From Lacinutrix venerupis (lineage in GTDB: Bacteria > Bacteroidota > Bacteroidia > Flavobacteriales > Flavobacteriaceae): DNA of 64,000 nt. Positions 1 to 64,000 of the stretch are shown here, in pieces. Position 1 is the stretch's first letter, and each line of letters starts with the position of its first letter. The translations under genes and the position numbers were made by a program. The notes under the pieces were generated by a model. That model saw only the letters and a program-made list of their open reading frames with translations, ran no database searches and had not been told where the DNA came from. The DNA is taken from assembly GCF_003663945.1 (NCBI RefSeq), contig NZ_RCCH01000001.1, forward strand, positions 310,001-374,000, written 5' to 3'.

Positions 1-568
1 CATCTTTAAGTTTAAATCCTTTAGCCTGCAATAACATTAAATAATGAAACAATAAATCTGCGCTTTCGTTTAAAAACAAATCGTCATTATCATCTTTTGC
101 CTCAATAACTACTTCTACTGCTTCCTCTCCTACTTTTTGAGCGACTTTATTTATACCTTTTGCAAATAATGACGCCACATAAGACTTCTCTGAGTCTCCT
201 ACTTTTACACGACTTTCAATAGTGTTTTCTAATTTAGAAATAAAACCGAAATTTTCATCGTTTTGTTCATTCCAACACGTATCGCTTCCTGTATGGCATG
301 TTGGACCTTTTGGTTTTGCTTGAATTAACAATGTATCGTTATCGCAATCTAGCTTAATATCAACCAGATTTAAAACGTTTCCGCTTTCTTCACCTTTAGT
401 CCATAAACGGTTTTTGGTTCTGCTAAAAAAAGTAACCAATTTGGTGTCTTTAGTTTTATTAAACGCTTCTTCATTCATGTAACCCAACATCAATACATTT
501 TTTGTTGTGGCATCTTGAATTACTGCTGGTACTAAACCATCGTTGTTTTTATTAAAATCTATGTTCAT
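1..568 (-). CDS. hisI: Bifunctional phosphoribosyl-AMP cyclohydrolase / phosphoribosyl-ATP pyrophosphatase HisIE (partial)
   Basis: Catalyses steps 2 and 3 of histidine synthesis. I translated it by hand because the frame runs off the left window edge; 189 codons are visible and about ten C-terminal residues should be missing. The protein starts MNIDFNKNNDG. The N-terminal cyclohydrolase part shows LWTKGEESGN, a DCDND metal site and the Cys motif PTCHTGSDTCW. The C-terminal part shows the MazG-like motif KVGEEAVEVVIEAK. It is the last visible gene of the his operon and is separated from hisF by a 93-base gap filled with palindromic repeats. The family assignment is firm. Confidence 0.95.
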   Translation of the reverse strand, partial: MNIDFNKNNDGLVPAVIQDATTKNVLMLGYMNEEAFNKTKDTKLVTFFSRTKNRLWTKGEESGNVLNLVDIKLDCDNDTLLIQAKPKGPTCHTGSDTCWNEQNDENFGFISKLENTIESRVKVGDSEKSYVASLFAKGINKVAQKVGEEAVEVVIEAKDDNDDLFLNESADLLFHYLMLLQAKGFKLKD

Positions 569-580
569 AATTTTTGCTTT

Positions 581-617
581 GTCATTGCGAAGCAAATTTT
601 ATTTGCTGAGGCAATCT
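581..617. repeat. Palindromic intergenic repeat in the hisF-hisI gap (element 1)
   Basis: Reading the plus strand, ATTGC-GA-AGCAAA, a five-base loop, TTTGCT-GA-G-GCAAT folds into a hairpin with an internal GA/GA bulge. Imperfect palindromes beginning GTCATTGCGA are, from memory, a common dispersed intergenic repeat in Flavobacteriaceae. Only one copy is visible here, so dispersal in this genome is inferred. Confidence 0.6.
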
Positions 618-630
618 TATTATTTTTTAA

Positions 631-660
631 TGAGCTGCTGAAACAAGTTCAGCATGACGA
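631..660. repeat. Palindromic intergenic repeat in the hisF-hisI gap (element 2)
   Basis: The core GCTGAA-ACAAG-TTCAGC (637-653) is a perfect six-pair stem. Flanking GAGCT and ATGAC complete what looks like the flavobacterial unit GTCATGCTGAACTTGTTTCAG on the other strand. It sits directly against the hisF stop codon. It may act as a transcript-stabilising or REP-like element; function is inferred. Confidence 0.6.
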
Positions 661-661
661 C

Positions 662-1417
662 TTATAGTCGTACTGCTATATTATTATCTCTTAATACTTC
701 TTTTAAATCTTTTATTGCAATTTCACCAAAATGAAATACGCTTGCAGCCAATGCTGCGTCTGCTTTTCCTTCTTTGAAGGTATCTATAAAATGTTGAACG
801 TTTCCTGCTCCACCTGAAGCTATAATTGGTATATTTAAAGTTTCTGATAACTTAGCTAAAGCTTCATTTGCGAAACCTGCTTTGGTACCATCGTTATTCA
901 TTGAGGTAAATAAAATTTCTCCTGCACCTCTACTTTCAACCTCTTTAGCCCAATCGAATAAATTTAAATCGGTTGGAATACTTCCACCTGCTAAATGTAC
1001 TATCCATTCATCATTAATTTGTTTAGCATCTATAGCAACCACAACACATTGGCTACCAAATTTATTAGCCAATTCGTTAACCAATCCTGGTCTTTTTACA
1101 GCTGAAGAGTTTATAGAAACCTTATCTGCTCCAGATTTTAAAAGCACATCTACATCTTCAATAGATGAAATTCCTCCACCAACTGTAAACGGAATATTAA
1201 CGTGTTCTGCAACTTTTAAAACCATATCAATCATGGTTTTTCGTCCTTCTAAAGTCGCCGAAATATCTAGAAAAACCAGCTCGTCTGCACCTTTTACAGC
1301 ATATTGCTTCGCTAATTCTACAGGATCTCCAGCATCACGAAGGTTTACAAAATTGACACCTTTAACGGTTCTTCCGTTTTTAATGTCTAAACATGGTATA
1401 ATTCGTTTTGTAAGCAT
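662..1417 (-). CDS. hisF: Imidazole glycerol phosphate synthase cyclase subunit HisF
   Basis: Cyclase half of IGP synthase. It uses ammonia from HisH to convert PRFAR into IGP and AICAR. The 251-residue protein is the usual family length and starts [20 protein letters not shown], with the N-terminal catalytic Asp in CLD. The second catalytic Asp is in the [12 protein letters not shown] segment, and phosphate-binding glycines occur in VGGGI and IASGGAG. It lies one base after hisA, suggesting translational coupling. After it the operon is interrupted by palindromic repeats before hisIE. The assignment is certain from the motifs. Confidence 0.98.
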
Positions 1418-1418
1418 A

Positions 1419-2159
1419 TTATAAAAATCGTTCTAATTCTTTTAATGTAATTCTGTTTTCGTAAATCGCTTTACCTATAATTACACCTTCGCAATTAATT
1501 GCAGAAAGCGTTTCTAAATCTTCAATAGTCGTTACTCCACCAGAAGCTATAAGCTTTATGGACTGACCAGAACTACCGTTTGTACATTCTTCAATTATTT
1601 TTTTATACAAATCTACTGATGGGCCTTCTAACATTCCGTCTTTTGAAATATCTGTACAAACCACATATTGAATACCTTGTTTTTGGTAATCTTTTATAAA
1701 TGGAATTACCTCTAAACTACTTTCTTCTAACCAACCACTAATGGCTATTTTTTCATTTTTACAATCTGCTCCTAAAATGATTTTTTGAGAACCATATTTA
1801 CTTATCCAACGCTCAAACATATCTCTGTTTTTAACAGCAATACTACCTCCTGTAATTTGTTTTGCTCCAGAATTAAATGCTGTAATTATATCGTTATCCG
1901 ATTTTAAACCACCTCCAAAATCAATCTTTAAGTTTGTTTTAGATGCAACTTGCTCTAAAACTCTGTAGTTTACAACATGATCGGCTTTTGCACCATCTAA
2001 ATCTACCATGTGTAAATACTCTATTCCTGCACCTTCAAACTGTTTTGCAACCTCAAGTGGGTTTTCATTATAAATTTTAGTGGTATTGTAATCGCCTTTT
2101 GTTAAGCGTACACATTTTCCGTCTATAATATCTATTGCTGGTATTATTCTCATATTCAT
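1419..2159 (-). CDS. hisA: ProFAR isomerase HisA
   Basis: (beta/alpha)8-barrel isomerase that converts ProFAR to PRFAR, the substrate of HisHF. The 246 residues show [15 protein letters not shown] with the catalytic Asp, [22 protein letters not shown] with the second catalytic Asp, and LIASGGV phosphate binding. Two starts are possible, [10 protein letters not shown] at 2159 or MRIIPAID at 2153. The shorter one matches most family members better, but the longer ATG cannot be excluded. The upstream 126-base gap to hisH contains two strong palindromes, unlike the overlapping junctions elsewhere in the operon. Confidence 0.97.
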
Positions 2160-2177
2160 TTCCCACGAAAGTGGGAA
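2160..2177. repeat. Palindrome in the hisH-hisA gap, TTCCCAC-gaaa-GTGGGAA
   Basis: Seven perfect pairs around a GAAA tetraloop-like centre, immediately upstream of the hisA start. Palindromes of the form TTCCCACGAAAGTGGGAA recur in flavobacterial intergenic DNA (from memory). Its position means that the hisA ribosome-binding region may be folded in the mRNA. Confidence 0.65.
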
Positions 2178-2203
2178 TCTTTTTAATTAATATTCATTCT
2201 TTT

Positions 2204-2237
2204 ATTGTGAATTCCACATTAAGTGTGGAATAACAAT
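2204..2237. repeat. Second palindrome in the hisH-hisA gap
   Basis: ATTCCACA-TTAAG-TGTGGAAT (2211-2231) is an eight-pair perfect stem, extended outward by ATTGT (2204-2208) pairing with ACAAT (2233-2237). It resembles the first palindrome of this gap in its TTCCAC/GTGGAA core. It looks like a second copy of a related REP-like unit rather than a terminator, because no T-run follows on either strand. Confidence 0.6.
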
Positions 2238-2285
2238 GCGTTGTTTTTTATTTTATATTCTGAATTACAAGTACTGAATAACACA

Positions 2286-2867
2286 CTAAAGAGCTATAAA
2301 ATTCTTTAATATTTGTTCTCCTGCTACAGATGATTTTTCTGGATGAAATTGTACACCATAAAAGTTATCTTTTTGTAAAGCTGAAGCAAAATCTACACTA
2401 TATGTAGTTGTGGCAATGCTTTCTTTACAAGCTTCTGCATAAAAACTATGTACAGAGTACATGAATGCCTCGTCTTTAATACCTTTAAACAGCTTAGATT
2501 TTAGATCGGTTATTGTATTCCATCCCATTTGTGGTACTTTAACTGTATTATTGAAACGCTTTACATCTACATTAAAAATACCTAAACCTTTGGTATTACC
2601 TTCTTCTGAAGATTTACACATCAATTGCATGCCTAAACAAATTCCTAAAACTGGTTGTTTTAAAGTTGGAATTAAAGTGTCTAAACCACTTTCTTTTAGC
2701 ATTTGCATTGCAGAACTTGCCTCACCAACACCAGGAAAAATAACTTTATCTGCTGCCTTAATCTCATCAGGATTATTTGATAAAATAGCATCGTAACCTA
2801 AACGTTTAAAGGCAAACTGAATGCTTTTTATATTTCCTGCTCCGTAATTTATTATTACTAATTTCAT
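2286..2867 (-). CDS. hisH: Imidazole glycerol phosphate synthase glutaminase subunit HisH
   Basis: Class I glutamine amidotransferase that supplies ammonia to HisF. The 193 residues carry the oxyanion-strand segment PGVGEASSAM, the nucleophile elbow LGICLGMQLM with catalytic Cys near residue 77, and the His-Glu pair in GVQFHPEKSS near the C terminus. The start overlaps the last base of hisB, so the two are probably translationally coupled. Length and motifs are complete; the family is certain. Confidence 0.98.
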   Translation of the reverse strand: MKLVIINYGAGNIKSIQFAFKRLGYDAILSNNPDEIKAADKVIFPGVGEASSAMQMLKESGLDTLIPTLKQPVLGICLGMQLMCKSSEEGNTKGLGIFNVDVKRFNNTVKVPQMGWNTITDLKSKLFKGIKDEAFMYSVHSFYAEACKESIATTTYSVDFASALQKDNFYGVQFHPEKSSVAGEQILKNFIAL

Positions 2868-4006
2868 TACAACATCCCTTTAGTTGATGGCAAAAACATT
2901 TTATTTGCATCACGTTTTACAGCCATTTTCATAGCTTTTGCAAAGGCTTTAAAAATACCTTCTATTTTGTGGTGTTCGTTTGTGCCTTCTGCTTTAATAT
3001 TTAAATTACATTTTGCTCCATCTGTAAATGATTTAAACAAGTGGAAAAACATTTCGGTTGGCATATCGCCTATTTTTTCACGTTTAAAACCGGCTTCCCA
3101 TTCTAACCAGTTTCGACCTCCAAAGTCAACTGCTACTTGTGCTAAGCAGTCGTCCATAGGTAAACAAAAACCGTAACGCTCGATACCTAATTTATTACCT
3201 AAAGCTTTGTTGAATAATTTACCTAAAGCAATCATAGTATCTTCAATGGTATGGTGCTCATCAACCTCTAAATCGCCATCAACTTTTATGGTTAAATCCA
3301 TAGCACCATGACGACCAATTTGGTCTAACATGTGGTCGAAAAACTTTAAACCAGTATCGATATTATTTTTACCAGAACCATCAAGGTTTAATTTAATATA
3401 TATCTTGGTTTCGTTGGTGTTACGCGTGATTTCTTCTACGCGATCATTTAGTTTTAAAAACTCGTAAATCGCTTGCCAATCTGTACTTGTTAATGCGATA
3501 CAATCTAAAATGGCTTGTTTTGAACTTTCAATTTCATCTGCTCCTAATTCAGGATCTTCAGATAAAAATATACCTTTTGCTCCTAGATTTTTAGCCAATT
3601 CCATGTCTGTAATGCGATCACCTAAAACAAATGAATTTTCTAAATCATATTCGGCTTTATCAAAATACTTTGTTAATAAACCTGTTCTTGGTTTGCGTGT
3701 TTCAGCATTTTCATGCGGAAATGTTTTGTCTATACACACTTCAGAAAAAACAACACCTTCTTTTTCGAATGCTGAAATTACTTTGTTTTGTGCGGGCCAA
3801 AAGGTATCTTCGGGAAAAGAATCGGTTCCTAAACCATCTTGATTGGTTACCATAACTAGCTCAAAATCTAACTCTGAAGCTACTTTAGCCATGTATTGAA
3901 ATACTTTTGGGTAGAACTCTAATTTCTCTAAACTATCTAGTTGATAATCTACAGGTGGCTCTAATACCAAGGTTCCGTCTCTGTCTATAAATAGTACTTT
4001 TTTCAT
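2867..4006 (-). CDS. hisB: Bifunctional histidinol-phosphatase / imidazoleglycerol-phosphate dehydratase HisB
   Basis: Fusion of the dehydratase and phosphatase steps of histidine synthesis. The N-terminal HAD phosphatase (about 1-170) has FIDRDGTLV with nucleophile Asp8 and acid Asp10, and the C-proximal motif [15 protein letters not shown]. The dehydratase (about 185-379) shows [12 protein letters not shown], two metal-binding His pairs in DEHHTIED and NEHHKIEG, and a C-terminal stretch rich in Lys. This is the same domain order as E. coli HisB. Both junctions, with hisC and hisH, overlap by one base. Confidence 0.98.
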
Positions 4007-5040
4007 TATATATTTTTTAAAGCTTCAATTAGTTTTTGGTTTTCAACAGCAGTTCCAACAGTAATTCGAATACAATTCTCAACTTGAGTATTTCTGTTTC
4101 TTATAATTACTTTTTTATCTATTAAATACTGGTAGGTTTTATCTGCATTATCAACTTCAACCAATAAAAAATTAGCATCTGTTGGATATATTTTTTTAAC
4201 GATAGATAGCTGATTTAAAGCGTCTTTTAACTTTGTTCTTTCTGAAAGAATAGTCTCGATATTTTTAGAAACTTCAGATTGATTATTTAAACATTCTAAA
4301 ACTACTTCTTGATTTAAAGTGCTTACGTTATAAGGAGGTTTTACACGATTGTAAAGTGCAATAATGGCTTCGCTAGCATAAGCAACGCCTACTCTAACAC
4401 CTGCTAATCCCCAAGCTTTACTAAAGGTTTGACTTACAATTAGATTATTGAATTTATTTATATTTTTAATAAATGATGCTTGCGAACTGAAATCGATATA
4501 AGCTTCGTCTACAATCACGATACCATTAAAATTCTCAAGAATATATTCAATATCATCAGTGTTAATTGTATTTCCTGTTGGATTGTTTGGCGAGCAAATA
4601 AAAATGATTTTTACATCTTGAAAATCTAAATACGGTTGTAATTGATTTAAGTTAATTTGAAAATCGTTTATTAAAGGTTGCTTAATCACCTCTATATTAT
4701 TGATGTTTGCAGATACATCGTACATTCCGTACGTTGGTATAAAAGTTAAGACCTTGTCTTTTCCTGGTTCGCAAAAAATACGAAAGGCTAAATCGATAAC
4801 TTCATCGCTTCCGTTACCAATAAAAATTTGGTTTGTTTCTACAGATTTAATGGTAGATAATTTTTCCTTAATTTTTGATTGCTGTGGATCTGGATAACGG
4901 TTTAACTCTCCAAACGGATTTTCGTTGGCATCTAAAAACACATCTGCTGTTCCTTTAAACTCATCTCTTGCAGATGAATATGGTTTTAAAGCTTTAATAT
5001 TAGCTCTAACTAGGTTATTTATGTTGAATGTTGTGTTCAT
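4006..5040 (-). CDS. hisC: Histidinol-phosphate aminotransferase HisC
   Basis: PLP-dependent fold-type I aminotransferase that makes histidinol phosphate from imidazole acetol phosphate and glutamate. The 344 residues contain [14 protein letters not shown] near the N terminus, [27 protein letters not shown] (PLP-contacting Asp/Tyr), the Schiff-base Lys in [16 protein letters not shown], and the C-terminal Arg motif NCIRITVG. It overlaps hisD and hisB by one base at each end. Confidence 0.97.
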
Positions 5041-6323
5041 TACTTTAAATCATTTAAACGAAGAGTTACTGCATTTTTATGTGCTTGCAAACCTTCGGCT
5101 TCAGCCATTAACTCTATAGTTTTTCCTATATTTTGAATACCTTCTTTAGTAATTTTTTGAAATGTAATGGCTTTTGTAAAACTGTCTAAATTTACTCCAG
5201 AATATGCTTTGCTAAAACCGTTTGTTGGTAAAGTATGATTGGTACCTGATGCGTAATCTCCTGCGCTTTCTGGTGTATAATTACCTATAAATACTGATCC
5301 TGCATTAATGATATTATTCACAAAAAAATCATTATCATTAGTGCATAATATTAAGTGTTCTGGAGCATAGTCATTAATTATATCTAATGCAGCATTGGCG
5401 TCTTCCATTATAATAGCTTTAGAGTTTTTTATGGCTTTTTTAGCTATATCTTTTCTTGGCAATGCTTCAATCTGTTTGTCAATTTCATTTTGCACCTCTT
5501 GGACTAATTTTAAAGAATCTGACAATAAAATTACTTGACTATCAATACCATGTTCTGCTTGACTTAATAAGTCTGAAGCTACGTAAGCAGGATTTGAGCT
5601 ATTATCTGCAGCAACCAATAATTCACTTGGTCCAGCTGGCATATCGATTGCCACACCATATTTAGTAGCTAATTGCTTTGCTACAGTAACGTATTGATTT
5701 CCTGGTCCAAATATTTTATAAACCTTTGGAATACTTTCTGTTCCAAAGGTTAAACCAGCAATGGCTTGAATGCCACCAACTTTAATAATTTTAGTAACAC
5801 CACATAATTGTGCTGTATATAAAATTTCGTTAGCAATGTTTCCTTCCTTATTTGGAGGCGAACATAATACGATTTCCTTACAACCTGCAATTTGAGCTGG
5901 AACAGCTAACATTAAAACGGTTGAAAATAAAGGTGCAGTACCAGCAGGAATATAGATCCCAACTTTTTGAATGGCTCTTTTTTCTTGCCAGCAGTTAACA
6001 CCTTCGGCAGTTTGCACAATAATTTTTTCGGTTTTTTGTGCTTTATGAAAGGTTTCGATATTGCTTTTTGCTTCTTGAATAGCTTGTTTTAATTCGGTAG
6101 AAATTTTAGCACTTGCTACTTCTACTTCTTCAGTAGTTACAGTATTTGACGCTAATTCTGCTCCATCAAATAATTGCGTGTACTTTGCTATTGCTTGATC
6201 TCCGTTACGTTGTACATCTTCAAAAATTTGAGTGACTGTAGTTTCAATATCGTTAACGGTTTGTGTTGGTCGTTTTAAAATAGTAGACCAAGTTGATTGT
6301 TTAGGATTGCTAATAGTTTTCAT
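5040..6323 (-). CDS. hisD: Histidinol dehydrogenase HisD
   Basis: Zinc- and NAD-dependent enzyme that oxidises histidinol to histidine, the last pathway step. The 427 residues show YIPAGTAPLFSTVLM, VGGIQAIAGLTFGTESIPKV, the IFGPGNQYV signature, DMPAGPSELLV, the zinc-binding segment DLLSQAEHG, the catalytic Glu-His region YAPEHLIL, and GTNHTLPT. It starts immediately after hisG with no spacer. Complete and typical in length. Confidence 0.98.
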   Translation of the reverse strand: MKTISNPKQSTWSTILKRPTQTVNDIETTVTQIFEDVQRNGDQAIAKYTQLFDGAELASNTVTTEEVEVASAKISTELKQAIQEAKSNIETFHKAQKTEKIIVQTAEGVNCWQEKRAIQKVGIYIPAGTAPLFSTVLMLAVPAQIAGCKEIVLCSPPNKEGNIANEILYTAQLCGVTKIIKVGGIQAIAGLTFGTESIPKVYKIFGPGNQYVTVAKQLATKYGVAIDMPAGPSELLVAADNSSNPAYVASDLLSQAEHGIDSQVILLSDSLKLVQEVQNEIDKQIEALPRKDIAKKAIKNSKAIIMEDANAALDIINDYAPEHLILCTNDNDFFVNNIINAGSVFIGNYTPESAGDYASGTNHTLPTNGFSKAYSGVNLDSFTKAITFQKITKEGIQNIGKTIELMAEAEGLQAHKNAVTLRLNDLK

Positions 6324-7181
6324 TTATATCACCATATTTTCAATTGGACAAACTAGGATGCCTTCTGCTCCATTTTCTTTTAACTCGTCTATAATTTCCC
6401 AGAAATCATTTTTATTTATCACAGAGTGAATTGAGCTCCAACCCTCTTTAGCAAGTGGTAAAACTGTTGGACTTTTCATACCTGGAAGAATGTTTATAAT
6501 GTCATCCACCTTATTGTTTGGTGCATTTAACAATACATAACGCGATTGTCTTGCTTTTAAAACAGACTGTAGTCGAAATTGTAATTTATTTAAAATGGCT
6601 TGATTGTTTTCAGAAATTTTAGGAGACACAGCCAATACTGCTTCCGATTTTAAAATAACTTCTGCTTCTTTTAAACCGTTTTTAAATAGTGTGCTTCCGC
6701 TAGAAACAATATCTACAATAGCATCTGCTAAACCAATATTTGGTGCAATTTCTACCGAACCATTAATAATGTGTAAGTTTGCTTTAATTCCGTTTTTATC
6801 TAAAAACTGATTTACTGTGTTAGGATATGAAGTTGCAATGCGCTTTCCTTCTAAATCTTTAACCGAATTATATTTTACGCCTTTTGGTACTGCAACAGAC
6901 ACTTTACAAGATGAAAAGCCTAATTTTTCGGCAATTTTAATATCGTTTCCTTTTTCTATAAGTACGTTTTCGCCAATTATAGCAACATCTACCACACCAT
7001 CTTTAAGGTATTGTGGAATATCTCCATTACGTAGGTAAAAAATTTCTAGAGGAAAATTTTTAGCCGAAGCCTTTAATTGGTCTTTACCATTGTCTATAGA
7101 AATACCAACAGCTTTAAGGATTTGCATAGAATCCTCGTTAAGTCTTCCTGATTTTTGAACTGCAATTTTTAATTTACTCAT
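6324..7181 (-). CDS. hisG: ATP phosphoribosyltransferase HisG (long form)
   Basis: First committed enzyme of histidine synthesis and the usual feedback target. The 285-residue length identifies the long, HisZ-independent form with a C-terminal ACT-like regulatory domain (about 210-285). Visible motifs are KIAVQKSGRLNED at the N terminus, DVAIIGENVLIE, the PRPP-binding stretch ADAIVDIVSSGSTLFKNG, and LPGMKSPTVLPLA opening the regulatory domain. It is the first structural gene after the attenuator at 7236-7384, so both enzyme and transcript are probably controlled by histidine supply. Confidence 0.97.
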   Translation of the reverse strand: MSKLKIAVQKSGRLNEDSMQILKAVGISIDNGKDQLKASAKNFPLEIFYLRNGDIPQYLKDGVVDVAIIGENVLIEKGNDIKIAEKLGFSSCKVSVAVPKGVKYNSVKDLEGKRIATSYPNTVNQFLDKNGIKANLHIINGSVEIAPNIGLADAIVDIVSSGSTLFKNGLKEAEVILKSEAVLAVSPKISENNQAILNKLQFRLQSVLKARQSRYVLLNAPNNKVDDIINILPGMKSPTVLPLAKEGWSSIHSVINKNDFWEIIDELKENGAEGILVCPIENMVI

Positions 7182-7206
7182 TTTGGTTTCTTTTTATTTT
7201 TTGAAA

Positions 7207-7266
7207 GCTTGAGTAAATCATTTAGTAAATTGTATAAAAACAAAAAACCGCTTGATTTACTCAAAC
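7207..7266 (-). promoter_or_regulatory. Alternative 14-pair mRNA helix upstream of hisG
   Basis: In the minus-strand RNA, the 5' arm and loop of the attenuator (7266 down to 7253) are complementary over 14 positions, with one G-U pair, to 7220 down to 7207. This helix is mutually exclusive with the terminator and ends about 25 bases before the hisG start. It can exist only in read-through transcripts. A role in holding the read-through form or shaping hisG initiation is inference. Confidence 0.45.
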
Positions 7267-7272
7267 GGTTTT
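7236..7272 (-). terminator. his operon attenuator (intrinsic terminator)
   Basis: On the minus strand AAAACCGTTTGA-GTAAA-TCAAGCGGTTTT forms a 12-pair stem (one G-U pair) with a five-base loop, followed by a T-rich run. It lies between a short ORF rich in His codons and hisG, exactly where a transcription attenuator belongs. Its 5' arm (7259-7267) can instead pair over nine bases with 7309-7317, inside the end of the leader ORF, giving an antiterminator. Confidence 0.85.
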
Positions 7273-7302
7273 AAAAATATGTTGATTTTAGTCAATACAT
7301 CT

Positions 7303-7356
7303 TCAGCTCGCTTGAGTGCAAGTATGAAAATGATGATGTAATTGAATAAAAGTCAT
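7303..7356 (-). CDS. hisL: his operon leader peptide (17 aa, MTFIQLHHHFHTCTQAS)
   Basis: Short ATG-initiated ORF of 17 codons plus TGA upstream of hisG. Four of its residues are His (HHHFH), far above chance. Its final codons overlap the strand that can form an antiterminator with the attenuator. This fits the classical model: with scarce His-tRNA the ribosome stalls at the CAT codons, 7309-7317 pairs with 7259-7267, and the operon is read. When His is plentiful the ribosome reaches the stop, covers that strand and the terminator folds. I found this by eye; expression is untested. Confidence 0.85.
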   Translation of the reverse strand: MTFIQLHHHFHTCTQAS

Positions 7357-7376
7357 TGTTTTATTTTTTGTATGTA

Positions 7377-7403
7377 CAAATATTGTGAAAATAATTTTAC
7401 AAA
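7377..7403 (-). promoter_or_regulatory. Probable his operon promoter
   Basis: On the minus strand TTTG (7403-7400) is followed after 15 bases by AATATTTG (7384-7377), one mismatch from the Bacteroidota -7 consensus TAnnTTTG. The spacer is shorter than the usual 17-23. The implied start lies about ten bases before the leader peptide ATG, which suits an attenuation leader. Moderately supported. Confidence 0.4.
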
Positions 7404-7406
7404 TCC

Positions 7407-7426
7407 TAATTAATATGTATTAATTA
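7407..7426. promoter_or_regulatory. 20-base palindrome TAATTAATAtgTATTAATTA
   Basis: Perfect inverted repeat (nine-base arms, two-base centre) just upstream of the presumed his promoter and just downstream of the prohibitin-family stop codon. It may be an operator for a dimeric regulator. Alternatively it ends the upstream transcript, although no T-run follows. High AT content makes chance palindromes more likely, so this is tentative. Confidence 0.35.
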
Positions 7427-7437
7427 ATTATTATCTA

Positions 7438-8250
7438 TTATTGATTTCCCAAAATTATTGGCATTCCTGAATCTCCAGAACCAATAACAATTACTTTACT
7501 ATTGTTTGATTCTGAAAGCTTTACAGTAGCTTCAATACCTTTGTCTTGCAGAATTTTATCTGTTAAAGATGCACTTAAAATTTTATTTGCATCTGCTTTA
7601 CCTTGTGCTTCAATACGTTGTTTATCTGCTTCTTTACTAGCTGTAACTAATCTAAATTCGTATTCTAAAGACTCTTGCTCTTGCTTTAATTTACGTTCAA
7701 TTGCTTGTCTAATAGTTGGTGGTAATTGTACATCTTCAACTAAAACACGCTTTACATTTAAGTATTGTCCTTCTAATAGTTTTGTAACTTCGTCTAAAAT
7801 TTCCTGTTCTATTAAATCTCTTTTACTAGAATATAACTGTTCTGGTGTGTAACGCCCAACTACACTTCTTGCCGCAGCATTTACGGCAGGATCAAGTAAT
7901 TCACGCTCGTAATCTTCTCCTTTAGTTTTTATTAAAAGTCCTAATTTACTGTATTCTGGTTCGTACCAAATAGTACCGTTAACTTTTACTTCTAGACCAT
8001 TAACAGAAAGTACATTCATTTGGTCTGAGATTGATTGTTGACGCACTTTGCGAACAATCATATCATTCCAAGGAGCTACAATATGAAAACCTTCTCCATA
8101 GGTTTTATCTGTATTTATACCATTTCCTAAGCGTTCGAAAATAACGCCACCTTCTCCAGGACCAATAGTAACTGCAGATTTAATTATTAAAAATATTACT
8201 ACAACAATTCCAATTATTACTGGTACTCCTAACTTTGGTAATTTATCCAT
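7438..8250 (-). CDS. SPFH/prohibitin-family membrane protein
   Basis: 270 residues with one N-terminal membrane anchor (about 8-27, VPVIIGIVVVIFLIIKSAV). An SPFH/band 7 domain follows (about 28-200), with VTIGPGEGGVIFERLG, GEGFHIVAPW and YTPEQLYSSKRDLIEQEI. Next is a charged helical coiled-coil stretch rich in Glu, Lys and Gln and a short hydrophobic tail. This layout is that of prohibitins, which assemble into membrane rings and often modulate FtsH-type proteases. No protease gene is adjacent. It follows the VWA-like gene after 17 bases, so co-transcription is likely. Confidence 0.9.
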   Translation of the reverse strand: MDKLPKLGVPVIIGIVVVIFLIIKSAVTIGPGEGGVIFERLGNGINTDKTYGEGFHIVAPWNDMIVRKVRQQSISDQMNVLSVNGLEVKVNGTIWYEPEYSKLGLLIKTKGEDYERELLDPAVNAAARSVVGRYTPEQLYSSKRDLIEQEILDEVTKLLEGQYLNVKRVLVEDVQLPPTIRQAIERKLKQEQESLEYEFRLVTASKEADKQRIEAQGKADANKILSASLTDKILQDKGIEATVKLSESNNSKVIVIGSGDSGMPIILGNQ

Positions 8251-8267
8251 TTTATTTTTTTTTAAAA

Positions 8268-10301
8268 TTATATTAATCCGTTATATTTTCTCATAAACCA
8301 TTCTATTGCTAGCGATAATGCTATTAACACAAGAAGGTATTTCCAATCGATTAAAGGTACAATATTTTTGCTGCTTTTTTGAATTGGTTTATAGCGTTCA
8401 TCATTTAGCAAATCATTAATTATAGATTTATAGTCGTTAAAATGATAGCTAGTTCCATTACTTTGATTTGCAATAGTTTTTAATTTTGAAATATTAGCAT
8501 TTAAAAATTGTTGCTCTATATTATACTCTAGTATTTTAAAGTTTCCAGATTTTGAAATATTTTCACTAGTAGCTTTAACAGTAAACGTATAATCTGAAGC
8601 TGCTAAATCACTTAAATCTACTTGATAATTATTATTTTTTAATATAAAAGGAATTGTTTTAGATGTTTTATTAATTCTATCTGTAACAATTATATTAAGG
8701 TTTTCATTGGCATCAAACTCATAATTTTTATTAAAAAATTGAGCAGATATAATGATATTACTACTTCCTTGATAGAAAGATTCATAGTCAACATCCAATC
8801 TATTTTTACGCTTATTTGAAGCTAAATATTGAACTAATTTTCCTATGAAGTTATCAAATTGATTAAAACTTTTATTGTTTATAAAACTTTGTGATCTCCA
8901 TTTCCAAAGATTTTCACCAAATAAAATAGCTTCTCGTCTTTTATTAATTTCGAAGGTTGCCAAAAGAGGCTCTTCGGTATTAATAGATTTTATTTTTTTA
9001 TAAAGAATACTTTCAAAAGGAACAGAAAATGAAGGCTCTCCAAAATTTGATATTAATGGTGGAAAAGATTCAAAATCTAAATCATCGACTATAAAAGAAT
9101 TATAATTTGCATTTAACTTTGCTTGGTAATCTTCGGTTTGAGAAATAATATCATGTTGGTAATAATCACTAACTGTATTTAAAAAATTAAAATCTGTTTT
9201 GGGTCCTGCAATTACAAATTTATTTTTATTATTAAGCTTTAAAGCTTCAAACAAATTCTTAAATGAATTGTTTGGATTGCACACAATAACTAATTGCAAA
9301 TCATTTAATTGACTTATTGCTTCTTGTGGTTTCAAATAAACCACTTTACGTTGCTCATTAGCTTCTATGCTTTTTTTAAGCATACCTAAATCTGGATGTA
9401 AAACAGAACTGACAATAGCCACTTTAGTTTTTTCATCGACTACTTCAACCGCAAAATTCTTACTGTTATTAGTTGTATTTTTTTCTGATTCTGTAGGAAT
9501 TAATGTTGCTTTATAACTTTTTACACCAACATTATTTGCTGGTAGTGTGAAGTTTAAAATTTTAGAATTTTCTATTTTATTAAAGCTAATATTTTTAGAA
9601 AATATTGTGTTTTTTCCTGAAGTTACAACAAACTTAGTATTAATATTTTCTTCACCATTATAGACTAAAATAGCTTCTACTGGAAACTTGTTTTTTAAAA
9701 ACGCATATTTATTAACGTTAAGTTGCTTAAGTTTTAAATCTGAATATTGTGTAGTATCGCCAACAACAATAGGATATATTGGTTGATTATATTTTTTTGC
9801 TGTATACCCGTAATCATTACCATAGGTTTGATTTCCATCTGATATTATAATGGTTGGAGATACTGTATTTTTATATATCTGTGTTAATTCCTTAAATACT
9901 TTATCTAAATTAGTTTGTTTTTCTTTAAAGGATAAAGTGTCTAAAGTATGAAGTGTATTACCAAAAGAGAATACATCTATTGTAAACTTATTATTTAATG
10001 ATTGATTGTTCTTTAAATCTTCTACAATTTTTGAAACGTTGTTCTCTTGATTAAGATGTGCTATTGAATTTGAATTGTCTACTACTAAAACCAAGTTTGG
10101 TTTCTGGTTGTAAACTGTTACTTGATTAAATTTAGGATTTATAAGCAATAAAAGCACGCTAAATATGCTTATAAACCGTAATAATGCAAAAAGCGCATTC
10201 TTTCTAGACGCGCCTTTAGCTTTATATTTATAATGGAAAAGCGCTAATAATAGCGCTATAATTCCAGCTAATATGATGTATAATATAGTTTGTGTAGACA
10301 A
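8268..10301 (-). CDS. VWA-like membrane protein (BatA/CARDB-type architecture)
   Basis: 677 residues with two N-terminal membrane segments (about 5-23 and 37-60), a large extracytoplasmic region, and a final membrane helix near 650-668. A von Willebrand A-like fold is suggested by VVDNSNSI, a DxSxS-type metal site near residue 80, and by IIISDGNQTYG about 90 residues later. The middle shows beta-rich segments and a class I glutamine amidotransferase-like Rossmann portion (KVAIVSSVLHPDLG, LQLVIVCNP). The start codon is TTG, one base after the preceding stop, implying translational coupling. The specific function is unknown; related proteins are usually listed only as membrane VWA proteins. Confidence 0.75.
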   Translation of the reverse strand: MSTQTILYIILAGIIALLLALFHYKYKAKGASRKNALFALLRFISIFSVLLLLINPKFNQVTVYNQKPNLVLVVDNSNSIAHLNQENNVSKIVEDLKNNQSLNNKFTIDVFSFGNTLHTLDTLSFKEKQTNLDKVFKELTQIYKNTVSPTIIISDGNQTYGNDYGYTAKKYNQPIYPIVVGDTTQYSDLKLKQLNVNKYAFLKNKFPVEAILVYNGEENINTKFVVTSGKNTIFSKNISFNKIENSKILNFTLPANNVGVKSYKATLIPTESEKNTTNNSKNFAVEVVDEKTKVAIVSSVLHPDLGMLKKSIEANEQRKVVYLKPQEAISQLNDLQLVIVCNPNNSFKNLFEALKLNNKNKFVIAGPKTDFNFLNTVSDYYQHDIISQTEDYQAKLNANYNSFIVDDLDFESFPPLISNFGEPSFSVPFESILYKKIKSINTEEPLLATFEINKRREAILFGENLWKWRSQSFINNKSFNQFDNFIGKLVQYLASNKRKNRLDVDYESFYQGSSNIIISAQFFNKNYEFDANENLNIIVTDRINKTSKTIPFILKNNNYQVDLSDLAASDYTFTVKATSENISKSGNFKILEYNIEQQFLNANISKLKTIANQSNGTSYHFNDYKSIINDLLNDERYKPIQKSSKNIVPLIDWKYLLVLIALSLAIEWFMRKYNGLI

Positions 10302-10302
10302 A

Positions 10303-10842
10303 TTATTCTTTTACTTTTATTATATCAAAACTGTTAAAAAACCTATTAATAGATTTATTTTCATCATTCTCTATTAAACATATAACTTGTGCTATAAACA
10401 TAGTATTATTTACTAAATAAGCATTTATATATATAAAACCACCTGATATTTTTATTTTAACATTTTTTCCTGGAAAGCCATTAAATGTGACTTTGTTACT
10501 ATATAAAAGTTCTCCATTAACATTATTAACGGCTCCATCTACAGCTCTATCTAATGTATCATTATTAAACTCTGCATTTGCATCCTCAAATAATGATTTA
10601 GGATAATCTGATCTAATAATACTATAAACAAGATTGTTGTTATCACTTGATGGTTTACACATAATCATATGCATATCAAGATTTCCAGCAGAAGTATCTA
10701 CAGTTTCTAAAGTTCTTTTTGGTTGTGATGGAAACTCTGCAATAAACGCTAAGTCTTCAGATTTATAATTAATCCAATCTTGCGAAAATGCAACTGTTGA
10801 ACATAATACAAATAAGGTTAAAGAATAGATTAATTTATTCAC
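10303..10842 (-). CDS. Small exported protein of unknown function
   Basis: 179 residues beginning at a GTG codon, with a signal peptide (about 1-20, LIYSLTLFVLCSTVAFSQ, cleaved after a Ser-Gln or similar site). The mature part looks like one alpha/beta domain, with DLAFIAEFPSQPKRTLETV and an aromatic-rich C-terminal half. No catalytic motif is recognised. It lies between fabG (12 bases upstream) and the VWA-like gene (one base downstream). It may therefore work with the membrane protein, but that rests only on position. Confidence 0.7.
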   Translation of the reverse strand: MNKLIYSLTLFVLCSTVAFSQDWINYKSEDLAFIAEFPSQPKRTLETVDTSAGNLDMHMIMCKPSSDNNNLVYSIIRSDYPKSLFEDANAEFNNDTLDRAVDGAVNNVNGELLYSNKVTFNGFPGKNVKIKISGGFIYINAYLVNNTMFIAQVICLIENDENKSINRFFNSFDIIKVKE

Positions 10843-10854
10843 TATAATTAAGAT

Positions 10855-11601
10855 TTAGGTTAACATGCCTCCATCAACATTCAACGTTTGTCCTGTTACA
10901 TATGCAGACATATCACTTGCTAAAAACACACAAGCATTAGCAATATCTTCTGGCGTACCACCACGTTTTAAAGGTATTGCATTTCTCCAACCTTTAACTG
11001 TTTCCTCGTCTAATTTAGCAGTCATTTCTGTTTCTATAAAACCAGGTGCAATAACGTTACTTCTAATATTTCTAGAACCTAACTCTAAAGCTACAGATTT
11101 AGAAAAACCAATTATTCCAGCTTTAGACGCTGCATAATTTGTTTGTCCAGCATTACCTTTCACTCCAACAACAGAACTCATATTTATAATTGAGCCTTTA
11201 CGTTGTTTAAGCATAGTACGTTGTACAGCTTTTGTCATGTTAAAAACAGATTTAAGGTTTACTTCGATTACTTTATCAAAATCCTCTTCTCCCATTCTCA
11301 TTAACAAATTATCTTTTGTAATACCTGCATTATTAACTAATACATCTATACTTCCAAAGTTTGCCAAAACATCTTCTGCTAATTGTTGTGCTTCCTCAAA
11401 ACTGGCTGCATTACTTTTATATCCTCTTGCTTTAATCCCTAAAGCATTTAATTCATTTTCAAGCTCGTTTGCTGCTTCTACAGAAGAACTGTATGTAAAC
11501 GCCACATTAGCACCTTGTTGTGCAAAAACTTGTGCGATTCCTTTTCCAATGCCTCTACTTGCTCCAGTGATTATAGCTGTTTTTCCTTCTAAAAGTTTCA
11601 T
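10855..11601 (-). CDS. fabG: 3-oxoacyl-[acyl-carrier-protein] reductase FabG
   Basis: NADPH-dependent reductase of fatty-acid elongation. The 248 residues form one short-chain dehydrogenase fold: TGASRGIGKGIA for cofactor binding near residue 12, NNAGITKDNLLMRM, catalytic Ser in NMSSVVGVKGN, YxxxK in TNYAASKAG near 155, and the C-terminal GQTLNVDGGM. The FabG-type ITKDNLLMRM and GVKGNAGQ segments separate it from generic SDRs. It has its own upstream -7 box after the sucD terminator. Confidence 0.95.
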   Translation of the reverse strand: MKLLEGKTAIITGASRGIGKGIAQVFAQQGANVAFTYSSSVEAANELENELNALGIKARGYKSNAASFEEAQQLAEDVLANFGSIDVLVNNAGITKDNLLMRMGEEDFDKVIEVNLKSVFNMTKAVQRTMLKQRKGSIINMSSVVGVKGNAGQTNYAASKAGIIGFSKSVALELGSRNIRSNVIAPGFIETEMTAKLDEETVKGWRNAIPLKRGGTPEDIANACVFLASDMSAYVTGQTLNVDGGMLT

Positions 11602-11660
11602 ATAAAAAATTGGTTTAATTCTATTCCCTACGGTTTTAGGATGATTAATTTTTAGTAATT

Positions 11661-11668
11661 CAAATATA
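11661..11668 (-). promoter_or_regulatory. fabG -7 promoter box TATATTTG
   Basis: Exact match to TAnnTTTG on the minus strand, downstream of the sucD terminator and about 60 bases before the fabG start. I see no clear TTTG element at the expected upstream distance, so this is a half-supported promoter. Confidence 0.4.
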
Positions 11669-11691
11669 GTAATTACAAAGTTGTTCAGAAT

Positions 11692-11726
11692 AAAAAAACC
11701 TCACAAATTAAAGTATTTGTGAGGTT
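11692..11726 (-). terminator. sucD intrinsic terminator
   Basis: On the minus strand AACCTCACAAAT, a six-base loop and ATTTGTGAGGTT form a perfect 12-pair stem followed by a T7 run. It lies 23 bases after the sucD stop codon, separating sucD from fabG. Confidence 0.9.
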
Positions 11727-11748
11727 AAAATATATTGTTAAAGAAATT

Positions 11749-12621
11749 TTATCCTAAAACTTCTGCTACTTTTTTTCCAATTTCTGCTGGAGAATCAACA
11801 ACATGTATTCCACAATCTTTCATAATTGCTTTTTTAGCTTGTGCAGTGTCATCACTACCTCCAACAATTGCTCCTGCATGTCCCATTGTACGACCTGCAG
11901 GTGCAGTTTCTCCAGCAATAAAACCAATAATTGGTTTTTTACTTCCAGACTCTTTATACCAGTTTGCAGCATCTGCTTCTAACTGCCCACCTATTTCACC
12001 TATCATTACAACAGCTTCTGTTTCTGGATCATTAATTAATAACTCTACAGCTTCTTTTGTTGTAGTTCCAATAATTGGATCTCCACCAATACCAATAGCA
12101 GTAGTAATACCTAAACCTTGTTTTACAACTTGGTCTGCAGCTTCGTAAGTTAATGTTCCAGATTTTGAAACAATACCTACTTTACCTTGCTTAAATACAA
12201 AACCTGGCATAATACCTACTTTTGCTTCACCTGGAGTAATTACTCCTGGACAGTTAGGTCCTATTAAACGGCAAGCTTTATCTTTAATATAATCTGAAGC
12301 TTTAATCATATCTGCAACAGGAATTCCTTCTGTAATACAAATAATTACTTTTATTCCTGCATCTGCAGCTTCCATTATAGCATCTGCTGCGAAAGCTGGC
12401 GGTACAAAAATAATTGTAGTATCTGCTCCTGCTTTTGTTACAGCTTCTTCTACTGTGTTAAAAACTGGTCTGTCTAAGTGTGTTTGCCCTCCTTTTCCTG
12501 GAGTTACACCACCAACAACATTTGTTCCATACTCAATCATTTGTCCAGCGTGAAATGTACCTTCACTACCAGTAAATCCTTGAACAATAATTTTTGAATC
12601 TTTGTTTACTAAAACGCTCAT
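11749..12621 (-). CDS. sucD: Succinate-CoA ligase alpha subunit SucD
   Basis: CoA-binding and phosphohistidine subunit of the TCA-cycle succinyl-CoA synthetase. The 290 residues show [44 protein letters not shown], and the phosphohistidine loop [10 protein letters not shown] near residue 246. The beta subunit gene sucC is not beside it, as is often the case in flavobacteria. It is flanked by its own -7 box and terminator, so it appears to be a single-gene unit. Confidence 0.97.
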
Positions 12622-12641
12622 TTATATAAGTTTTGTACCAT

Positions 12642-12670
12642 TGTCTTACAAGACATTTCCTAAAAGGAAA
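12642..12670 (-). promoter_or_regulatory. Twin hairpins in the sucD 5' leader
   Basis: Two perfect inverted repeats directly abut: TGTCTTACAAGACA (12642-12655) and TTTCCT-AAA-AGGAAA (12656-12670). Both fall inside the predicted sucD 5' untranslated region, 20-50 bases before the start codon. They could stack coaxially and form a stability or translation-control element. Function is unknown. Confidence 0.5.
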
Positions 12671-12701
12671 CAAAAATGGAGTTATTTTTAATTGTTTGCC
12701 A

Positions 12702-12709
12702 CAAAAGTA
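12702..12709 (-). promoter_or_regulatory. sucD -7 promoter box TACTTTTG
   Basis: Exact TAnnTTTG match on the minus strand about 80 bases before the sucD start, leaving a leader that contains the twin hairpins. No clear -33 TTTG element is seen. Confidence 0.4.
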
Positions 12710-12738
12710 AGTTTTTGAAAGCTATTTTTTAAATGAAT

Positions 12739-13143
12739 TTATATTTTTATTTTAGAAAATGAGGTTAAATTCTCAACACTCTCATCTAACTTCTGACTAA
12801 TTTCGTATCCTTTATACATTTTTCCGTCTTTAATTTCCCAAATTGAGATAAAATGTGCTAAAGGCTCTTCTTTTAATGGTCTTTCTATTGTGGTGTAATA
12901 AATTGTATATCTAGCAGTTACTATATTATCGTCTTCTAAAAGATGGCTAAGTCTATAGGTAAATGATAAATAAGATTCTTTTACACCATTAAGTTTTTCT
13001 TCTATTTCACTTTTATTTAAAGTGGTAAAACCTTGACTACTATTCCAATGTAATACACAATCGTTATGAAACATATCGATTAGATTTTCATCTTTAGCCA
13101 AATTTGAATCGTAAAAAGCTTTAACAATTTTCTTAGCAGACAT
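12739..13143 (-). CDS. NTF2-like / SnoaL-like domain protein
   Basis: 134 residues forming one alpha+beta cone fold of the NTF2 superfamily: an N-terminal helix pair (KKIVKAFYDSNLAKDENLID), the MFHNDCVLHWNSSQG strand, and the closing sheet HFISIWEIKDGKMYKGYEIS. Such folds serve as small enzymes or ligand-binding and dimerisation domains, so no reaction can be assigned. It begins exactly where the second LpxD-like gene ends, with no spacer. It is therefore the last gene of the lipid A/EF-P transcript, a link that may be only transcriptional. Confidence 0.75.
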   Translation of the reverse strand: MSAKKIVKAFYDSNLAKDENLIDMFHNDCVLHWNSSQGFTTLNKSEIEEKLNGVKESYLSFTYRLSHLLEDDNIVTARYTIYYTTIERPLKEEPLAHFISIWEIKDGKMYKGYEISQKLDESVENLTSFSKIKI

Positions 13144-14079
13144 TTATTTATTTTTTAATTGATATAATATATTAGGAATTTGCTTAACATGGGCTAACTC
13201 CTTTAATTTTACTCTTGCTTCTTCTATTGGTGTTCCAAAATAACTTTTTCCACCAGCAACAGATTTAGTAACTCCTGTTTGACCAAGAATTACCGCTTTT
13301 TTACCAATAGTTATCCCGCTGTTAGTACCTACTTGTCCCCAAATAGTTACTTCGTCTTCAATTATACAACAACCTGCAATCCCAACTTGTGATGCTATTA
13401 AACATTTTTCACCAATAATTGTATCGTGTCCGACTTGTATTTGGTTATCTAGTTTAGAACCTTCGCCTATTGTTGTATCTCCTGTAACGCCTTTATCAAT
13501 TGTACAAAGTGCACCTATATCTACATTATCTTTTATTACAACTCTTCCTCCTGATTTTAGTTGGTCGAATCCTTCTGGTCTATTTTTATAGTAGAATGCG
13601 CTTGCTCCTAAAATGGTTCCAGAATGAATATTAACATTATTACCTATAATTGTATCATCATAAATAGTAACATTTGCATGAATAATACAATTATCTCCAA
13701 TTGTTACATTATGTCCAATAAAACAATTAGGTTGAATTGTTGTATTTGCACCTATTTTAGCTGATGGGGATATACTTGCTGTTGCAGATTTAAAAGGCTT
13801 AAAATGAAGCGTTAACTTATTAAAGTCACGAAAAGGATCGTCACTAATTAATAGAGCCTTTCCTTCTGGACATTCTACATTTTTATTTATTAAGATAATT
13901 GTAGCTGCAGATTGCAATGCTTTATCATAATATTTAGGGTGATCTACAAATACAATATCTCCAGGTTCCACAACATGAATCTCGTTCATGCCAAGTACCT
14001 GAAAATCTTCTGCTCCTACATAATCACAATTAATTAAGTGAGCTATTTGTTTTAAGGTATGTGGATTTGGGAATTTCAT
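13144..14079 (-). CDS. Second LpxD-like UDP-3-O-acylglucosamine N-acyltransferase
   Basis: 311 residues. An N-terminal UDP-binding LpxD-type domain (about 1-100) has DIVFVDHPKYYDKAL. A left-handed beta-helix of hexapeptide repeats follows (about 105-280), with GANTTIQPNCFIGHNVTIGD and DNQIQVGHDTIIGEKC, which carries the catalytic-type His. It is shorter than, and clearly diverged from, the true LpxD at 16892-17920, whose equivalent segment is DNQIQIAHN. It may acylate a different sugar nucleotide or provide alternative lipid A acylation. Position between efp and an NTF2-like gene supports envelope work but not a precise substrate. Confidence 0.8.
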   Translation of the reverse strand: MKFPNPHTLKQIAHLINCDYVGAEDFQVLGMNEIHVVEPGDIVFVDHPKYYDKALQSAATIILINKNVECPEGKALLISDDPFRDFNKLTLHFKPFKSATASISPSAKIGANTTIQPNCFIGHNVTIGDNCIIHANVTIYDDTIIGNNVNIHSGTILGASAFYYKNRPEGFDQLKSGGRVVIKDNVDIGALCTIDKGVTGDTTIGEGSKLDNQIQVGHDTIIGEKCLIASQVGIAGCCIIEDEVTIWGQVGTNSGITIGKKAVILGQTGVTKSVAGGKSYFGTPIEEARVKLKELAHVKQIPNILYQLKNK

Positions 14080-14103
14080 AAATTTAAATGCTGTAAACTA
14101 TTT

Positions 14104-14670
14104 TTATTCTTTTACACGTTCTTTATAAGTACCTTTTTCTGTTTCAACCTTTATCTTATCTCCTTCATTAATAAATAAAGGAACGTTTACCTCTGCTCCT
14201 GTTTCTACAGTTGCTGGCTTTGTAGCGTTTGTTGCAGTGTTTCCCTTAACACCTGGCTCTGTTGCAGTAACTTCTAAAATTACTGTTGCCGGCATATCTA
14301 CAGATAATGGCATATTATCTTCTGTATTAATTTGTATAGTTACAATTTCTCCTTCTTTCATTAATTTAGGAGTATCTAATGCAGATTCTAATAATCTGAT
14401 TTGTGTGTAGTCTGACTCATTCATGAAATGATAGAATTCTCCATCATTATATAAATATTGAAATTTATGAGTTTCTACTCTAACGTCCTCTAATTTATGT
14501 CCAGCAGAAAATGTATTATCTATTACTTTGCCGTTAGTTACACTTTTCATTTTAGTACGAACGAAAGCTGGTCCTTTACCAGGTTTTACATGTAAAAACT
14601 CAATAATTTTATAAATATCGTTATTGTATTTTATGCATAGTCCGTTTCTAATATCTGAAGTAGTTGCCAT
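14104..14670 (-). CDS. efp: Translation elongation factor P
   Basis: Relieves ribosome stalling at polyproline stretches. The 188 residues show three beta-barrel domains: a KOW-like N-terminal domain with the loop HVKPGKGPAFVRTK holding the modifiable Lys near residue 34, the middle domain with YNDGEFYHFMNESDYTQI, and an OB domain with the signature KGNTATNATKPATVETGAEV. Length is normal. It sits inside the lpx cluster, a common flavobacterial arrangement, 20 bases after lpxA. Confidence 0.97.
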   Translation of the reverse strand: MATTSDIRNGLCIKYNNDIYKIIEFLHVKPGKGPAFVRTKMKSVTNGKVIDNTFSAGHKLEDVRVETHKFQYLYNDGEFYHFMNESDYTQIRLLESALDTPKLMKEGEIVTIQINTEDNMPLSVDMPATVILEVTATEPGVKGNTATNATKPATVETGAEVNVPLFINEGDKIKVETEKGTYKERVKE

Positions 14671-14689
14671 ATTTTGTTTTTTTTATTTT

Positions 14690-15475
14690 TTAATTAGATT
14701 TAAAGTAACCTTTCATTATTCCACGATGAGAATTTTTAATAAATTGAAGAATCTCGTCACGTTCTGTGGTTGCTTCCATTTCTGCTTCTATAATTCCTGC
14801 AGCTTGTGTGTTATTATAATTTTTTTGGTAGAGTATTCTATAAATATCTTGAATTTCTCTAATTTTTTCTGTTTCATAACCTCTACGTCTTAAACCTACT
14901 GAGTTTATACCAACGTAAGATAAAGGCTCTCTTCCTGCTTTTACAAATGGAGGAACATCTTTTCTAACTAAAGATCCTCCTGTTACAAAGGCATGACTTC
15001 CTATTGAGCAAAATTGGTGTATTGCGGTCATTCCTGCAAGAATAACATAATCACCAATAGTTATATGTCCTGCTAATGTAGAGTTATTAGAAAAAATACA
15101 ATTATTTCCAACTATACAATCGTGTGCAACATGGCAGTATGCCATAATTAAACAATTGTCTCCAACCACAGTTTTCATCCTGTCTGTTGTACCTCTATTA
15201 ATTGTAACGCATTCTCTTATTGTTACGTTATTTCCAATTATAGTAAGGGTGTCTTCATCATTATATTTTAAATCCTGAGGTACTGCTGATATTACTGATC
15301 CAGGAAATATGTTACAGTTTTTACCTATACGAGCACCTTCCATAATTGTAACATTACTTCCAATCCAAGTTCCTTCTCCTATGGTAACATTATTATGAAT
15401 AGTTGTAAAAGGTTCTATAACTACATTTTTTGCAATTTTTGCTCCTGGATGAACATATGCTAGTGGTTGGTTCAT
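14690..15475 (-). CDS. lpxA: UDP-N-acetylglucosamine acyltransferase LpxA
   Basis: First step of lipid A synthesis, transferring a 3-hydroxyacyl group from ACP to UDP-GlcNAc. The 261 residues comprise a hexapeptide-repeat beta-helix (about 1-185), with YVHPGAKIAKNVVIEPFTTI and CHVAHDCIVGNNC carrying the catalytic-type His near residue 122. A helical C-terminal domain follows, with SVGLRRRGYETEKIREIQDIY. It is 24 bases downstream of the lpxC-fabZ fusion. All key family motifs are present. Confidence 0.97.
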   Translation of the reverse strand: MNQPLAYVHPGAKIAKNVVIEPFTTIHNNVTIGEGTWIGSNVTIMEGARIGKNCNIFPGSVISAVPQDLKYNDEDTLTIIGNNVTIRECVTINRGTTDRMKTVVGDNCLIMAYCHVAHDCIVGNNCIFSNNSTLAGHITIGDYVILAGMTAIHQFCSIGSHAFVTGGSLVRKDVPPFVKAGREPLSYVGINSVGLRRRGYETEKIREIQDIYRILYQKNYNNTQAAGIIEAEMEATTERDEILQFIKNSHRGIMKGYFKSN

Positions 15476-15498
15476 TATACTGATGTTATTTTGTAATA

Positions 15499-16905
15499 TT
15501 ATTTAATTTTAGATATCTGCGCCATTAATTCTGCCTCTGCACATAATTTTCCGTTAGAATACGCATAACCTTGCATATGGCAAATACCTCTTCTAATAGG
15601 AGTTATTAATTCGCATTTAAAAATTAAGGTATCTCCTGGTACTACTTTTTGTTTAAATTTAACCTTATCCATTTTCATAAAAAATGTCAGGTAGTTTTCT
15701 GGATCTGGAACAGTACTTAATACAAGAATTCCTCCTGTTTGAGCCATTGCTTCTACTATTAAAACACCGGGCATAACTGGCGCTCCTGGAAAATGACCTT
15801 TAAAGAACTCTTCGTTCATGGTAACATTTTTCATACCAATAACCTTATTCTCTGTAAGCTCAAATACCTTGTCTATTAACAAAAATGGCTGTCTATGAGG
15901 TAACATATCCATAATTTGATTAACATCCATTAATGGTGTTTGATTCAAATTAATAGCAGGAACATTATTACGTCTTTCATTTTTAATTAATTTAGACATT
16001 TTTTTTGCAAACTGAGTGTTTACATAATGTCCTGGTTTATTTGCTATAACTTTTCCACGAATACGTGTGCCTATTAAAGCTAAATCTCCAATTACATCTA
16101 ATAGTTTATGTCTAGCTGCTTCATTAGGATGATGCAAAGTTAAATTATCTAGAATGCCATTGGCATTTACTGCAATATTATCTTTTTTAAAAGCTATTTG
16201 CAGTTTTTTCATTGTTTCTGGAGATAGTTCTTTATCTACATATACAATAGCATTATTTAAATCTCCTCCTTTTATAAGACCATGTTCTAATAAAGATTCT
16301 AGTTCATGTAAAAAGCTAAAAGTCCTTGAGTCTGCAATGTCTTTTTTAAAGTCTGATAATTTATTAAGCGTTGCGTTTTGTGTTCCTAAAACTTTAGTGC
16401 CAAAATCTACCATAGTAGTAATTTGATACTCTTTTGAAGGCATTACCAAAATTTCACTACCAGATTCTTCATCTGTATAAGAAATTACATCCTTTACAAT
16501 ATATTCTTCTCTAAATGCTTCTAATTCTACTATTCCTGCTTTTTCTATTGCTTCGACAAAGAATTTTGAAGATCCATCCATTATAGGTGGTTCAGAATTA
16601 TCTAATTCTATAATTGCATTATCTATATCTAAACCAATAAAAGCAGCTAAAACATGTTCACATGTTTGTATTTTTACTCCGTTTTTTTCTAAACAAGTAC
16701 CACGTTGTGTATTTGTTACGTAATTGGCATCTGCTTCTATTATAGGATTTCCCTCTAAATCTATTCGCCTAAAAGCGAATCCAGAATTTACTGGAGCAGG
16801 TTTAAAAGTTAAAGTAACGTCTTTTCCTGTATGTAGACCAACACCTGTTAAAGAGACTTCCTTTTCAATGGTTTTTTGTTTGATTTCCGAATTAACTATT
16901 GCCAT
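15499..16905 (-). CDS. lpxC: Fused LpxC deacetylase / FabZ 3-hydroxyacyl-ACP dehydratase
   Basis: 468 residues in two enzymes. The N-terminal LpxC (about 1-305) is a zinc deacetylase for UDP-3-O-acyl-GlcNAc: it begins [16 protein letters not shown], has zinc ligands in TCEHVLAAF and [11 protein letters not shown], and has the strand SRTFSFLHE. The C-terminal FabZ (about 320-468) has [13 protein letters not shown] with catalytic His, and [22 protein letters not shown] with catalytic Glu. This fusion is characteristic of Bacteroidota and links lipid A commitment to fatty-acid synthesis. The start overlaps the lpxD end by 14 bases. Confidence 0.97.
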
Positions 16906-17920
16906 GTCCTTTTTTTTCTAATGCGTTTATACTTTTAGCTAGTTTTGGTAAATTTTTAAAATAAACATATGATTTGTTATAATCGCCATAAGATAAAGCT
17001 GGAGAACCTTGTAAGACTTCATTATCTTTTACATTTCTTCCTATTCCAGATTGTGCTTGAATTTTAACACCGTTACCTATTGTAATATGCCCAACAATAC
17101 CTACTTGACCACCAATTTGACAATTTTCGCCAATTTTAGTAGAACCTGCTACTCCTGTTTGTGCTGCTATTACGGTATTTTTTCCAACCTCTACATTATG
17201 AGCTATTTGAATTTGATTATCTAATTTTGCTCCTCTTCTTATAATTGTAGATCCTAAGGTTGCTCTATCTATAGTTGTGGCAGCACCAACATCTACAAAA
17301 TCTTCTAAGATAACGTTTCCAATTTGTGGAACTTTATCATACTCACCAACCTCATTAGGTGCAAAACCAAAGCCATCTGCTCCAATAATTGCTCCTGAAT
17401 TTATAACACAGTTTTTACCTATTATACATTCTGAGTATATTTTTGCTCCTGCAAATACAACTGTATTGTCTCCAATTGTTACATTATCTCCAATATAACA
17501 TCCTGGAAAAATTTTTACGTTATCACCTAGTTTTACATGATCTCCTATATAACTAAAAGCACCAACATAAATATCTTTACCTAATGTTGCCGATTCTGAT
17601 ATAGACGATGGTTGCTCTATTCCAAACTTATTAAACTTTACTTGATTGTAGTATTCTAATAACCTTGAAAAAGATTTATAAGCATCGTCAACCTTTATTA
17701 AGGTTGTTAAAATCTCTTGTTCTGGCTCAAAATCTTTATTTACAATAGCAATTGATGCTTTTGTACTATATATATAAGGTGTGTATTTTGGATTTGCCAA
17801 AAAGGTTAATGCACCTTCTACACCTTCTTCTATTTTTGATAGTTTAGAAACTTCTACTTGTGGATTACCAACAATATCACCTTCTAAAATACCAGCTATT
17901 TGTTCTGCTGTAAATTTCAT
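16892..17920 (-). CDS. lpxD: UDP-3-O-(3-hydroxyacyl)glucosamine N-acyltransferase LpxD
   Basis: Third step of lipid A synthesis. The protein has an N-terminal uridine-binding domain ([11 protein letters not shown] near residue 40), a hexapeptide beta-helix ([20 protein letters not shown] and onward), the catalytic-His segment [14 protein letters not shown], and a C-terminal helix. I chose the ATG giving [14 protein letters not shown], as in relatives. A TTG nine bases upstream (17929) extends the frame but falls inside the TATTTTTG promoter-like box. It is the first gene of the lpx-efp operon and overlaps lpxC. Confidence 0.95.
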
Positions 17921-17926
17921 CTCTCG

Positions 17927-17934
17927 CAAAAATA
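17927..17934 (-). promoter_or_regulatory. lpxD -7 promoter box TATTTTTG
   Basis: Exact TAnnTTTG match ending only seven bases before the lpxD ATG. If used, the transcript would be leaderless or nearly so. A -33 TTTG is not evident, which keeps confidence modest. Confidence 0.35.
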
Positions 17935-18038
17935 GAAAAAATGTATCATATAATGTTAAAAGTTATTAAGTTGTTTGTTTGATTGACTTAGTACTAAATT
18001 TTACAATTTAGTTTAGTATTAAAGTTTAATGCATAAAA

Positions 18039-19262
18039 TTATACTTTAGGGTAACAAACATAATATTTAGTAACAGGCTTAGAAAGTGCTTTAAAATTTA
18101 ATTGATCACTAGCTTTTACTACATCTTCAATTTTTCCGTTTCTATGTAAAATATTAATTCCTTGTTTTTTTCGAGTATAAGCTTGATTAGATATTTTACC
18201 TGTAAATATAAAATAATCTGCTTCTTCTGCAGTAATAGAATATTTTGACATTAAATTGTTTTTATGCTCTATTAATAAAGATTCTTTAATCTCTCTTTTC
18301 TTAATCTTTACTTTTAAAAGATCTCTATTAATTATCATTCGGCATAGGTTTTTTAATACAAAATCATCATAATCTTGCCAAGCTTTCATGGCAGAAACAA
18401 TATCGTAATCGTCTAACTTAGAAAATGTTTCAAGACTTTTTGTTGTAAAGTTTTCAAGATTTATCTCTTCATTTAAAAAATATTGTAATGCCTTACTCGC
18501 TGTTAGTTCTACTCCATTTTTTGTTAATTCTTTAGCACGTTTAAGCACTCTAATTAATAACTGTTCTGCAGCTAAACTTGTTTTGTGTAGGTATACTTGC
18601 CAATACATTAAACGTCTTGCTACTAAAAACTTTTCTACACTGTAAATGCCTTTGTCTTCAACTACTAGTTTATTATCTTTTACATTAAGCATTGTAATTA
18701 AACGCTCACTATTTATATTACCTTCGGCAACTCCTGTGTAAAAACTGTCTCGTTTTAAATAATCTGCTCGATCCATATCTATTTGACTAGAAATAAGCTC
18801 GCACATAAATTGTCTTGGATATTCACCTTTAAAAATTTGAATAGCCAACGTTAAATCGTTGTTAAATTCTGCATTCAATTTCTCCATAAAAAGCATTGAA
18901 ATATGCTCGTGAGAAACACCATTTACTATACTATGTTCCATAGCATGAGAAAATGGACCATGACCAATATCATGCAATAATATAGCTATAAACAACGCAT
19001 TTTTTTCGTCTTCAGAAATTTCAACACCTTTAAATCTAAGTACTTGCACAGCTTTTTGCATTAAATGCATACATCCTATGGCATGATGAAATCTTGTGTG
19101 ATGGGCTCCAGGATAAACCAGATAACTCATTCCCATTTGAGTAATACGACGTAGTCTTTGAAAATAACGATGTTCAATTAAATCGTATATTAAGGAATTA
19201 GGGATAGTAATAAATCCGTAAATTGGGTCGTTTAATATTTTAAGTTTGTTACTTTTTTGCAA
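18039..19262 (-). CDS. HD-domain phosphohydrolase (SAMHD1/dGTPase-like)
   Basis: 407 residues. The HD metal-site set is visible: HHTRFHHAIGCMHLM near residue 60, ILLHDIGHGPFSHAMEH near 110 with the HD pair, and SSQIDMDRADYLKRDSF with the distal Asp. These are the marks of the YdhJ/SAMHD1-like branch that acts on nucleotides. The substrate is not deducible. The start codon is TTG; no ATG gives a sensible N terminus because NDPIYGFI follows directly. It is transcribed divergently from porX, with the two promoters interleaved. Confidence 0.88.
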   Translation of the reverse strand: MQKSNKLKILNDPIYGFITIPNSLIYDLIEHRYFQRLRRITQMGMSYLVYPGAHHTRFHHAIGCMHLMQKAVQVLRFKGVEISEDEKNALFIAILLHDIGHGPFSHAMEHSIVNGVSHEHISMLFMEKLNAEFNNDLTLAIQIFKGEYPRQFMCELISSQIDMDRADYLKRDSFYTGVAEGNINSERLITMLNVKDNKLVVEDKGIYSVEKFLVARRLMYWQVYLHKTSLAAEQLLIRVLKRAKELTKNGVELTASKALQYFLNEEINLENFTTKSLETFSKLDDYDIVSAMKAWQDYDDFVLKNLCRMIINRDLLKVKIKKREIKESLLIEHKNNLMSKYSITAEEADYFIFTGKISNQAYTRKKQGINILHRNGKIEDVVKASDQLNFKALSKPVTKYYVCYPKV

Positions 19263-19275
19263 ACTGATAATTTTT
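19245..19275 (+). promoter_or_regulatory. porX promoter (TTTG, 19 bases, TAATTTTT)
   Basis: TTTG at 19245-19248 and TAATTTTT at 19268-19275 are separated by 19 bases, the optimal Bacteroidota spacing. The -7 box deviates from TAnnTTTG only in its last base. The implied start is about 20 bases before the porX ATG. The -33 element lies inside the 5' end of the opposite HD-domain gene. Confidence 0.6.
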
Positions 19276-19291
19276 AATTGATTTACTTAAA

Positions 19292-19299
19292 CAAATATA
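19292..19299 (-). promoter_or_regulatory. HD-domain gene -7 box TATATTTG
   Basis: Exact TAnnTTTG match on the minus strand, ending two bases before the porX ATG on the other strand. Transcription would begin about 25 bases before the TTG start of the HD gene. Upstream promoter elements would then lie within porX coding sequence. Confidence 0.45.
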
Positions 19300-19300
19300 C

Positions 19301-20854
19301 ATGGATAAAATAAAAATACTTTGGGTTGACGACGAAATCGATTTATTAAAACCACATATTATTTTTCTAGAACAAAAAAACTACCTAGTTACAAAATGTA
19401 ATAGTGGTAGTGAAGCACTTGAAATTTTAGAAAACGAAAAATTTGACATTGTATTTTTAGACGAAAATATGCCAGGTTTAACAGGTTTAGAAACGCTTAA
19501 CGAGATAAAAGAAAAACAAGACACACTTCCTGTGGTTATGATTACCAAAAGTGAGGAAGAATATATTATGGAAGAAGCTATTGGTAATAAGATTGCCGAT
19601 TACCTTATAAAACCAGTAAACCCTAATCAAATTTTACTAAGTTTAAAGAAAAACTTAGATCATTCGCGTTTGGTTTCAGAAAAAACAACATCTAATTACC
19701 AACAAGAATTTAGAAAAATTGCTATGGATATGGCTATGGTAAATAGTCATGAAGAATGGGCTACATTATACCAAAAACTAATTTATTGGGAAATGCAACT
19801 AGAAGATATTGAAGATTCTGGAATGTTTGAAATTTTAGAATCTCAAAAAAATGAAGCAAATATTCAATTTGGTAAATTTATTGATAAAAATTACCCAACT
19901 TGGTTTGAACCAAATGTTGATGCACCTACACTATCTTACAATTTATTTAAAGATAAAATTGTACCCGAACTTAGTAAGGAACAACCAACATTATTAGTTG
20001 TTGTTGATAATTTACGTTACGACCAATGGAAAGCGTTCGAACCTTTTGTTGCTAACCATTATAAAAAAGAAAGTGAAACTCCTTTTTATAGTATACTCCC
20101 ATCTGCAACGCAATATGCCAGAAATGCAATTTTTTCTGGATTAATGCCTAGTGATATGGAAAAACTTCATCCTGAATTATGGAAAAATGATACAGATGAA
20201 GGTGGTAAAAACTTACATGAAAACGATTTTTTAGAAGCGCAAATGAAGCGACTTGGCCTTACTAATTTTAAGCACGAGTATTATAAGATTACAAACTTAA
20301 AAAATGGAAAAAAATTAGCAGATAATTTTAAAGGTACAAAGGATAACGATTTAACAGTAGTTGTTTACAACTTTGTAGATATGTTATCGCACTCTAAAAC
20401 CGAAATGGATGTTGTAAAAGAACTAGCTTCTAACGATAAAGCTTACCGTTCTTTAACGCAAAGTTGGTTTAAAAACTCTCCGTTATTAGAAATGATACAA
20501 CAAGCTCAACAAATGGGTTTTAAGTTAATTATTACTACAGATCATGGTACTATTAATGTAAAAAACCCATCTAAAGTTATAGGCGATAGAGATACAAGTT
20601 TAAATTTACGTTATAAAACCGGTAGAAGTTTAAGTTATGAAGATAAGGATGTTTTAGCTGCTAAAAACCCTAAAACAATTCATTTACCTTCATTATCTAT
20701 GAATAGTTCTTTTATTTTTGCTAAAAGCGATTTGTTTTTTGCTTATCCAAACAATTACAATCATTATGTAAGCTATTATAGAAACACTTACCAGCATGGA
20801 GGCGTATCTTTAGAGGAGATGATTATTCCTTTTGTTGTTTTAAATCCTAAATAA
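19301..20854 (+). CDS. porX: Type IX secretion system regulator PorX
   Basis: 517-residue cytoplasmic response regulator with an enzymatic output. The receiver domain (1-120) has DDE near residue 10, the phosphoacceptor Asp54 in FLDENMPGL, and the Lys in YLIKPVNP. A helical linker follows, then a PglZ/alkaline-phosphatase-like domain (about 210-517). That domain has VVVDNLRYDQW, the nucleophile-type Thr in PSATQYARNAIFSG near 271, and metal ligands in IITTDHGTINV and near the C-terminal QHGGVSLEEMI. PorX is known to receive signals from the PorY kinase and the SigP pathway. Its partner genes are not in the window. Confidence 0.95.
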   Translation: MDKIKILWVDDEIDLLKPHIIFLEQKNYLVTKCNSGSEALEILENEKFDIVFLDENMPGLTGLETLNEIKEKQDTLPVVMITKSEEEYIMEEAIGNKIADYLIKPVNPNQILLSLKKNLDHSRLVSEKTTSNYQQEFRKIAMDMAMVNSHEEWATLYQKLIYWEMQLEDIEDSGMFEILESQKNEANIQFGKFIDKNYPTWFEPNVDAPTLSYNLFKDKIVPELSKEQPTLLVVVDNLRYDQWKAFEPFVANHYKKESETPFYSILPSATQYARNAIFSGLMPSDMEKLHPELWKNDTDEGGKNLHENDFLEAQMKRLGLTNFKHEYYKITNLKNGKKLADNFKGTKDNDLTVVVYNFVDMLSHSKTEMDVVKELASNDKAYRSLTQSWFKNSPLLEMIQQAQQMGFKLIITTDHGTINVKNPSKVIGDRDTSLNLRYKTGRSLSYEDKDVLAAKNPKTIHLPSLSMNSSFIFAKSDLFFAYPNNYNHYVSYYRNTYQHGGVSLEEMIIPFVVLNPK

Positions 20855-20882
20855 TAAACATACCATTTCGTATTTTTATAGA

Positions 20883-21314
20883 ATGATAAACGGCTTACCA
20901 AATAATAAAAAATTAATCCTATTCGATGGTGTTTGTAACCTTTGCAATGCTTCTGTTCAATATGTTATAGAACGTGATAAAAAAGATAAATTTATGTTTG
21001 CTGCTTTGCAAAGCGATGTTGGTTACAAAATATTAGAACATTTTAAAATTGATACTTCGAAGACCGATTCTATTTTACTGTATTCGCCAAAGAATAATGA
21101 TTTAAAAATAAAATCATCTGCAGCATTACATACAGCGAAACATTTAGGTTTTCCACAAAATTTAATGATTGCTTTTTTAATTGTCCCAACTTTTATACGC
21201 AATTGGGTTTACGATTTTGTTGCTAAAAACCGTTACAAGTGGTATGGCAAAAAAGAATCTTGCTGGATTCCTACTCCAAAATTAAAAGCTAAATTTTTAG
21301 GTGAAATTAATTAG
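20883..21314 (+). CDS. DCC-family thiol-disulfide oxidoreductase-like protein (DUF393)
   Basis: 143 residues with the defining N-terminal DGVCNLCNASVQY, a DxxCxxC thioredoxin-like motif near residue 16, followed by FAALQSDVGYKIL and a C-terminal WYGKKESCW. The fold is predicted to be thioredoxin-like, but no substrate is established for the family. It starts 28 bases after porX on the same strand and ends at a strong terminator, so it is probably the second gene of a two-gene transcript. Confidence 0.85.
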   Translation: MINGLPNNKKLILFDGVCNLCNASVQYVIERDKKDKFMFAALQSDVGYKILEHFKIDTSKTDSILLYSPKNNDLKIKSSAALHTAKHLGFPQNLMIAFLIVPTFIRNWVYDFVAKNRYKWYGKKESCWIPTPKLKAKFLGEIN

Positions 21315-21324
21315 TATTTGAAAT

Positions 21325-21358
21325 AAAAAAGTCTGAAATTTAAATTTCAGACTTTTTT
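21325..21358. terminator. Bidirectional intrinsic terminator
   Basis: AAAAAAGTCTGAAATTT paired with AAATTTCAGACTTTTTT is a perfect palindrome flanked by A- and T-runs. It lies between the convergent DCC-family gene and the 80-residue exported protein, and can stop transcription from both sides. Confidence 0.9.
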
Positions 21359-21389
21359 ATTTTTATTAAAATTGGATAACTAAATAATA

Positions 21390-21632
21390 TTAGCACATTT
21401 TAGGTTTTTGCTTTTTTGAAGCAATTAACTTTAAATAAGATGCTTTGTTGTAATTTTCAATGTCAATTTCTTCCATTGTCTTAATTCCTTTAACGCTTAT
21501 AACAACAGTTTTTTCAACAGCTAATGTATTAGTTGCTTCGGATTTTAATTCTTTTTTTTCGAGGGATTTATTTTCTTGAGCTGAGGCAAAAGAAACAAAA
21601 AGTAATAAAAGTAATGTTGTTAAAAATTTCAT
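21390..21632 (-). CDS. Small exported protein of unknown function (80 aa)
   Basis: Signal peptide at 1-18 (FLTTLLLLLFVSFASAQ, Ala-Gln junction), then a short mature part that is Lys/Glu-rich (ENKSLEKKELKSEA). It ends with ISVKGIKTMEEIDIENYNKASYLKLI and a Cys-terminated tail. No family is recognised. Size and signal peptide suggest a periplasmic or secreted peptide. Coding status is supported by the clean signal peptide and the shared terminator downstream. Confidence 0.6.
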   Translation of the reverse strand: MKFLTTLLLLLFVSFASAQENKSLEKKELKSEATNTLAVEKTVVISVKGIKTMEEIDIENYNKASYLKLIASKKQKPKMC

Positions 21633-21782
21633 TATTTAGGTAATTAAGTAGGATTTACACTGCTAATATATAGCGCTTTGTGTGTTTACTTTAAAAAAAA
21701 TCGGTAAACTGTCAAAGTATTTGATTTACGAGATAATATTACATAAATAATCGACCAAATACACTTTTTGTAAAATTTATTT

Positions 21783-21812
21783 AAAAAAAAAGCTAAACAT
21801 TTCTATTCAGCT
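21783..21812 (-). terminator. Terminator of the ATP-grasp/DUF1704 cluster
   Basis: On the minus strand AGCTGAA, an eight-base loop and TTTAGCT form a seven-pair stem (one G-T) followed by nine T residues. It lies 24 bases after the stop of the last cluster gene. Confidence 0.75.
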
Positions 21813-21835
21813 AAAGTTTTAGTTTTTAATTAATA

Positions 21836-22876
21836 TTATAACGTTGCTAACCTACTATTAAATAAATAATCTGAATACATATTTTTATAGTACACTTTCT
21901 TTTCTATAGCTTTAATTACTGGAGTACAAAAATCGGCATCATACATTTCGCTTATAACATTTAAACCACCAGGACTAAACACATTAATTTCCATTAGTTT
22001 GTCTCCAACAATATCTATTCCAACTAAAAACATTCCGTCTTGAACTAATTTAGGCCTAACAATATCTGCTAATTTCATAATTTTATCGGTCATTTTTACA
22101 GCTTCTGGTCTGCCTCCAGCATGAATGTTACTTCTAATATCATCAGAAGAATTTACACGTTGCATTATAGCATATTTGCCGTCAACTTGTAAAGGCTCTC
22201 CATTCATTAAAATTAATCTAGTATCACCTTTACTTGCTTCTGTTAAATATTCTTGAGCAATTATGTAACCATCTCTTGCTATAGCATCTATTGTTTGATT
22301 TAAATTATGTTCATTTTTTTTATCCATCATAAATACATTGGTGCCACCTGAACCTTGTAATGGTTTTAAAATCATTTTTTGCTTTTGCTTTTTAAAAAAA
22401 GCTTTAATTTCATCATGATCTCTTGATATTATTGTTTTAGGTCTTAAAATTTCTGGAAAATGCTGAAAATACATTTTGTTAACTGCTCCGGCTAAACTAT
22501 TTGGATGGTTTAAAACAATTACACCATTACGCATAGCTATTTCTCCAAATATAAATGCTGCATTTTGTGCCCAATCGCGTTCGTTAATTTCATCTGCAGG
22601 ATTATTTCTAAGAAATAAAACATCTAAATCCTCAGAAGTTATTCTGGTAAACTTCTCCTTTTGTACAGCTTTAAAATAAGTTTCTTGTGAATTAAATTTT
22701 TTCTCATTTATAGTTTTACAACGTACAGATAAATGACCTTTAGATGCGTAAGACAACTCTCCAACACCTATAAAGTAAACATCATGTCCGCGTTTATAGG
22801 CTGCATAACCTAAACCTGGTGTTGTATAATTTGGTTTTTCGGTATCGTGGTCGTTTATTATAAAAGCAATTTTCAT
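21836..22876 (-). CDS. GshB-like ATP-grasp ligase A
   Basis: 346 residues with glutathione synthetase-type architecture. The N-terminal substrate domain (KIAFIINDHDTEKPNYTTPGL) leads into LFLRNNPADE. The ATP-grasp core (about 150-330) has KMILKPLQGSGGTNVFMM for nucleotide binding, YIIAQEYLTEASKGDTRLI, and the metal-binding end IDIVGDKLMEINVFSPGG. It is the last gene of a same-strand block with DUF1704, an FGase-family enzyme and a second GshB-like ligase. These organisms make bacillithiol (bshA is at 36917), so true glutathione synthesis is doubtful. A peptide or amino-acid ligase is my inference. Confidence 0.85.
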   Translation of the reverse strand: MKIAFIINDHDTEKPNYTTPGLGYAAYKRGHDVYFIGVGELSYASKGHLSVRCKTINEKKFNSQETYFKAVQKEKFTRITSEDLDVLFLRNNPADEINERDWAQNAAFIFGEIAMRNGVIVLNHPNSLAGAVNKMYFQHFPEILRPKTIISRDHDEIKAFFKKQKQKMILKPLQGSGGTNVFMMDKKNEHNLNQTIDAIARDGYIIAQEYLTEASKGDTRLILMNGEPLQVDGKYAIMQRVNSSDDIRSNIHAGGRPEAVKMTDKIMKLADIVRPKLVQDGMFLVGIDIVGDKLMEINVFSPGGLNVISEMYDADFCTPVIKAIEKKVYYKNMYSDYLFNSRLATL

Positions 22877-22974
22877 GTATTTTAGTTTTGATTCTCTCTA
22901 AAATACCATTTCTCTTTATAAGTAATTAACGCTTTAACAATGTATTAGGACTCATTTCACAATAAATTATCATT

Positions 22975-24810
22975 TTAATTTACTAATTCTGAAATAGCGA
23001 TACCTTTTCTAAGTTTTTGTAATCTTTCTTGAACGCTTTTACGTTCTAAAAATCTTGGTAACTCTGGAGATTTAAGTACATTTCTATGAAGTAACTCTTC
23101 AATTAATTCTATATGATTTGTATTAAACTTACCAGTATATAGGGTTTCAAGTTTTCCTCCTTTTTTAATATACTTTAATAAGTCTATTAATCCTGCAAGA
23201 TACACGGCATCTTTAGTTAAACCTCCACCTCTATAAACTCTCATTGTTATATAGTATGAAATACGATCTGAAAAATTATATTTTTTCTTTAATAATTTAA
23301 AAGTCTCTATAAAATCTGCTCCATTTACCATAGAGTTTACTGCTATAACACGTCCGGCTAATAACCTTAATCTGTTTACTGTTAGTCCTCCAACTAAATA
23401 CTCTGCTAACACGGCAAGACCTTCTTGTAATTGATCGTAACCTTCAAAACCTTCGTACATTTGTTTTAATGGTTGTCTTTTTCCATTACAATAGGTTAAA
23501 ATATGAGTTGCTACCTCATGTTGTATTAAAGCGTCGCACCTATTAGCATCTAAAGATATTTGATCGTTAATTAATAGTTTTGTTTTAGAAACCATTATAC
23601 CTGCAACATCGTTTCTTACTTCAAGTGTAAGGTTTAAATTTGGGAATTTTGAATTATAATAATCTAATTCTTTTTGTGCATGTGCTGCAAACTCAGAGCA
23701 GTTATATCTTTCTTTACTTTTTATCTCTTCGCGTTTTGGGAAAGCTTTTAATATTTTTTTTGATTCTTTTAAAACGTTCTTTTTTATAACTCCATAAAGA
23801 CTTTCTCCAACAAAACGAAAGTTTTTTGTACCACGCTCTTCTAGCATAGTTAATTGTTTTTCAATCTCTAAACGTTTGCCTCGAAGAATAAAAGCAATAG
23901 TTGGATCTTCTATTTTGTCCATTGGAATATTGTAGAGCTTACGCTTTTCTAATTCTGGATCTAACGCTATTAGCCTATATTTAAAGGATGGTGTTTTTTT
24001 AAATTTATTTTTTTTAAAAACTTCCCATTCTTCTGTACTGTTTACTGGTGTAGTTCTTAAAAGAAAAGACATGCCAGAACTTATTTCGGCTAACTCTGCA
24101 TCAGACTGGATTGTAACATCGTCTATATGTGTTTTTCCTAACATTAAGTAATGTTTAAAATCATCTGACGTTTGAATTCTAATAAATTCGAAAACAGCTT
24201 TCTTTATAGTTTCAGAAAAAATAGTATAAAATTCTCTAAAGAACAGAGAATATAATTCTTCTGTTTCGTCATTTTTATAAAGTGTTGGAACAGAAATTCC
24301 AAAAACTAATGTTCCTGTTTTTTTAGAATCTTCAAGGTTTATTAAGCTATTTAAGTGTTTAGGGTGCCTAATTGTTGTATTAGAAACTTCTGTAGATACA
24401 TTGGGATAGATATCGTTTAACTCATTAAACCCTTCTGTTAAACTTTTTACTGTTCCAGGTGCTTTATCTACTGGACAAGAGATTTTAAATTTAGAACTGT
24501 TACTCTCGTTATCTGGCCAACATTCTATTAACAAAAATGTATTAAACTTTTTTGAAGATTCTTTTCTAATTGCGTCGATAATATTCGATATATCAAGAGA
24601 TTCGTGAGCTAATATATATGACGCTTGTGTTTTTAGTAATCTAGAAAAATATACATCTGGTTTTTTAAATCTATAAACACATATAAAAGGTAATAATTTA
24701 TCTATATGTAATAAGCCATTTTCTGGTAAATTGATATTTAAAGGTTTATTATTTGAAATGGAGTTACATAGATTTTCAATTATATCTATTGGTGCTTTTG
24801 TATTGGTCAT
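22975..24810 (-). CDS. DUF1704 'QEGLA' metallopeptidase-like protein
   Basis: 611 residues. The C-terminal half holds a zinc-peptidase signature: HEVATH at 431-436 (HExxxH) and the conserved QEGLAVLAEYL, whose Glu463 is placed to be the third ligand. Bacterial relatives are annotated 'flavohemoglobin expression-modulating QEGLA motif protein'. The eukaryotic DUF1704 member MATCAP is a tyrosine carboxypeptidase acting on tubulin tails (established knowledge). The N-terminal 300 residues lack recognisable motifs. The gene abuts the FGase-like gene with no spacer. A role in trimming ligase-added residues is inference. Confidence 0.85.
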   Translation of the reverse strand: MTNTKAPIDIIENLCNSISNNKPLNINLPENGLLHIDKLLPFICVYRFKKPDVYFSRLLKTQASYILAHESLDISNIIDAIRKESSKKFNTFLLIECWPDNESNSSKFKISCPVDKAPGTVKSLTEGFNELNDIYPNVSTEVSNTTIRHPKHLNSLINLEDSKKTGTLVFGISVPTLYKNDETEELYSLFFREFYTIFSETIKKAVFEFIRIQTSDDFKHYLMLGKTHIDDVTIQSDAELAEISSGMSFLLRTTPVNSTEEWEVFKKNKFKKTPSFKYRLIALDPELEKRKLYNIPMDKIEDPTIAFILRGKRLEIEKQLTMLEERGTKNFRFVGESLYGVIKKNVLKESKKILKAFPKREEIKSKERYNCSEFAAHAQKELDYYNSKFPNLNLTLEVRNDVAGIMVSKTKLLINDQISLDANRCDALIQHEVATHILTYCNGKRQPLKQMYEGFEGYDQLQEGLAVLAEYLVGGLTVNRLRLLAGRVIAVNSMVNGADFIETFKLLKKKYNFSDRISYYITMRVYRGGGLTKDAVYLAGLIDLLKYIKKGGKLETLYTGKFNTNHIELIEELLHRNVLKSPELPRFLERKSVQERLQKLRKGIAISELVN

Positions 24811-25641
24811 TTATCTTGAAAAATTTTTGTAAAAAATTTCGGAATTTTTTTTAATTCTATCTCTTAATTGATGTTCTACTGCTGCCACAACTTCTGGAAA
24901 TATAATATAATTATACTCGTCGCAGTAAATTTTAGCTATTTCTGTAGCTAGAACTAAAGTATTGCTAAAATTCTGGGTAATATACTTTAAAAAATAACCG
25001 TTACCTCTAAAGGTATCGTTAATTTTTGATGTGGATTTTATACCATTAGGAAGTTTTATTTGTGATAAACTTTCTCTCCAAATTTCTATATGATTGCCAA
25101 ATCGTTTATTATCGATGTTGTCCGTACCTAAATTCCAGGTTGGTACTTCTCTATCCCAACGCTTCCAATTATAGCTATGCATATCGAATACAATACAAAC
25201 TCCAAATTTGTCTTCAATTTTAGAAATTAAGGCGTGGACTACTTTATAAAAAGCTTCATGCTTTAAAAGTGATTTCTGTTTTTGATTTTCTAATATTGGT
25301 GTTTTCCATAATTTTTTTCCCCAAGCATCATTATAGATTGCTGTTTCAGGACTACGATTTAAATCGTACTCAAACCTTGAATCCATACCAGCTATAACTA
25401 TTGGATGAGAGTTTACCATGGTTTTGGTCTCTGGATCTTCTTCGTACCAACGCTCATATTCTGTATGCAAGCAATTATCCCATAACTCTTTACGAAATTG
25501 GTGCCCATCGTGTACAGCACCACAAACGTAATGTACATAATTATCTATTTTAAGAGTAAAGGAATAATCTGTAGAAACGGCATGAAAGGTTTCTTCTGCA
25601 TTTATTTTATCGACTATTTGAGAAATGGATAACTTTTCCAT
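24811..25641 (-). CDS. N-formylglutamate amidohydrolase family protein
   Basis: 276 residues of the FGase (PF05013-type) zinc hydrolase fold. Visible family elements are HYVCGAVHDGHQFRKEL near residue 40, VIAGMDSRFEYDLNRSPE near 90, the central CIVFDMHSYNWKR with likely metal and catalytic His, and LATEIAKIYCDEYN near the C terminus. Classical members finish histidine degradation, but no hut gene is nearby, and the partners here are ATP-grasp ligases and DUF1704. Hydrolysis of an N-acylated or gamma-linked glutamate-like product is a better guess in this setting. Confidence 0.85.
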   Translation of the reverse strand: MEKLSISQIVDKINAEETFHAVSTDYSFTLKIDNYVHYVCGAVHDGHQFRKELWDNCLHTEYERWYEEDPETKTMVNSHPIVIAGMDSRFEYDLNRSPETAIYNDAWGKKLWKTPILENQKQKSLLKHEAFYKVVHALISKIEDKFGVCIVFDMHSYNWKRWDREVPTWNLGTDNIDNKRFGNHIEIWRESLSQIKLPNGIKSTSKINDTFRGNGYFLKYITQNFSNTLVLATEIAKIYCDEYNYIIFPEVVAAVEHQLRDRIKKNSEIFYKNFSR

Positions 25642-25681
25642 ATTAAAGGTTTAAATTAATAATGAAGAAAGGCAATTTTAT

Positions 25682-26017
25682 TTATTCCTTTAAAATTTTA
25701 CGTAAAAATTTTAATGTAGCTTCTTCCATAGTATTGGCTTCTCCATCTGCATAAAGTAATAATTTTATATCTGCAAAAAGACCTGCATAATCATCTCTAA
25801 AATAGTCGTGCTCATTTACACTTTTTAGTATTTTTTGAATGCATTGATAATCGTTATCTCTATCAAACTCTTTATGGATTGAGGCGTAAGTTTTTTTATC
25901 TACTTTAGATCTTATAAATTCTTTTTCTTCGTTAGTTTCGTGCAAATCTGAATTTGCAACATATAAAAGTATATAGGCTACCAGTTCGTTTTTAGACCAA
26001 TTTTTAGATGTATCCAT
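25682..26017 (-). CDS. TerB-like helical protein
   Basis: 111 residues, all helical by composition. The pattern resembles TerB/DUF533-type domains: ELVAYILLYVANSDLHETNEEKE with acidic residues after the first helix, and LLLYADGEANTMEEATLKFL repeating the acidic DGE element, which suggests metal-binding loops. No tellurite genes are nearby. The gene lies 40 bases after the start of the downstream FGase-like gene and three bases from the sulfurtransferase gene, so it belongs to the cluster transcript. Confidence 0.6.
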   Translation of the reverse strand: MDTSKNWSKNELVAYILLYVANSDLHETNEEKEFIRSKVDKKTYASIHKEFDRDNDYQCIQKILKSVNEHDYFRDDYAGLFADIKLLLYADGEANTMEEATLKFLRKILKE

Positions 26018-26020
26018 AAT

Positions 26021-26851
26021 TTATGCTATTGTTAATGTTCCATATTCTGTCCACGATCCATCGTAAACACTATTGTTATATCCTGCTACTGTTGCTGCAA
26101 GAGCTAAAACTGAAGCTGTAATACCAGAACCACAAGTAAACACTAAGTGTTGATGTTCTTTTGCTAAGCTTTTAAATATTTCTTGTAATTCTTTTTTTGT
26201 TTTTAATTTGTTGCCAACTAAAACTTGATTAAACGGTAAATTTATTGATGATGGAATAACACCACTTCTTAAACCTTCTCTAGGTTCTGCAACAATACAA
26301 TTAAATCTATCACTAGATCTTGCATCTATAATTTTAAAGTTTTTATCTTTTGATATTGCTTCTAAAGATTCAAAATATACCACTTTATTTGGGTTATAAA
26401 CGGCATTAAAATTCCCTTTTTTAAAAACATTTTTAACCGATTTATCTTCTAAGCTAAAGTTTTTTGCCTTCCACTCTGGCAAGCCACCATCTAGTATAGC
26501 AACATTTTTAAAACCAAAAGTTTTTAATAACCACCATGCTCTTGCGCTGGAATATAAACCATGATCATCGTAAACAACTATTACCGAATTATTATTGATG
26601 CCAAGTATTTGAGCATTTTTTTGAAATTGAGCTACAGATGGAATTGTGTTTGGAAAAGGAGATTTTATGTTACTAAACTTCTTTTTTATATCGAAAAATT
26701 GACTTTTAGGTATTTTATAATTAGATAATGCAGAAACATCTCCTACAACTTTAGAAATTGTAGCATCAAAAACCAATAAATTTTCTGCTTGTAAATGATT
26801 ATTTAACCACTCTGCCGAAACTATATTTTCAATATTATTAATTATAGACAT
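26021..26851 (-). CDS. Two-domain rhodanese sulfurtransferase (3-mercaptopyruvate sulfurtransferase-like)
   Basis: 276 residues made of two rhodanese domains. The N-terminal inactive copy has DATISKVVGD and VVYDDHGLYSSARAWWLLKTFG. The C-terminal copy has IDARSSDRFN and the active loop FTCGSGITASVLALA, with Cys near residue 241. CGSG(I/V)T(A) loops are typical of 3-mercaptopyruvate sulfurtransferases. It moves sulfane sulfur to thiol acceptors, so within this cluster it could link to thiol or sulfur chemistry on the ligase product, or simply be a passenger. Confidence 0.9.
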   Translation of the reverse strand: MSIINNIENIVSAEWLNNHLQAENLLVFDATISKVVGDVSALSNYKIPKSQFFDIKKKFSNIKSPFPNTIPSVAQFQKNAQILGINNNSVIVVYDDHGLYSSARAWWLLKTFGFKNVAILDGGLPEWKAKNFSLEDKSVKNVFKKGNFNAVYNPNKVVYFESLEAISKDKNFKIIDARSSDRFNCIVAEPREGLRSGVIPSSINLPFNQVLVGNKLKTKKELQEIFKSLAKEHQHLVFTCGSGITASVLALAATVAGYNNSVYDGSWTEYGTLTIA

Positions 26852-26898
26852 TATTAAACCTTTTTTCTTTTTAATTATAAAAAGTGTAATTACATTTT

Positions 26899-27915
26899 CT
26901 ATTTAGATTCCATTTTCTCTGTCATTAGCTTATGCTTTTCAACATTCCAATCTATATTCCAATTAGAAACATATTCTGATAGTGGTCCTAAACCAACTTC
27001 TGCTCTTCTTTTGTCTACATTTTCGGGATCTTTTAAAGGAGAAACATAAAACTCGCCTGTTTCTTGATTTCTGGCTATTTGGCTACCGTAAATTTGTCTT
27101 TTACCAATTCTTAAAGCAACTCTGTCTTCTAGCAATGCTAAGCTACTTGGTTGAGCATTATTTTTTGCAACTGCATCTCGCATCATTGGTAAGTATTTTT
27201 CTTGAACTTCTAATGGTGAATGCTGAATAACTAAAAACAAGGTCATGTTCCCTCTTCCGCCAATAACATCTTGACCTAACCAGCCACGCTCATCTAATAT
27301 TTTTTGAATTTTTATTAAATTTATAGAGTCCTTTTTTGCAATAGCATCCCAATGTGCTTTCATTTCATTAGAGTCTCTACCATAGGTTTCTTCAATAGTC
27401 TTTATTTCTCTTCTTAACCCTTGATCTTCATTGTATATAGTATCTAGAATAGCAACTAATGGTTTGTCTAAATTTGCCTCTTTTTTTTCTTTATTTGCAA
27501 TTACAATTTCCAATAATTGATTCCATTTGCTATCTGTATGCAAACTTGCTAAATCTGGATCGGTTGTTATATGACTATAACTTGAATATTCACCTTTTTC
27601 TGCTATTCTAAATAATTGAACAAATGCAGAATCTTTTTGATTAGCTAAAGCCCACGAACAAGCCGCATTATATCTATCTGTATTATTACTTCTATTATTA
27701 GTACTTTTAAATGCTTGAGAATACTTTTTTGCTGATTTTAAATATTCTTGAGTTTCATAAAGACTCCAAGCTTCATTTTTTAAAGTTTGATATTTTTCCT
27801 TTTGCTCTAATGAAAGCTCCTTAATTACTTCTTTCTTTACATTTTCTTTTTTTACACCTTCATTTTTACAAGAGGTAAAAATTATTACAAGTACTAATAA
27901 TAGGACATTTTTCAT
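26899..27915 (-). CDS. Lipoprotein with DUF6624-like C-terminal domain
   Basis: 338 residues. The N terminus is a lipoprotein signal (LLLVLVIIFTSC, lipid-modified Cys16). Next comes a TPR-like region (EAWSLYETQEYLKSAKKYSQAF and YNAACSWALANQKDSAFVQL). The C-terminal part has KRQIYGSQIARNQETGEFYV and VDKRRAEVGLGPLSEYV, which I recognise as the DUF6624 pattern. It is the only clear envelope lipoprotein in the ligase/peptidase cluster and could connect that chemistry to the cell surface. No biochemical function is known to me for the domain. Confidence 0.75.
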   Translation of the reverse strand: MKNVLLLVLVIIFTSCKNEGVKKENVKKEVIKELSLEQKEKYQTLKNEAWSLYETQEYLKSAKKYSQAFKSTNNRSNNTDRYNAACSWALANQKDSAFVQLFRIAEKGEYSSYSHITTDPDLASLHTDSKWNQLLEIVIANKEKKEANLDKPLVAILDTIYNEDQGLRREIKTIEETYGRDSNEMKAHWDAIAKKDSINLIKIQKILDERGWLGQDVIGGRGNMTLFLVIQHSPLEVQEKYLPMMRDAVAKNNAQPSSLALLEDRVALRIGKRQIYGSQIARNQETGEFYVSPLKDPENVDKRRAEVGLGPLSEYVSNWNIDWNVEKHKLMTEKMESK

Positions 27916-27964
27916 GGCAGTATATATTAATGTTACATTTTATAAATAATAAAACTCAAATTGT

Positions 27965-29002
27965 TTAAGCATCTTCTACAGTTTTACGCAATTTAGATAA
28001 ACGATTAAATGCCTGTACATTATCTAACACTTTACTTTCTAAAAAGTCTATTACTTTCTCTTCTAATTTAAATTTATTTTTATAAACTTTATTCATGTAA
28101 GTTATACCTCCAGGAGACATTACATTAACTTCTACAAGCTTTCCTCCTATAACATCAATACCAACAAAATACAATCCATCTTTTACTAATTTAGGACCAA
28201 TTTGTTTACAAAGTGCTTTTTCTGTTTTAGTTAAAGAGTGTTTTGCTATACTTCCTCCTGCTGAAACATTTGAACGATGATCGTCTGTACCAGGTACACG
28301 CTTCATTGCTCCTATATATTCTCCATTAAGCATTAATATTCTTACATCTCCTTGGTCTGCTCCTTCAATATAATCTTGTAAAATAACATAGTTTGAAGAA
28401 CCGTCACTGCTATTTATATAAAAGTCTAGTAATGAATTAATATTATTCATTGCAGATTTTTCAATTAAAATTACTCCGGAACCTCCAAAACCATTTAAAG
28501 GTTTTAAAATCATTTTATCTGCTTTAGACTCCTTAATTTGTTGAATTAAATAGTTTTTATTTTTAGATACGTGTGTATTAGGAATTATATTACTGTGTGC
28601 ATCTCCAAAAGCTGCTGTATATAATTTATTATTAGCTTCACGCATTCCTTGTAAAGAGTTCATTATAAAGACATCATCTTTTACCGAATCTAAAAAGTTA
28701 AGCATAATTGGATCTAATGGCGGATTTGCTCTAAAAAAAATAGTATCAAAACCTGCTAACGGTAGCATTTCTTCACGTAAAGTAGCTTTTTTATAGAATG
28801 CTTTAAGTGTGGTAGGTACTTTATCCATACGCCCAATAACATTACAAAATGCATTTGTTACACTATCTCTAATAGTTAAATTGGCTGGTGTGCAAATAGC
28901 AACACCATGTCCACGTTTTACACATTCTTTAATTAGAGCTAAGCTTGTATCATTTTCTGCATCTATTTGATCCCATGGATACATTATAAAGCAAACATTC
29001 AT
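27965..29002 (-). CDS. GshB-like ATP-grasp ligase B
   Basis: 345 residues, the second glutathione synthetase-like ligase of the cluster. It has an N-terminal substrate domain (VCFIMYPWDQIDAENDTSLA), FFRANPPLDPIML, the ATP-grasp glycine loop KMILKPLNGFGGSGVILIE, YVILQDYIEGADQGDVRIL, and metal residues in IDVIGGKLVEVNVMSPGG. It is clearly diverged from ligase A in the substrate domain, so the two probably use different substrates or act in sequence. It is probably the first gene of the cluster, just downstream of the symporter terminator. Confidence 0.85.
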   Translation of the reverse strand: MNVCFIMYPWDQIDAENDTSLALIKECVKRGHGVAICTPANLTIRDSVTNAFCNVIGRMDKVPTTLKAFYKKATLREEMLPLAGFDTIFFRANPPLDPIMLNFLDSVKDDVFIMNSLQGMREANNKLYTAAFGDAHSNIIPNTHVSKNKNYLIQQIKESKADKMILKPLNGFGGSGVILIEKSAMNNINSLLDFYINSSDGSSNYVILQDYIEGADQGDVRILMLNGEYIGAMKRVPGTDDHRSNVSAGGSIAKHSLTKTEKALCKQIGPKLVKDGLYFVGIDVIGGKLVEVNVMSPGGITYMNKVYKNKFKLEEKVIDFLESKVLDNVQAFNRLSKLRKTVEDA

Positions 29003-29057
29003 ATTTTTTGGTTTTGGTTTGTTGTATAAATTTATAGATAATTTATAAATTATTTAA

Positions 29058-29105
29058 TAAAAAAATAGATTTCATTATTTTAAAATTAATAAAACAATGA
29101 AATCT
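29058..29105 (-). terminator. Symporter gene terminator
   Basis: On the minus strand AGATTTCATT, a 19-base AT-rich loop and AATGAAATCT form a perfect ten-pair stem followed by an A and a seven-T run. It lies 53 bases after the symporter stop and separates it from the ligase cluster. Confidence 0.75.
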
Positions 29106-29157
29106 TTGATATTTTTTAATATAAATAATTTAAAATGTTAGAAAAAAACAGTTAAAA

Positions 29158-30483
29158 TTATTTTACAGCTTCGTAATTATCATCCCATTCTTTAGGTTTA
29201 GGATTGTCGTGTAATTTGCCTAAAGATTTTGCAACCATCATAGATACTGTTGCATCACCTGTAACATTTACTACTGTTCTACACATATCTAAAGGTCTGT
29301 CTACTGCAAAAATTAAAGCCAAACCAATTGGTAATAATTCTGCAGGAAAACCAATAGATTCTAAAACAATTACTAACATTACCATACCTGCACTTGGTAC
29401 TGCAGCACTACCTATAGAAGCTAATAAAGCTGTAGCTATAATTATTAATTGGTTTGTAAATGTTAAACCTTCTGGCCAAATAACCTGCATAATAAATACT
29501 GCAGCAATACCTTGGTATAAACTTGTTCCATCCATATTTACGGTAGCGCCAACTGGCAAAACAAAACCAGCAACTTCTTTATCTACACCCAAATGTTCTT
29601 CTACGCGCTCCATAGTTACAGGTAATGTTGCCGCACTAGAACTTGTAGAAAACGCTAACAATTGTGCTGGAGATAATTTATTTAAAAACCATAAAGGCGA
29701 CTTTTTTGTATATACTTTTATTAAAATTAGATAAAACCCAATCATAAGAGCTAATCCAAAAACCACACATAAAGCATAGGTTAAAAGTTTTAAAAGAATT
29801 TCTGTATCATCAAAAGCTATAATAACATTTGCCATTAATGCAAAAACAGCATATGGAGCAAATAACATTATTAGGTCTACCATTTTCATTACAACCTCGT
29901 TTAACGAGTCGAAGAAATCTACAAGAGGTTTTGCTTTTTTCTCTGAAATTAACAATAAACAAATACCTACAAATAAAGCAAAAAAGATAACTTGAAGCAT
30001 TTTTGCTTCTCCTAAAGCTGTAAATATATTACTTGGGAAAATATCTACTAATGCTTGTAACGGTCCAGCATCGTTTTGAGCAGATGCTTTCATTAATTTA
30101 TCTGATACTCCAGCATCATTTTCGTATTTCATTTTTATTTTCTCAATAGTATCTTGAGGCATTCCTGTTCCTGGCTTTATAGTATTTACAATAGTTAATC
30201 CTATTACTATTGCTACTACTGTTGTACCAACATAAATTAATATGGTACGTAAACCCATTTTCTTTATTTTAGAAATGTCTTTTAAATCTGAAATTCCTTT
30301 AATTAACGATGCTAAAATTAAAGGTACTGCAATTAGCTTTAAAAGGTTAATAAAGATTTTTCCAAATGGAGCAATCCAATCGGAAACAAAATTTCTTCCA
30401 CCATCTACAGAGTTCATTATGAATCCAAAGATGATACCTAAAATCATTCCGATAATTATTTTCCAGTGTAATGCTAATTTCAT
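29158..30483 (-). CDS. Dicarboxylate/amino-acid:cation symporter (GltP/DctA family)
   Basis: 441 residues with multiple membrane segments of the DAACS fold. Diagnostic elements are the Ser-rich re-entrant hairpin AFSTSSSAATLPVTM near residue 275, the cation- and substrate-binding VNMDGTSLY, the second hairpin IGSAAVPSAGMVM, and ALIFAVDRPLDMCRTVVNVTGD near 400 with the substrate-binding Asp and Arg. It imports glutamate, aspartate or C4-dicarboxylates with Na+ or H+. It is upstream of the ATP-grasp cluster on the same strand but separated from it by a terminator. Confidence 0.93.
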   Translation of the reverse strand: MKLALHWKIIIGMILGIIFGFIMNSVDGGRNFVSDWIAPFGKIFINLLKLIAVPLILASLIKGISDLKDISKIKKMGLRTILIYVGTTVVAIVIGLTIVNTIKPGTGMPQDTIEKIKMKYENDAGVSDKLMKASAQNDAGPLQALVDIFPSNIFTALGEAKMLQVIFFALFVGICLLLISEKKAKPLVDFFDSLNEVVMKMVDLIMLFAPYAVFALMANVIIAFDDTEILLKLLTYALCVVFGLALMIGFYLILIKVYTKKSPLWFLNKLSPAQLLAFSTSSSAATLPVTMERVEEHLGVDKEVAGFVLPVGATVNMDGTSLYQGIAAVFIMQVIWPEGLTFTNQLIIIATALLASIGSAAVPSAGMVMLVIVLESIGFPAELLPIGLALIFAVDRPLDMCRTVVNVTGDATVSMMVAKSLGKLHDNPKPKEWDDNYEAVK

Positions 30484-30583
30484 ATTATAATTGTTTTATC
30501 CTTAGATTTAATAGAGTTTATACTATAAATAAGGAAAATTTAGTAGTTAGTTTTATTATAAATTACTTTTTTAAAAAATTAAG

Positions 30584-31642
30584 TTAGTACATTTTATTAA
30601 GCAAATAAAAATCTGCCAAAACCATAGCAGCCATTGCTTCTACAATTGGTACTGCTCTAGGTACCACACAAGGATCATGACGTCCTTTTCCTTGCATTTC
30701 TACAATATTACCATCTTTATCTATAGTGTCTTGGTTTTGCATAATTGTGGCAACAGGTTTAAAAGCTACACGAAAATAAATATCCATACCGTTACTTATT
30801 CCGCCTTGAATACCACCAGAAAGGTTTGTTTTAGTAGTACCATCTTGATTGTATAAATCGTTATGTTCACTACCTTTCATTTTAGCACCACAAAAACCGC
30901 TTCCATATTCAAAACCTTTTACAGCATTTATAGAAAGCATTGCTTTACCTAAATCTGCATGTAATTTATCAAAAACAGGTTCTCCTAAACCGACAGGAAC
31001 ATTTTTAATTACACAAGTTATTGTACCTCCAATTGTGTCTCCTTGTTTTCTAATTTCTTTTACACGAGCTATCATTTTTTCTGCTGTAGACTCATCTGGA
31101 CAACGTATTGCATTAGATTCTATTTTAGAAAAATCTAAATCTTGATATGGTTTATCTATAAATATATCGCCTACTGAAGATGTAAAAGCATTAATTTTTA
31201 TATCTTTAAGTACTTGCTTTGCAATGGCACCAGCAACTACTCTACTTGCTGTTTCTCTTGCAGAGCTTCTTCCACCACCACGATAATCACGATGCTCGTA
31301 TTTTTTATCGTAAACATAATCGGCATGACTAGGTCTGTAAGAGTCTTTTATGTGTGAATAGTCTTTAGACTTTTGGTTGGCATTCTCTATTATAAAACCA
31401 ATTGGTGTTCCAGTGGTTTTACCTTCAAAAATACCAGATAAAAATTTAACTTCGTCTGGTTCTTTACGTTGTGTAACAATAGAAGACTGTCCTGGTTTGC
31501 GTCTATTCATTTCGTTTTGAATAGCTTCTAAATCTAATGTTATATTTGGAGGACAACCATCTATAACACCACCAATAGCAACTCCATGAGATTCGCCAAA
31601 AGTCGTGAGATTAAATAGTTTGCCAAAGGAATTTCCTGCCAT
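30584..31642 (-). CDS. aroC: Chorismate synthase
   Basis: FMN-dependent enzyme that forms chorismate from EPSP, the last step of the shikimate pathway. The 352 residues show [18 protein letters not shown] at the N terminus, [29 protein letters not shown] followed by the [15 protein letters not shown] signature, and [19 protein letters not shown] at the C terminus. No other aro gene is adjacent. Length and motifs are complete. Confidence 0.98.
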
Positions 31643-31877
31643 AAATTTTATTTTATGCTAATGTAAAAGTAATATTACAGAAACAAAAATTGTATTTTAA
31701 TTATTACAGCTATTTAAAATACAACATTCGCTATTTTTTTTCAAATTCTAATTAATACTAAATTAACATTAAGCCTAAATACTTTACTTACTATTAACAA
31801 AATAGCATCTTTTTATAATATCTACATAATATTACATTAACTAATAGTTTTAATCTTTGTATTAAAATTAATTTGAT

Positions 31878-32729
31878 TTGAATATTAAAAGAAAAGTAGA
31901 GGTTGTTGTTATTTCTGATGTTCATTTAGGGACATATGGATGTCATGCAAAGCAATTACTTACTTACCTTGAAAGTATAAATCCAAAAACATTAATTTTA
32001 AATGGAGATATTATAGATATTTGGCAATTTAGCAAACGTTACTTCCCAAAATCTCATTTAAAGGTAATTAAAAAAATAATGGACTTCGCTGCACAAGGTG
32101 TTGACGTAGTATATATTACAGGAAATCATGACGAAATGCTTAGAAAGTTTACCGACACTAAAATTGGTAATATTTCAATAGTTAACAAATTAGTTATGGA
32201 AATCGATAATAAAAAAGCATGGTTTTTTCATGGTGATGTTTTTGATGCCTCTATACAAAATGCTAAATGGATAGCTAAATTAGGCGGGTATGGTTACGAT
32301 TTATTAATTTTAATAAACCGTTTGGTTAATTGGGCATTAGTGAACATGGGAAAAGAGAAATTTTCTCTTTCTAAAAAAATTAAAAACAGTGTAAAACAAG
32401 CCGTAAAGTATATTAGCGATTTTGAAGATGTTGCTTCCGATTTAGCCATAGAAAAAGGTTATGATTATGTGGTTTGCGGACATATACATCAACCAAAAAT
32501 GCTAATTAAAAAAAATAAAAACGGAGAAACTACGTATCTAAATTCTGGAGATTGGGTTGAGAATTTTACCGCTTTAGAATATCAATTCAAAAGATGGAAG
32601 CTTTATAGTTATAAGGATGATAAACGTACACCGTTTTTTGCAGATAGTGAACTTAAAGAAATGGACTTTAAAGAACTTGTTGCAGCAATTACAATATTAA
32701 ATCCAGACGATATAAAAGCATCACGCTAA
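31878..32729 (+). CDS. LpxH-like metallophosphoesterase (UDP-2,3-diacylglucosamine diphosphatase family)
   Basis: 283 residues of the calcineurin-like fold. All five metal motifs are visible: SDVHLG at 13-18, NGDIIDIW, GNHDEM, FFHGDVFDA, and CGHIHQPK. Such proteins in Bacteroidota are assigned to the UDP-diacylglucosamine pyrophosphatase step of lipid A synthesis. The substrate is inferred from the family. The start is TTG; an in-frame stop lies nine bases upstream and no earlier start exists. It overlaps the convergent FAD/Fe-S gene by nine bases. Confidence 0.85.
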   Translation: MNIKRKVEVVVISDVHLGTYGCHAKQLLTYLESINPKTLILNGDIIDIWQFSKRYFPKSHLKVIKKIMDFAAQGVDVVYITGNHDEMLRKFTDTKIGNISIVNKLVMEIDNKKAWFFHGDVFDASIQNAKWIAKLGGYGYDLLILINRLVNWALVNMGKEKFSLSKKIKNSVKQAVKYISDFEDVASDLAIEKGYDYVVCGHIHQPKMLIKKNKNGETTYLNSGDWVENFTALEYQFKRWKLYSYKDDKRTPFFADSELKEMDFKELVAAITILNPDDIKASR

Positions 32730-35633
32730 AGCATTTTTTAAAATACTTATTGGATGTGAAGCCTTTTTACCTGTTCCATCCTTTATTTGATGCCTACAAC
32801 TTGTTCCATTAGCAGCAATTATAGTATTTGTAGCAGCTTTTTTTACGGCAGGAAACAACGTTTGATTTCCAATTTGCATGCTTATTTTAAAATGTTCTTT
32901 TTCGTAACCAAAACTTCCTGCCATACCACAACATCCACTAGGTATAATAGTTACTTTGTAGTTTTTAGGTAAGTTTAAAATATTAAAACTATGTATTTGA
33001 TTGCTTTGCGATTTTTGATGACAATGCCCATGAAATTTAATTGTTTTTATTTCTTGACTAAATTGTGAAGATTTAATGTTCCCTATAGCAATTTCATTAC
33101 TCAAAAACTCCTCAATTAAATACGTATGTGTTGCAATTTTTTTTGCAGAAAGTTTATTGTCTGCTAATTTTAAATATTCATCTCTAAAGGTTAAAATTGC
33201 CGAAGGCTCAATACCTATAAGCGGTGTTTTTTCAGATATAATATCTTTATAAATTTCAACATTATCATTTGCTACTTTTTTTGCTTGCTTCAATAAACCT
33301 TTAGATATAAATGCACGTCCAGATTCTTTATTATTAATTACTTTAACATTATAATTTAATGCATGTAAAAGTGTAATTGCATCTACTCCAATTTCTGTAT
33401 CTAAATAGTTTGTAAACTCATCATTAAATAAAAAAACTGTTTTAATTGGTGTTTTTATAAAATCCTTATTTTTAAATAGTTGAAACTCCTTATTTAAACT
33501 TTTGCTTGAAATTAAAGGAAGACTTCTTTCTTGAGCAATACTGAAACTTTTTTTAAGAATTAAAGATGTTAAACTATTAGAAAAAATAAAATTAGTAAAC
33601 CATGAAAACTTACTACCAACACTGTTTAATTTGTTATTATAAGCAAATATTCTAGTTCTTAAACTAACTCCATTTTCTTTTAAATACTGGTATTGAAATT
33701 CGGCTTTTAAAGCAGTAACATCTACACTACTTGGGCACTCGCTAGCACAAGCTTTACAACTTAAACAGAGGTCGAAAACTTGCTTTAATTCTTTATGGTT
33801 AAACTTGTTGGCTTTTTCAGAATGTGTTAAATATTCACGTAAAGCATTTGCTCTTGCTCGAGTAGTGTCTTTCTCGTCTCTAGTTGCGCGATAACTTGGG
33901 CACATTGTACCACCAAATTCTGGAAGTTTTCTGCAATCTCCAGAGCCATTACATTTTTCGGCTTCTCTTAAAATACCTTGTGATGAAGAAAAGTCTAAAA
34001 TGGTATTAATATTAGGCTCTTCTCTATTGCTAGTATAGCGTAAGTTTTTATCCATTGGTAATGCATCTACAATTTTTCCTGGATTAAAGATGTTTTTTGG
34101 ATCAAAACAATACTTGATTTTTTTTAGAAGGTTATAATTTTTATCACCAATCATAAATTTTATAAACTCCGCACGAACAATACCATCGCCGTGTTCTCCA
34201 CTAAACGATCCATTGTATTTTTTTACTAAAGCTGCAACATCTGTAGTTATTTTTCTAAATAATATAATGTCTTCTTCTTTTTTAAGATTTAGTATTGGTC
34301 TTAAATGTAATTCGCCAGCTCCAGCATGTGCATAATAAACAGCATCTTGTTTATAGCTTTTCATTAAAGCAGAAAATTCTGAAATATAATTGGCTAAATC
34401 TGGAAGTGCAACAGCTGTATCTTCTATACAAGCTACTGCTTTTTTATCTCCAATTATATTTCCCAGTAGCCCTAAACCAGCTTTTCTTAATTCGTTTGCC
34501 TTATGGATATCTTTATTTTGTAAACTAAAATTAGCATAACTTAAACCTGTTTCTTCAAGTGTTTTTATAAGCTTATTTGCCTGCTCTTGAACATCTGCTG
34601 GGTCTTCTCCTTTAATCTCACACATTAAAATAGCCTGCGGATCTCCTTGAATAAATTGCCTGTTTTCTGCTTGTGTTTTGTTATTTTTAGTACAATCTAA
34701 AATGGTTTTATCCATCATTTCACAAGTAAATAAATTGTGAAGCATTGTTGGCTGTACAGCTTTTAAACAATCTGTTATAGAGTTAAAATGAGCAGCAACC
34801 ATTATACTCTCTTTTGGAGGAAGTTTATCTAGTTTTAACGTAATTTCAGTTGTAAACGCTAACGTACCTTCGCTACCTGCTAATAATTTACAAAGATTAA
34901 AAGCTTCATTGTTATTTATTAATTCATCTACTGCATAACCAGTGTTTCTTCTATGTATTTCTTGTTTTGGAAAATTATTCTGTATTTCTTGTTTTGTGTC
35001 TTCAGTAAATACTTCAGAACAAATTGTTCTATATATTTTTCCTTCTAAAGTATTTAATTGGCTTTTGTTTATAAGTGCTTCTTTTGATAACTTATTAAAC
35101 GTAACCTCACTACCATCGCTTAAAATAGTTTTAAGTTTAATTACTTTATCTCTGGTTACACCATATTTAATAGATGTTGTTCCAGAGGAATTATTACCTA
35201 CCATTCCACCAATCATACAACGATTTGAGGTTGATGTATTGGGTCCAAAAAATAATCCAAAAGGTTTTAAGTAATTATTAAGCTCATCTCTTACAACACC
35301 TGGCTGTACCGTTACTGTTTGCGCTTCTTTATCGAAATCTAAAACTTTATTAAAATGTTTAGATACATCTACTACAATACCATTTCCAACACATTGTCCT
35401 GCTAATGATGTTCCTGCTGTTCTAGGAATTAAAGAAGTTTTATATTTAGAAGCAAAAGTTATTAATTTTTTAATATCTTTATAAGACTTTGGATACGAAA
35501 CAGCTAAAGGTAGCATTCTATATACAGAAGCATCTGTTGCATAAAGGCGCTTAATTAAATCACTAAAATGTAATTCGCCATCAAGTTCGTTATCTAAAGT
35601 ATTTAATATTGAAGAAGTAATTGTTTCACTCAT
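32721..35633 (-). CDS. FAD-linked oxidase / Fe-S protein fusion (YdiJ-type 2-hydroxyacid dehydrogenase)
   Basis: About 970 residues in one chain. An N-terminal FAD-binding domain (VVDVSKHFNKVLDF, CMIGGMVGNNSSGT) is followed by a FAD-linked oxidase C domain with YNGSFSGEHGDGIVRAEF. A ferredoxin-like pair has Cys motifs in EKCNGSGDCRK and CLSCKACASECPSS. A C-terminal CCG domain has HGHCHQKS and PSGCCGMAGSFGYEK. This is the YdiJ/GlcD-GlpC layout that oxidises D-2-hydroxyacids such as D-lactate or D-2-hydroxyglutarate. I chose ATG 35633 (MSETITSS). An ATG ten codons upstream (35663) lies on the far side of a perfect promoter box. Confidence 0.9.
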   Translation of the reverse strand: MSETITSSILNTLDNELDGELHFSDLIKRLYATDASVYRMLPLAVSYPKSYKDIKKLITFASKYKTSLIPRTAGTSLAGQCVGNGIVVDVSKHFNKVLDFDKEAQTVTVQPGVVRDELNNYLKPFGLFFGPNTSTSNRCMIGGMVGNNSSGTTSIKYGVTRDKVIKLKTILSDGSEVTFNKLSKEALINKSQLNTLEGKIYRTICSEVFTEDTKQEIQNNFPKQEIHRRNTGYAVDELINNNEAFNLCKLLAGSEGTLAFTTEITLKLDKLPPKESIMVAAHFNSITDCLKAVQPTMLHNLFTCEMMDKTILDCTKNNKTQAENRQFIQGDPQAILMCEIKGEDPADVQEQANKLIKTLEETGLSYANFSLQNKDIHKANELRKAGLGLLGNIIGDKKAVACIEDTAVALPDLANYISEFSALMKSYKQDAVYYAHAGAGELHLRPILNLKKEEDIILFRKITTDVAALVKKYNGSFSGEHGDGIVRAEFIKFMIGDKNYNLLKKIKYCFDPKNIFNPGKIVDALPMDKNLRYTSNREEPNINTILDFSSSQGILREAEKCNGSGDCRKLPEFGGTMCPSYRATRDEKDTTRARANALREYLTHSEKANKFNHKELKQVFDLCLSCKACASECPSSVDVTALKAEFQYQYLKENGVSLRTRIFAYNNKLNSVGSKFSWFTNFIFSNSLTSLILKKSFSIAQERSLPLISSKSLNKEFQLFKNKDFIKTPIKTVFLFNDEFTNYLDTEIGVDAITLLHALNYNVKVINNKESGRAFISKGLLKQAKKVANDNVEIYKDIISEKTPLIGIEPSAILTFRDEYLKLADNKLSAKKIATHTYLIEEFLSNEIAIGNIKSSQFSQEIKTIKFHGHCHQKSQSNQIHSFNILNLPKNYKVTIIPSGCCGMAGSFGYEKEHFKISMQIGNQTLFPAVKKAATNTIIAANGTSCRHQIKDGTGKKASHPISILKNALA

Positions 35634-35641
35634 TATAAAAC

Positions 35642-35649
35642 CAAATTTA
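35642..35649 (-). promoter_or_regulatory. -7 box TAAATTTG of the FAD/Fe-S gene
   Basis: Exact TAnnTTTG match eight bases before the preferred start codon, implying a very short leader. It falls within the ten-codon extension that the upstream ATG would give, which argues against that longer start. The -33 element is weak. Confidence 0.45.
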
Positions 35650-35752
35650 AGATAACTTAACAATTATTAACTAAAGATTAGCTTTAACTTTTTAACATAA
35701 AATAATGTTATTTGTAAATTAGCTAATTATAAATTAACTAAAACTTAAAAAT

Positions 35753-36235
35753 ATGAAAAAAGTACTTTTATTAGTAGTAGCTGTAATAGGATTTAGCTAT
35801 GCTGCAACTGCACAAGAAATTTCAGAAAATGCTATTGGATTACGAATTGGAGATAGTGATGGATTTGGTGCCGAAATATCATACCAACGTGCTTTAGGAG
35901 ACAATAATCGTTTAGAAGCAGACCTTGGTATTCGTTCTGGTAGTAATTATGATGGATTTAAGCTTGCAGGATTATACCAATGGGTTTGGTTATTAGACGG
36001 AAATTTTAACTGGTACGCTGGTGTTGGTGGTGGTGTTGGTAATTATAGTTACGATTTACCTTTTAATGCCGATGAAAGTGAAACTTTTTTCTTTGCCGCT
36101 GGAAACATTGGTGTTGAGTATAATTTTGATATTCCATTAGTACTTTCTCTTGATGCAAGACCAGAATTAGGCTTTGGAGATTTTAGAGACGATTTAGATT
36201 TTGATATTGCTTTAGGTATAAGGTATCAATTTTAA
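35753..36235 (+). CDS. Small outer-membrane beta-barrel-like protein
   Basis: 160 residues with a signal peptide (KKVLLLVVAVIGFSYAATAQ, cleaved after Ala-Gln region near 20). The mature part alternates polar and aromatic residues, with GLRIGDSDGFGAEISYQRAL, Gly-rich AGVGGGVGNYSYD, and a C-terminal LGIRYQF ending in Phe, as in OmpA/OmpW-like barrels. About eight strands fit the length. The gene is monocistronic, ending at a strong terminator. Function is unknown. Confidence 0.75.
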   Translation: MKKVLLLVVAVIGFSYAATAQEISENAIGLRIGDSDGFGAEISYQRALGDNNRLEADLGIRSGSNYDGFKLAGLYQWVWLLDGNFNWYAGVGGGVGNYSYDLPFNADESETFFFAAGNIGVEYNFDIPLVLSLDARPELGFGDFRDDLDFDIALGIRYQF

Positions 36236-36262
36236 ATAACTAAATAAATATAGTATTTTAGC

Positions 36263-36294
36263 AAAACCATTTCAAAAATTTGAAATGGTTTTTT
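36263..36294 (+). terminator. Terminator after the beta-barrel gene
   Basis: AAAACCATTTCA, a six-base loop and TGAAATGGTTTT form a perfect 12-pair stem followed by further T residues, 28 bases after the stop codon. Confidence 0.9.
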
Positions 36295-36345
36295 ATTGCG
36301 GCAAGATTGTTGCTTTTAAAAAACTAAAATTAACTCAATAATATA

Positions 36346-36864
36346 ATGAAACAAAAAACACTACTATCGATTATTTTATTTAACCTTTTAGCTTTTACCG
36401 CTTTTGCACAAACAAATTTAAAAGTTGGTTATGCCGATGTTGAATATATTTTAAGCGAAATGCCTGAAACTGTTAAAGCACAAGCAGAATTAGATGATGT
36501 AATGCAAAAACTTACTAAAACAAGAGATTCTATTGTTGAAGATTACAATGCTAAGCTTGAAGACTACAAAAAGAATGCAAATACTTTTGTTGAAAACGTT
36601 AAAAAAGAAAAGGAAACAGATTTAATGCGTATTCAAAACGGAATTCAAGATTTTGATACAGATATTCAAAAAGCTGTAAATTATAAAAAAGGATTACTTT
36701 TAAAACCTATTTATGCAAGAATTGGAGAATTAATTGCTGTGGTAGCTAAAGCACAAAACTTTACACATATTATAAATTCTCAAATAGACGGAACTAGTGT
36801 TTTATTATATGCCGAAAAAACTACAGATATTAGTGACCTAGTTATTGCCGAGGCTAAAAAATAA
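36346..36864 (+). CDS. OmpH/Skp-family periplasmic chaperone
   Basis: 172 residues with a signal peptide (about 1-21, SIILFNLLAFTAFAQ). The mature protein opens with LKVGYADVEYILSEMPE, the first beta strand of Skp. A long charged helical hairpin follows (about 50-110, rich in Lys, Asp and Glu), and it ends with the strand FTHIINSQIDGTSVLLYAE that closes the trimer core. Skp-like proteins carry unfolded outer-membrane proteins across the periplasm. Start choice is clear from the signal peptide. Confidence 0.9.
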   Translation: MKQKTLLSIILFNLLAFTAFAQTNLKVGYADVEYILSEMPETVKAQAELDDVMQKLTKTRDSIVEDYNAKLEDYKKNANTFVENVKKEKETDLMRIQNGIQDFDTDIQKAVNYKKGLLLKPIYARIGELIAVVAKAQNFTHIINSQIDGTSVLLYAEKTTDISDLVIAEAKK

Positions 36865-36876
36865 CATCTAATTATT

Positions 36877-36920
36877 ATAAACTAAAAAACACACCATAAA
36901 TGGTGTGTTTTTTAGTTTAT
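36877..36920. terminator. Bidirectional terminator (20-pair stem)
   Basis: A 20-base arm from 36877 pairs perfectly with 36901-36920 around a four-base TAAA loop, and its A/T runs serve both strands. It lies between convergent Skp and bshA, and the bshA stop codon is inside the right arm. Confidence 0.93.
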
Positions 36921-38062
36921 AGCTTTTGTGTAAGCAAACATGTTTTTAAAGTTTTTTCGTATACCTTCTCGTATTGCGGTACAATATTTTGAATGTCGAA
37001 TTTTTTAGCTTGAGCTTTAGCATTCTTTTTAAATTGAGCTAAAAGCTTATCGTCTTTTAAAAGTTTAATAGCATTTTTACTCATTTCTTCTATAGCTCCT
37101 ACATTACTTAAATATCCTGAAAAACCTTCGGTATTTACCTCTGGTATTCCTCCTGTATTACTAGAAACAATAGGTACACCAGAAGCCATAGCTTCTAAAG
37201 CTGATAGACCAAAACTTTCTGTTTCACTAGGTAAAAGAAATAAATCGCTAAAGCATAAAATTCTATCTATTTCGTTACTATTTCCAAAGAAAACAACCTT
37301 ATCACTAATTCCTAATTTTCTACATAATCTTTCTGCAGGTTCTCTTTCTGGACCTTCTCCAACCATCATTAATTTTGCAGGTAATTTTTTTTGAATATTA
37401 TTAAAAATGTTAATAATATCTGGAATGCGTTTAACTTCTCTAAAATTACTAATGTGTGTAATTATTTTCTCGTTATCGCTTGCCATCATAGCGCGTTGGC
37501 AATCTGTATAATCGTGCTTAAACTTCTTTAAATCGATAAAGTTAGTAACAACATCTATTTCTTGTTTAATATCAAATAATCTTAAAGTATCATCTTTTAA
37601 ACTTTGAGACACTGCAGTAACAGCATCAGATTTATTAATGCTAAATGTAACAGCTGGTTTATAAAAAGGATGATTACCTACTAATGTAATATCTGTACCG
37701 TGAAGCGTTGTTACAATTGGCACATAAATATCTTCTTCTCTTAACATTTTTTGAGCCATATATGCCGCATAAGCATGAGGAATGGCATAGTGAACATGTA
37801 AAATTTCAATACCATGAAGTTTAACCATATCTACTAATTTACTAGATAAAGCTAACTCGTATGGTTGATAATGAAATAATGGGTATTCTGGAACATTAAC
37901 TTCATGATAATGAATATTATTACCCAAAAGCTCTAACCTAACAGGCTGATTATAGGTTATAAAATGAATTGTGTGCCCGCGTTTAGAAAGTTCTAAACCT
38001 AATTCTGTAGCTACTACTCCACTTCCTCCAAATGTTGGATAACATACAATACCTATTTTCAT
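36917..38062 (-). CDS. bshA: N-acetyl-alpha-D-glucosaminyl L-malate synthase BshA
   Basis: GT4 glycosyltransferase that joins UDP-GlcNAc to L-malate, the first step of bacillithiol synthesis. The 381 residues show the N-terminal acceptor loop KIGIVCYPTFGGSGVVATELG, EILHVHYAIPHAYAAYMA, VTTLHGTDITLVGNHP, and the donor-site ETESFGLSALEAMASGVPIVSSNTGG split over the C-terminal half with the ExxxxxxxE motif. Bacillithiol is the usual low-molecular-weight thiol of this phylum, which bears on how the GshB-like ligases elsewhere in the window are read. Confidence 0.96.
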   Translation of the reverse strand: MKIGIVCYPTFGGSGVVATELGLELSKRGHTIHFITYNQPVRLELLGNNIHYHEVNVPEYPLFHYQPYELALSSKLVDMVKLHGIEILHVHYAIPHAYAAYMAQKMLREEDIYVPIVTTLHGTDITLVGNHPFYKPAVTFSINKSDAVTAVSQSLKDDTLRLFDIKQEIDVVTNFIDLKKFKHDYTDCQRAMMASDNEKIITHISNFREVKRIPDIINIFNNIQKKLPAKLMMVGEGPEREPAERLCRKLGISDKVVFFGNSNEIDRILCFSDLFLLPSETESFGLSALEAMASGVPIVSSNTGGIPEVNTEGFSGYLSNVGAIEEMSKNAIKLLKDDKLLAQFKKNAKAQAKKFDIQNIVPQYEKVYEKTLKTCLLTQKL

Positions 38063-38213
38063 GTTTTAGTTTTATATATCTAAAGTTTTAAGTGCCTTAC
38101 TTAACCTTAAAACAGAATAATTTTATTTCTATTAATTTATTAGTTGTAAAAAAAACAAATACTTACATCTTAATTTTTCCAAATACTTTTAAGAATAGCT
38201 AAAATCTAAATAG

Positions 38214-41177
38214 TTATTTTATAATTGCCTTATAAATACCTTCTTGAATATTTGTTCTAATATTTTCTCTTAGTAGCATATTTTTTCCTTTAGATGTTGG
38301 ATAAGTTCTGTTAGCCATAAAAACATAAACCAATTCCTCTTCTGGATCTGCCCAAGTGTAAGTTCCTGTAAATCCTGAATGCCCAAAACTAGTCATAGAA
38401 ACACAACCACAGGTTGGTCCAGACTCTCCAAGTTGTGGTTTATCGAAACCAATACCTCTTCTCACATTTTTACTACAATAATGGCAAGTATTAAACTTAT
38501 CTAATGTTTCTGGTTTTAAATACCTAACACCTCCATAATACCCTTTTTGTAAATACATTTGCATAATTTTAGCAATGTCGTTAGCATTACTAAATACACC
38601 AGCATGTCCACCTACACCATCTTGCATTGCTGCTCCCATGTCGTGCACATAACCTTGTACTTTTTGAAAACGGTAGTAATCGTCTTCTTCAGATGGCGTA
38701 ATACGTGTATTACTAATTGTTTTATATGGGTTGTAAATTGTATTGTTTGCACCTAAAGACTTATAAAAATGGTCTTGAACTAATTCATTTAAAGGTTTAT
38801 TATAATGCTTTTCTATATATTGTTTTAAAATATAATACGGTAAATCGCTATAGCGGTAACGCAATCGTGATAACAAGTCTGTTTCTTTAATTATTTTTGG
38901 TATAGAGTCTTTATAATCTTCACGCATATAAAGATTATTTGCAACTTTAACATTAAATTTTCCTGTTGGAGATTTTCTATAATATTTTGTAGATGGTTGT
39001 TTGGTAACCGTATCTAAAGTTTTAAAATAGAAAGGAATCCAAGGTTTTAATTGTGCATAATGCGATAACATTTTTTTAAATGTTATATCCTTTTTATTGG
39101 AATTTTTATAATATGGAATTGCTTCTGAAAGTTTAGTATCTAAAGAAACAATACCTTGCTCTTCCATCTCCATAAATAGTGGTAAAGTAGCCACAATTTT
39201 TGTTAAGGAAGCAACATCGTAAAGATCATCTTCTCTTACTTTTTGAGCAGTATTACTATAAGTATGTTTCCCGAAGTTTTTATTATAAACTACTTTTCCT
39301 TTTCTAGCAACAATTAATTGAATTCCTGGTGTCATTCCTCCATTTATTGCATGATTAGCTATAGAGTCTATTTTTTTTAAACGATAAGAACTTAACCCAA
39401 CACGTTCTGGAATACTATACCCTAAACGTTCTAATGAATTTGTTTGTACACCATCTCCAACATTAAAATAAGGGCCAGCAGAAACAGGTAAGTTTCCTTT
39501 GGCGGCAAGTGCTCCAAATATAATTTCGGCAGAGGTTTCTTGAGCTATTTCACTATTTTGGTAGCTTACAACAACACTTTCGATATTTGTAACAGTTTGT
39601 AAATCTAGTAGAGCATATGGTTTTGCAAAAACATCTAAAATAACAGTATTAGTTCGAGCTATCTCGTATAACCATGTTAACTCTTTATCTGTAAACTTAT
39701 AAGATTTCCATGGATTATCGTTAGATTTATGAAAACCAACTATAACTGTATTATAATTTTGAAGCTTTGCTATTAAATCACTTAATTTATCTGCTTTAAC
39801 TTCATGAACTTGGGAGTATCGTTTTAAGGTTTTTAAAAAAGTTTCACCACCAGCATCTCCCAATTCTACATAAGCTATTTTTTTAGTTTCTAAATGCCTT
39901 AATGGTAATAAATTTGATGAATCGCGAGCAATTGTTATGGCTGCTTCCATTAGTTTTTCATATAGAATATCATCGTATAAACGATTTAAATCTTTATCAA
40001 GATTGTAAGTTGAAATAGGTTTATAATTATTTAAACCTACTTTATATTTTGCTTGCAATACTTTTTTTACTGAAAGCGCTAATCGTTCTTCTGAAAATAA
40101 ATTTTTATTAAAAGCTTTTTCTAATTTTGCTATTCCAGACTCTGGATTTTCCGACATTAACATAACATCGTTTCCTGCTAAAAAAGCTGCTAAATCAATA
40201 TTACCAACTGTATCTGTTGCGCCTTCTGTAACACCATCAAGACCTTCAAATTTATAGTCTGCAGCACCTTTCATGGTTAAGGCATCTGTAAAAATAAGTC
40301 CTTTAAATCCTAGTTTTTCTTTTAAAATAGATGTTACAATATTTTTAGATATTGAAGAAGGATAGCCTGGTCGTGGATCTAAACTTGGAATATTTAAATG
40401 CGCAACCATTACACTAGATAATCCATCTTTAATTAACCTTTTATATGGGTATAACTCTATTGAATCTATACGTTTTGCATCGAAAGCTACTGTTGGCAAA
40501 GTTAAATGAGAATCGTCTTCTGTATCACCATGTCCAGGAAAATGTTTAGCATTTGCTAAAACTCCTGCACTTTGCATTCCTTTCATAAATGCAGCTGCTT
40601 TTTCTGTAACATTATCTCTATCTTCACCAAAAGAACGGTTTCCAATAATTGGATTATTTGGGTTTGTATTAATATCTACTACAGGAGCAAAATTAAAATG
40701 CACACCTAATCGCTTACAATGTTCTCCTAATTGTCTTCCTGTTTGTTCTATTAAAAATTTATCTTTTATTGCACCAAGCGTCATATTCCATGGAAAAGAA
40801 TAAGTAGAATCTAAACGCATGCTTAATCCCCATTCTGCATCCATTCCAATAAGCAATGGTGTTTTTGATGCAGCTTGTAACTCGTTATTTAATTTTGCTT
40901 GACGATAAGGACCTCCTTTTGAGTAAATTATACCACCAATTTTATTTTCTTTAATTAGGTTAAGTACTTTAGTTTTCTCTGCGTCTGTTTGACTAGAAAA
41001 AACTTGCACCATATAAAGTTGTCCTATTTTCTCTTTTAATGTTAAAGCATTATAAACACTATCTACCCATTTTGTTTGGCTCTCAACATCTTTTGCCAAC
41101 AAAGGATTATTAGTATCTTGAGCATATATGTTAGAAGTTATAAGAAGTAAAGTAAATAAAAAAAGTAATCTGTGCAT
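38214..41177 (-). CDS. Exported GH3 beta-N-acetylhexosaminidase fused to a beta-lactamase-like serine hydrolase
   Basis: 987 residues with a signal peptide (about 1-19). The N-terminal GH3 domain (about 30-370) has ANAKHFPGHGDTEDDSHLTL, the NagZ-type His-Asp dyad, and the Asp nucleophile region GLIFTDALTMKGA. A GH3 C-terminal domain follows to about 590. The C-terminal beta-lactamase/PBP-like domain (about 600-987) has SLTK (SxxK) near residue 660, YSD, and HSG in FGHSGFTGTY. Together these suggest peptidoglycan recycling or remodelling in the periplasm: sugar cleavage plus a peptide-side hydrolase. The fusion is known in Bacteroidota. Confidence 0.9.
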   Translation of the reverse strand: MHRLLFLFTLLLITSNIYAQDTNNPLLAKDVESQTKWVDSVYNALTLKEKIGQLYMVQVFSSQTDAEKTKVLNLIKENKIGGIIYSKGGPYRQAKLNNELQAASKTPLLIGMDAEWGLSMRLDSTYSFPWNMTLGAIKDKFLIEQTGRQLGEHCKRLGVHFNFAPVVDINTNPNNPIIGNRSFGEDRDNVTEKAAAFMKGMQSAGVLANAKHFPGHGDTEDDSHLTLPTVAFDAKRIDSIELYPYKRLIKDGLSSVMVAHLNIPSLDPRPGYPSSISKNIVTSILKEKLGFKGLIFTDALTMKGAADYKFEGLDGVTEGATDTVGNIDLAAFLAGNDVMLMSENPESGIAKLEKAFNKNLFSEERLALSVKKVLQAKYKVGLNNYKPISTYNLDKDLNRLYDDILYEKLMEAAITIARDSSNLLPLRHLETKKIAYVELGDAGGETFLKTLKRYSQVHEVKADKLSDLIAKLQNYNTVIVGFHKSNDNPWKSYKFTDKELTWLYEIARTNTVILDVFAKPYALLDLQTVTNIESVVVSYQNSEIAQETSAEIIFGALAAKGNLPVSAGPYFNVGDGVQTNSLERLGYSIPERVGLSSYRLKKIDSIANHAINGGMTPGIQLIVARKGKVVYNKNFGKHTYSNTAQKVREDDLYDVASLTKIVATLPLFMEMEEQGIVSLDTKLSEAIPYYKNSNKKDITFKKMLSHYAQLKPWIPFYFKTLDTVTKQPSTKYYRKSPTGKFNVKVANNLYMREDYKDSIPKIIKETDLLSRLRYRYSDLPYYILKQYIEKHYNKPLNELVQDHFYKSLGANNTIYNPYKTISNTRITPSEEDDYYRFQKVQGYVHDMGAAMQDGVGGHAGVFSNANDIAKIMQMYLQKGYYGGVRYLKPETLDKFNTCHYCSKNVRRGIGFDKPQLGESGPTCGCVSMTSFGHSGFTGTYTWADPEEELVYVFMANRTYPTSKGKNMLLRENIRTNIQEGIYKAIIK

Positions 41178-41308
41178 AAAAAAAATATCTATTTGAGTTG
41201 CTATAATATTATAGAACTAAAAATTATGCCAAGTTATTATTTTTAGAACTCTTATTAAAGATTTTAATATATAATTATGAAGAAATATTGAGCTAGTAAT
41301 TTACTGTA

Positions 41309-42532
41309 TTATTTTAATAAATCTATATGCTTATCATGATAACCCAATAAATATAAAACACCGTCTAAGCCGATACTAGAAATAGAGCTTTGTGCATTAT
41401 CTTTAACCTTAGGTTTTGCATGAAAAGCTATACCTAAACCAGCCAAATTTAACATTGCCAAATCGTTAGCTCCATCGCCAACAGCAATGGTTTGATTTAT
41501 ATTTAAACCTTCTTTATCTGCTATTTCTTGTAAATATTCTGCTTTTTTATTGCCATCTACAATATCTCCAAGATAGTTACCGGTTAGTTCTCCATTTTTT
41601 ATTTCTAGCTGATTTGCATAAACATAATCAATACCTAATTCTTTTTGAAGGTAATGACCAAAATAGGTAAAGCCACCAGAGAGAATTGCTGTTTTAAAAC
41701 CATAGCTTTTTAAAGCATCTATTAATCGTCTTGCTCCTTTAGTAATTGGCAAATTTATTGCGACATCTTGTAATACATCTTCTTTTAAGCCTTTTAAAAG
41801 TTTCATTCGCTTTTTAAAACTTTCGTTAAAGTCTATTTCTCCTTGCATTGCAGATTCTGTAATAGCCTTCACTTCTGCTCCAACATCAGCTAATTCTGCA
41901 AGTTCATCTATTACTTCGGTTTGAATTAATGTAGAATCCATATCAAAACATACTAAACGTCTATTTCGTCTATATATGTTATCTTCTTGAAATGCTATAT
42001 CGAAGTCAAGCTGTTTAGAAATTTTCATAAATTTTTCTGTAAGCTCTTCTTTGTTATCTATTTTACCACGAATTGAAAATTCTATTGATGCTCTTGGATA
42101 TTCTTCTGTTTTAATTAAAGACATTCTACCTGTTAAACGCTTAATTGCATCTATATTTAAGTTTTTTTCTGCAAGTATTTGTGTAACCTTAGAAATTTGT
42201 TCTGCAGATAGTCTATCTCCTAAAATTGTAATAATGTAACGGTCTTTACCTTGAAGTGTTACCCATTTCTCGTAATTTTCTAAAGTAATAGGTGTAAATT
42301 TTGCTTGAATATCTAACTCGTAAGCTTTAAATAACAAATCTTTTAAAACTGGCGAAGAACTAATACCTGGTTCTATTTCAAATAATATTCCTAAAGATAA
42401 AGTATCGTGAATATTAGCTTGGCCTATATCTAAAACTTTGGCTCCCGATGCTGCTAAAACTGATGTTAAACTTGCTGTTAATCCTGGTTTATCTTGACCA
42501 GAAATATTTAAAAGGAAGATTTCGTTTTTCAT
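41309..42532 (-). CDS. serB: Phosphoserine phosphatase SerB with N-terminal ACT domains
   Basis: Last step of serine synthesis. Residues about 1-180 form two ACT-like regulatory domains (LLNISGQDKPGLTASL, IITILGDRLSAEQISKV). Residues about 190-407 are the HAD phosphatase: CFDMDSTLIQTEVIDELAE with nucleophile and acid Asp, ILSGGFTYFG with the motif II Ser, a Lys in GNKKAEYLQE, and VGDGANDLAML. This two-ACT layout suggests serine feedback. It follows the upstream gene after 26 bases. The family is certain. Confidence 0.96.
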   Translation of the reverse strand: MKNEIFLLNISGQDKPGLTASLTSVLAASGAKVLDIGQANIHDTLSLGILFEIEPGISSSPVLKDLLFKAYELDIQAKFTPITLENYEKWVTLQGKDRYIITILGDRLSAEQISKVTQILAEKNLNIDAIKRLTGRMSLIKTEEYPRASIEFSIRGKIDNKEELTEKFMKISKQLDFDIAFQEDNIYRRNRRLVCFDMDSTLIQTEVIDELAELADVGAEVKAITESAMQGEIDFNESFKKRMKLLKGLKEDVLQDVAINLPITKGARRLIDALKSYGFKTAILSGGFTYFGHYLQKELGIDYVYANQLEIKNGELTGNYLGDIVDGNKKAEYLQEIADKEGLNINQTIAVGDGANDLAMLNLAGLGIAFHAKPKVKDNAQSSISSIGLDGVLYLLGYHDKHIDLLK

Positions 42533-42558
42533 GGTAAACTTTAAAGAGTATGTATAGC

Positions 42559-43044
42559 TTAATTTAAAAACCTGTTATGCCAACTTTCGCTTGCTGGAAC
42601 TTCCCAATTTTCGTTTAACTCGGCTATATTTGTTACTAAATTATTAAATACAATAGTGTTTTTAGACACAGCTTTTTGTTTTGCCATAGTTCTAAAATCC
42701 GTTAATGTTTTATAGGCTACAAACTCGCCTTGTTTGTAAGAAACATTCATTTTATCCATTAAATCTACATTATATTCTTTTTCTAATTGTTGAATAAAAT
42801 GTACTGAGGCGTCAATACTACAACCTGTAGCTGCTTGAGAGTCTTGGTCTATAGCAATAATTATAAAACGTTTGTACCTAATATCGAAACCTGCGTTTAA
42901 ATCGCTTCCATGTGCGGTCCAGTTTATAATAAAAGTATTTAGTTTTTCTTTTATTTCTTCCAACTCGATTTCAGAGAATGAACGATTGGCTTGGTATATC
43001 CAGATTCTTGAATGATCTGGTAGTGTATTAAATTCTACTAACAT
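42559..43044 (-). CDS. Conserved protein of unknown function (often labelled ABC transporter ATPase)
   Basis: 161 residues, soluble. Recognisable segments are LPDHSRIWIYQANRSFSE at the N terminus, INWTAHGSDLNAGFDIRY, and ATGCSIDASVHFIQQLEKEY. From memory, Bacteroidota databases call this family 'ABC transporter ATPase', but I see no Walker A or B motif and it is too short for one. A Cys in ATGCSID is the most conserved-looking position. It is inside the run serB-43044-TM-CCG protein with spacers of 26 and nine bases, so it is co-transcribed with redox and envelope genes. Confidence 0.75.
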   Translation of the reverse strand: MLVEFNTLPDHSRIWIYQANRSFSEIELEEIKEKLNTFIINWTAHGSDLNAGFDIRYKRFIIIAIDQDSQAATGCSIDASVHFIQQLEKEYNVDLMDKMNVSYKQGEFVAYKTLTDFRTMAKQKAVSKNTIVFNNLVTNIAELNENWEVPASESWHNRFLN

Positions 43045-43053
43045 TTTAAATTT

Positions 43054-43248
43054 TTACTTTTTCTTATTTGTATATCTTAATGCAATACCCATAAATAAAC
43101 CAAAAAATACAAAATGGAAAATAAATTTTAATAATGAAAATGGTTCATTTGTATAATAATCAAAACCAGCCATAACTAAAGAATATATTAAACCAGAAAA
43201 GACTCCTATTAATATTCTTTTTTTTATGCTCAATTTCTCTATATCCAT
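43054..43248 (-). CDS. Small two-helix membrane protein (64 aa)
   Basis: Two hydrophobic segments (about 12-28, ILIGVFSGLIYSLVMAG, and 40-58, FIFHFVFFGLFMGIALRY) separated by a short YYTNEPFS loop, with basic ends (KKR and NKKK). No family is recognised. It is packed five bases after the CCG-domain gene and nine bases before the next gene, so it is probably translated as part of that transcript. Confidence 0.6.
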   Translation of the reverse strand: MDIEKLSIKKRILIGVFSGLIYSLVMAGFDYYTNEPFSLLKFIFHFVFFGLFMGIALRYTNKKK

Positions 43249-43253
43249 ACTTT

Positions 43254-44045
43254 TTATAAGCCTTGAGAACTAGCAATTAATTCTGCAACATCCATTACTT
43301 TAATTTCGTTTTCTTTTTCTTTTACTTTTACGCCATCACTCATCATAGTCATGCAATATGGGCAACCTGTTGCTATAATTTCTGGATTAGTTTTTAAGGC
43401 ATCTTCTGTACGTAATTCGTTAATGTCTTTATCACCTTTTTCTGGCTCTTTAAACATTTGTGCTCCTCCTGCTCCACAACATAATGCCGTAGATTTACTG
43501 CGTTTCATTTCTAACAGTGTTGCATTTAAAGTATTTAACACATCTCTTGGTGCATTATACTCTGAATTTGCGCGGCCTAAATAACACGGGTCGTGAAAAG
43601 TTATTCGCTTTCCATTATAATCGCTATTTTTTATATCTAATTTTCCCGATGTTATTAACTCTTTTATAAATTGTGTATGGTGTAACACTTCGTAATTACC
43701 ACCTAGTCCTGGATATTCATTTTTTAAACAATTAAAAGAATGAGGATCGCAAGTTACTATACGTTTTATATTATAGGCATTTAACACTTCTATATTCATT
43801 ACGGCTTGCATTTGAAACAAGAATTCGTTTCCAGCTCTTTTTGCAAGATCTCCAGTAGCACTTTCTTCTGTTCCTAATACAGCAAAATTAACATTAGCTT
43901 TATTTAAAATTTTTACAAAGGCCTTTGTTATTTTCTTTGCTCTATCGTCGTAACTTCCTGCAGATCCTACCCAAAATAAAATATCTGGTTCTTTTCCTTC
44001 TGCCATTAGTTCTGCCATTGTTGGCACTGTTAATTGTTCGCTCAT
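43254..44045 (-). CDS. CCG-domain (Fe-S)-binding oxidoreductase subunit
   Basis: 263 residues with two CCG (DUF3400/HdrB-type) repeats that bind Fe-S or redox cofactors: FLFQMQAV leading to RIVTCDPHSFNCLKNEYP, TFHDPCYLGRANSEYNAPRDVL, ALCCGAGGAQMFKEPEKG and ATGCPYCMTMM. Such proteins are electron-transfer partners like HdrB, LldE or GlpC subunits. The membrane 4Fe-4S gene two positions upstream is its natural partner. The electron donor and acceptor cannot be read from sequence. Confidence 0.88.
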   Translation of the reverse strand: MSEQLTVPTMAELMAEGKEPDILFWVGSAGSYDDRAKKITKAFVKILNKANVNFAVLGTEESATGDLAKRAGNEFLFQMQAVMNIEVLNAYNIKRIVTCDPHSFNCLKNEYPGLGGNYEVLHHTQFIKELITSGKLDIKNSDYNGKRITFHDPCYLGRANSEYNAPRDVLNTLNATLLEMKRSKSTALCCGAGGAQMFKEPEKGDKDINELRTEDALKTNPEIIATGCPYCMTMMSDGVKVKEKENEIKVMDVAELIASSQGL

Positions 44046-44062
44046 AATTTAATATTGAGTTA

Positions 44063-44395
44063 TTACTTGTCTTCGTTTATACTTGCAAAATCTGTTTTTG
44101 CAATTCTAATATAGACTGCTAATTTTTTAACACCGTCTTCTAATTTATTTTTTGGATCATGCTTTTCGTTTTCTGTTCTTCTTACTGCATCTTCTCCTAA
44201 TAATTTTAATTGCTTTTTAGAGCAGTAATCGCAAAACACTTTTTTAAGCTTTATATCTACTGGCTTTCCTGCTGTAAATTTTATTTCTGTGTATGCTTTT
44301 ATTTGTAAAGAATCTTTTCTGTAATCTTGTGCAAAGGATTTAAAACTACATATAAAAAGCACGATAATAATTGTGTATTTATATTTGTTTCTCAT
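44063..44395 (-). CDS. Small exported protein with paired Cys motif
   Basis: 110 residues. A signal peptide (about 1-22, YTIIIVLFICSFKSFAQ) precedes a mature domain with KKVFCDYCSKKQLKLLGE, a CxxC pair, and VKKLAVYIRIAKTDFASI. No family is recognised. The CxxC could bind metal or heme or be redox-active. It lies between the two Fe-S oxidoreductase genes (87 and 17-base spacers), which makes a supporting periplasmic role plausible but unproven. Confidence 0.65.
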   Translation of the reverse strand: MRNKYKYTIIIVLFICSFKSFAQDYRKDSLQIKAYTEIKFTAGKPVDIKLKKVFCDYCSKKQLKLLGEDAVRRTENEKHDPKNKLEDGVKKLAVYIRIAKTDFASINEDK

Positions 44396-44482
44396 CTTAT
44401 TCTTTTATTTTTTACAGTAATATATCTTTATAAATTAGGCGTGTATGCAAAGCTCTTAAAAGCGCTAAACATTATAAATAAA

Positions 44483-45796
44483 TTATTCGTTTTTCCAGTT
44501 TAATCTATCTTGCTGGTTGTATGGCCATGGAGCTCCGTTATTTTCTATATTAGTCATCATACTATTTAACTCCATAGGTGCAGCACTTTGTTCCATAACA
44601 AGATAATTACGCATTTCCATAATAATATTTAATGGATCGATACTAATTGGACAGGCTTCTACACAGGCGTTACAACTTGTACATGCCCAAAGTTCTTCTG
44701 GTGTAATATAATCGTTTAACAATTGTTTTCCATCGTCTACAAATGTTCCTTTATTGGCATCTATATTTTTACCTACTTCTTCTAGACGGTCTCTGGTGTC
44801 CATCATTATTTTTCGAGGTGATAGTTTTTTTCCTGTTAAATTTGCTGGACATTCACTTGTACAACGTCCACACTCTGTACAAGAATAGGCGTTTAATAAG
44901 TTTAACCAACTTAAATCTTGAACATCACTTGCTCCAAATTTTTCTGGTGTTTCATCTGCATCAGATTCTGGCGGTGCAGCGTATGGATCTGCGTCTGGAT
45001 CCATCATTAATTTTACTTCTTTGGTAACAGCTTCGTTATTTGGAAACTGTCCTTTCGGTGTTAATTTTGCATAATATGTATTAGGAAATGCTAATAATAT
45101 GTGTAAATGCTTAGAAAAATAAAGGTAATTTAAGAATACTAATATACCTATTATGTGTAGCCACCAAGCGCTTCTTTCTATTATATTAAGTGTTTCTGGG
45201 TTATCTCCAAATATTGGAGATATAAATTGACTAATTACATTGCCTCCAGTTCCTGCGTTTTGAAATGCTAGATCTGTAGCATTCATTACTAAAAACAGAG
45301 TCATTAAAACCATTTCAAAATATAGAATAATATTTCCATCATTTTTTGGCCAACCTTTCATTTCGGCATTAAAAAAACGTTTTATTTTAATTATGTTTCT
45401 TCTAATCCAAAATACAGTAACTGCTACAAATACTAATGCAGCAAGAATTTCGAAAGCGCCAATTAAAAAACCGTAAAGTGATTTTGGCAATACACTTAAA
45501 CCTATTCTGTGTGTACCAAAAAGACCATCTATAATAATTTCTAAAACTTCTATATTAATGATTATAAAACCAACATATACAATAATATGAAAGAATCCTG
45601 ATACTGGACGCTTTACCATTTTGCTTTGTCCAAGCGCAATCATTGCCATGTTTTTCCATCGCTGTGATTTGTTATCGCTTATATCTTTTGCTTTTCCTAG
45701 TTTTATATTTCGGAATAGTTTTTTTACATTTTTTACAAAGTAACCAATGCCTACAACAAGTATAATGGCAAATATTATGTTTGGTAAGTAATTCAT
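44483..45796 (-). CDS. Membrane-bound 4Fe-4S dicluster protein (HdrD/NarI-like)
   Basis: 437 residues. The N-terminal half has about five membrane helices (near 4-22, 68-90, 105-130, 155-172, 215-235) in the style of nitrate-reductase gamma-type cytochromes. A cytoplasmic ferredoxin domain follows with two cluster motifs, CTECGRCTSECPANL near 310 and CTSCNACVEACPISIDP near 370. With the CCG protein downstream it forms a likely quinone-linked electron-transfer module. Such pairs are widespread in Bacteroidota without assigned substrates. Confidence 0.88.
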   Translation of the reverse strand: MNYLPNIIFAIILVVGIGYFVKNVKKLFRNIKLGKAKDISDNKSQRWKNMAMIALGQSKMVKRPVSGFFHIIVYVGFIIINIEVLEIIIDGLFGTHRIGLSVLPKSLYGFLIGAFEILAALVFVAVTVFWIRRNIIKIKRFFNAEMKGWPKNDGNIILYFEMVLMTLFLVMNATDLAFQNAGTGGNVISQFISPIFGDNPETLNIIERSAWWLHIIGILVFLNYLYFSKHLHILLAFPNTYYAKLTPKGQFPNNEAVTKEVKLMMDPDADPYAAPPESDADETPEKFGASDVQDLSWLNLLNAYSCTECGRCTSECPANLTGKKLSPRKIMMDTRDRLEEVGKNIDANKGTFVDDGKQLLNDYITPEELWACTSCNACVEACPISIDPLNIIMEMRNYLVMEQSAAPMELNSMMTNIENNGAPWPYNQQDRLNWKNE

Positions 45797-45810
45797 TATT
45801 AGTAGTTAGT

Positions 45811-46773
45811 TTATTTTTGGTCTTCTATTTCATTTCCTTCTGCATCGTAACGTTTTGGTTTTTTTCCGAATAAAGAAAAATGTACATAACGCTTAGGATT
45901 TAATTTCATGTCTTGAAGTAACTCTTCCATTTGGTTTGATGCTCCTGAAAGGTTTTTATAAAGCTCATCGTCTTTTAATAGCTTTCCTATAGATCCTTCT
46001 CCATTTTCTACACTTGCTATTAAATTATCGAATTTTTTAATTGTTGATTGTAAATCTTCTACAGTTTTAGCAATATCTACTTGTGCCATTTTATCTGTCA
46101 TAGTAGAAAGGTTTCCAGAAGTATTTTCAAAATTAGTAATAGTATTATCTAATTTAGATTTGTTGTTATCTATTAAACTGTTTAAAGATTTTGCTGTAGC
46201 ATTAAAACTAGAAACTGTTGCATTTAAACTAGCTATACTATTTTTTAAATCTTGTTGTGCTTTGGCATCAAAAGCATTATTGAAACCTACTAAAAGCGTA
46301 TCGGTTTCACTCATTACTTTTTCTATTTTTTCTTGTAAAGGTGTAAGGCGCTCGTTAACAAGTTCCATCATACCTTCTTTGACTTGACTTTTTAGGTAGT
46401 CTCCATCTTCTGCATTTGCAGCATTATCATAAGCTGGTATAATTTGTACAGCTTTTCCACCAATAAATCCATTTTGAAATAATTCGGCTTTACTATTTTT
46501 CGAAAATTTAAATTTTGTGTCAATATCCATTTTAACAACTAAAACTCCAGAACTTTCATCTTCAAAATAAATATCTAAAACTTTACCAACTATGTATCCG
46601 TTAATTGTTACGGGAGTTGAAGGTGTTAAACCTTCTACATTATCGTATTTAGCATAAACAATAATAGAATCGTCTAATAAGTTTTTACCTTTTAGGTAAC
46701 TAAAACCAAAAATAAATAATAAAATTCCTGTTATGGCTAGTATGGCTGTTTTTACTTCTCTAGTAATTTTCAA
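45811..46773 (-). CDS. MlaD-like MCE-domain phospholipid transport protein
   Basis: 320 residues. One N-terminal membrane helix (about 9-25, VKTAILAITGILLFIFGFSYL) leads into an MCE/MlaD domain (about 35-120) with KYDNVEGLTPSTPVTINGYIVGKV and AELFQNGFIGGKAVQII. A long alpha-helical coiled-coil tail follows (about 125-290), rich in Asn, Ser and Lys heptads. MCE proteins form hexameric channels that carry lipids between membranes. The start codon is TTG. The ATPase and permease partners are not adjacent. Confidence 0.92.
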   Translation of the reverse strand: MKITREVKTAILAITGILLFIFGFSYLKGKNLLDDSIIVYAKYDNVEGLTPSTPVTINGYIVGKVLDIYFEDESSGVLVVKMDIDTKFKFSKNSKAELFQNGFIGGKAVQIIPAYDNAANAEDGDYLKSQVKEGMMELVNERLTPLQEKIEKVMSETDTLLVGFNNAFDAKAQQDLKNSIASLNATVSSFNATAKSLNSLIDNNKSKLDNTITNFENTSGNLSTMTDKMAQVDIAKTVEDLQSTIKKFDNLIASVENGEGSIGKLLKDDELYKNLSGASNQMEELLQDMKLNPKRYVHFSLFGKKPKRYDAEGNEIEDQK

Positions 46774-46826
46774 AATATATAAGTTTGATTTGGAACAAAA
46801 ATAAAATAAATATATTCAATATAGCT

Positions 46827-47933
46827 TTATTTAGAACCACTATTTAAAGCTTTTTGTAAACTTATACGCTCTCCATTGCGATAGGCTACAATAAATGCGC
46901 TATTAAATCCTTTTTTTCTGGCTTCTTTTTGCATTTCTTGAATTTTATTAATGTCTGAAGTATAACCATAATAATATTTATATAACTTACCTTCTTTATC
47001 TCTAGACACTTCTTGTAAACCTTTAAAGTTATATGGTTTTGGCTCTAATTTTTTAGACGCTGCAGCTATTTGTACTTTAAATATAGTATTAGGTATAATT
47101 TTTTCTTCAGAAGAAATAACATTATTTTCTTCAGTAATATATTCTGTATCTACAAAATTTAACTCTACACTTTTTTTATAAGCAAGAATTGCTTTTGCCA
47201 TAGCATTTGCTAAATCTGTTTGTCCGTTTTTAGAATTTAAATATTTACCTTCTGAAGTGTTAGTTATAAAACCTGTTTCTACTAAAACACTAGGCATAAC
47301 TGTTTGGTGTAATACTATAAAACCAGCTTGTTTTACTCCTCTATTTTTGCGTTTAAGCTTCTCTGTAAAATTCTTTTGAATTAAACTAGCTAATTGTATA
47401 CTCTGGTCTAAATAAGCTTCTTGCATAAGCGTTAAACCAATAAAAGACTCTGGTGAATTTGGGTCGAAACCATTATAATTATGCTCGTAATCTTCTTCCA
47501 TAAAAATTACTGCATTTTCTGCTTTGGCTACATCAAAATTTGTACTATTTCTATGTACTCCTAAAACATAAGTTTCAGATCCGTATGCTTGAGAGGTATG
47601 CGCATTACAGTGAACAGATACAAATAAGTCTGCATTTGCATCGTTAGCAATTTTTCCTCGTTTAAATAAATCTATAAAGACATCTGTTTTTCTAGTGTAT
47701 ACAACTTTAATGTCTTTATTTTTTTCAAGTTCTTTACCTACTGCTAATACTATTTTTAAAGCAATATCTTTTTCTGTATAACCATATTTAGATGGTTTTC
47801 CAGGATCTTTTCCACCATGTCCAGCATCTAAAACGACAATAAATTTATCGGATTTAGATTGTGCAGTAGCAGATAGCGATACTGTTAATGTTATTATAAT
47901 TAATACGAAAAATATTCTTAGTCTCGTTTGCAT
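46827..47933 (-). CDS. N-acetylmuramoyl-L-alanine amidase with SPOR-like C terminus
   Basis: 368 residues with a signal peptide (about 1-24). The Amidase_3 domain (about 30-250) shows the zinc residues in VLDAGHGGKDPG, YTEKDIALKIV with a ligand Glu, SVHCNAHTS, and VLVETGFITN with the catalytic Glu. The C-terminal region (about 285-360, KVQIAAASKKLEPKPYNF) resembles a SPOR peptidoglycan-binding domain. It cleaves peptide side chains from peptidoglycan in the periplasm, probably at the septum. It is divergent from lptD across 88 bases. Confidence 0.93.
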   Translation of the reverse strand: MQTRLRIFFVLIIITLTVSLSATAQSKSDKFIVVLDAGHGGKDPGKPSKYGYTEKDIALKIVLAVGKELEKNKDIKVVYTRKTDVFIDLFKRGKIANDANADLFVSVHCNAHTSQAYGSETYVLGVHRNSTNFDVAKAENAVIFMEEDYEHNYNGFDPNSPESFIGLTLMQEAYLDQSIQLASLIQKNFTEKLKRKNRGVKQAGFIVLHQTVMPSVLVETGFITNTSEGKYLNSKNGQTDLANAMAKAILAYKKSVELNFVDTEYITEENNVISSEEKIIPNTIFKVQIAAASKKLEPKPYNFKGLQEVSRDKEGKLYKYYYGYTSDINKIQEMQKEARKKGFNSAFIVAYRNGERISLQKALNSGSK

Positions 47934-48016
47934 AGTATTATAACCAATTTTACAGGTGTTTTAGTATGGATTTATAAATTATATGATAATGATAAATTAA
48001 TCATAAAAAATATATG

Positions 48017-48024
48017 TAATTTTG
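48017..48024 (+). promoter_or_regulatory. lptD -7 promoter box TAATTTTG
   Basis: Exact TAnnTTTG match on the plus strand in the gap between the divergent amidase gene and lptD. It contains the TTG (48022-48024) that opens the longest lptD reading frame, so transcription would begin after that codon. No clear -33 TTTG is seen. Confidence 0.5.
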
Positions 48025-48072
48025 GCAATTCAAAAACCGAGCCATACTTTAGCAAAAATACACACAAAAGCG

Positions 48073-50802
48073 TTGCATACAAATAGAATTCATATACTTT
48101 TTGCCCTAAGTTTTACAGTGTTTATCAACACTCTTAGCTTTGCTCAAATTAAAGACGGTGATGATAAAAGCATCGAGATACCTAAGAGTGAAGACCTAGA
48201 AACTGTTTCTCCTCCAACAAAAACGGAGGATACAATTGTTATTCCTAAAGAAGAACTAACTACTATAATAGAATCTGACTCTACAAAAACGGATTCTACA
48301 AAAACAAAACCAGCACTTTTACAAGGTACAGTATCTTACACAGCTCAAGACTATAATACATTTAATAGAAAAGAACAAAAAATGTATTTATATAATGAAG
48401 CTAAAGTAAATTACCTTGATATGGAAATTACTGCAGGAACTATTGTTATAGATTATAGTAAAAATTTAATATATGCAGGAAGAGTAAAAGATACTGCAGG
48501 AGAATTTGCACAAAGACCAGTATTTAAGCAAGGTGAAAATATTGTAGAACCAGATTCTATAATTTTTAATTTTAAAAATAAAAAAGCTATAATTTTTAAT
48601 TCTAATACAGAGCAACAAGGAATGAAAATTAGATCTGAGCGTTCTAAAAAAGAAAATGACTCGGTTTATTTTTTAAACAAAATGCGTATTACAACAGCTG
48701 AAAGTGAAGAAGATCCTGAATATTATTTTATGATTGATAAAGCTAAGCTTGTTCCAAATAAAAAAATTGTAGCTAGCACAGCACAAATGTTTATTTACGA
48801 TGTTCCTACACCTATTATAGTACCATTTGCATTTTTTCCTTTAAGTAAAAAACAAACTTCGGGTGTAATTTTCCCTAGTTTTGGAGAACAAAATGATCGT
48901 GGTTATTTTTTACAAAATGGTGGTTACTACTTTGCTATAAGCGATTATTTAGATTTGGCTGTTTTAGGAGATTACTATACAAATGGTAGTTATGGCTTAA
49001 GAATAGAAAATAATTATAAAAAGCGTTATAAATATAATGGTAGATTTGGTTTTAGATACGAGAATATTATAAATAGCGAACGTGGTTTCCCAGATTACGC
49101 TAAAAGTACAATCTATAATTTACGTTGGTCTCATTCTCAAGACACTAAATCTAATCCAAATTCAAGATTTTCTGCTTCTGTAAACTTAGGTAGTAGTAAC
49201 TATTACCAACAATCTCAAAATCAAGTTAATACTGCTAGTTTTTTAAATAATACATTAGCATCTTCTGTATCATATTCAAAAACTTTTGAAGGCGAGCCAC
49301 AAATAAACATGAGTTTAACAGCAACGCACTCACAAAACACACAAACAGAAGAAATTAACTTAACACTACCAACACTTCAAGCTAGTGTTGGGCGTGTATA
49401 TCCTTTTGCGCCAAAAGTTGGCTCTAAAAAAGGGATTATTCAAAATATAAACTTGCAATATAGTGTAAGAGCAGAAAATAGAATTCAAACCACAGATTCG
49501 TTGTTCTTTAAAAGCGAAATGTTTGACGACGCTAAAATTGGAATGAGACATTCAATACCTGTAACTACAAACTTTAAACTTTTTAATTACTTTAGTTTAA
49601 GTGCAAATGCAAATTTCGACGAAACTTGGACTTTAAATACTATAAATAGGTATTATGATAGTGAAAATAGCGAAACCGTAACAGAAGATATTACAGGTTT
49701 CGATTCTTATAGAACATACAATTTTGGTGCAAGTTTAGGAACTACAATTTATGGACAATTTAATTTTGAAAAGGAAGGTCAAGACAAAAAAATAAAAGCC
49801 ATAAGGCATGTTATGCGACCAAGTATAAGTTATAATGTTAATCCTGCCTTTGATAGATATTATGACTCTTATGAGGTTACCGATATTAATGGAGAAACCT
49901 TACGTGAAGATGAATATTCACGATTTGAAGGAGGTTTATATGGTGCTCCAAATAAAACCTACTCTAGCTCTATAGGTTTATCGCTTAGTAATAATATTGA
50001 AGCAAAAGTAAGAGATAAGGATAGCACACAAACCGAGCCTAAAAAAATAACAATATTAAACAACTTAAATTTTTCTACTTCTTACAATTTAGCAGGAGAT
50101 TCTCTAAGGTTTAGTCCGGTTAGAATGAGTGGAGGAACACAGCTATTTGATAATAAAATGAATGTTAATTTTGGTGCAACTTTAGATCCATACGCACTAG
50201 ATAATAACAACAACAAAGTAGATGAATTTAATATAAATAACGGAGGAAGTTTATTTAGGTTAACAAGTGCAAACCTTACTTTAGGATACAGCTTAAACAG
50301 TAAGGGTAACGAAAGAAAATCTAATACCAGCGAGCGTAGTAGAAACGAAACTTTAGATAGTGGTGGTCGTGATGATGATTTATTTGGTAGATCTCAAGAC
50401 TTTGCAGACCAACGTTATCTTGATGAAGATGATGATAAAGAGGAAGAAATGGGCGATCTATACAACTATGGTATTCCATGGAGTTTACGCTTAGCATATG
50501 CTGTAAATTACTCTAATTCACAACGCCAAAACGAAATATCATCGCATTCTTTAATGTTTTCTGGAGATATTGAAATTTCTCCAAAATGGAGCATTGGTGC
50601 ATCATCTGGTTACGATTTTAAAAATCAAGGTTTTTCTTATACACAACTTCGTTTTGCGAGGGATTTACTTAGTTGGCGTATGAATTTTAGTTGGATACCT
50701 TTTAGCGATAGAAGTTCTTGGAATTTCTTTATAGGTATAAAATCTAGTATATTAAAAGATTTAAAATACGAAAAACGCCTTCAGCCAGATCAACAACTTT
50801 AA
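48073..50802 (+). CDS. lptD: LPS-assembly outer-membrane protein LptD-like (OstA)
   Basis: About 909 residues. A signal peptide (IHILFALSFTVFINTLSFAQ) precedes an OstA/LptA-like domain (about 80-230, NEAKVNYLDMEITAGTIVIDY, GRVKDTAG). A large LptD beta-barrel follows (IIVPFAFFPLSKKQTSGVIFP, GYFLQNGGYYFAISDY, and a C-terminal run of aromatic strands). It inserts LPS into the outer leaflet. The longest frame opens at TTG 48022, but that codon lies inside a perfect promoter box. I therefore prefer TTG 48073, which puts the signal peptide at the N terminus. Confidence 0.85.
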   Translation: MHTNRIHILFALSFTVFINTLSFAQIKDGDDKSIEIPKSEDLETVSPPTKTEDTIVIPKEELTTIIESDSTKTDSTKTKPALLQGTVSYTAQDYNTFNRKEQKMYLYNEAKVNYLDMEITAGTIVIDYSKNLIYAGRVKDTAGEFAQRPVFKQGENIVEPDSIIFNFKNKKAIIFNSNTEQQGMKIRSERSKKENDSVYFLNKMRITTAESEEDPEYYFMIDKAKLVPNKKIVASTAQMFIYDVPTPIIVPFAFFPLSKKQTSGVIFPSFGEQNDRGYFLQNGGYYFAISDYLDLAVLGDYYTNGSYGLRIENNYKKRYKYNGRFGFRYENIINSERGFPDYAKSTIYNLRWSHSQDTKSNPNSRFSASVNLGSSNYYQQSQNQVNTASFLNNTLASSVSYSKTFEGEPQINMSLTATHSQNTQTEEINLTLPTLQASVGRVYPFAPKVGSKKGIIQNINLQYSVRAENRIQTTDSLFFKSEMFDDAKIGMRHSIPVTTNFKLFNYFSLSANANFDETWTLNTINRYYDSENSETVTEDITGFDSYRTYNFGASLGTTIYGQFNFEKEGQDKKIKAIRHVMRPSISYNVNPAFDRYYDSYEVTDINGETLREDEYSRFEGGLYGAPNKTYSSSIGLSLSNNIEAKVRDKDSTQTEPKKITILNNLNFSTSYNLAGDSLRFSPVRMSGGTQLFDNKMNVNFGATLDPYALDNNNNKVDEFNINNGGSLFRLTSANLTLGYSLNSKGNERKSNTSERSRNETLDSGGRDDDLFGRSQDFADQRYLDEDDDKEEEMGDLYNYGIPWSLRLAYAVNYSNSQRQNEISSHSLMFSGDIEISPKWSIGASSGYDFKNQGFSYTQLRFARDLLSWRMNFSWIPFSDRSSWNFFIGIKSSILKDLKYEKRLQPDQQL

Positions 50803-50857
50803 TTTACAATTTCTAAAGTGTTGCTCCATTTTATAATATTAAATTAATAAGTTTTAT

Positions 50858-51241
50858 ATGAAAAAAATAATAACTACAACACAAGCTCCTGCTCCTATTG
50901 GACCATACAATCAAGCTGTTTTAAGTGGAAATACTTTATATACCTCTGGACAAATTGCTTTGCATCCAGAAACTGGAGAATTGGTTTTAGATGACATTAC
51001 TAAAGAAACAACACAAGTAATGGAAAATATGAAAGCCGTTTTAAAAGCTGCAGATATGACTTTTGATAATGTAATTAAATCTTCAATATTTATAAGTGAT
51101 ATGAATAATTTTGCAGCAATAAACGAAGTCTACGGCAAGTATTTTAATGAAGCTACTGCTCCTGCTCGAGAAACAGTAGAGGTTGCTAATTTGCCTAAAT
51201 TTGTAAATGTAGAAATAAGCATGATTGCAGTTAAAGAATAA
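50858..51241 (+). CDS. ridA: RidA-family enamine/imine deaminase
   Basis: 127 residues, a full-length YjgF/YER057c/UK114 protein. Features are TTQAPAPIGPYNQAVLSGNTLYTSGQI near the N terminus, VIKSSIFISDMNNFAAINEVY, and the active-site stretch APARETVEVANLPKFVNVEISMIA, with the substrate-carboxylate Arg near residue 105. It hydrolyses reactive 2-aminoacrylate formed by PLP enzymes. It ends at a strong terminator. Confidence 0.95.
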   Translation: MKKIITTTQAPAPIGPYNQAVLSGNTLYTSGQIALHPETGELVLDDITKETTQVMENMKAVLKAADMTFDNVIKSSIFISDMNNFAAINEVYGKYFNEATAPARETVEVANLPKFVNVEISMIAVKE

Positions 51242-51247
51242 TTAAAT

Positions 51248-51286
51248 AAGTCCTGTTAAGTAAAAATTTAACAGGACTTTTTTTTT
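51248..51286 (+). terminator. ridA intrinsic terminator
   Basis: AAGTCCTGTTAA, an eight-base AT-rich loop and TTAACAGGACTT form a perfect 12-pair stem followed by a run of T, seven bases after the stop codon. Confidence 0.93.
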
Positions 51287-51301
51287 GTATAAAATGCAAA
51301 A

Positions 51302-52159
51302 TTATTTATTTGTATGAAATTTAACTAAACCTTCAATAGGACGTCTTTCAAAATTACCAACTTTAAAATTTAACTCCTTTGCTACTTCTTTTATTTCATC
51401 TTGACAGAAATAAGCAATAGATCCTGCAAAATGAACAGGAACTGTTTTTAATTCTTCTTTAAATTGAAGGATCATGTTTTTTGCAAACAAACGAAATCCA
51501 CTCTTTATTAACTTGTTAACATAACCTGAATCTTTATTTAAAATCATAAATTCTGCAAAACTTGCTAAATAAGCGTTTGGATTTGGCTGCTTGTAAAGAT
51601 TGTATTTAATAAAATCTGCTTGAAGATTATACTTATCTGCAAAAGCTATTTTAATTTCTTCTGGCATATGATTAAAATAGTAATCTCTAATTAATTGCTT
51701 GCCAAAATAGTTTCCAGAAGCATCATCCATTAAAGTATAACCTAATGAACTTACTCGTTGCTCTAATTTTTTACCATCATAATAACTACAATTAGAGCCT
51801 GTTCCTAAAATACAAACTACTGCTGCTTCGTCTGGCGTATTAATAGTTGCAAATACTGCTGCTAAAGTATCTTCGTTAACTTCTACATTAGCATTCGTAA
51901 AAAATTGTTGTAAGACAACTTTTAAAGCTAATTTTGGATTTTCGGTTCCACAACCAGCTCCATAAAAATAAATGTTAGTAACCTTATCTTTATTATTTTT
52001 TAACTCCTTACTTTTTTTTATAGTCTTTCTTAACTTCTTTTCTGAGAGAATTGCCGGATTTAGACCTTTTGTTCTAATTTTTTCTAGTAATTGATTACCA
52101 TTTTCATCTACCGCAATCCAATCGCATTTAGTAGAACCACTATCAACTATTAATATCAT
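51302..52159 (-). CDS. N-acetylglucosamine kinase-like BadF/BadG-type ATPase
   Basis: 285 residues of the ASKHA sugar-kinase fold. PHOSPHATE 1 is LIVDSGSTKCDWIAVDENG. IYFYGAGCGTENPKLA, the phosphate 2 loop VCILGTGSNCSYYDG and SLGYTLMDDASGNYFGKQL follow, and VHFAGSIAYFCQDEI is the adenosine-side motif. It probably phosphorylates GlcNAc or a similar amino sugar salvaged from peptidoglycan, which would suit the GH3 and amidase genes of this window. The substrate is inferred from the family. It is a single gene downstream of gapA. Confidence 0.88.
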   Translation of the reverse strand: MILIVDSGSTKCDWIAVDENGNQLLEKIRTKGLNPAILSEKKLRKTIKKSKELKNNKDKVTNIYFYGAGCGTENPKLALKVVLQQFFTNANVEVNEDTLAAVFATINTPDEAAVVCILGTGSNCSYYDGKKLEQRVSSLGYTLMDDASGNYFGKQLIRDYYFNHMPEEIKIAFADKYNLQADFIKYNLYKQPNPNAYLASFAEFMILNKDSGYVNKLIKSGFRLFAKNMILQFKEELKTVPVHFAGSIAYFCQDEIKEVAKELNFKVGNFERRPIEGLVKFHTNK

Positions 52160-52211
52160 GACTTAAAGTTAGTTTAATTAAAAATACCTAATAGGCTTTA
52201 AATATAATTTA

Positions 52212-52255
52212 TAAAAAAAGCGTAGTTGAAGTTTTTAAATTCTTTGACTACGCTT
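52212..52255 (-). terminator. gapA-pfkA intrinsic terminator
   Basis: On the minus strand AAGCGTAGT pairs with ACTACGCTT in a stem that extends imperfectly around an AT-rich loop, followed by seven T residues. It is 25 bases after the gapA stop. Confidence 0.8.
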
Positions 52256-52279
52256 AAATATCATTAAACAAAAATATGC

Positions 52280-54284
<2,005 letters not shown>

Positions 54285-54475
54285 TTAATTTACTTAGTTT
54301 GAAGCTAAACTAATTAAAGTAAATCAATATAATACTATGGTTTTGTTAAAAATTTGTAGGCATACTTTTACTATAACGTTTTAGTTAGTAAAATTGTTGA
54401 AAAAAGGTTAAAAAGTTGATTACACAACACTTAAAAAGGTTCTAGAAATCTGTTTTTGAAACATAATTATTAGTA

Positions 54476-54505
54476 AAATATCCTAATAATTTTAAAAGGA
54501 TATTG
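54476..54505 (-). terminator. Possible tamB terminator
   Basis: On the minus strand AATATCCT and AGGATATT form an eight-pair stem around a loop of about 12 AT-rich bases, followed by a TTTT run. The low GC content and long loop make it weaker than the other terminators here. It begins four bases before the tamB stop codon region ends. Confidence 0.35.
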
Positions 54506-54509
54506 AATA

Positions 54510-57500
54510 TTATTGCTTCTTTTTAATACCTATTCCTTCTGGTAATGGATTGTCTTTTTCTATAGGTTCTGTTTTTTCTTCGGGAGTAGCTTCTGTAGAT
54601 TCTGTTTCTTGTTTATTAAAGATTTTTCTAAGCAATTCTCCAAATGTATCGAAATCTACAGAGTAAGCAATACCAAGGCCTTGAGTATAACCAATTTCTT
54701 CTCCAAAATTTCTAATACTATTTTCTCTATTAAATACAGTTGCGGTTAATGTTCCTTCTTCATTTAATAAAAAATCTACTTGAACATCACCAGCGATTAC
54801 AGAGTCTGAAGCTCCACCAACTGGCACTCCTACTTTTCCGTTAATTAATACTCGGTCTGTAATTTTGGTTTGAAGCGTAAAACCAACACGATCGTCTGTG
54901 TTGTAATCTGGACGATTTTGGCCTGCTTCATAATTTAATCCTATTTTAATTTTATTGTCGGAATCTGTGAATATTCCATTTATTAAACCATTAATTCTTT
55001 CTGCAATTGTTCCAGATAAATTTATGTCTTGTAATTGCCTATTAAAACTACCTGTAGTTATTAAGTATAGTGCTTGATTATCTATATCTGCTTTAGAATC
55101 TAATCTATAATTTAACTCAGACTTTATTGTAGAACTAGCGTTTGGGAATTCGAATTTAAATTCTGGCTCTGGTCTTTCTAATTTTCCTGTTAAATTAATT
55201 TCTAATTCTACAGGTATGGTTCTATTAATAGGATTATCTAATAAAGGTGATGGATTTGTTCTTGTTTTATAAATGGCTTGTATATTTATTTCTGCATCTA
55301 ATGGATTTCCATTCCAAGCTATTGTACTTTCGTATGGATTTACACTAAATTCTTTTTGTACAATTCCTCCATAAAGGAAATTATATATACCTTCATAAAC
55401 AACAAAATCTCCAAACATTTCAAATTTATCGTTGGTATTAATATTAAATAGTAAACTTCCGTTACCTCGACCTCTTATTGTACTTCCAGATTCTTTATCC
55501 ATTACAATTTCTATTAAGGCATCTTGGGTAACATTTAGGTCGAAAAAGAGTTCTAAACCAGAAATATTTTTTGTTTCTATTTCTATGCCTTCGGATTTGG
55601 CACGTTTTTCTTCTGGAGTTAAAAAATGAATAAAGGAGTTATCTCCAAACGATTCTACATCACTTAACGGTATGTAAAACTCTGTTCCTTTCATTGTTTC
55701 TGCTTCGGCAGTAATATTCAAAGATTCTGTAGGCCCAAATATTTCGGCACTTCCTGAAATAAAGCCTGTACCATAATATAGGGATTCTTCTTGCTCTTTG
55801 GTATCTAAAACTAAAAGTCTATTTGTGTCTATACCTAAATCTAATCGCCAATTTCCAAAGTTTACATGGCTTATTTTACCATCTAAAATTCCTTGTGTGC
55901 CATATTTAACATCGGTAATTTTAATGGTATTGAAGTTAAAATTTTGATTATCTAATGTTACAGAGGACTTTTTATCAAAATCGAAATCTACATTAAGATA
56001 TGGTATTTTTAGTCCTCCATTATCAATTTTTAAATCGCCATTAAAATTTGGTTTTTTTAAATCTCCAATTACCGCTATATTTCCTGTTACGTCTCCTCTA
56101 ATATTACTTAAAACAGGTTCTAAAAGAGGTGATAAAATGTTTATATTAAAGTCGTTAAATCGCAAGTCTACATCAATAGCTGCATTATCACTAGAAACAT
56201 CTATATCTCCAATAGCTTCGAAAGCATTTTTTGTGTCGTTTTTTATTTTAGCCTTTACGGAATAGTTTGTAAGAGATTGATTTCCTTTAATATTAGCATC
56301 AAACGATCCAAAGTATGTTTTATTAATCTCTAAATCGTCTATTGTTATTGAAGAGTTTGGAAGGTAACTTCCATTTTTTTGAAGTAAATCTAATTTACCG
56401 TTTACATTTCCTGCTAAAGATAAACTATCTATTCTAGGTGTAATTTTTGCTAAATCTACATCTTTAAAATTAAGTTTTAAATCTTTATAAGTAGAGTCTC
56501 TAATTACTCCTGCTAGTTTTATTTCTTCATTTTTATGACTTAAAATTAATTGTTCTACATTAAAGTCTCTAAAGTCATTAGCAATTTCAATTTTATTATA
56601 CTTATCTGATGCTTCGTTAAGCCTCCATAAGTTATTTTTAAACTTAACTTCACTTCTTTTAAAGCCTATAACAGAATTATTATTTTCGTTTACTGTATGA
56701 TAAAAACTAAGATTGTACTCATCTGTATTTGTATTACCTCCTTTAAACTCACTTCGCATGTATAAAGTGTCGTTTAAAGTTACGTTAATTAAGTTAAATT
56801 TAGATATGTTATAGAAGTTAGTATTTAAACTATCTATTTCTACAAACGTATTAAATAAAGGGTTTTTATTATCTACTTGCACCTCTATTTCACTTGCAAA
56901 ATAATCTAACCATTCTATTTTAGGTGACTTAAAAGTTAATTTAAATTCTTTTTCGTCTGTTTCTACTCTACCTCTTATATAAGTGTTTTTTCCTAAAACT
57001 ATTTCTGGATAAAATACCTCGACAATTTTATTATAAATTTTAAAATTAAAATCTATATACTGGTCGGTTTCAATAATATTAGGTGACTGGTTTGTGTAAA
57101 CATTTTTTATAGAGTTTTCAAACAAATCTGGAATGTCTTTAAATAAAAACTCTCCCTTCATTGTGCCCTCAATAATATCTGGAGAGTTTACATTAATAAT
57201 ATGTTTTTCTCCTTCAAATGATGATGTTATTGCAAAATCTTCAAAGTAATAATCTTCGGTTTCATTTTTATAACTTGTTTTATTAAAAGATATATTTCCA
57301 ACTGCATCGTCTAAAGTTGTGCCTTTCATTTTCATTTGCACATTACCTTTAAAAAGCGATAGAGAATCTCTAGTGTAAAAATTAAGTTTATTTAAATTAG
57401 CATATTCAACATTTGCAGAAAAATCGAAAGTATTTATTTCTGTAGATAAGTCTGCTAACCCATTAAATTCTAATTTTAAATTAGTATCGTCCGCAACAAG

Positions 57501-58904
57501 TTTACCGTTAAATACACTTTGCTTATATTCTCCATTTACAATTATATTTTTATAGCTATAATTGTTATAATTTATAGTGTAAACATCTCCTTTAACACCT
57601 GTTCTTAAATTTTCTTTTTTAAAACCAAAACCATCGACATCGAGATTTGAAGATATTTCTCCAAGTTTTGGATCTTCTAAAAAATCACCAATATTAAATT
57701 GGTCGAATATTATATTTCCTTTATAAGTAGCATGGTCTATACTATTTACATCTGATATACTTAAATTAGATTTTATAAAACCTAGCTCTGTATTAATATT
57801 TAAATCGGCAAGAATTTTTGTTGGTGTTATATCTGTTGTTCCTTGAATAACAAAATCGCCTAATTTATCGAATATTGAAGGAATTGATGCTCCTAAAACA
57901 TTTGGTAATAAACGTTTTAAATCTTTATAATTAGATGTTAAATTAGAAAACTCTCCAGCCATAGCAAAATTATTTTCTTCACTATTTAAAAGGTTTTTAA
58001 AATTTATATCGCCATAAATTTTAGTTCTAGTACTAGAATTTAATTTTAAATTATTTAATGTTAAATCGTTCAATGTGCCCGAAACATTTGTACTAAATCG
58101 CGCACGCTGGTTAACACCAAACTCATTATAAAAAACATTTAATTCATCTAAAGCAATGTTAGCGTCGCTAAAATTAGCATCTACATTTACTTTATTTTCA
58201 AAATCTTTAAAATCTTCTCTATTATAATTAAAAGTTAGATTTCCTTTAAGTGTAGAATTTTTGGTTTTAATATCTAAATTATTAAAAACCATATTTTTAA
58301 GCGTATATTCAAAATTGGTAGACATGTTTTGTACTATTAGTCCACGACTGTCTATAAAAGATAATGTGTTTATACGCGCACTTACATCGCTACCATTAAT
58401 TAGAAAATTTGTTGCATTAATATCTAACTTATTAAACTCAAGAATTTCTGGTGTCTCTTTATTTTTATCAATAAACTTAAATAAGCCATTGTATATTGAA
58501 ACATCGCTTGAAGACAGTAAAAATGTACTTTTTTCTGGTCTAGGATTATCACTATCAAATCTAGCTACAAAAACATCCAAATTAGTGTCTGTTTCACCTT
58601 TATAGGTTACGATATTAAAGATTAAATCTTCCATATCTATATCCCCAAAATTTAAAGTACCATTAATTATATTGCTAAAACTTAAAATAGATGTATTTAA
58701 CTCTGCAGCGCTAATTAATGTATCCTTTTTATAATCACGTATTAAAATTTCTTTTAGCTCTACATCGCCATTAAATTGAAGACCAACCTTACCAACGTTA
58801 ATATTAGTTTTATAATCTTCATTTAAACGTTTAGTTAAATAACCACCAAGTTTGGTTTGAACAGCTGGAATAGATAGCACCAACACCAAAATGATGAAAA
58901 GCAA
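54510..58904 (-). CDS. tamB: TamB-like translocation and assembly module protein
   Basis: At least 1464 residues. An N-terminal membrane helix (IILVLVLSIPAVQTKLG) is followed by a very long, repetitive beta-rich AsmA/TamB-type region (IYGDINFKN, VDGFGFKKENL, repeated L-x-G-x-I strands). The C-terminal DUF490/TamB domain is near 1000-1420 (GSAEIFGPTESLNITAEA, GRGNGSLLFNIN, LERPEPEFKFEFPNASS). It forms a bridge across the periplasm for lipids or outer-membrane assembly. The TTG at 58904 cuts the membrane helix. Open frame continues upstream (KNFLKIVGKLIAILLL) without any ATG, so the real start is probably a non-standard codon near 58957. Confidence 0.88.
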   Translation of the reverse strand: MLFIILVLVLSIPAVQTKLGGYLTKRLNEDYKTNINVGKVGLQFNGDVELKEILIRDYKKDTLISAAELNTSILSFSNIINGTLNFGDIDMEDLIFNIVTYKGETDTNLDVFVARFDSDNPRPEKSTFLLSSSDVSIYNGLFKFIDKNKETPEILEFNKLDINATNFLINGSDVSARINTLSFIDSRGLIVQNMSTNFEYTLKNMVFNNLDIKTKNSTLKGNLTFNYNREDFKDFENKVNVDANFSDANIALDELNVFYNEFGVNQRARFSTNVSGTLNDLTLNNLKLNSSTRTKIYGDINFKNLLNSEENNFAMAGEFSNLTSNYKDLKRLLPNVLGASIPSIFDKLGDFVIQGTTDITPTKILADLNINTELGFIKSNLSISDVNSIDHATYKGNIIFDQFNIGDFLEDPKLGEISSNLDVDGFGFKKENLRTGVKGDVYTINYNNYSYKNIIVNGEYKQSVFNGKLVADDTNLKLEFNGLADLSTEINTFDFSANVEYANLNKLNFYTRDSLSLFKGNVQMKMKGTTLDDAVGNISFNKTSYKNETEDYYFEDFAITSSFEGEKHIINVNSPDIIEGTMKGEFLFKDIPDLFENSIKNVYTNQSPNIIETDQYIDFNFKIYNKIVEVFYPEIVLGKNTYIRGRVETDEKEFKLTFKSPKIEWLDYFASEIEVQVDNKNPLFNTFVEIDSLNTNFYNISKFNLINVTLNDTLYMRSEFKGGNTNTDEYNLSFYHTVNENNNSVIGFKRSEVKFKNNLWRLNEASDKYNKIEIANDFRDFNVEQLILSHKNEEIKLAGVIRDSTYKDLKLNFKDVDLAKITPRIDSLSLAGNVNGKLDLLQKNGSYLPNSSITIDDLEINKTYFGSFDANIKGNQSLTNYSVKAKIKNDTKNAFEAIGDIDVSSDNAAIDVDLRFNDFNINILSPLLEPVLSNIRGDVTGNIAVIGDLKKPNFNGDLKIDNGGLKIPYLNVDFDFDKKSSVTLDNQNFNFNTIKITDVKYGTQGILDGKISHVNFGNWRLDLGIDTNRLLVLDTKEQEESLYYGTGFISGSAEIFGPTESLNITAEAETMKGTEFYIPLSDVESFGDNSFIHFLTPEEKRAKSEGIEIETKNISGLELFFDLNVTQDALIEIVMDKESGSTIRGRGNGSLLFNINTNDKFEMFGDFVVYEGIYNFLYGGIVQKEFSVNPYESTIAWNGNPLDAEINIQAIYKTRTNPSPLLDNPINRTIPVELEINLTGKLERPEPEFKFEFPNASSTIKSELNYRLDSKADIDNQALYLITTGSFNRQLQDINLSGTIAERINGLINGIFTDSDNKIKIGLNYEAGQNRPDYNTDDRVGFTLQTKITDRVLINGKVGVPVGGASDSVIAGDVQVDFLLNEEGTLTATVFNRENSIRNFGEEIGYTQGLGIAYSVDFDTFGELLRKIFNKQETESTEATPEEKTEPIEKDNPLPEGIGIKKKQ

Positions 58905-58974
58905 TAACAGTATTGCTATTAATTTACCTACTATTTTTAAAAAATTCTTAATACCTAATTTAAGTTTAAAAAGC

Positions 58975-58982
58975 TACCTTTG
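58975..58982 (+). promoter_or_regulatory. tsaD -7 promoter box TACCTTTG
   Basis: Exact TAnnTTTG match on the plus strand 55 bases before the tsaD ATG, in the gap shared with divergent tamB. No convincing -33 element is seen. Confidence 0.45.
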
Positions 58983-59036
58983 TTTTTCTATTAAATACAA
59001 TTCAAAATTAACAATTATAATGCCGAATATTTACTA

Positions 59037-60059
59037 ATGTCCTCACAAAATATTTACATCCTTAGTATTGAGTCTTCTTGCGATGATACATCGGCAGCTA
59101 TACTGTGTAACGACAAGGTTTTAAGTAATGTTGTTGCAACTCAAAAAATTCATGAAGAATATGGTGGAGTTGTACCAGAATTAGCTTCAAGAGCTCACCA
59201 ACAAAATATTGTACCTGTAGTACACCAAGCTTTAAAAAAAGCTAATGTTACTAAAGACCAATTACATGCCGTTGCTTTTACTCTTGGACCAGGTTTAATG
59301 GGTTCTCTTTTGGTAGGTACTAGTTTTGCAAAATCTTTAGCTTACGGTTTAAACATCCCGCTAATAGATGTAAACCACATGCAAGCACATATTTTAGCTC
59401 ATTTTATAACAGAAGATGGTTATAAAAAACCAGAGTTTCCATTTTTAGCTATGACTATTTCTGGAGGACATACACAAATTGTAAAAGTTACTAGCTACTT
59501 TAACATGGAAGTTATAGGTGAAACTATTGATGACGCTGTTGGTGAAGCATATGATAAAAGCGGAAAAATACTTGGCTTAGGCTATCCTGCAGGACCAGAA
59601 ATAGATAAACGTGCGCAATTAGGAAATCCAAAAGCCTTTAAATTTACAAAACCAAAAGTTGAAGGATTAAATTTTAGCTTTTCGGGATTTAAGACTGCTG
59701 TACTATATTTTATTCAGCGTGAAGTAAAAGAAAATCCAAATTTTATTGCCGAAAACTTAAACGATATCTGTGCTTCTATACAATACACCATAATTGGTAT
59801 TTTAATGGATAAATTAAAATTAGCAGCAAAACAAACTGGTATAAAACACATTGCTATTGGTGGTGGTGTCTCAGCAAACTCTGGTATTAGAAAAGCACTA
59901 AAAGATGGTGAACAAAAATTTGGATGGACTACTTATATACCTAAATTTGAATACACTACAGATAATGCCGGCATGATAGGCATTGTAGGTTATTTAAAAT
60001 ATTTAGAAAGTGATTTTGCAAAACAAGATGTTATGGCTTCCTCAAGACTAAAAATATAA
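59037..60059 (+). CDS. tsaD: tRNA N6-threonylcarbamoyladenosine synthase subunit TsaD
   Basis: Catalytic subunit for the t6A37 modification of ANN-decoding tRNAs, working with TsaB, TsaC and TsaE. The 340 residues show ILSIESSCDDTSAAIL, VVPELASRAHQQNI, the metal-binding NHMQAHILAHF, ISGGHTQIV, GEAYDKSGKILGLGYPAGPEID, FSFSGFKTAVL, IGGGVSANSGIRKAL, and YTTDNAGMIG with the last metal Asp. This is the normal full length. It is divergent from tamB. Confidence 0.98.
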   Translation: MSSQNIYILSIESSCDDTSAAILCNDKVLSNVVATQKIHEEYGGVVPELASRAHQQNIVPVVHQALKKANVTKDQLHAVAFTLGPGLMGSLLVGTSFAKSLAYGLNIPLIDVNHMQAHILAHFITEDGYKKPEFPFLAMTISGGHTQIVKVTSYFNMEVIGETIDDAVGEAYDKSGKILGLGYPAGPEIDKRAQLGNPKAFKFTKPKVEGLNFSFSGFKTAVLYFIQREVKENPNFIAENLNDICASIQYTIIGILMDKLKLAAKQTGIKHIAIGGGVSANSGIRKALKDGEQKFGWTTYIPKFEYTTDNAGMIGIVGYLKYLESDFAKQDVMASSRLKI

Positions 60060-60091
60060 TATTGAAAAAATAGATTCTTTGTTAAAATCTT

Positions 60092-60120
60092 GTTGATAAC
60101 CATATCAACTATTGCAATAG
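60092..60120. other. Overlapping palindromes downstream of tsaD
   Basis: GTTGAT-AACCAT-ATCAAC (60092-60109) is followed with one-base overlap by the perfect 12-base palindrome CTATTGCAATAG (60109-60120). No T-run follows, so this is not an obvious terminator. It could be a regulator site for the downstream parvulin gene, whose start is 50 bases on. Unverified. Confidence 0.3.
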
Positions 60121-60170
60121 ATACCTTATTTTTTCGTTTTTTTGTAAACTAAAATAAACCTACAATAAAA

Positions 60171-60806
60171 ATGAACAAATTTTTCTTTTTCCTATTTTTT
60201 ACTTTATCACTTTCAATATTTGCGCAAACCAATGTTAAAAAAGACCTTAAAGACATTGAGACTTTAGAGCAAGCAGAAGATTATATTGGTGAGAAAAAAT
60301 CAAGAAAGAAAAAATTAATGGTTTTTAATACCGAAAAACATCATAGCAAACTCGCTAAAGAGCTTTTAGAAATGCCTGCAGGATTTACTAAAACCGAAAG
60401 AACGCAGTTTAACAAAACACATTATAAAGTAGTTAAAAAAGAAAACGAACCGCATTACAGAATAAGTTATATTTATTTTGATGGTAATAAAATGCCGGTA
60501 GACGAAATATATAATTTACGTAAAACCATAATGACAAAATATGCTAAAGGTGTAGATTTTGGTGATTTAGCTAAAAAATATTCTATGGCAGATAATGCTA
60601 GAAAAGGTGGAGATTCTGGTTGGGTAAAAGATGGACAATTGCCAATTGAAATAGAAGAAGAAGCTAATAACTTAGCACACCAAGTTGATGATATTTTTGA
60701 TGTTGGTATTACAGATGATAACGGTTTTTATATTATAAAAAAAACACATAGACTACAATTAATTAAAGAAGTTTATGTACTTAAAGTACAAGAAGAAATA
60801 GATTAA
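60171..60806 (+). CDS. Exported parvulin-type peptidyl-prolyl isomerase
   Basis: 211 residues with a signal peptide (about 1-19, FFFFLFFTLSLSIFAQ). The C-terminal parvulin/rotamase domain (about 100-200) has YRISYIYFDGNKMPVDE, VDFGDLAKKYSMADNARKGGDSGWVKDGQLP, and NGFYIIKKTHRLQL. The PpiC-type segment KGGDSGW is diagnostic. The N-terminal 80 residues are charged and helical without chaperone-domain motifs. It likely assists folding of envelope proteins. Its stop overlaps the rsmE start. Confidence 0.88.
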   Translation: MNKFFFFLFFTLSLSIFAQTNVKKDLKDIETLEQAEDYIGEKKSRKKKLMVFNTEKHHSKLAKELLEMPAGFTKTERTQFNKTHYKVVKKENEPHYRISYIYFDGNKMPVDEIYNLRKTIMTKYAKGVDFGDLAKKYSMADNARKGGDSGWVKDGQLPIEIEEEANNLAHQVDDIFDVGITDDNGFYIIKKTHRLQLIKEVYVLKVQEEID

Positions 60807-61525
60807 TGCAATTATTTTATAATCCTGAAATTACAGAAACTACTACTCAATTTTCTTTCTCTAAAGAAGAAAGCAAACATATTATTAAAGTTTTACGTAA
60901 AAAAACAGGAGATACTATGCATATTACTAACGGTAGTGGCTGGCTATTTGCTGCCGAAATTATAAGTGATAACATAAAAAATTGTGTCGCTCAAATTAAA
61001 ACAAAACAATTTCAAGAAAGAAAAAAATATAATTTACACCTAGCTGTTGCACCTACAAAAATGAATGATCGTTACGAGTGGTTTTTAGAAAAGGCAACAG
61101 AAATTGGTATTCAAGAAATTACACCTATTATTTGCGACCATAGCGAACGTAAAATTATTAAACCAGAGCGTTTTCATAAAATTTTACAATCTGCTATGAA
61201 ACAATCTTTAAGCAGTTACCTTCCAAAATTAAACGAGGCTATAGCTTTTAAAGATTTTATTAAACAAGATTTTAAAGGTCAAGACCATTTATTTATTGCA
61301 CATTGTGAAGACTCGAATAAAAAATCTTTAAAACAAGAGCTTAAAGCTAATAAAAATACAACTATATTAATTGGTCCAGAAGGCGATTTCTCTACTAAAG
61401 AAATAGCAAACGCCATACAAAATAAATTTATTCCTGTAACTTTGGGAGAAACACGCTTGAGAACAGAAACTGCAGCAATAGTAGCATGTCACTCCGTTGC
61501 ATTTTTAAATGAATCTATTAATTAA
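60806..61525 (+). CDS. rsmE: 16S rRNA m3U1498 methyltransferase RsmE
   Basis: 239 residues of the SPOUT class. A PUA-like N-terminal part (FSKEESKHIIKVLRKKTGD, NGSGWLFAAEI) is followed by the knotted methyltransferase domain: LAVAPTKMNDRYEWFLEKATEIGI, TPIICDHSERKII, ILQSAMKQSLSSYLP, the SAM-binding LIGPEGDFSTKEI, and TLGETRLRTETAAIVACH. All family signatures are present. It overlaps the parvulin stop codon by one base and precedes the DUF4159 gene by six. Confidence 0.97.
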   Translation: MQLFYNPEITETTTQFSFSKEESKHIIKVLRKKTGDTMHITNGSGWLFAAEIISDNIKNCVAQIKTKQFQERKKYNLHLAVAPTKMNDRYEWFLEKATEIGIQEITPIICDHSERKIIKPERFHKILQSAMKQSLSSYLPKLNEAIAFKDFIKQDFKGQDHLFIAHCEDSNKKSLKQELKANKNTTILIGPEGDFSTKEIANAIQNKFIPVTLGETRLRTETAAIVACHSVAFLNESIN

Positions 61526-61531
61526 TATTTA

Positions 61532-62173
61532 ATGAAATTACTTTTATCTCTTTTCTTTTCTCTATATTCTTTTGCTATTTTCTCGCAAGATATTGCCATT
61601 TTAAAATATAAAGGTGGTGGCGATTGGTACTCCAACCCAACAGCATTACCTAATTTAATTAAGTTTTGTAATAAGAATATAAATACTAAAATAAACGAAA
61701 AACCAGAAACCGTAGAAGTTGGCAGCATAGATATTTTTCAATTTCCTTTACTACACATGACGGGTCATGGCAATGTTTTTTTTAATGAAGAAGAAGCCGA
61801 AAATTTACGTAATTATTTAATTTCTGGAGGTTTTTTACATATTGATGATAATTATGGTATGAAACAATATGTAACTAAAGAGCTAAAAAAAGTATTTCCA
61901 AATCAAGAATTAAAAGAACTACCAGCAAACCATGACATTTTTAAAACTAGTTATAAGTTTCCAAAAGGCTTACCAAAAATTCATGAACATGATGGTAAAA
62001 GACCACAAGCATTAGGGTTGTTTTATGAAAATAGATTAGTACTTTTATTAACTATAGAAAGCGATTTAGGAGATGGATGGGAAGATAAAGAAGTACATAA
62101 CGACCCTGAAGATGTAAGATTAAAAGCTTTGCAAATGGGAGCAAATATTGTTAAATACGTTTTCGAAAATTAA
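61532..62173 (+). CDS. Exported DUF4159 protein
   Basis: 213 residues with a signal peptide (about 1-19, LLSLFFSLYSFAIFSQ). The mature domain fits DUF4159: KYKGGGDWYSNPTALPNLI, a glutamine-amidotransferase-like core HMTGHGNVFFNEEEAENLRNYL, GGFLHIDDNYGM, and HDGKRPQALGLFYENRLV. No enzymatic role is established for the family. It is often found next to MoxR/VWA systems elsewhere, but here it is between two RNA methyltransferase genes. Confidence 0.88.
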   Translation: MKLLLSLFFSLYSFAIFSQDIAILKYKGGGDWYSNPTALPNLIKFCNKNINTKINEKPETVEVGSIDIFQFPLLHMTGHGNVFFNEEEAENLRNYLISGGFLHIDDNYGMKQYVTKELKKVFPNQELKELPANHDIFKTSYKFPKGLPKIHEHDGKRPQALGLFYENRLVLLLTIESDLGDGWEDKEVHNDPEDVRLKALQMGANIVKYVFEN

Positions 62174-62183
62174 AATTCTAGCA

Positions 62184-62684
62184 TTGCAACTTACTCACTA
62201 CACTACAAATTTTAATAAAAAAATTTTTCCAATTACTTTAATTTGTGAAAATGTTTCTAACGCTCCAAATATTGGTAGCTTGTTTCGTATAGCAGATGCT
62301 TTTGGTGTTGAAAAAATAATATTTTGTAGCAATAACATTCCTTTGGGAAGGAAAATGACTAAAACATCTCGCGCTACAGAAAAAGTAGTAAAATATGAAA
62401 TTATCGAAAATATTTCAGAAGTAGTTACAAATTTAAAAACGCTAAACTATCAATGTATTGCTTTAGAAATAACTAAAAACAGTTTACCAATTCATACATT
62501 TCAATTTTCATCAAAAAAACCAATAGCTTTAATAATTGGAGATGAAAACTTTGGTGTTTCGGAAAACATACTTAATAAATGTGAGCATACATTGCATATT
62601 AATATGTTTGGTCAAAACAGTAGCATGAATGTAGTTCAAGCTACTAATATTGCGCTTTATGAAATAACAAAACAGTTACAATAA
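62184..62684 (+). CDS. SpoU-family (TrmH-like) tRNA/rRNA 2'-O-methyltransferase
   Basis: About 166 residues of a compact SPOUT domain. Motif 1 is LICENVSNAPNIGSLFRIADAFG with the catalytic Asn/Arg, motif 2 is IALIIGDENFGVSENILNKC, and motif 3 is LHINMFGQNSSMNVVQATNIALYEI. The target nucleotide is unknown. The longest frame opens at TTG 62148 and would overlap the previous gene by 26 bases. I prefer the TTG at 62184 (MQLTHYTTNF), which leaves a ten-base spacer and matches the N termini I remember for relatives. Both starts are TTG. Confidence 0.88.
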   Translation: MQLTHYTTNFNKKIFPITLICENVSNAPNIGSLFRIADAFGVEKIIFCSNNIPLGRKMTKTSRATEKVVKYEIIENISEVVTNLKTLNYQCIALEITKNSLPIHTFQFSSKKPIALIIGDENFGVSENILNKCEHTLHINMFGQNSSMNVVQATNIALYEITKQLQ

Positions 62685-62759
62685 ATTAATTTTAGTAATT
62701 TCCCTTAAAATTAAATAATAGCAAATACATATTTATAAACCAATGCCTATATTTACCTT

Positions 62760-63851
62760 ATGAATTCTAAAGCAATTTCAAATGGCATTTTAAGAGCTGT
62801 TGCAATACTTGTAGGTATAGCAGTGCTTCTATGGTTTTTATATAAAATTCAATCTGTAATTGCATATATTACAATTGCTGGTGTAGTATCACTTATTGGC
62901 AGGCCTGTTAAACGTTTTTTTATGACAAAACTAAAGTTTGGAGATACACTTGCTGTAGTAGTAACTATGCTATTATTTATTTTAATTTTATCTGGACTTA
63001 TAGGCATGTTTATACCTTTAGCTATAGAACAAGGTCAAAATTTATCGCTTTTAGATATTGAACAATTACAAATTAACATAGAAAATTTGTATAAAGAATT
63101 TATAAGCCATTTTGGATTAAGCAATGCTAGTGTAGAAGAATCGATTGAAGATTCTAAACTTATAGCCAATTTAAATTTTGGGTTTATACCAGATTTTTTA
63201 AATGCTATAATTTTAGGCTTAAGCAGCTTTAGTATTGGTTTGTTTTCTGTATTATTTATTTCGTTTTTCTTTTTAAAAGATAGTACTCTTTTTGGCAAAA
63301 GTGTAATGTCTTTATTTCCAAAAGCGCATGACGATAGAATAAAAAGATCTTTATTTACGATTAGAGACCTACTATCAAGATACTTTGGAGGATTATTAAT
63401 CCAACTATTAATATTATTTGTAATTTATTCTTCAGTATTAGTTGTTTTCGGAATTAAAAACGCAATAATAATTGCTTCTCTTTGTGCACTTTTAAATGTT
63501 ATTCCATACGTAGGACCAATTATTAGTGCAGTATTAATTATACTATTAACAATGTCAAGTAATTTGGGAGAAAGCTTTAGTGATGTAATTTTACCTAAAA
63601 CTATTTATGTTATGATTGGTTTTATAATAGCTCAACTGGTAGACAACTTTTTCAGTCAGCCATTTATTTTTTCTAAAAGTGTTAAGTCTCATCCTTTAGA
63701 AATTTTTATAGTTATTGTTATTGCTGGTTTACTTTTTGGTATAACTGGCTTAATATTAGCTGTGCCATTATATACCGCGATAAAGGTTATTGCAAAAGAA
63801 TTTTTATCAGAATACAGAATTGTTAAAAGATTAACCAAAGGATTAGAATAA
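62760..63851 (+). CDS. AI-2E (PerM/YdiK) family permease
   Basis: 363 residues with about eight membrane helices. A paired N-terminal set (ILRAVAILVGIAVLLWFLYKI, TLAVVVTMLLFILILSGL) is followed by an extracytoplasmic helical stretch around 110-140. Family segments include GLFSVLFISFFFLKDSTLF, YFGGLLIQLLILFVIYSSV, NVIPYVGPIISAVLIILL, and GLLFGITGLILAVPLYTAIKVI. Members export varied small molecules or act as antiporters, so the substrate is not assigned. It starts 75 bases after the methyltransferase gene. Confidence 0.92.
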   Translation: MNSKAISNGILRAVAILVGIAVLLWFLYKIQSVIAYITIAGVVSLIGRPVKRFFMTKLKFGDTLAVVVTMLLFILILSGLIGMFIPLAIEQGQNLSLLDIEQLQINIENLYKEFISHFGLSNASVEESIEDSKLIANLNFGFIPDFLNAIILGLSSFSIGLFSVLFISFFFLKDSTLFGKSVMSLFPKAHDDRIKRSLFTIRDLLSRYFGGLLIQLLILFVIYSSVLVVFGIKNAIIIASLCALLNVIPYVGPIISAVLIILLTMSSNLGESFSDVILPKTIYVMIGFIIAQLVDNFFSQPFIFSKSVKSHPLEIFIVIVIAGLLFGITGLILAVPLYTAIKVIAKEFLSEYRIVKRLTKGLE

Positions 63852-63861
63852 AACAATACTT

Positions 63862-64000
63862 TTGATTTCCAGCATTTTAACCAAAGAAGTACAAAACTAT
63901 ATCAATAATAATATTAATTCTAATATTTCTAAATTAATATTAAAAGGTACTAGTTTTCCAAATGTTGAAACTTCACAATTAATTGAACAAATTGAAGCAA
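63862..64000 (+). CDS. THUMP-like SAM-dependent methyltransferase (N-terminal fragment)
   Basis: Read by hand from the right edge: a TTG-initiated frame of 46 codons running off the window, beginning MISSILTKEVQNYINNN and containing KLILKGTSFPNVETSQLIEQIE. This matches my memory of the N terminus of the flavobacterial class I methyltransferase with a THUMP-like domain. No catalytic motif is inside the window. It starts ten bases after the permease stop codon, so it is probably co-transcribed. Confidence 0.65.
   Translation, partial: MISSILTKEVQNYINNNINSNISKLILKGTSFPNVETSQLIEQIEA

Follow-up and report, generated by a model that had tools for sequence, protein, structure and literature searches.

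What is made, and unmade, by a compact run of genes that encodes both enzymes able to form amide bonds to amino acids and enzymes able to cut them? The run lies in Lacinutrix venerupis, in a stretch of 64,000 nucleotides (the window; contig NZ_RCCH01000001.1, positions 310,001 to 374,000). An earlier note had described it as a coherent unit of seven same-strand genes with spacers of 0 to 98 bases, bounded by terminators at 29058-29105 and 21783-21812. The seven ORFs were confirmed at 21836-29002 of the window, all on the minus strand; from gshB1 to gshB2, the spacers measure 49, 47, 3, 40, 0, and 98 bases. Both bounding hairpins folded on the minus strand with T-rich tails: that between the symporter gene and gshB1 (29056..29110) has a 16-pair stem (-16 kcal/mol, z -6.6) followed by T-rich sequence, and that 3' of gshB2 (21772..21818) has a 9-pair stem (-8.8 kcal/mol, z -2.1) followed by a T run, with 8 of 200 shuffles folding equally well. 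A simple terminator scan listed neither hairpin (2 sites found vs 4.5 in shuffles), and a promoter scan was uninformative (75 found vs 72 expected).

Comparison of neighborhoods reduced the seven-gene unit to a core of four genes, gshB1, FGase, MATCAP, and gshB2. Among 149 genomes of the host's family (77 MATCAP-positive and 72 MATCAP-negative), strong GshB-like genes were found in 73/77 of the former vs 0/72 of the latter (Fisher p 3e-38). A strong GshB-like gene lay within 6 kb of 82 of the 88 MATCAP places, and MATCAP lay within 6 kb of 84 of the 85 strong GshB places. GshB also adjoined MATCAP in 7/8 loci outside the family; in the 14 plasmid loci fetched among 127 matching records, GshB adjoined in 12, and FGase or an FGase+MATCAP fusion was present in 13. 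The order FGase-MATCAP-gshB2 recurred on rhizobial megaplasmids, including pSymB of Sinorhizobium meliloti 1021, where MATCAP is of the long form, and FGase+MATCAP fusions occurred in Photobacterium, Vibrio, and one Bacteroidota genome (loci L057, L168, L172, and L173). The proposed combination of amide-forming and amide-cleaving enzymes is a conserved unit in Bacteroidota and Pseudomonadota, and its conservation beyond close relatives withstood testing. A candidate fusion of a 914-aa ORF with gshB2 in locus L055 proved on re-reading to be a shadow ORF. With the longest ORFs, the median gap was -4 from FGase to MATCAP (n=96) and 9 from MATCAP to gshB2 (n=27). Distance correlations with MATCAP were 0.92 for gshB2 (n 29), 0.86 for FGase (n 105), 0.64 for gshB1 (n 90), and 0.36 for the symporter (n 87), values that are weak evidence because the sets of loci differ.

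Two parallel versions were observed: gshB1 accompanies the short form of MATCAP, and gshB2 accompanies the long form. The window, which joins both, is an uncommon hybrid. In 9/80 genome_contigs loci, short MATCAP followed the symporter and neither GshB nor FGase was present, and 4/77 MATCAP-positive genomes had no strong GshB anywhere (G066, 80% complete, is among these four); therefore, a ligase is not required for the hydrolase to be retained. In one MATCAP-negative genome (L186), FGase is present close to the end of a contig and GshB is not. In viral contigs, 12 stretches fitted the search patterns and encoded no relative. In phages, one partial match came from an unverified record, with no QEGL/QEGI motif in a pruned ORF list (at least 120 aa) that may miss the true frame, and it was left out of all counts.

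The remaining genes of the run lie on the minus strand between gshB1 and FGase. A lipoprotein-like protein (26899..27915; PF20329/DUF6624, 5.5e-22) and a sulfurtransferase with rhodanese domains (26021..26851; PF00581, 2.1e-27) were found where the earlier note had placed them; its label 'TerB-like' for the small protein between 25682 and 26017 was not upheld, as this protein matched no Pfam family even at E 10. The evidence for non-random association with MATCAP covers the GshB-like genes rather than any of these three. The SDF-family symporter (29158..30483, minus strand; PF00375) had a match in 16/16 MATCAP-negative genomes searched. Among 12 such genomes that were read, it lay beside aroC in eight, the sulfurtransferase followed it in five, and in two it occurred together with the sulfurtransferase and the 'TerB-like' gene without GshB, FGase, or MATCAP. 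One of these two genomes (G091, L183) comes from a congener of the host, and the other is L187; G091 had no PF08014 or PF05013 match and only a weak PF02955 match. Because the symporter, sulfurtransferase, and 'TerB-like' genes occur together in genomes that lack the core, we regard them as resident neighbors. The 'TerB-like' gene was fused to the sulfurtransferase gene in seven loci.

Both ligases of the core were identified as GshB-like ATP-grasp enzymes: gshB1 (27965..29002, minus strand; PF02955, 1.4e-53) and gshB2 (21836..22876, minus strand; PF02955, 1.9e-54). The closest solved relative of both was Escherichia coli GshB (1gsa; E 2.8e-35 and 6.4e-38, respectively). In the tree, they fell into separate supported clades, and the branch leading to E. 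coli GshB was long. The gshB2 clade includes rhizobial relatives and accompanies long MATCAP; the gshB1 clade elsewhere accompanies short MATCAP or the FGase+MATCAP fusions.

The DUF1704 metallopeptidase is a long MATCAP of 611 aa (22975..24810, minus strand), DUF1704 now being the Pfam family MATCAP (PF08014; 1.8e-100, 336.9 bits vs a cut-off of 27), and is the sole MATCAP match of its genome. It did not reach the cut-off of the NCBIfam model for the QEGLA protein, TIGR02421 (330.1 vs 338.65), which members from Sinorhizobium (353.1) and Photobacterium (459.9) passed. The bacterial family has been named only after an effect on flavohemoglobin. The metallopeptidase domain found by the Pfam scan (residues 264-602; 23005..24021) contains the motifs HEVATH (residues 431-436; 23503-23520) and QEG (residues 462-464; 23419-23427), all on the minus strand. 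H431 and E432 were conserved in 132/132 members and H436 and E463 each in 131/132; human MATCAP aligns the same HExxxH and distal glutamate of the E-G motif, and was recovered by a profile built from bacterial members (E 1.2e-17). A PDB search with the predicted model, which is poor in its N-terminal part, gave 1k9x as the best match (E 0.064) and nothing at E 0.001, with human MATCAP absent from the 50 matches listed. The window MATCAP is a putative zinc carboxypeptidase. According to passages of PMC10499314, the eukaryotic MATCAP/TMCP enzymes take off C-terminal residues and trim chains of glutamate.

The N-terminal domain of the long MATCAP (approximately residues 1-235; 24106..24810, minus strand) is probably FGase-like but degenerate, the two histidine stretches having been lost. 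By hhalign, it matched FGase at 94.8% and 89.6% in two builds vs 0.1-1.3% for five controls; support for this reading comes from the larger FGase set, because four divergent FGases (1.7%) and AspA (1.3%) scored hardly above the controls. The model of this part, from an alignment whose relatives cover the C-terminal part only, had block pLDDT values of 29-74 over the first 220 residues, and a PDB search with the model containing it gave no significant match.

For the FGase-family zinc amidohydrolase (24811..25641, minus strand), the Pfam profile (PF05013, 7.2e-11), the fold, and the zinc-type residues all agreed with the original assignment. Its predicted model (pLDDT 90.6) matched the N-formylglutamate amidohydrolase 2q7s, the nearest structures after FGases being metallo-carboxypeptidases, and residues H44, D153, H155, and E234 were conserved in 105/105 members. 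Where FGase was absent, profile searches placed an AstE/AspA gene (PF24827) 3' of gshB2 in five loci, of which four were also scanned with Pfam. Members of the FGase, AstE, and AspA families use N-acyl-glutamate or N-acyl-aspartate as substrates. A PADLOC scan at E 0.01 gave only a marginal match of FGase to Csm2 (E 0.0093), and a defense system was rejected.

Here, we propose, with a probability of about 0.5, that gshB1-FGase-MATCAP-gshB2 is a ligase-hydrolase module making and breaking amide bonds to amino acids. The GshB-like ligases would use ATP to activate a carboxylate and couple an amino acid to it, MATCAP would cleave the C-terminal residue from the ligase product, and FGase (or, where it is replaced, an AstE/AspA-type enzyme) would cleave acidic amino acids from their N-acyl groups. 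Rather than glutathione, the likely product is a glutamate- or aspartate-containing peptide, acyl-amino acid, or tail, the acidic specificity being taken from knowledge of these enzyme families. The data point to a cycle adding and removing amino acids, not yet described, in at least two phyla.

The ligases might instead extend a cellular protein at its C-terminus or on its side chains, and MATCAP, with FGase, would then trim it, in the manner of TTL/TTLL and MATCAP/CCP on tubulin or of RimK/RimB on ribosomal protein S6. The profile homology to human MATCAP, the near-invariant HExxxH and distal glutamate, and the likeness of the FGase model to metallo-carboxypeptidases favor a protein tail, as does RimK-RimB, a bacterial operon of a ligase and an opposing protease in passages of PMC12239564. 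However, an unsystematic look noticed no recurrent target-protein gene in the neighborhoods, the Pfam scan at E 0.01 found no TTL family among these GshB-like ligases, and their scores of 80.0 and 91.6 fell under the NCBI RimK-family cut-off (TIGR00768, 143.4), although the Pfam RimK domain PF08443 matched both (63.4 and 62.2 vs 21). The remaining hydrolases come from families that act on small molecules, and MATCAP also occurs without a ligase. We consider a protein tail possible but doubtful. More speculatively still, bacteria may use the module to modify tails in a cycle, the ATP-grasp ligases acting as writers, MATCAP as eraser, and FGase as another eraser of M14-like type; eukaryotes may then have taken the tubulin detyrosinase and deglutamylase from its stock of peptidases, and osmolarity may be one signal.

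That the module makes glutathione or a close thiol tripeptide, recycled by the hydrolases, would fit the E. coli GshB likeness and the NCBI models: both ligases reached the cut-off of the 'glutathione synthetase' subfamily model NF009110, and gshB1 just exceeded that of NF003573 (275.5 vs 272), as did two Photobacterium gshB1, with gshB2 below it (221.9). Yet neither ligase reached TIGR01380, T288-C289 of E. coli GshB is replaced by G-G in >90% of both clades, and, in a search for two gamma-glutamylcysteine ligase families, PF04262 was found in 0/149 family genomes and PF04107 in 25/149, the host not among them. Because both families are missing from the host, glutathione synthesis appears unlikely. 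The three genes on pSymB belong to strain 1021, which we take to be close kin of S. meliloti 2011. A gshB (SMc00419) mutant of strain 2011 nonetheless had no GSH by HPLC in passages of PMC7063052, and we give the glutathione reading very little weight. Catabolic salvage of peptides or N-acyl-glutamate by MATCAP and FGase, with incidental ligases, would suit a known catabolic family such as FGase and the MATCAP genes behind the symporter without a ligase; it is improbable given the near-exclusive GshB linkage in the host's family, the presence of the symporter with or without the module, and the lack of any NCBIfam match of the window FGase at E 0.01, hutG (the N-formylglutamate deformylase equivalog) included. 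Strand, short gaps, and bounding hairpins would suit one system of seven genes, but the sulfurtransferase and 'TerB-like' genes adjoin the symporter where the core is absent, and the lipoprotein is not recurrent (one weak match, 9.1e-05, among the other loci collected), leaving that proposal scarcely credible.

The ligase-hydrolase module may have a role in adaptation to osmolarity. Iyer and colleagues reportedly compared ATP-grasp amidoligases in 2009 and may have noted the neighborhood; our literature searches, which did not extend to that survey, found no description of a GshB/FGase/MATCAP module. In passages of PMC10308900, Photobacterium damselae at 1% vs 3% NaCl upregulated 'GshB' RS17020 38.4-fold and 'QEGLA' RS17025 27.5-fold; equating the two with the module relies on how they are named, on their adjacent numbering, and on gene order in L172/L173. 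These data come from a phylum other than the host's.

The bacterial MATCAP family now has definite partner enzymes and a testable pathway, and the name 'glutathione synthetase' is doubtful for such ligases where no gamma-glutamylcysteine ligase is found. In the eukaryotic tubulin system, an ATP-grasp ligase is opposed by metallopeptidases, as in the bacterial module, and MATCAP/TMCP, acting there with TTL/TTLL and CCP, shares its peptidase family and catalytic motif with the window MATCAP. In contrast, the bacterial ligases are GshB-like rather than TTL, their genes adjoin those of the hydrolases, the third enzyme is FGase or AstE/AspA, and no tubulin substrate is known in bacteria; if the true substrate is a protein tail, bacteria would have a relative of the machinery that detyrosinates tubulin, one open to knockout in laboratory strains. 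RimK-RimB and RloA-RloC likewise encode an ATP-grasp protein alongside a peptidase, and Rlo has a hypoosmotic phenotype (passages of PMC12239564), but their peptidases are retropepsin-like and the module ligases fall below the NCBI RimK cut-off. With E. coli GshB, the ligases share the ATP-grasp fold and K125, K160, D273, E281, and N283, conserved in >90% of both clades, and differ in their separate clades and in a host without the two gamma-glutamylcysteine ligase families. The window FGase shares the fold and zinc-type residues of HutG/FGase (N-formylglutamate amidohydrolase), but it does not match the hutG model and is encoded with MATCAP and GshB-like ligases.

The seven minus-strand ORFs that the earlier note had read as one unit were all borne out in the window, with intergenic gaps of 49, 47, 3, 40, 0 and 98 bases, and the run is flanked by two hairpins whose folding beats most or all shuffles. 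Pfam searches identified both ligases, termed gshB1 (27965..29002) and gshB2 (21836..22876), as glutathione-synthetase-type ATP-grasp proteins (PF02955), the gene once called DUF1704 (22975..24810) as MATCAP (PF08014), and the amidohydrolase (24811..25641) as FGase (PF05013). The sulfurtransferase (26021..26851) was rhodanese-type (PF00581) and the lipoprotein-like protein (26899..27915) was DUF6624. The label 'TerB-like' found no support for the remaining gene (25682..26017), as its protein had no Pfam match. The window MATCAP is the only copy in the host genome.

Linkage was investigated in 149 genomes of the host's family, the same set being searched with several families. MATCAP was present in 77 of them. 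PF02955 matches fell into a strong class (at least 138 bits) and a weak one (~82 bits at most, with RimK-like lengths); strong-class GshB was found in 73/77 MATCAP-positive versus 0/72 MATCAP-negative genomes. A strong GshB started within 6 kb at 82 of the 88 MATCAP places, and MATCAP lay near 84 of the 85 strong GshB places. The six MATCAP places without it were those of four genomes lacking strong GshB altogether (G056, G142, G117 and G066) and one of the two places each in G030 and G007. The sole strong GshB away from MATCAP (L195, G077:C2:402285) is a second gshB1, downstream of a DUF819 gene.

MATCAP was detected in 19/395 genomes of the phylum; eight were outside the host's family, spanning five family groups (f3, f7, f8, f24 and f44), and GshB adjoined MATCAP in seven of these. 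In a scan of named genomes that retained 80 loci, mostly Flavobacteriaceae, short MATCAP was adjoined by gshB1 and FGase in 70, MATCAP had neither in nine, and one locus (L109) was interrupted by a contig end. Scripted detection found GshB in 34/38 further MATCAP-selected, non-random neighbourhoods (L047–L083, L085 and L086), partly shared with the 80 loci; this became 36/39 by eye because L055 and L079, dropped in ORF pruning, showed GshB on inspection, leaving L071, L077 and L086 without it. MATCAP also matched 127 plasmid records. Fourteen plasmid loci were retrieved, from Vibrio, Photobacterium, Pseudoalteromonas, several Rhizobiales genera including S. meliloti (two loci), and one record labelled Roseateles and flagged 'unverified'; GshB adjoined MATCAP in 12 (exceptions L168 and L171). 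On the Pseudoalteromonas megaplasmid (L171), MATCAP has neither GshB nor FGase beside it and adjoins a gene of the thioredoxin/redoxin family. A DUF413 (MaoP) gene lies upstream of the module or fusion in Photobacterium (L172) and Vibrio (L168), adjoined in the latter by an annotated LysR regulator gene. An unverified Pseudomonas phage record (L181) contains a partial MATCAP-like stretch (32% identity across 55% of the query).

The module occurs in two parallel versions. Among all loci compared, short MATCAP accompanied gshB1 in 85 and gshB2 in none, and long MATCAP accompanied gshB2 alone in 26, both ligases in two (L047 and L048), and gshB1 alone in none. The window, like L047 and L048, carries both ligases with long MATCAP. 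In a tree of 43 rows after thinning, gshB1 and gshB2 formed distinct supported clades, and rhizobial gshB2 grouped with that of Bacteroidota. Given this partner pattern and the lone MATCAP of the host, a former short MATCAP appears to have been replaced by the long one in the window operon, which suggests that both perform the same step. FGase–MATCAP fusions had gshB1 as partner in L057, L172 and L173, and no GshB in L168. Two long MATCAP–gshB2 pairs (L060 and L061) are flanked by genes that by eye resemble guaA and bshC (bacillithiol synthesis); neighbours of similar size occur in L058, L063 and L064.

Of 132 MATCAP sequences, no more than two deviated from HExxxH or the distal glutamate. The human MATCAP structures 7z5g (E 1.2e-17) and 7z6s (E 4.5e-16) were retrieved with a profile built from 19 bacterial MATCAPs; by single-sequence search, 7z5g gave E 0.7. 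In FGase, H44, D153, H155 and E234 were conserved in 105/105 sequences, and the predicted model best matched N-formylglutamate amidohydrolase 2q7s, metallo-carboxypeptidases ranking after the FGase entries. The N-terminal ~235 residues of long MATCAP aligned with FGase at hhalign probabilities of 90–95% (five controls, 0.1–1.3%; four divergent FGases, 1.7%), and both FGase histidine stretches are missing there. Judged from sequence, as the structure model is poor in this region, it is likely a degenerate FGase domain. Downstream of gshB2, five FGase-lacking loci carry an AstE/AspA-type amidohydrolase.

The seven-gene unit itself was not borne out, as the sulfurtransferase and 'TerB-like' genes also occur beside the SDF-family symporter (29158..30483 in the window) in MATCAP-negative genomes, and the lipoprotein had one weak match among the collected loci. 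In 12 such genomes inspected, the symporter directly adjoined aroC in eight, the sulfurtransferase was downstream of the symporter in five (two with an intervening ORF), and the 'TerB-like' gene was at this locus in two, one of the host's own genus. The two genes appear to form a separate pair, being fused in seven loci (L081, L149, L151, L152, L158, L162 and L163; L081 and L163 probably represent one genome). One MATCAP-negative locus (L186, G010:C49) has, close to the end of its contig, an FGase of the operon type following the symporter, but no GshB. Among the matches listed, each of the 16 weak-class GCS2 (PF04107) genes, at G063:C42:587318-589110 and at counterparts in 15 further genomes, adjoins a different FGase of ~230–265 aa; this is a second FGase–ligase neighbourhood in the family.

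Glutathione synthesis by the module ligases would agree with both window ligases passing a subfamily model named for glutathione synthetase, and with gshB1 passing one of two glutathione-synthase equivalog models. However, PF04262 was found in 0/149 family genomes and PF04107 in 25/149, the host not among them. Furthermore, pSymB of S. meliloti 1021 carries FGase, long MATCAP and gshB2, yet a gshB mutant of strain 2011 was validated for lack of glutathione (PMC7063052). This function is therefore unlikely. Eukaryotic MATCAP-family members strip C-terminal residues and shorten glutamate chains; the survey spans 22 organisms, and its retrieved text does not discuss bacterial homologues (PMC10499314). 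In a Photobacterium damselae study (1% versus 3% NaCl), 'GshB' and 'QEGLA', the latter a name of MATCAP, bear adjacent tags and were up 38.4-fold and 27.5-fold, respectively, and RimK, another ATP-grasp ligase, was also among the top genes (PMC10308900). From the glutathione evidence, the eukaryotic activity and this low-salt induction, we favour a ligase–hydrolase module forming and cleaving amide bonds to acidic amino acids; its acceptor may be either a small peptide or the tail of a protein.

A description of the module was not found in the literature searched; a comparative study of ATP-grasp amidoligases (Iyer and colleagues, 2009) is the likeliest place for an earlier mention of the neighbourhood. 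Each family of the module is already known individually; what is new, within the literature searched, is their combination, its occurrence in two parallel versions, the FGase–MATCAP fusions and the likely degenerate, FGase-like N-terminus of long MATCAP.
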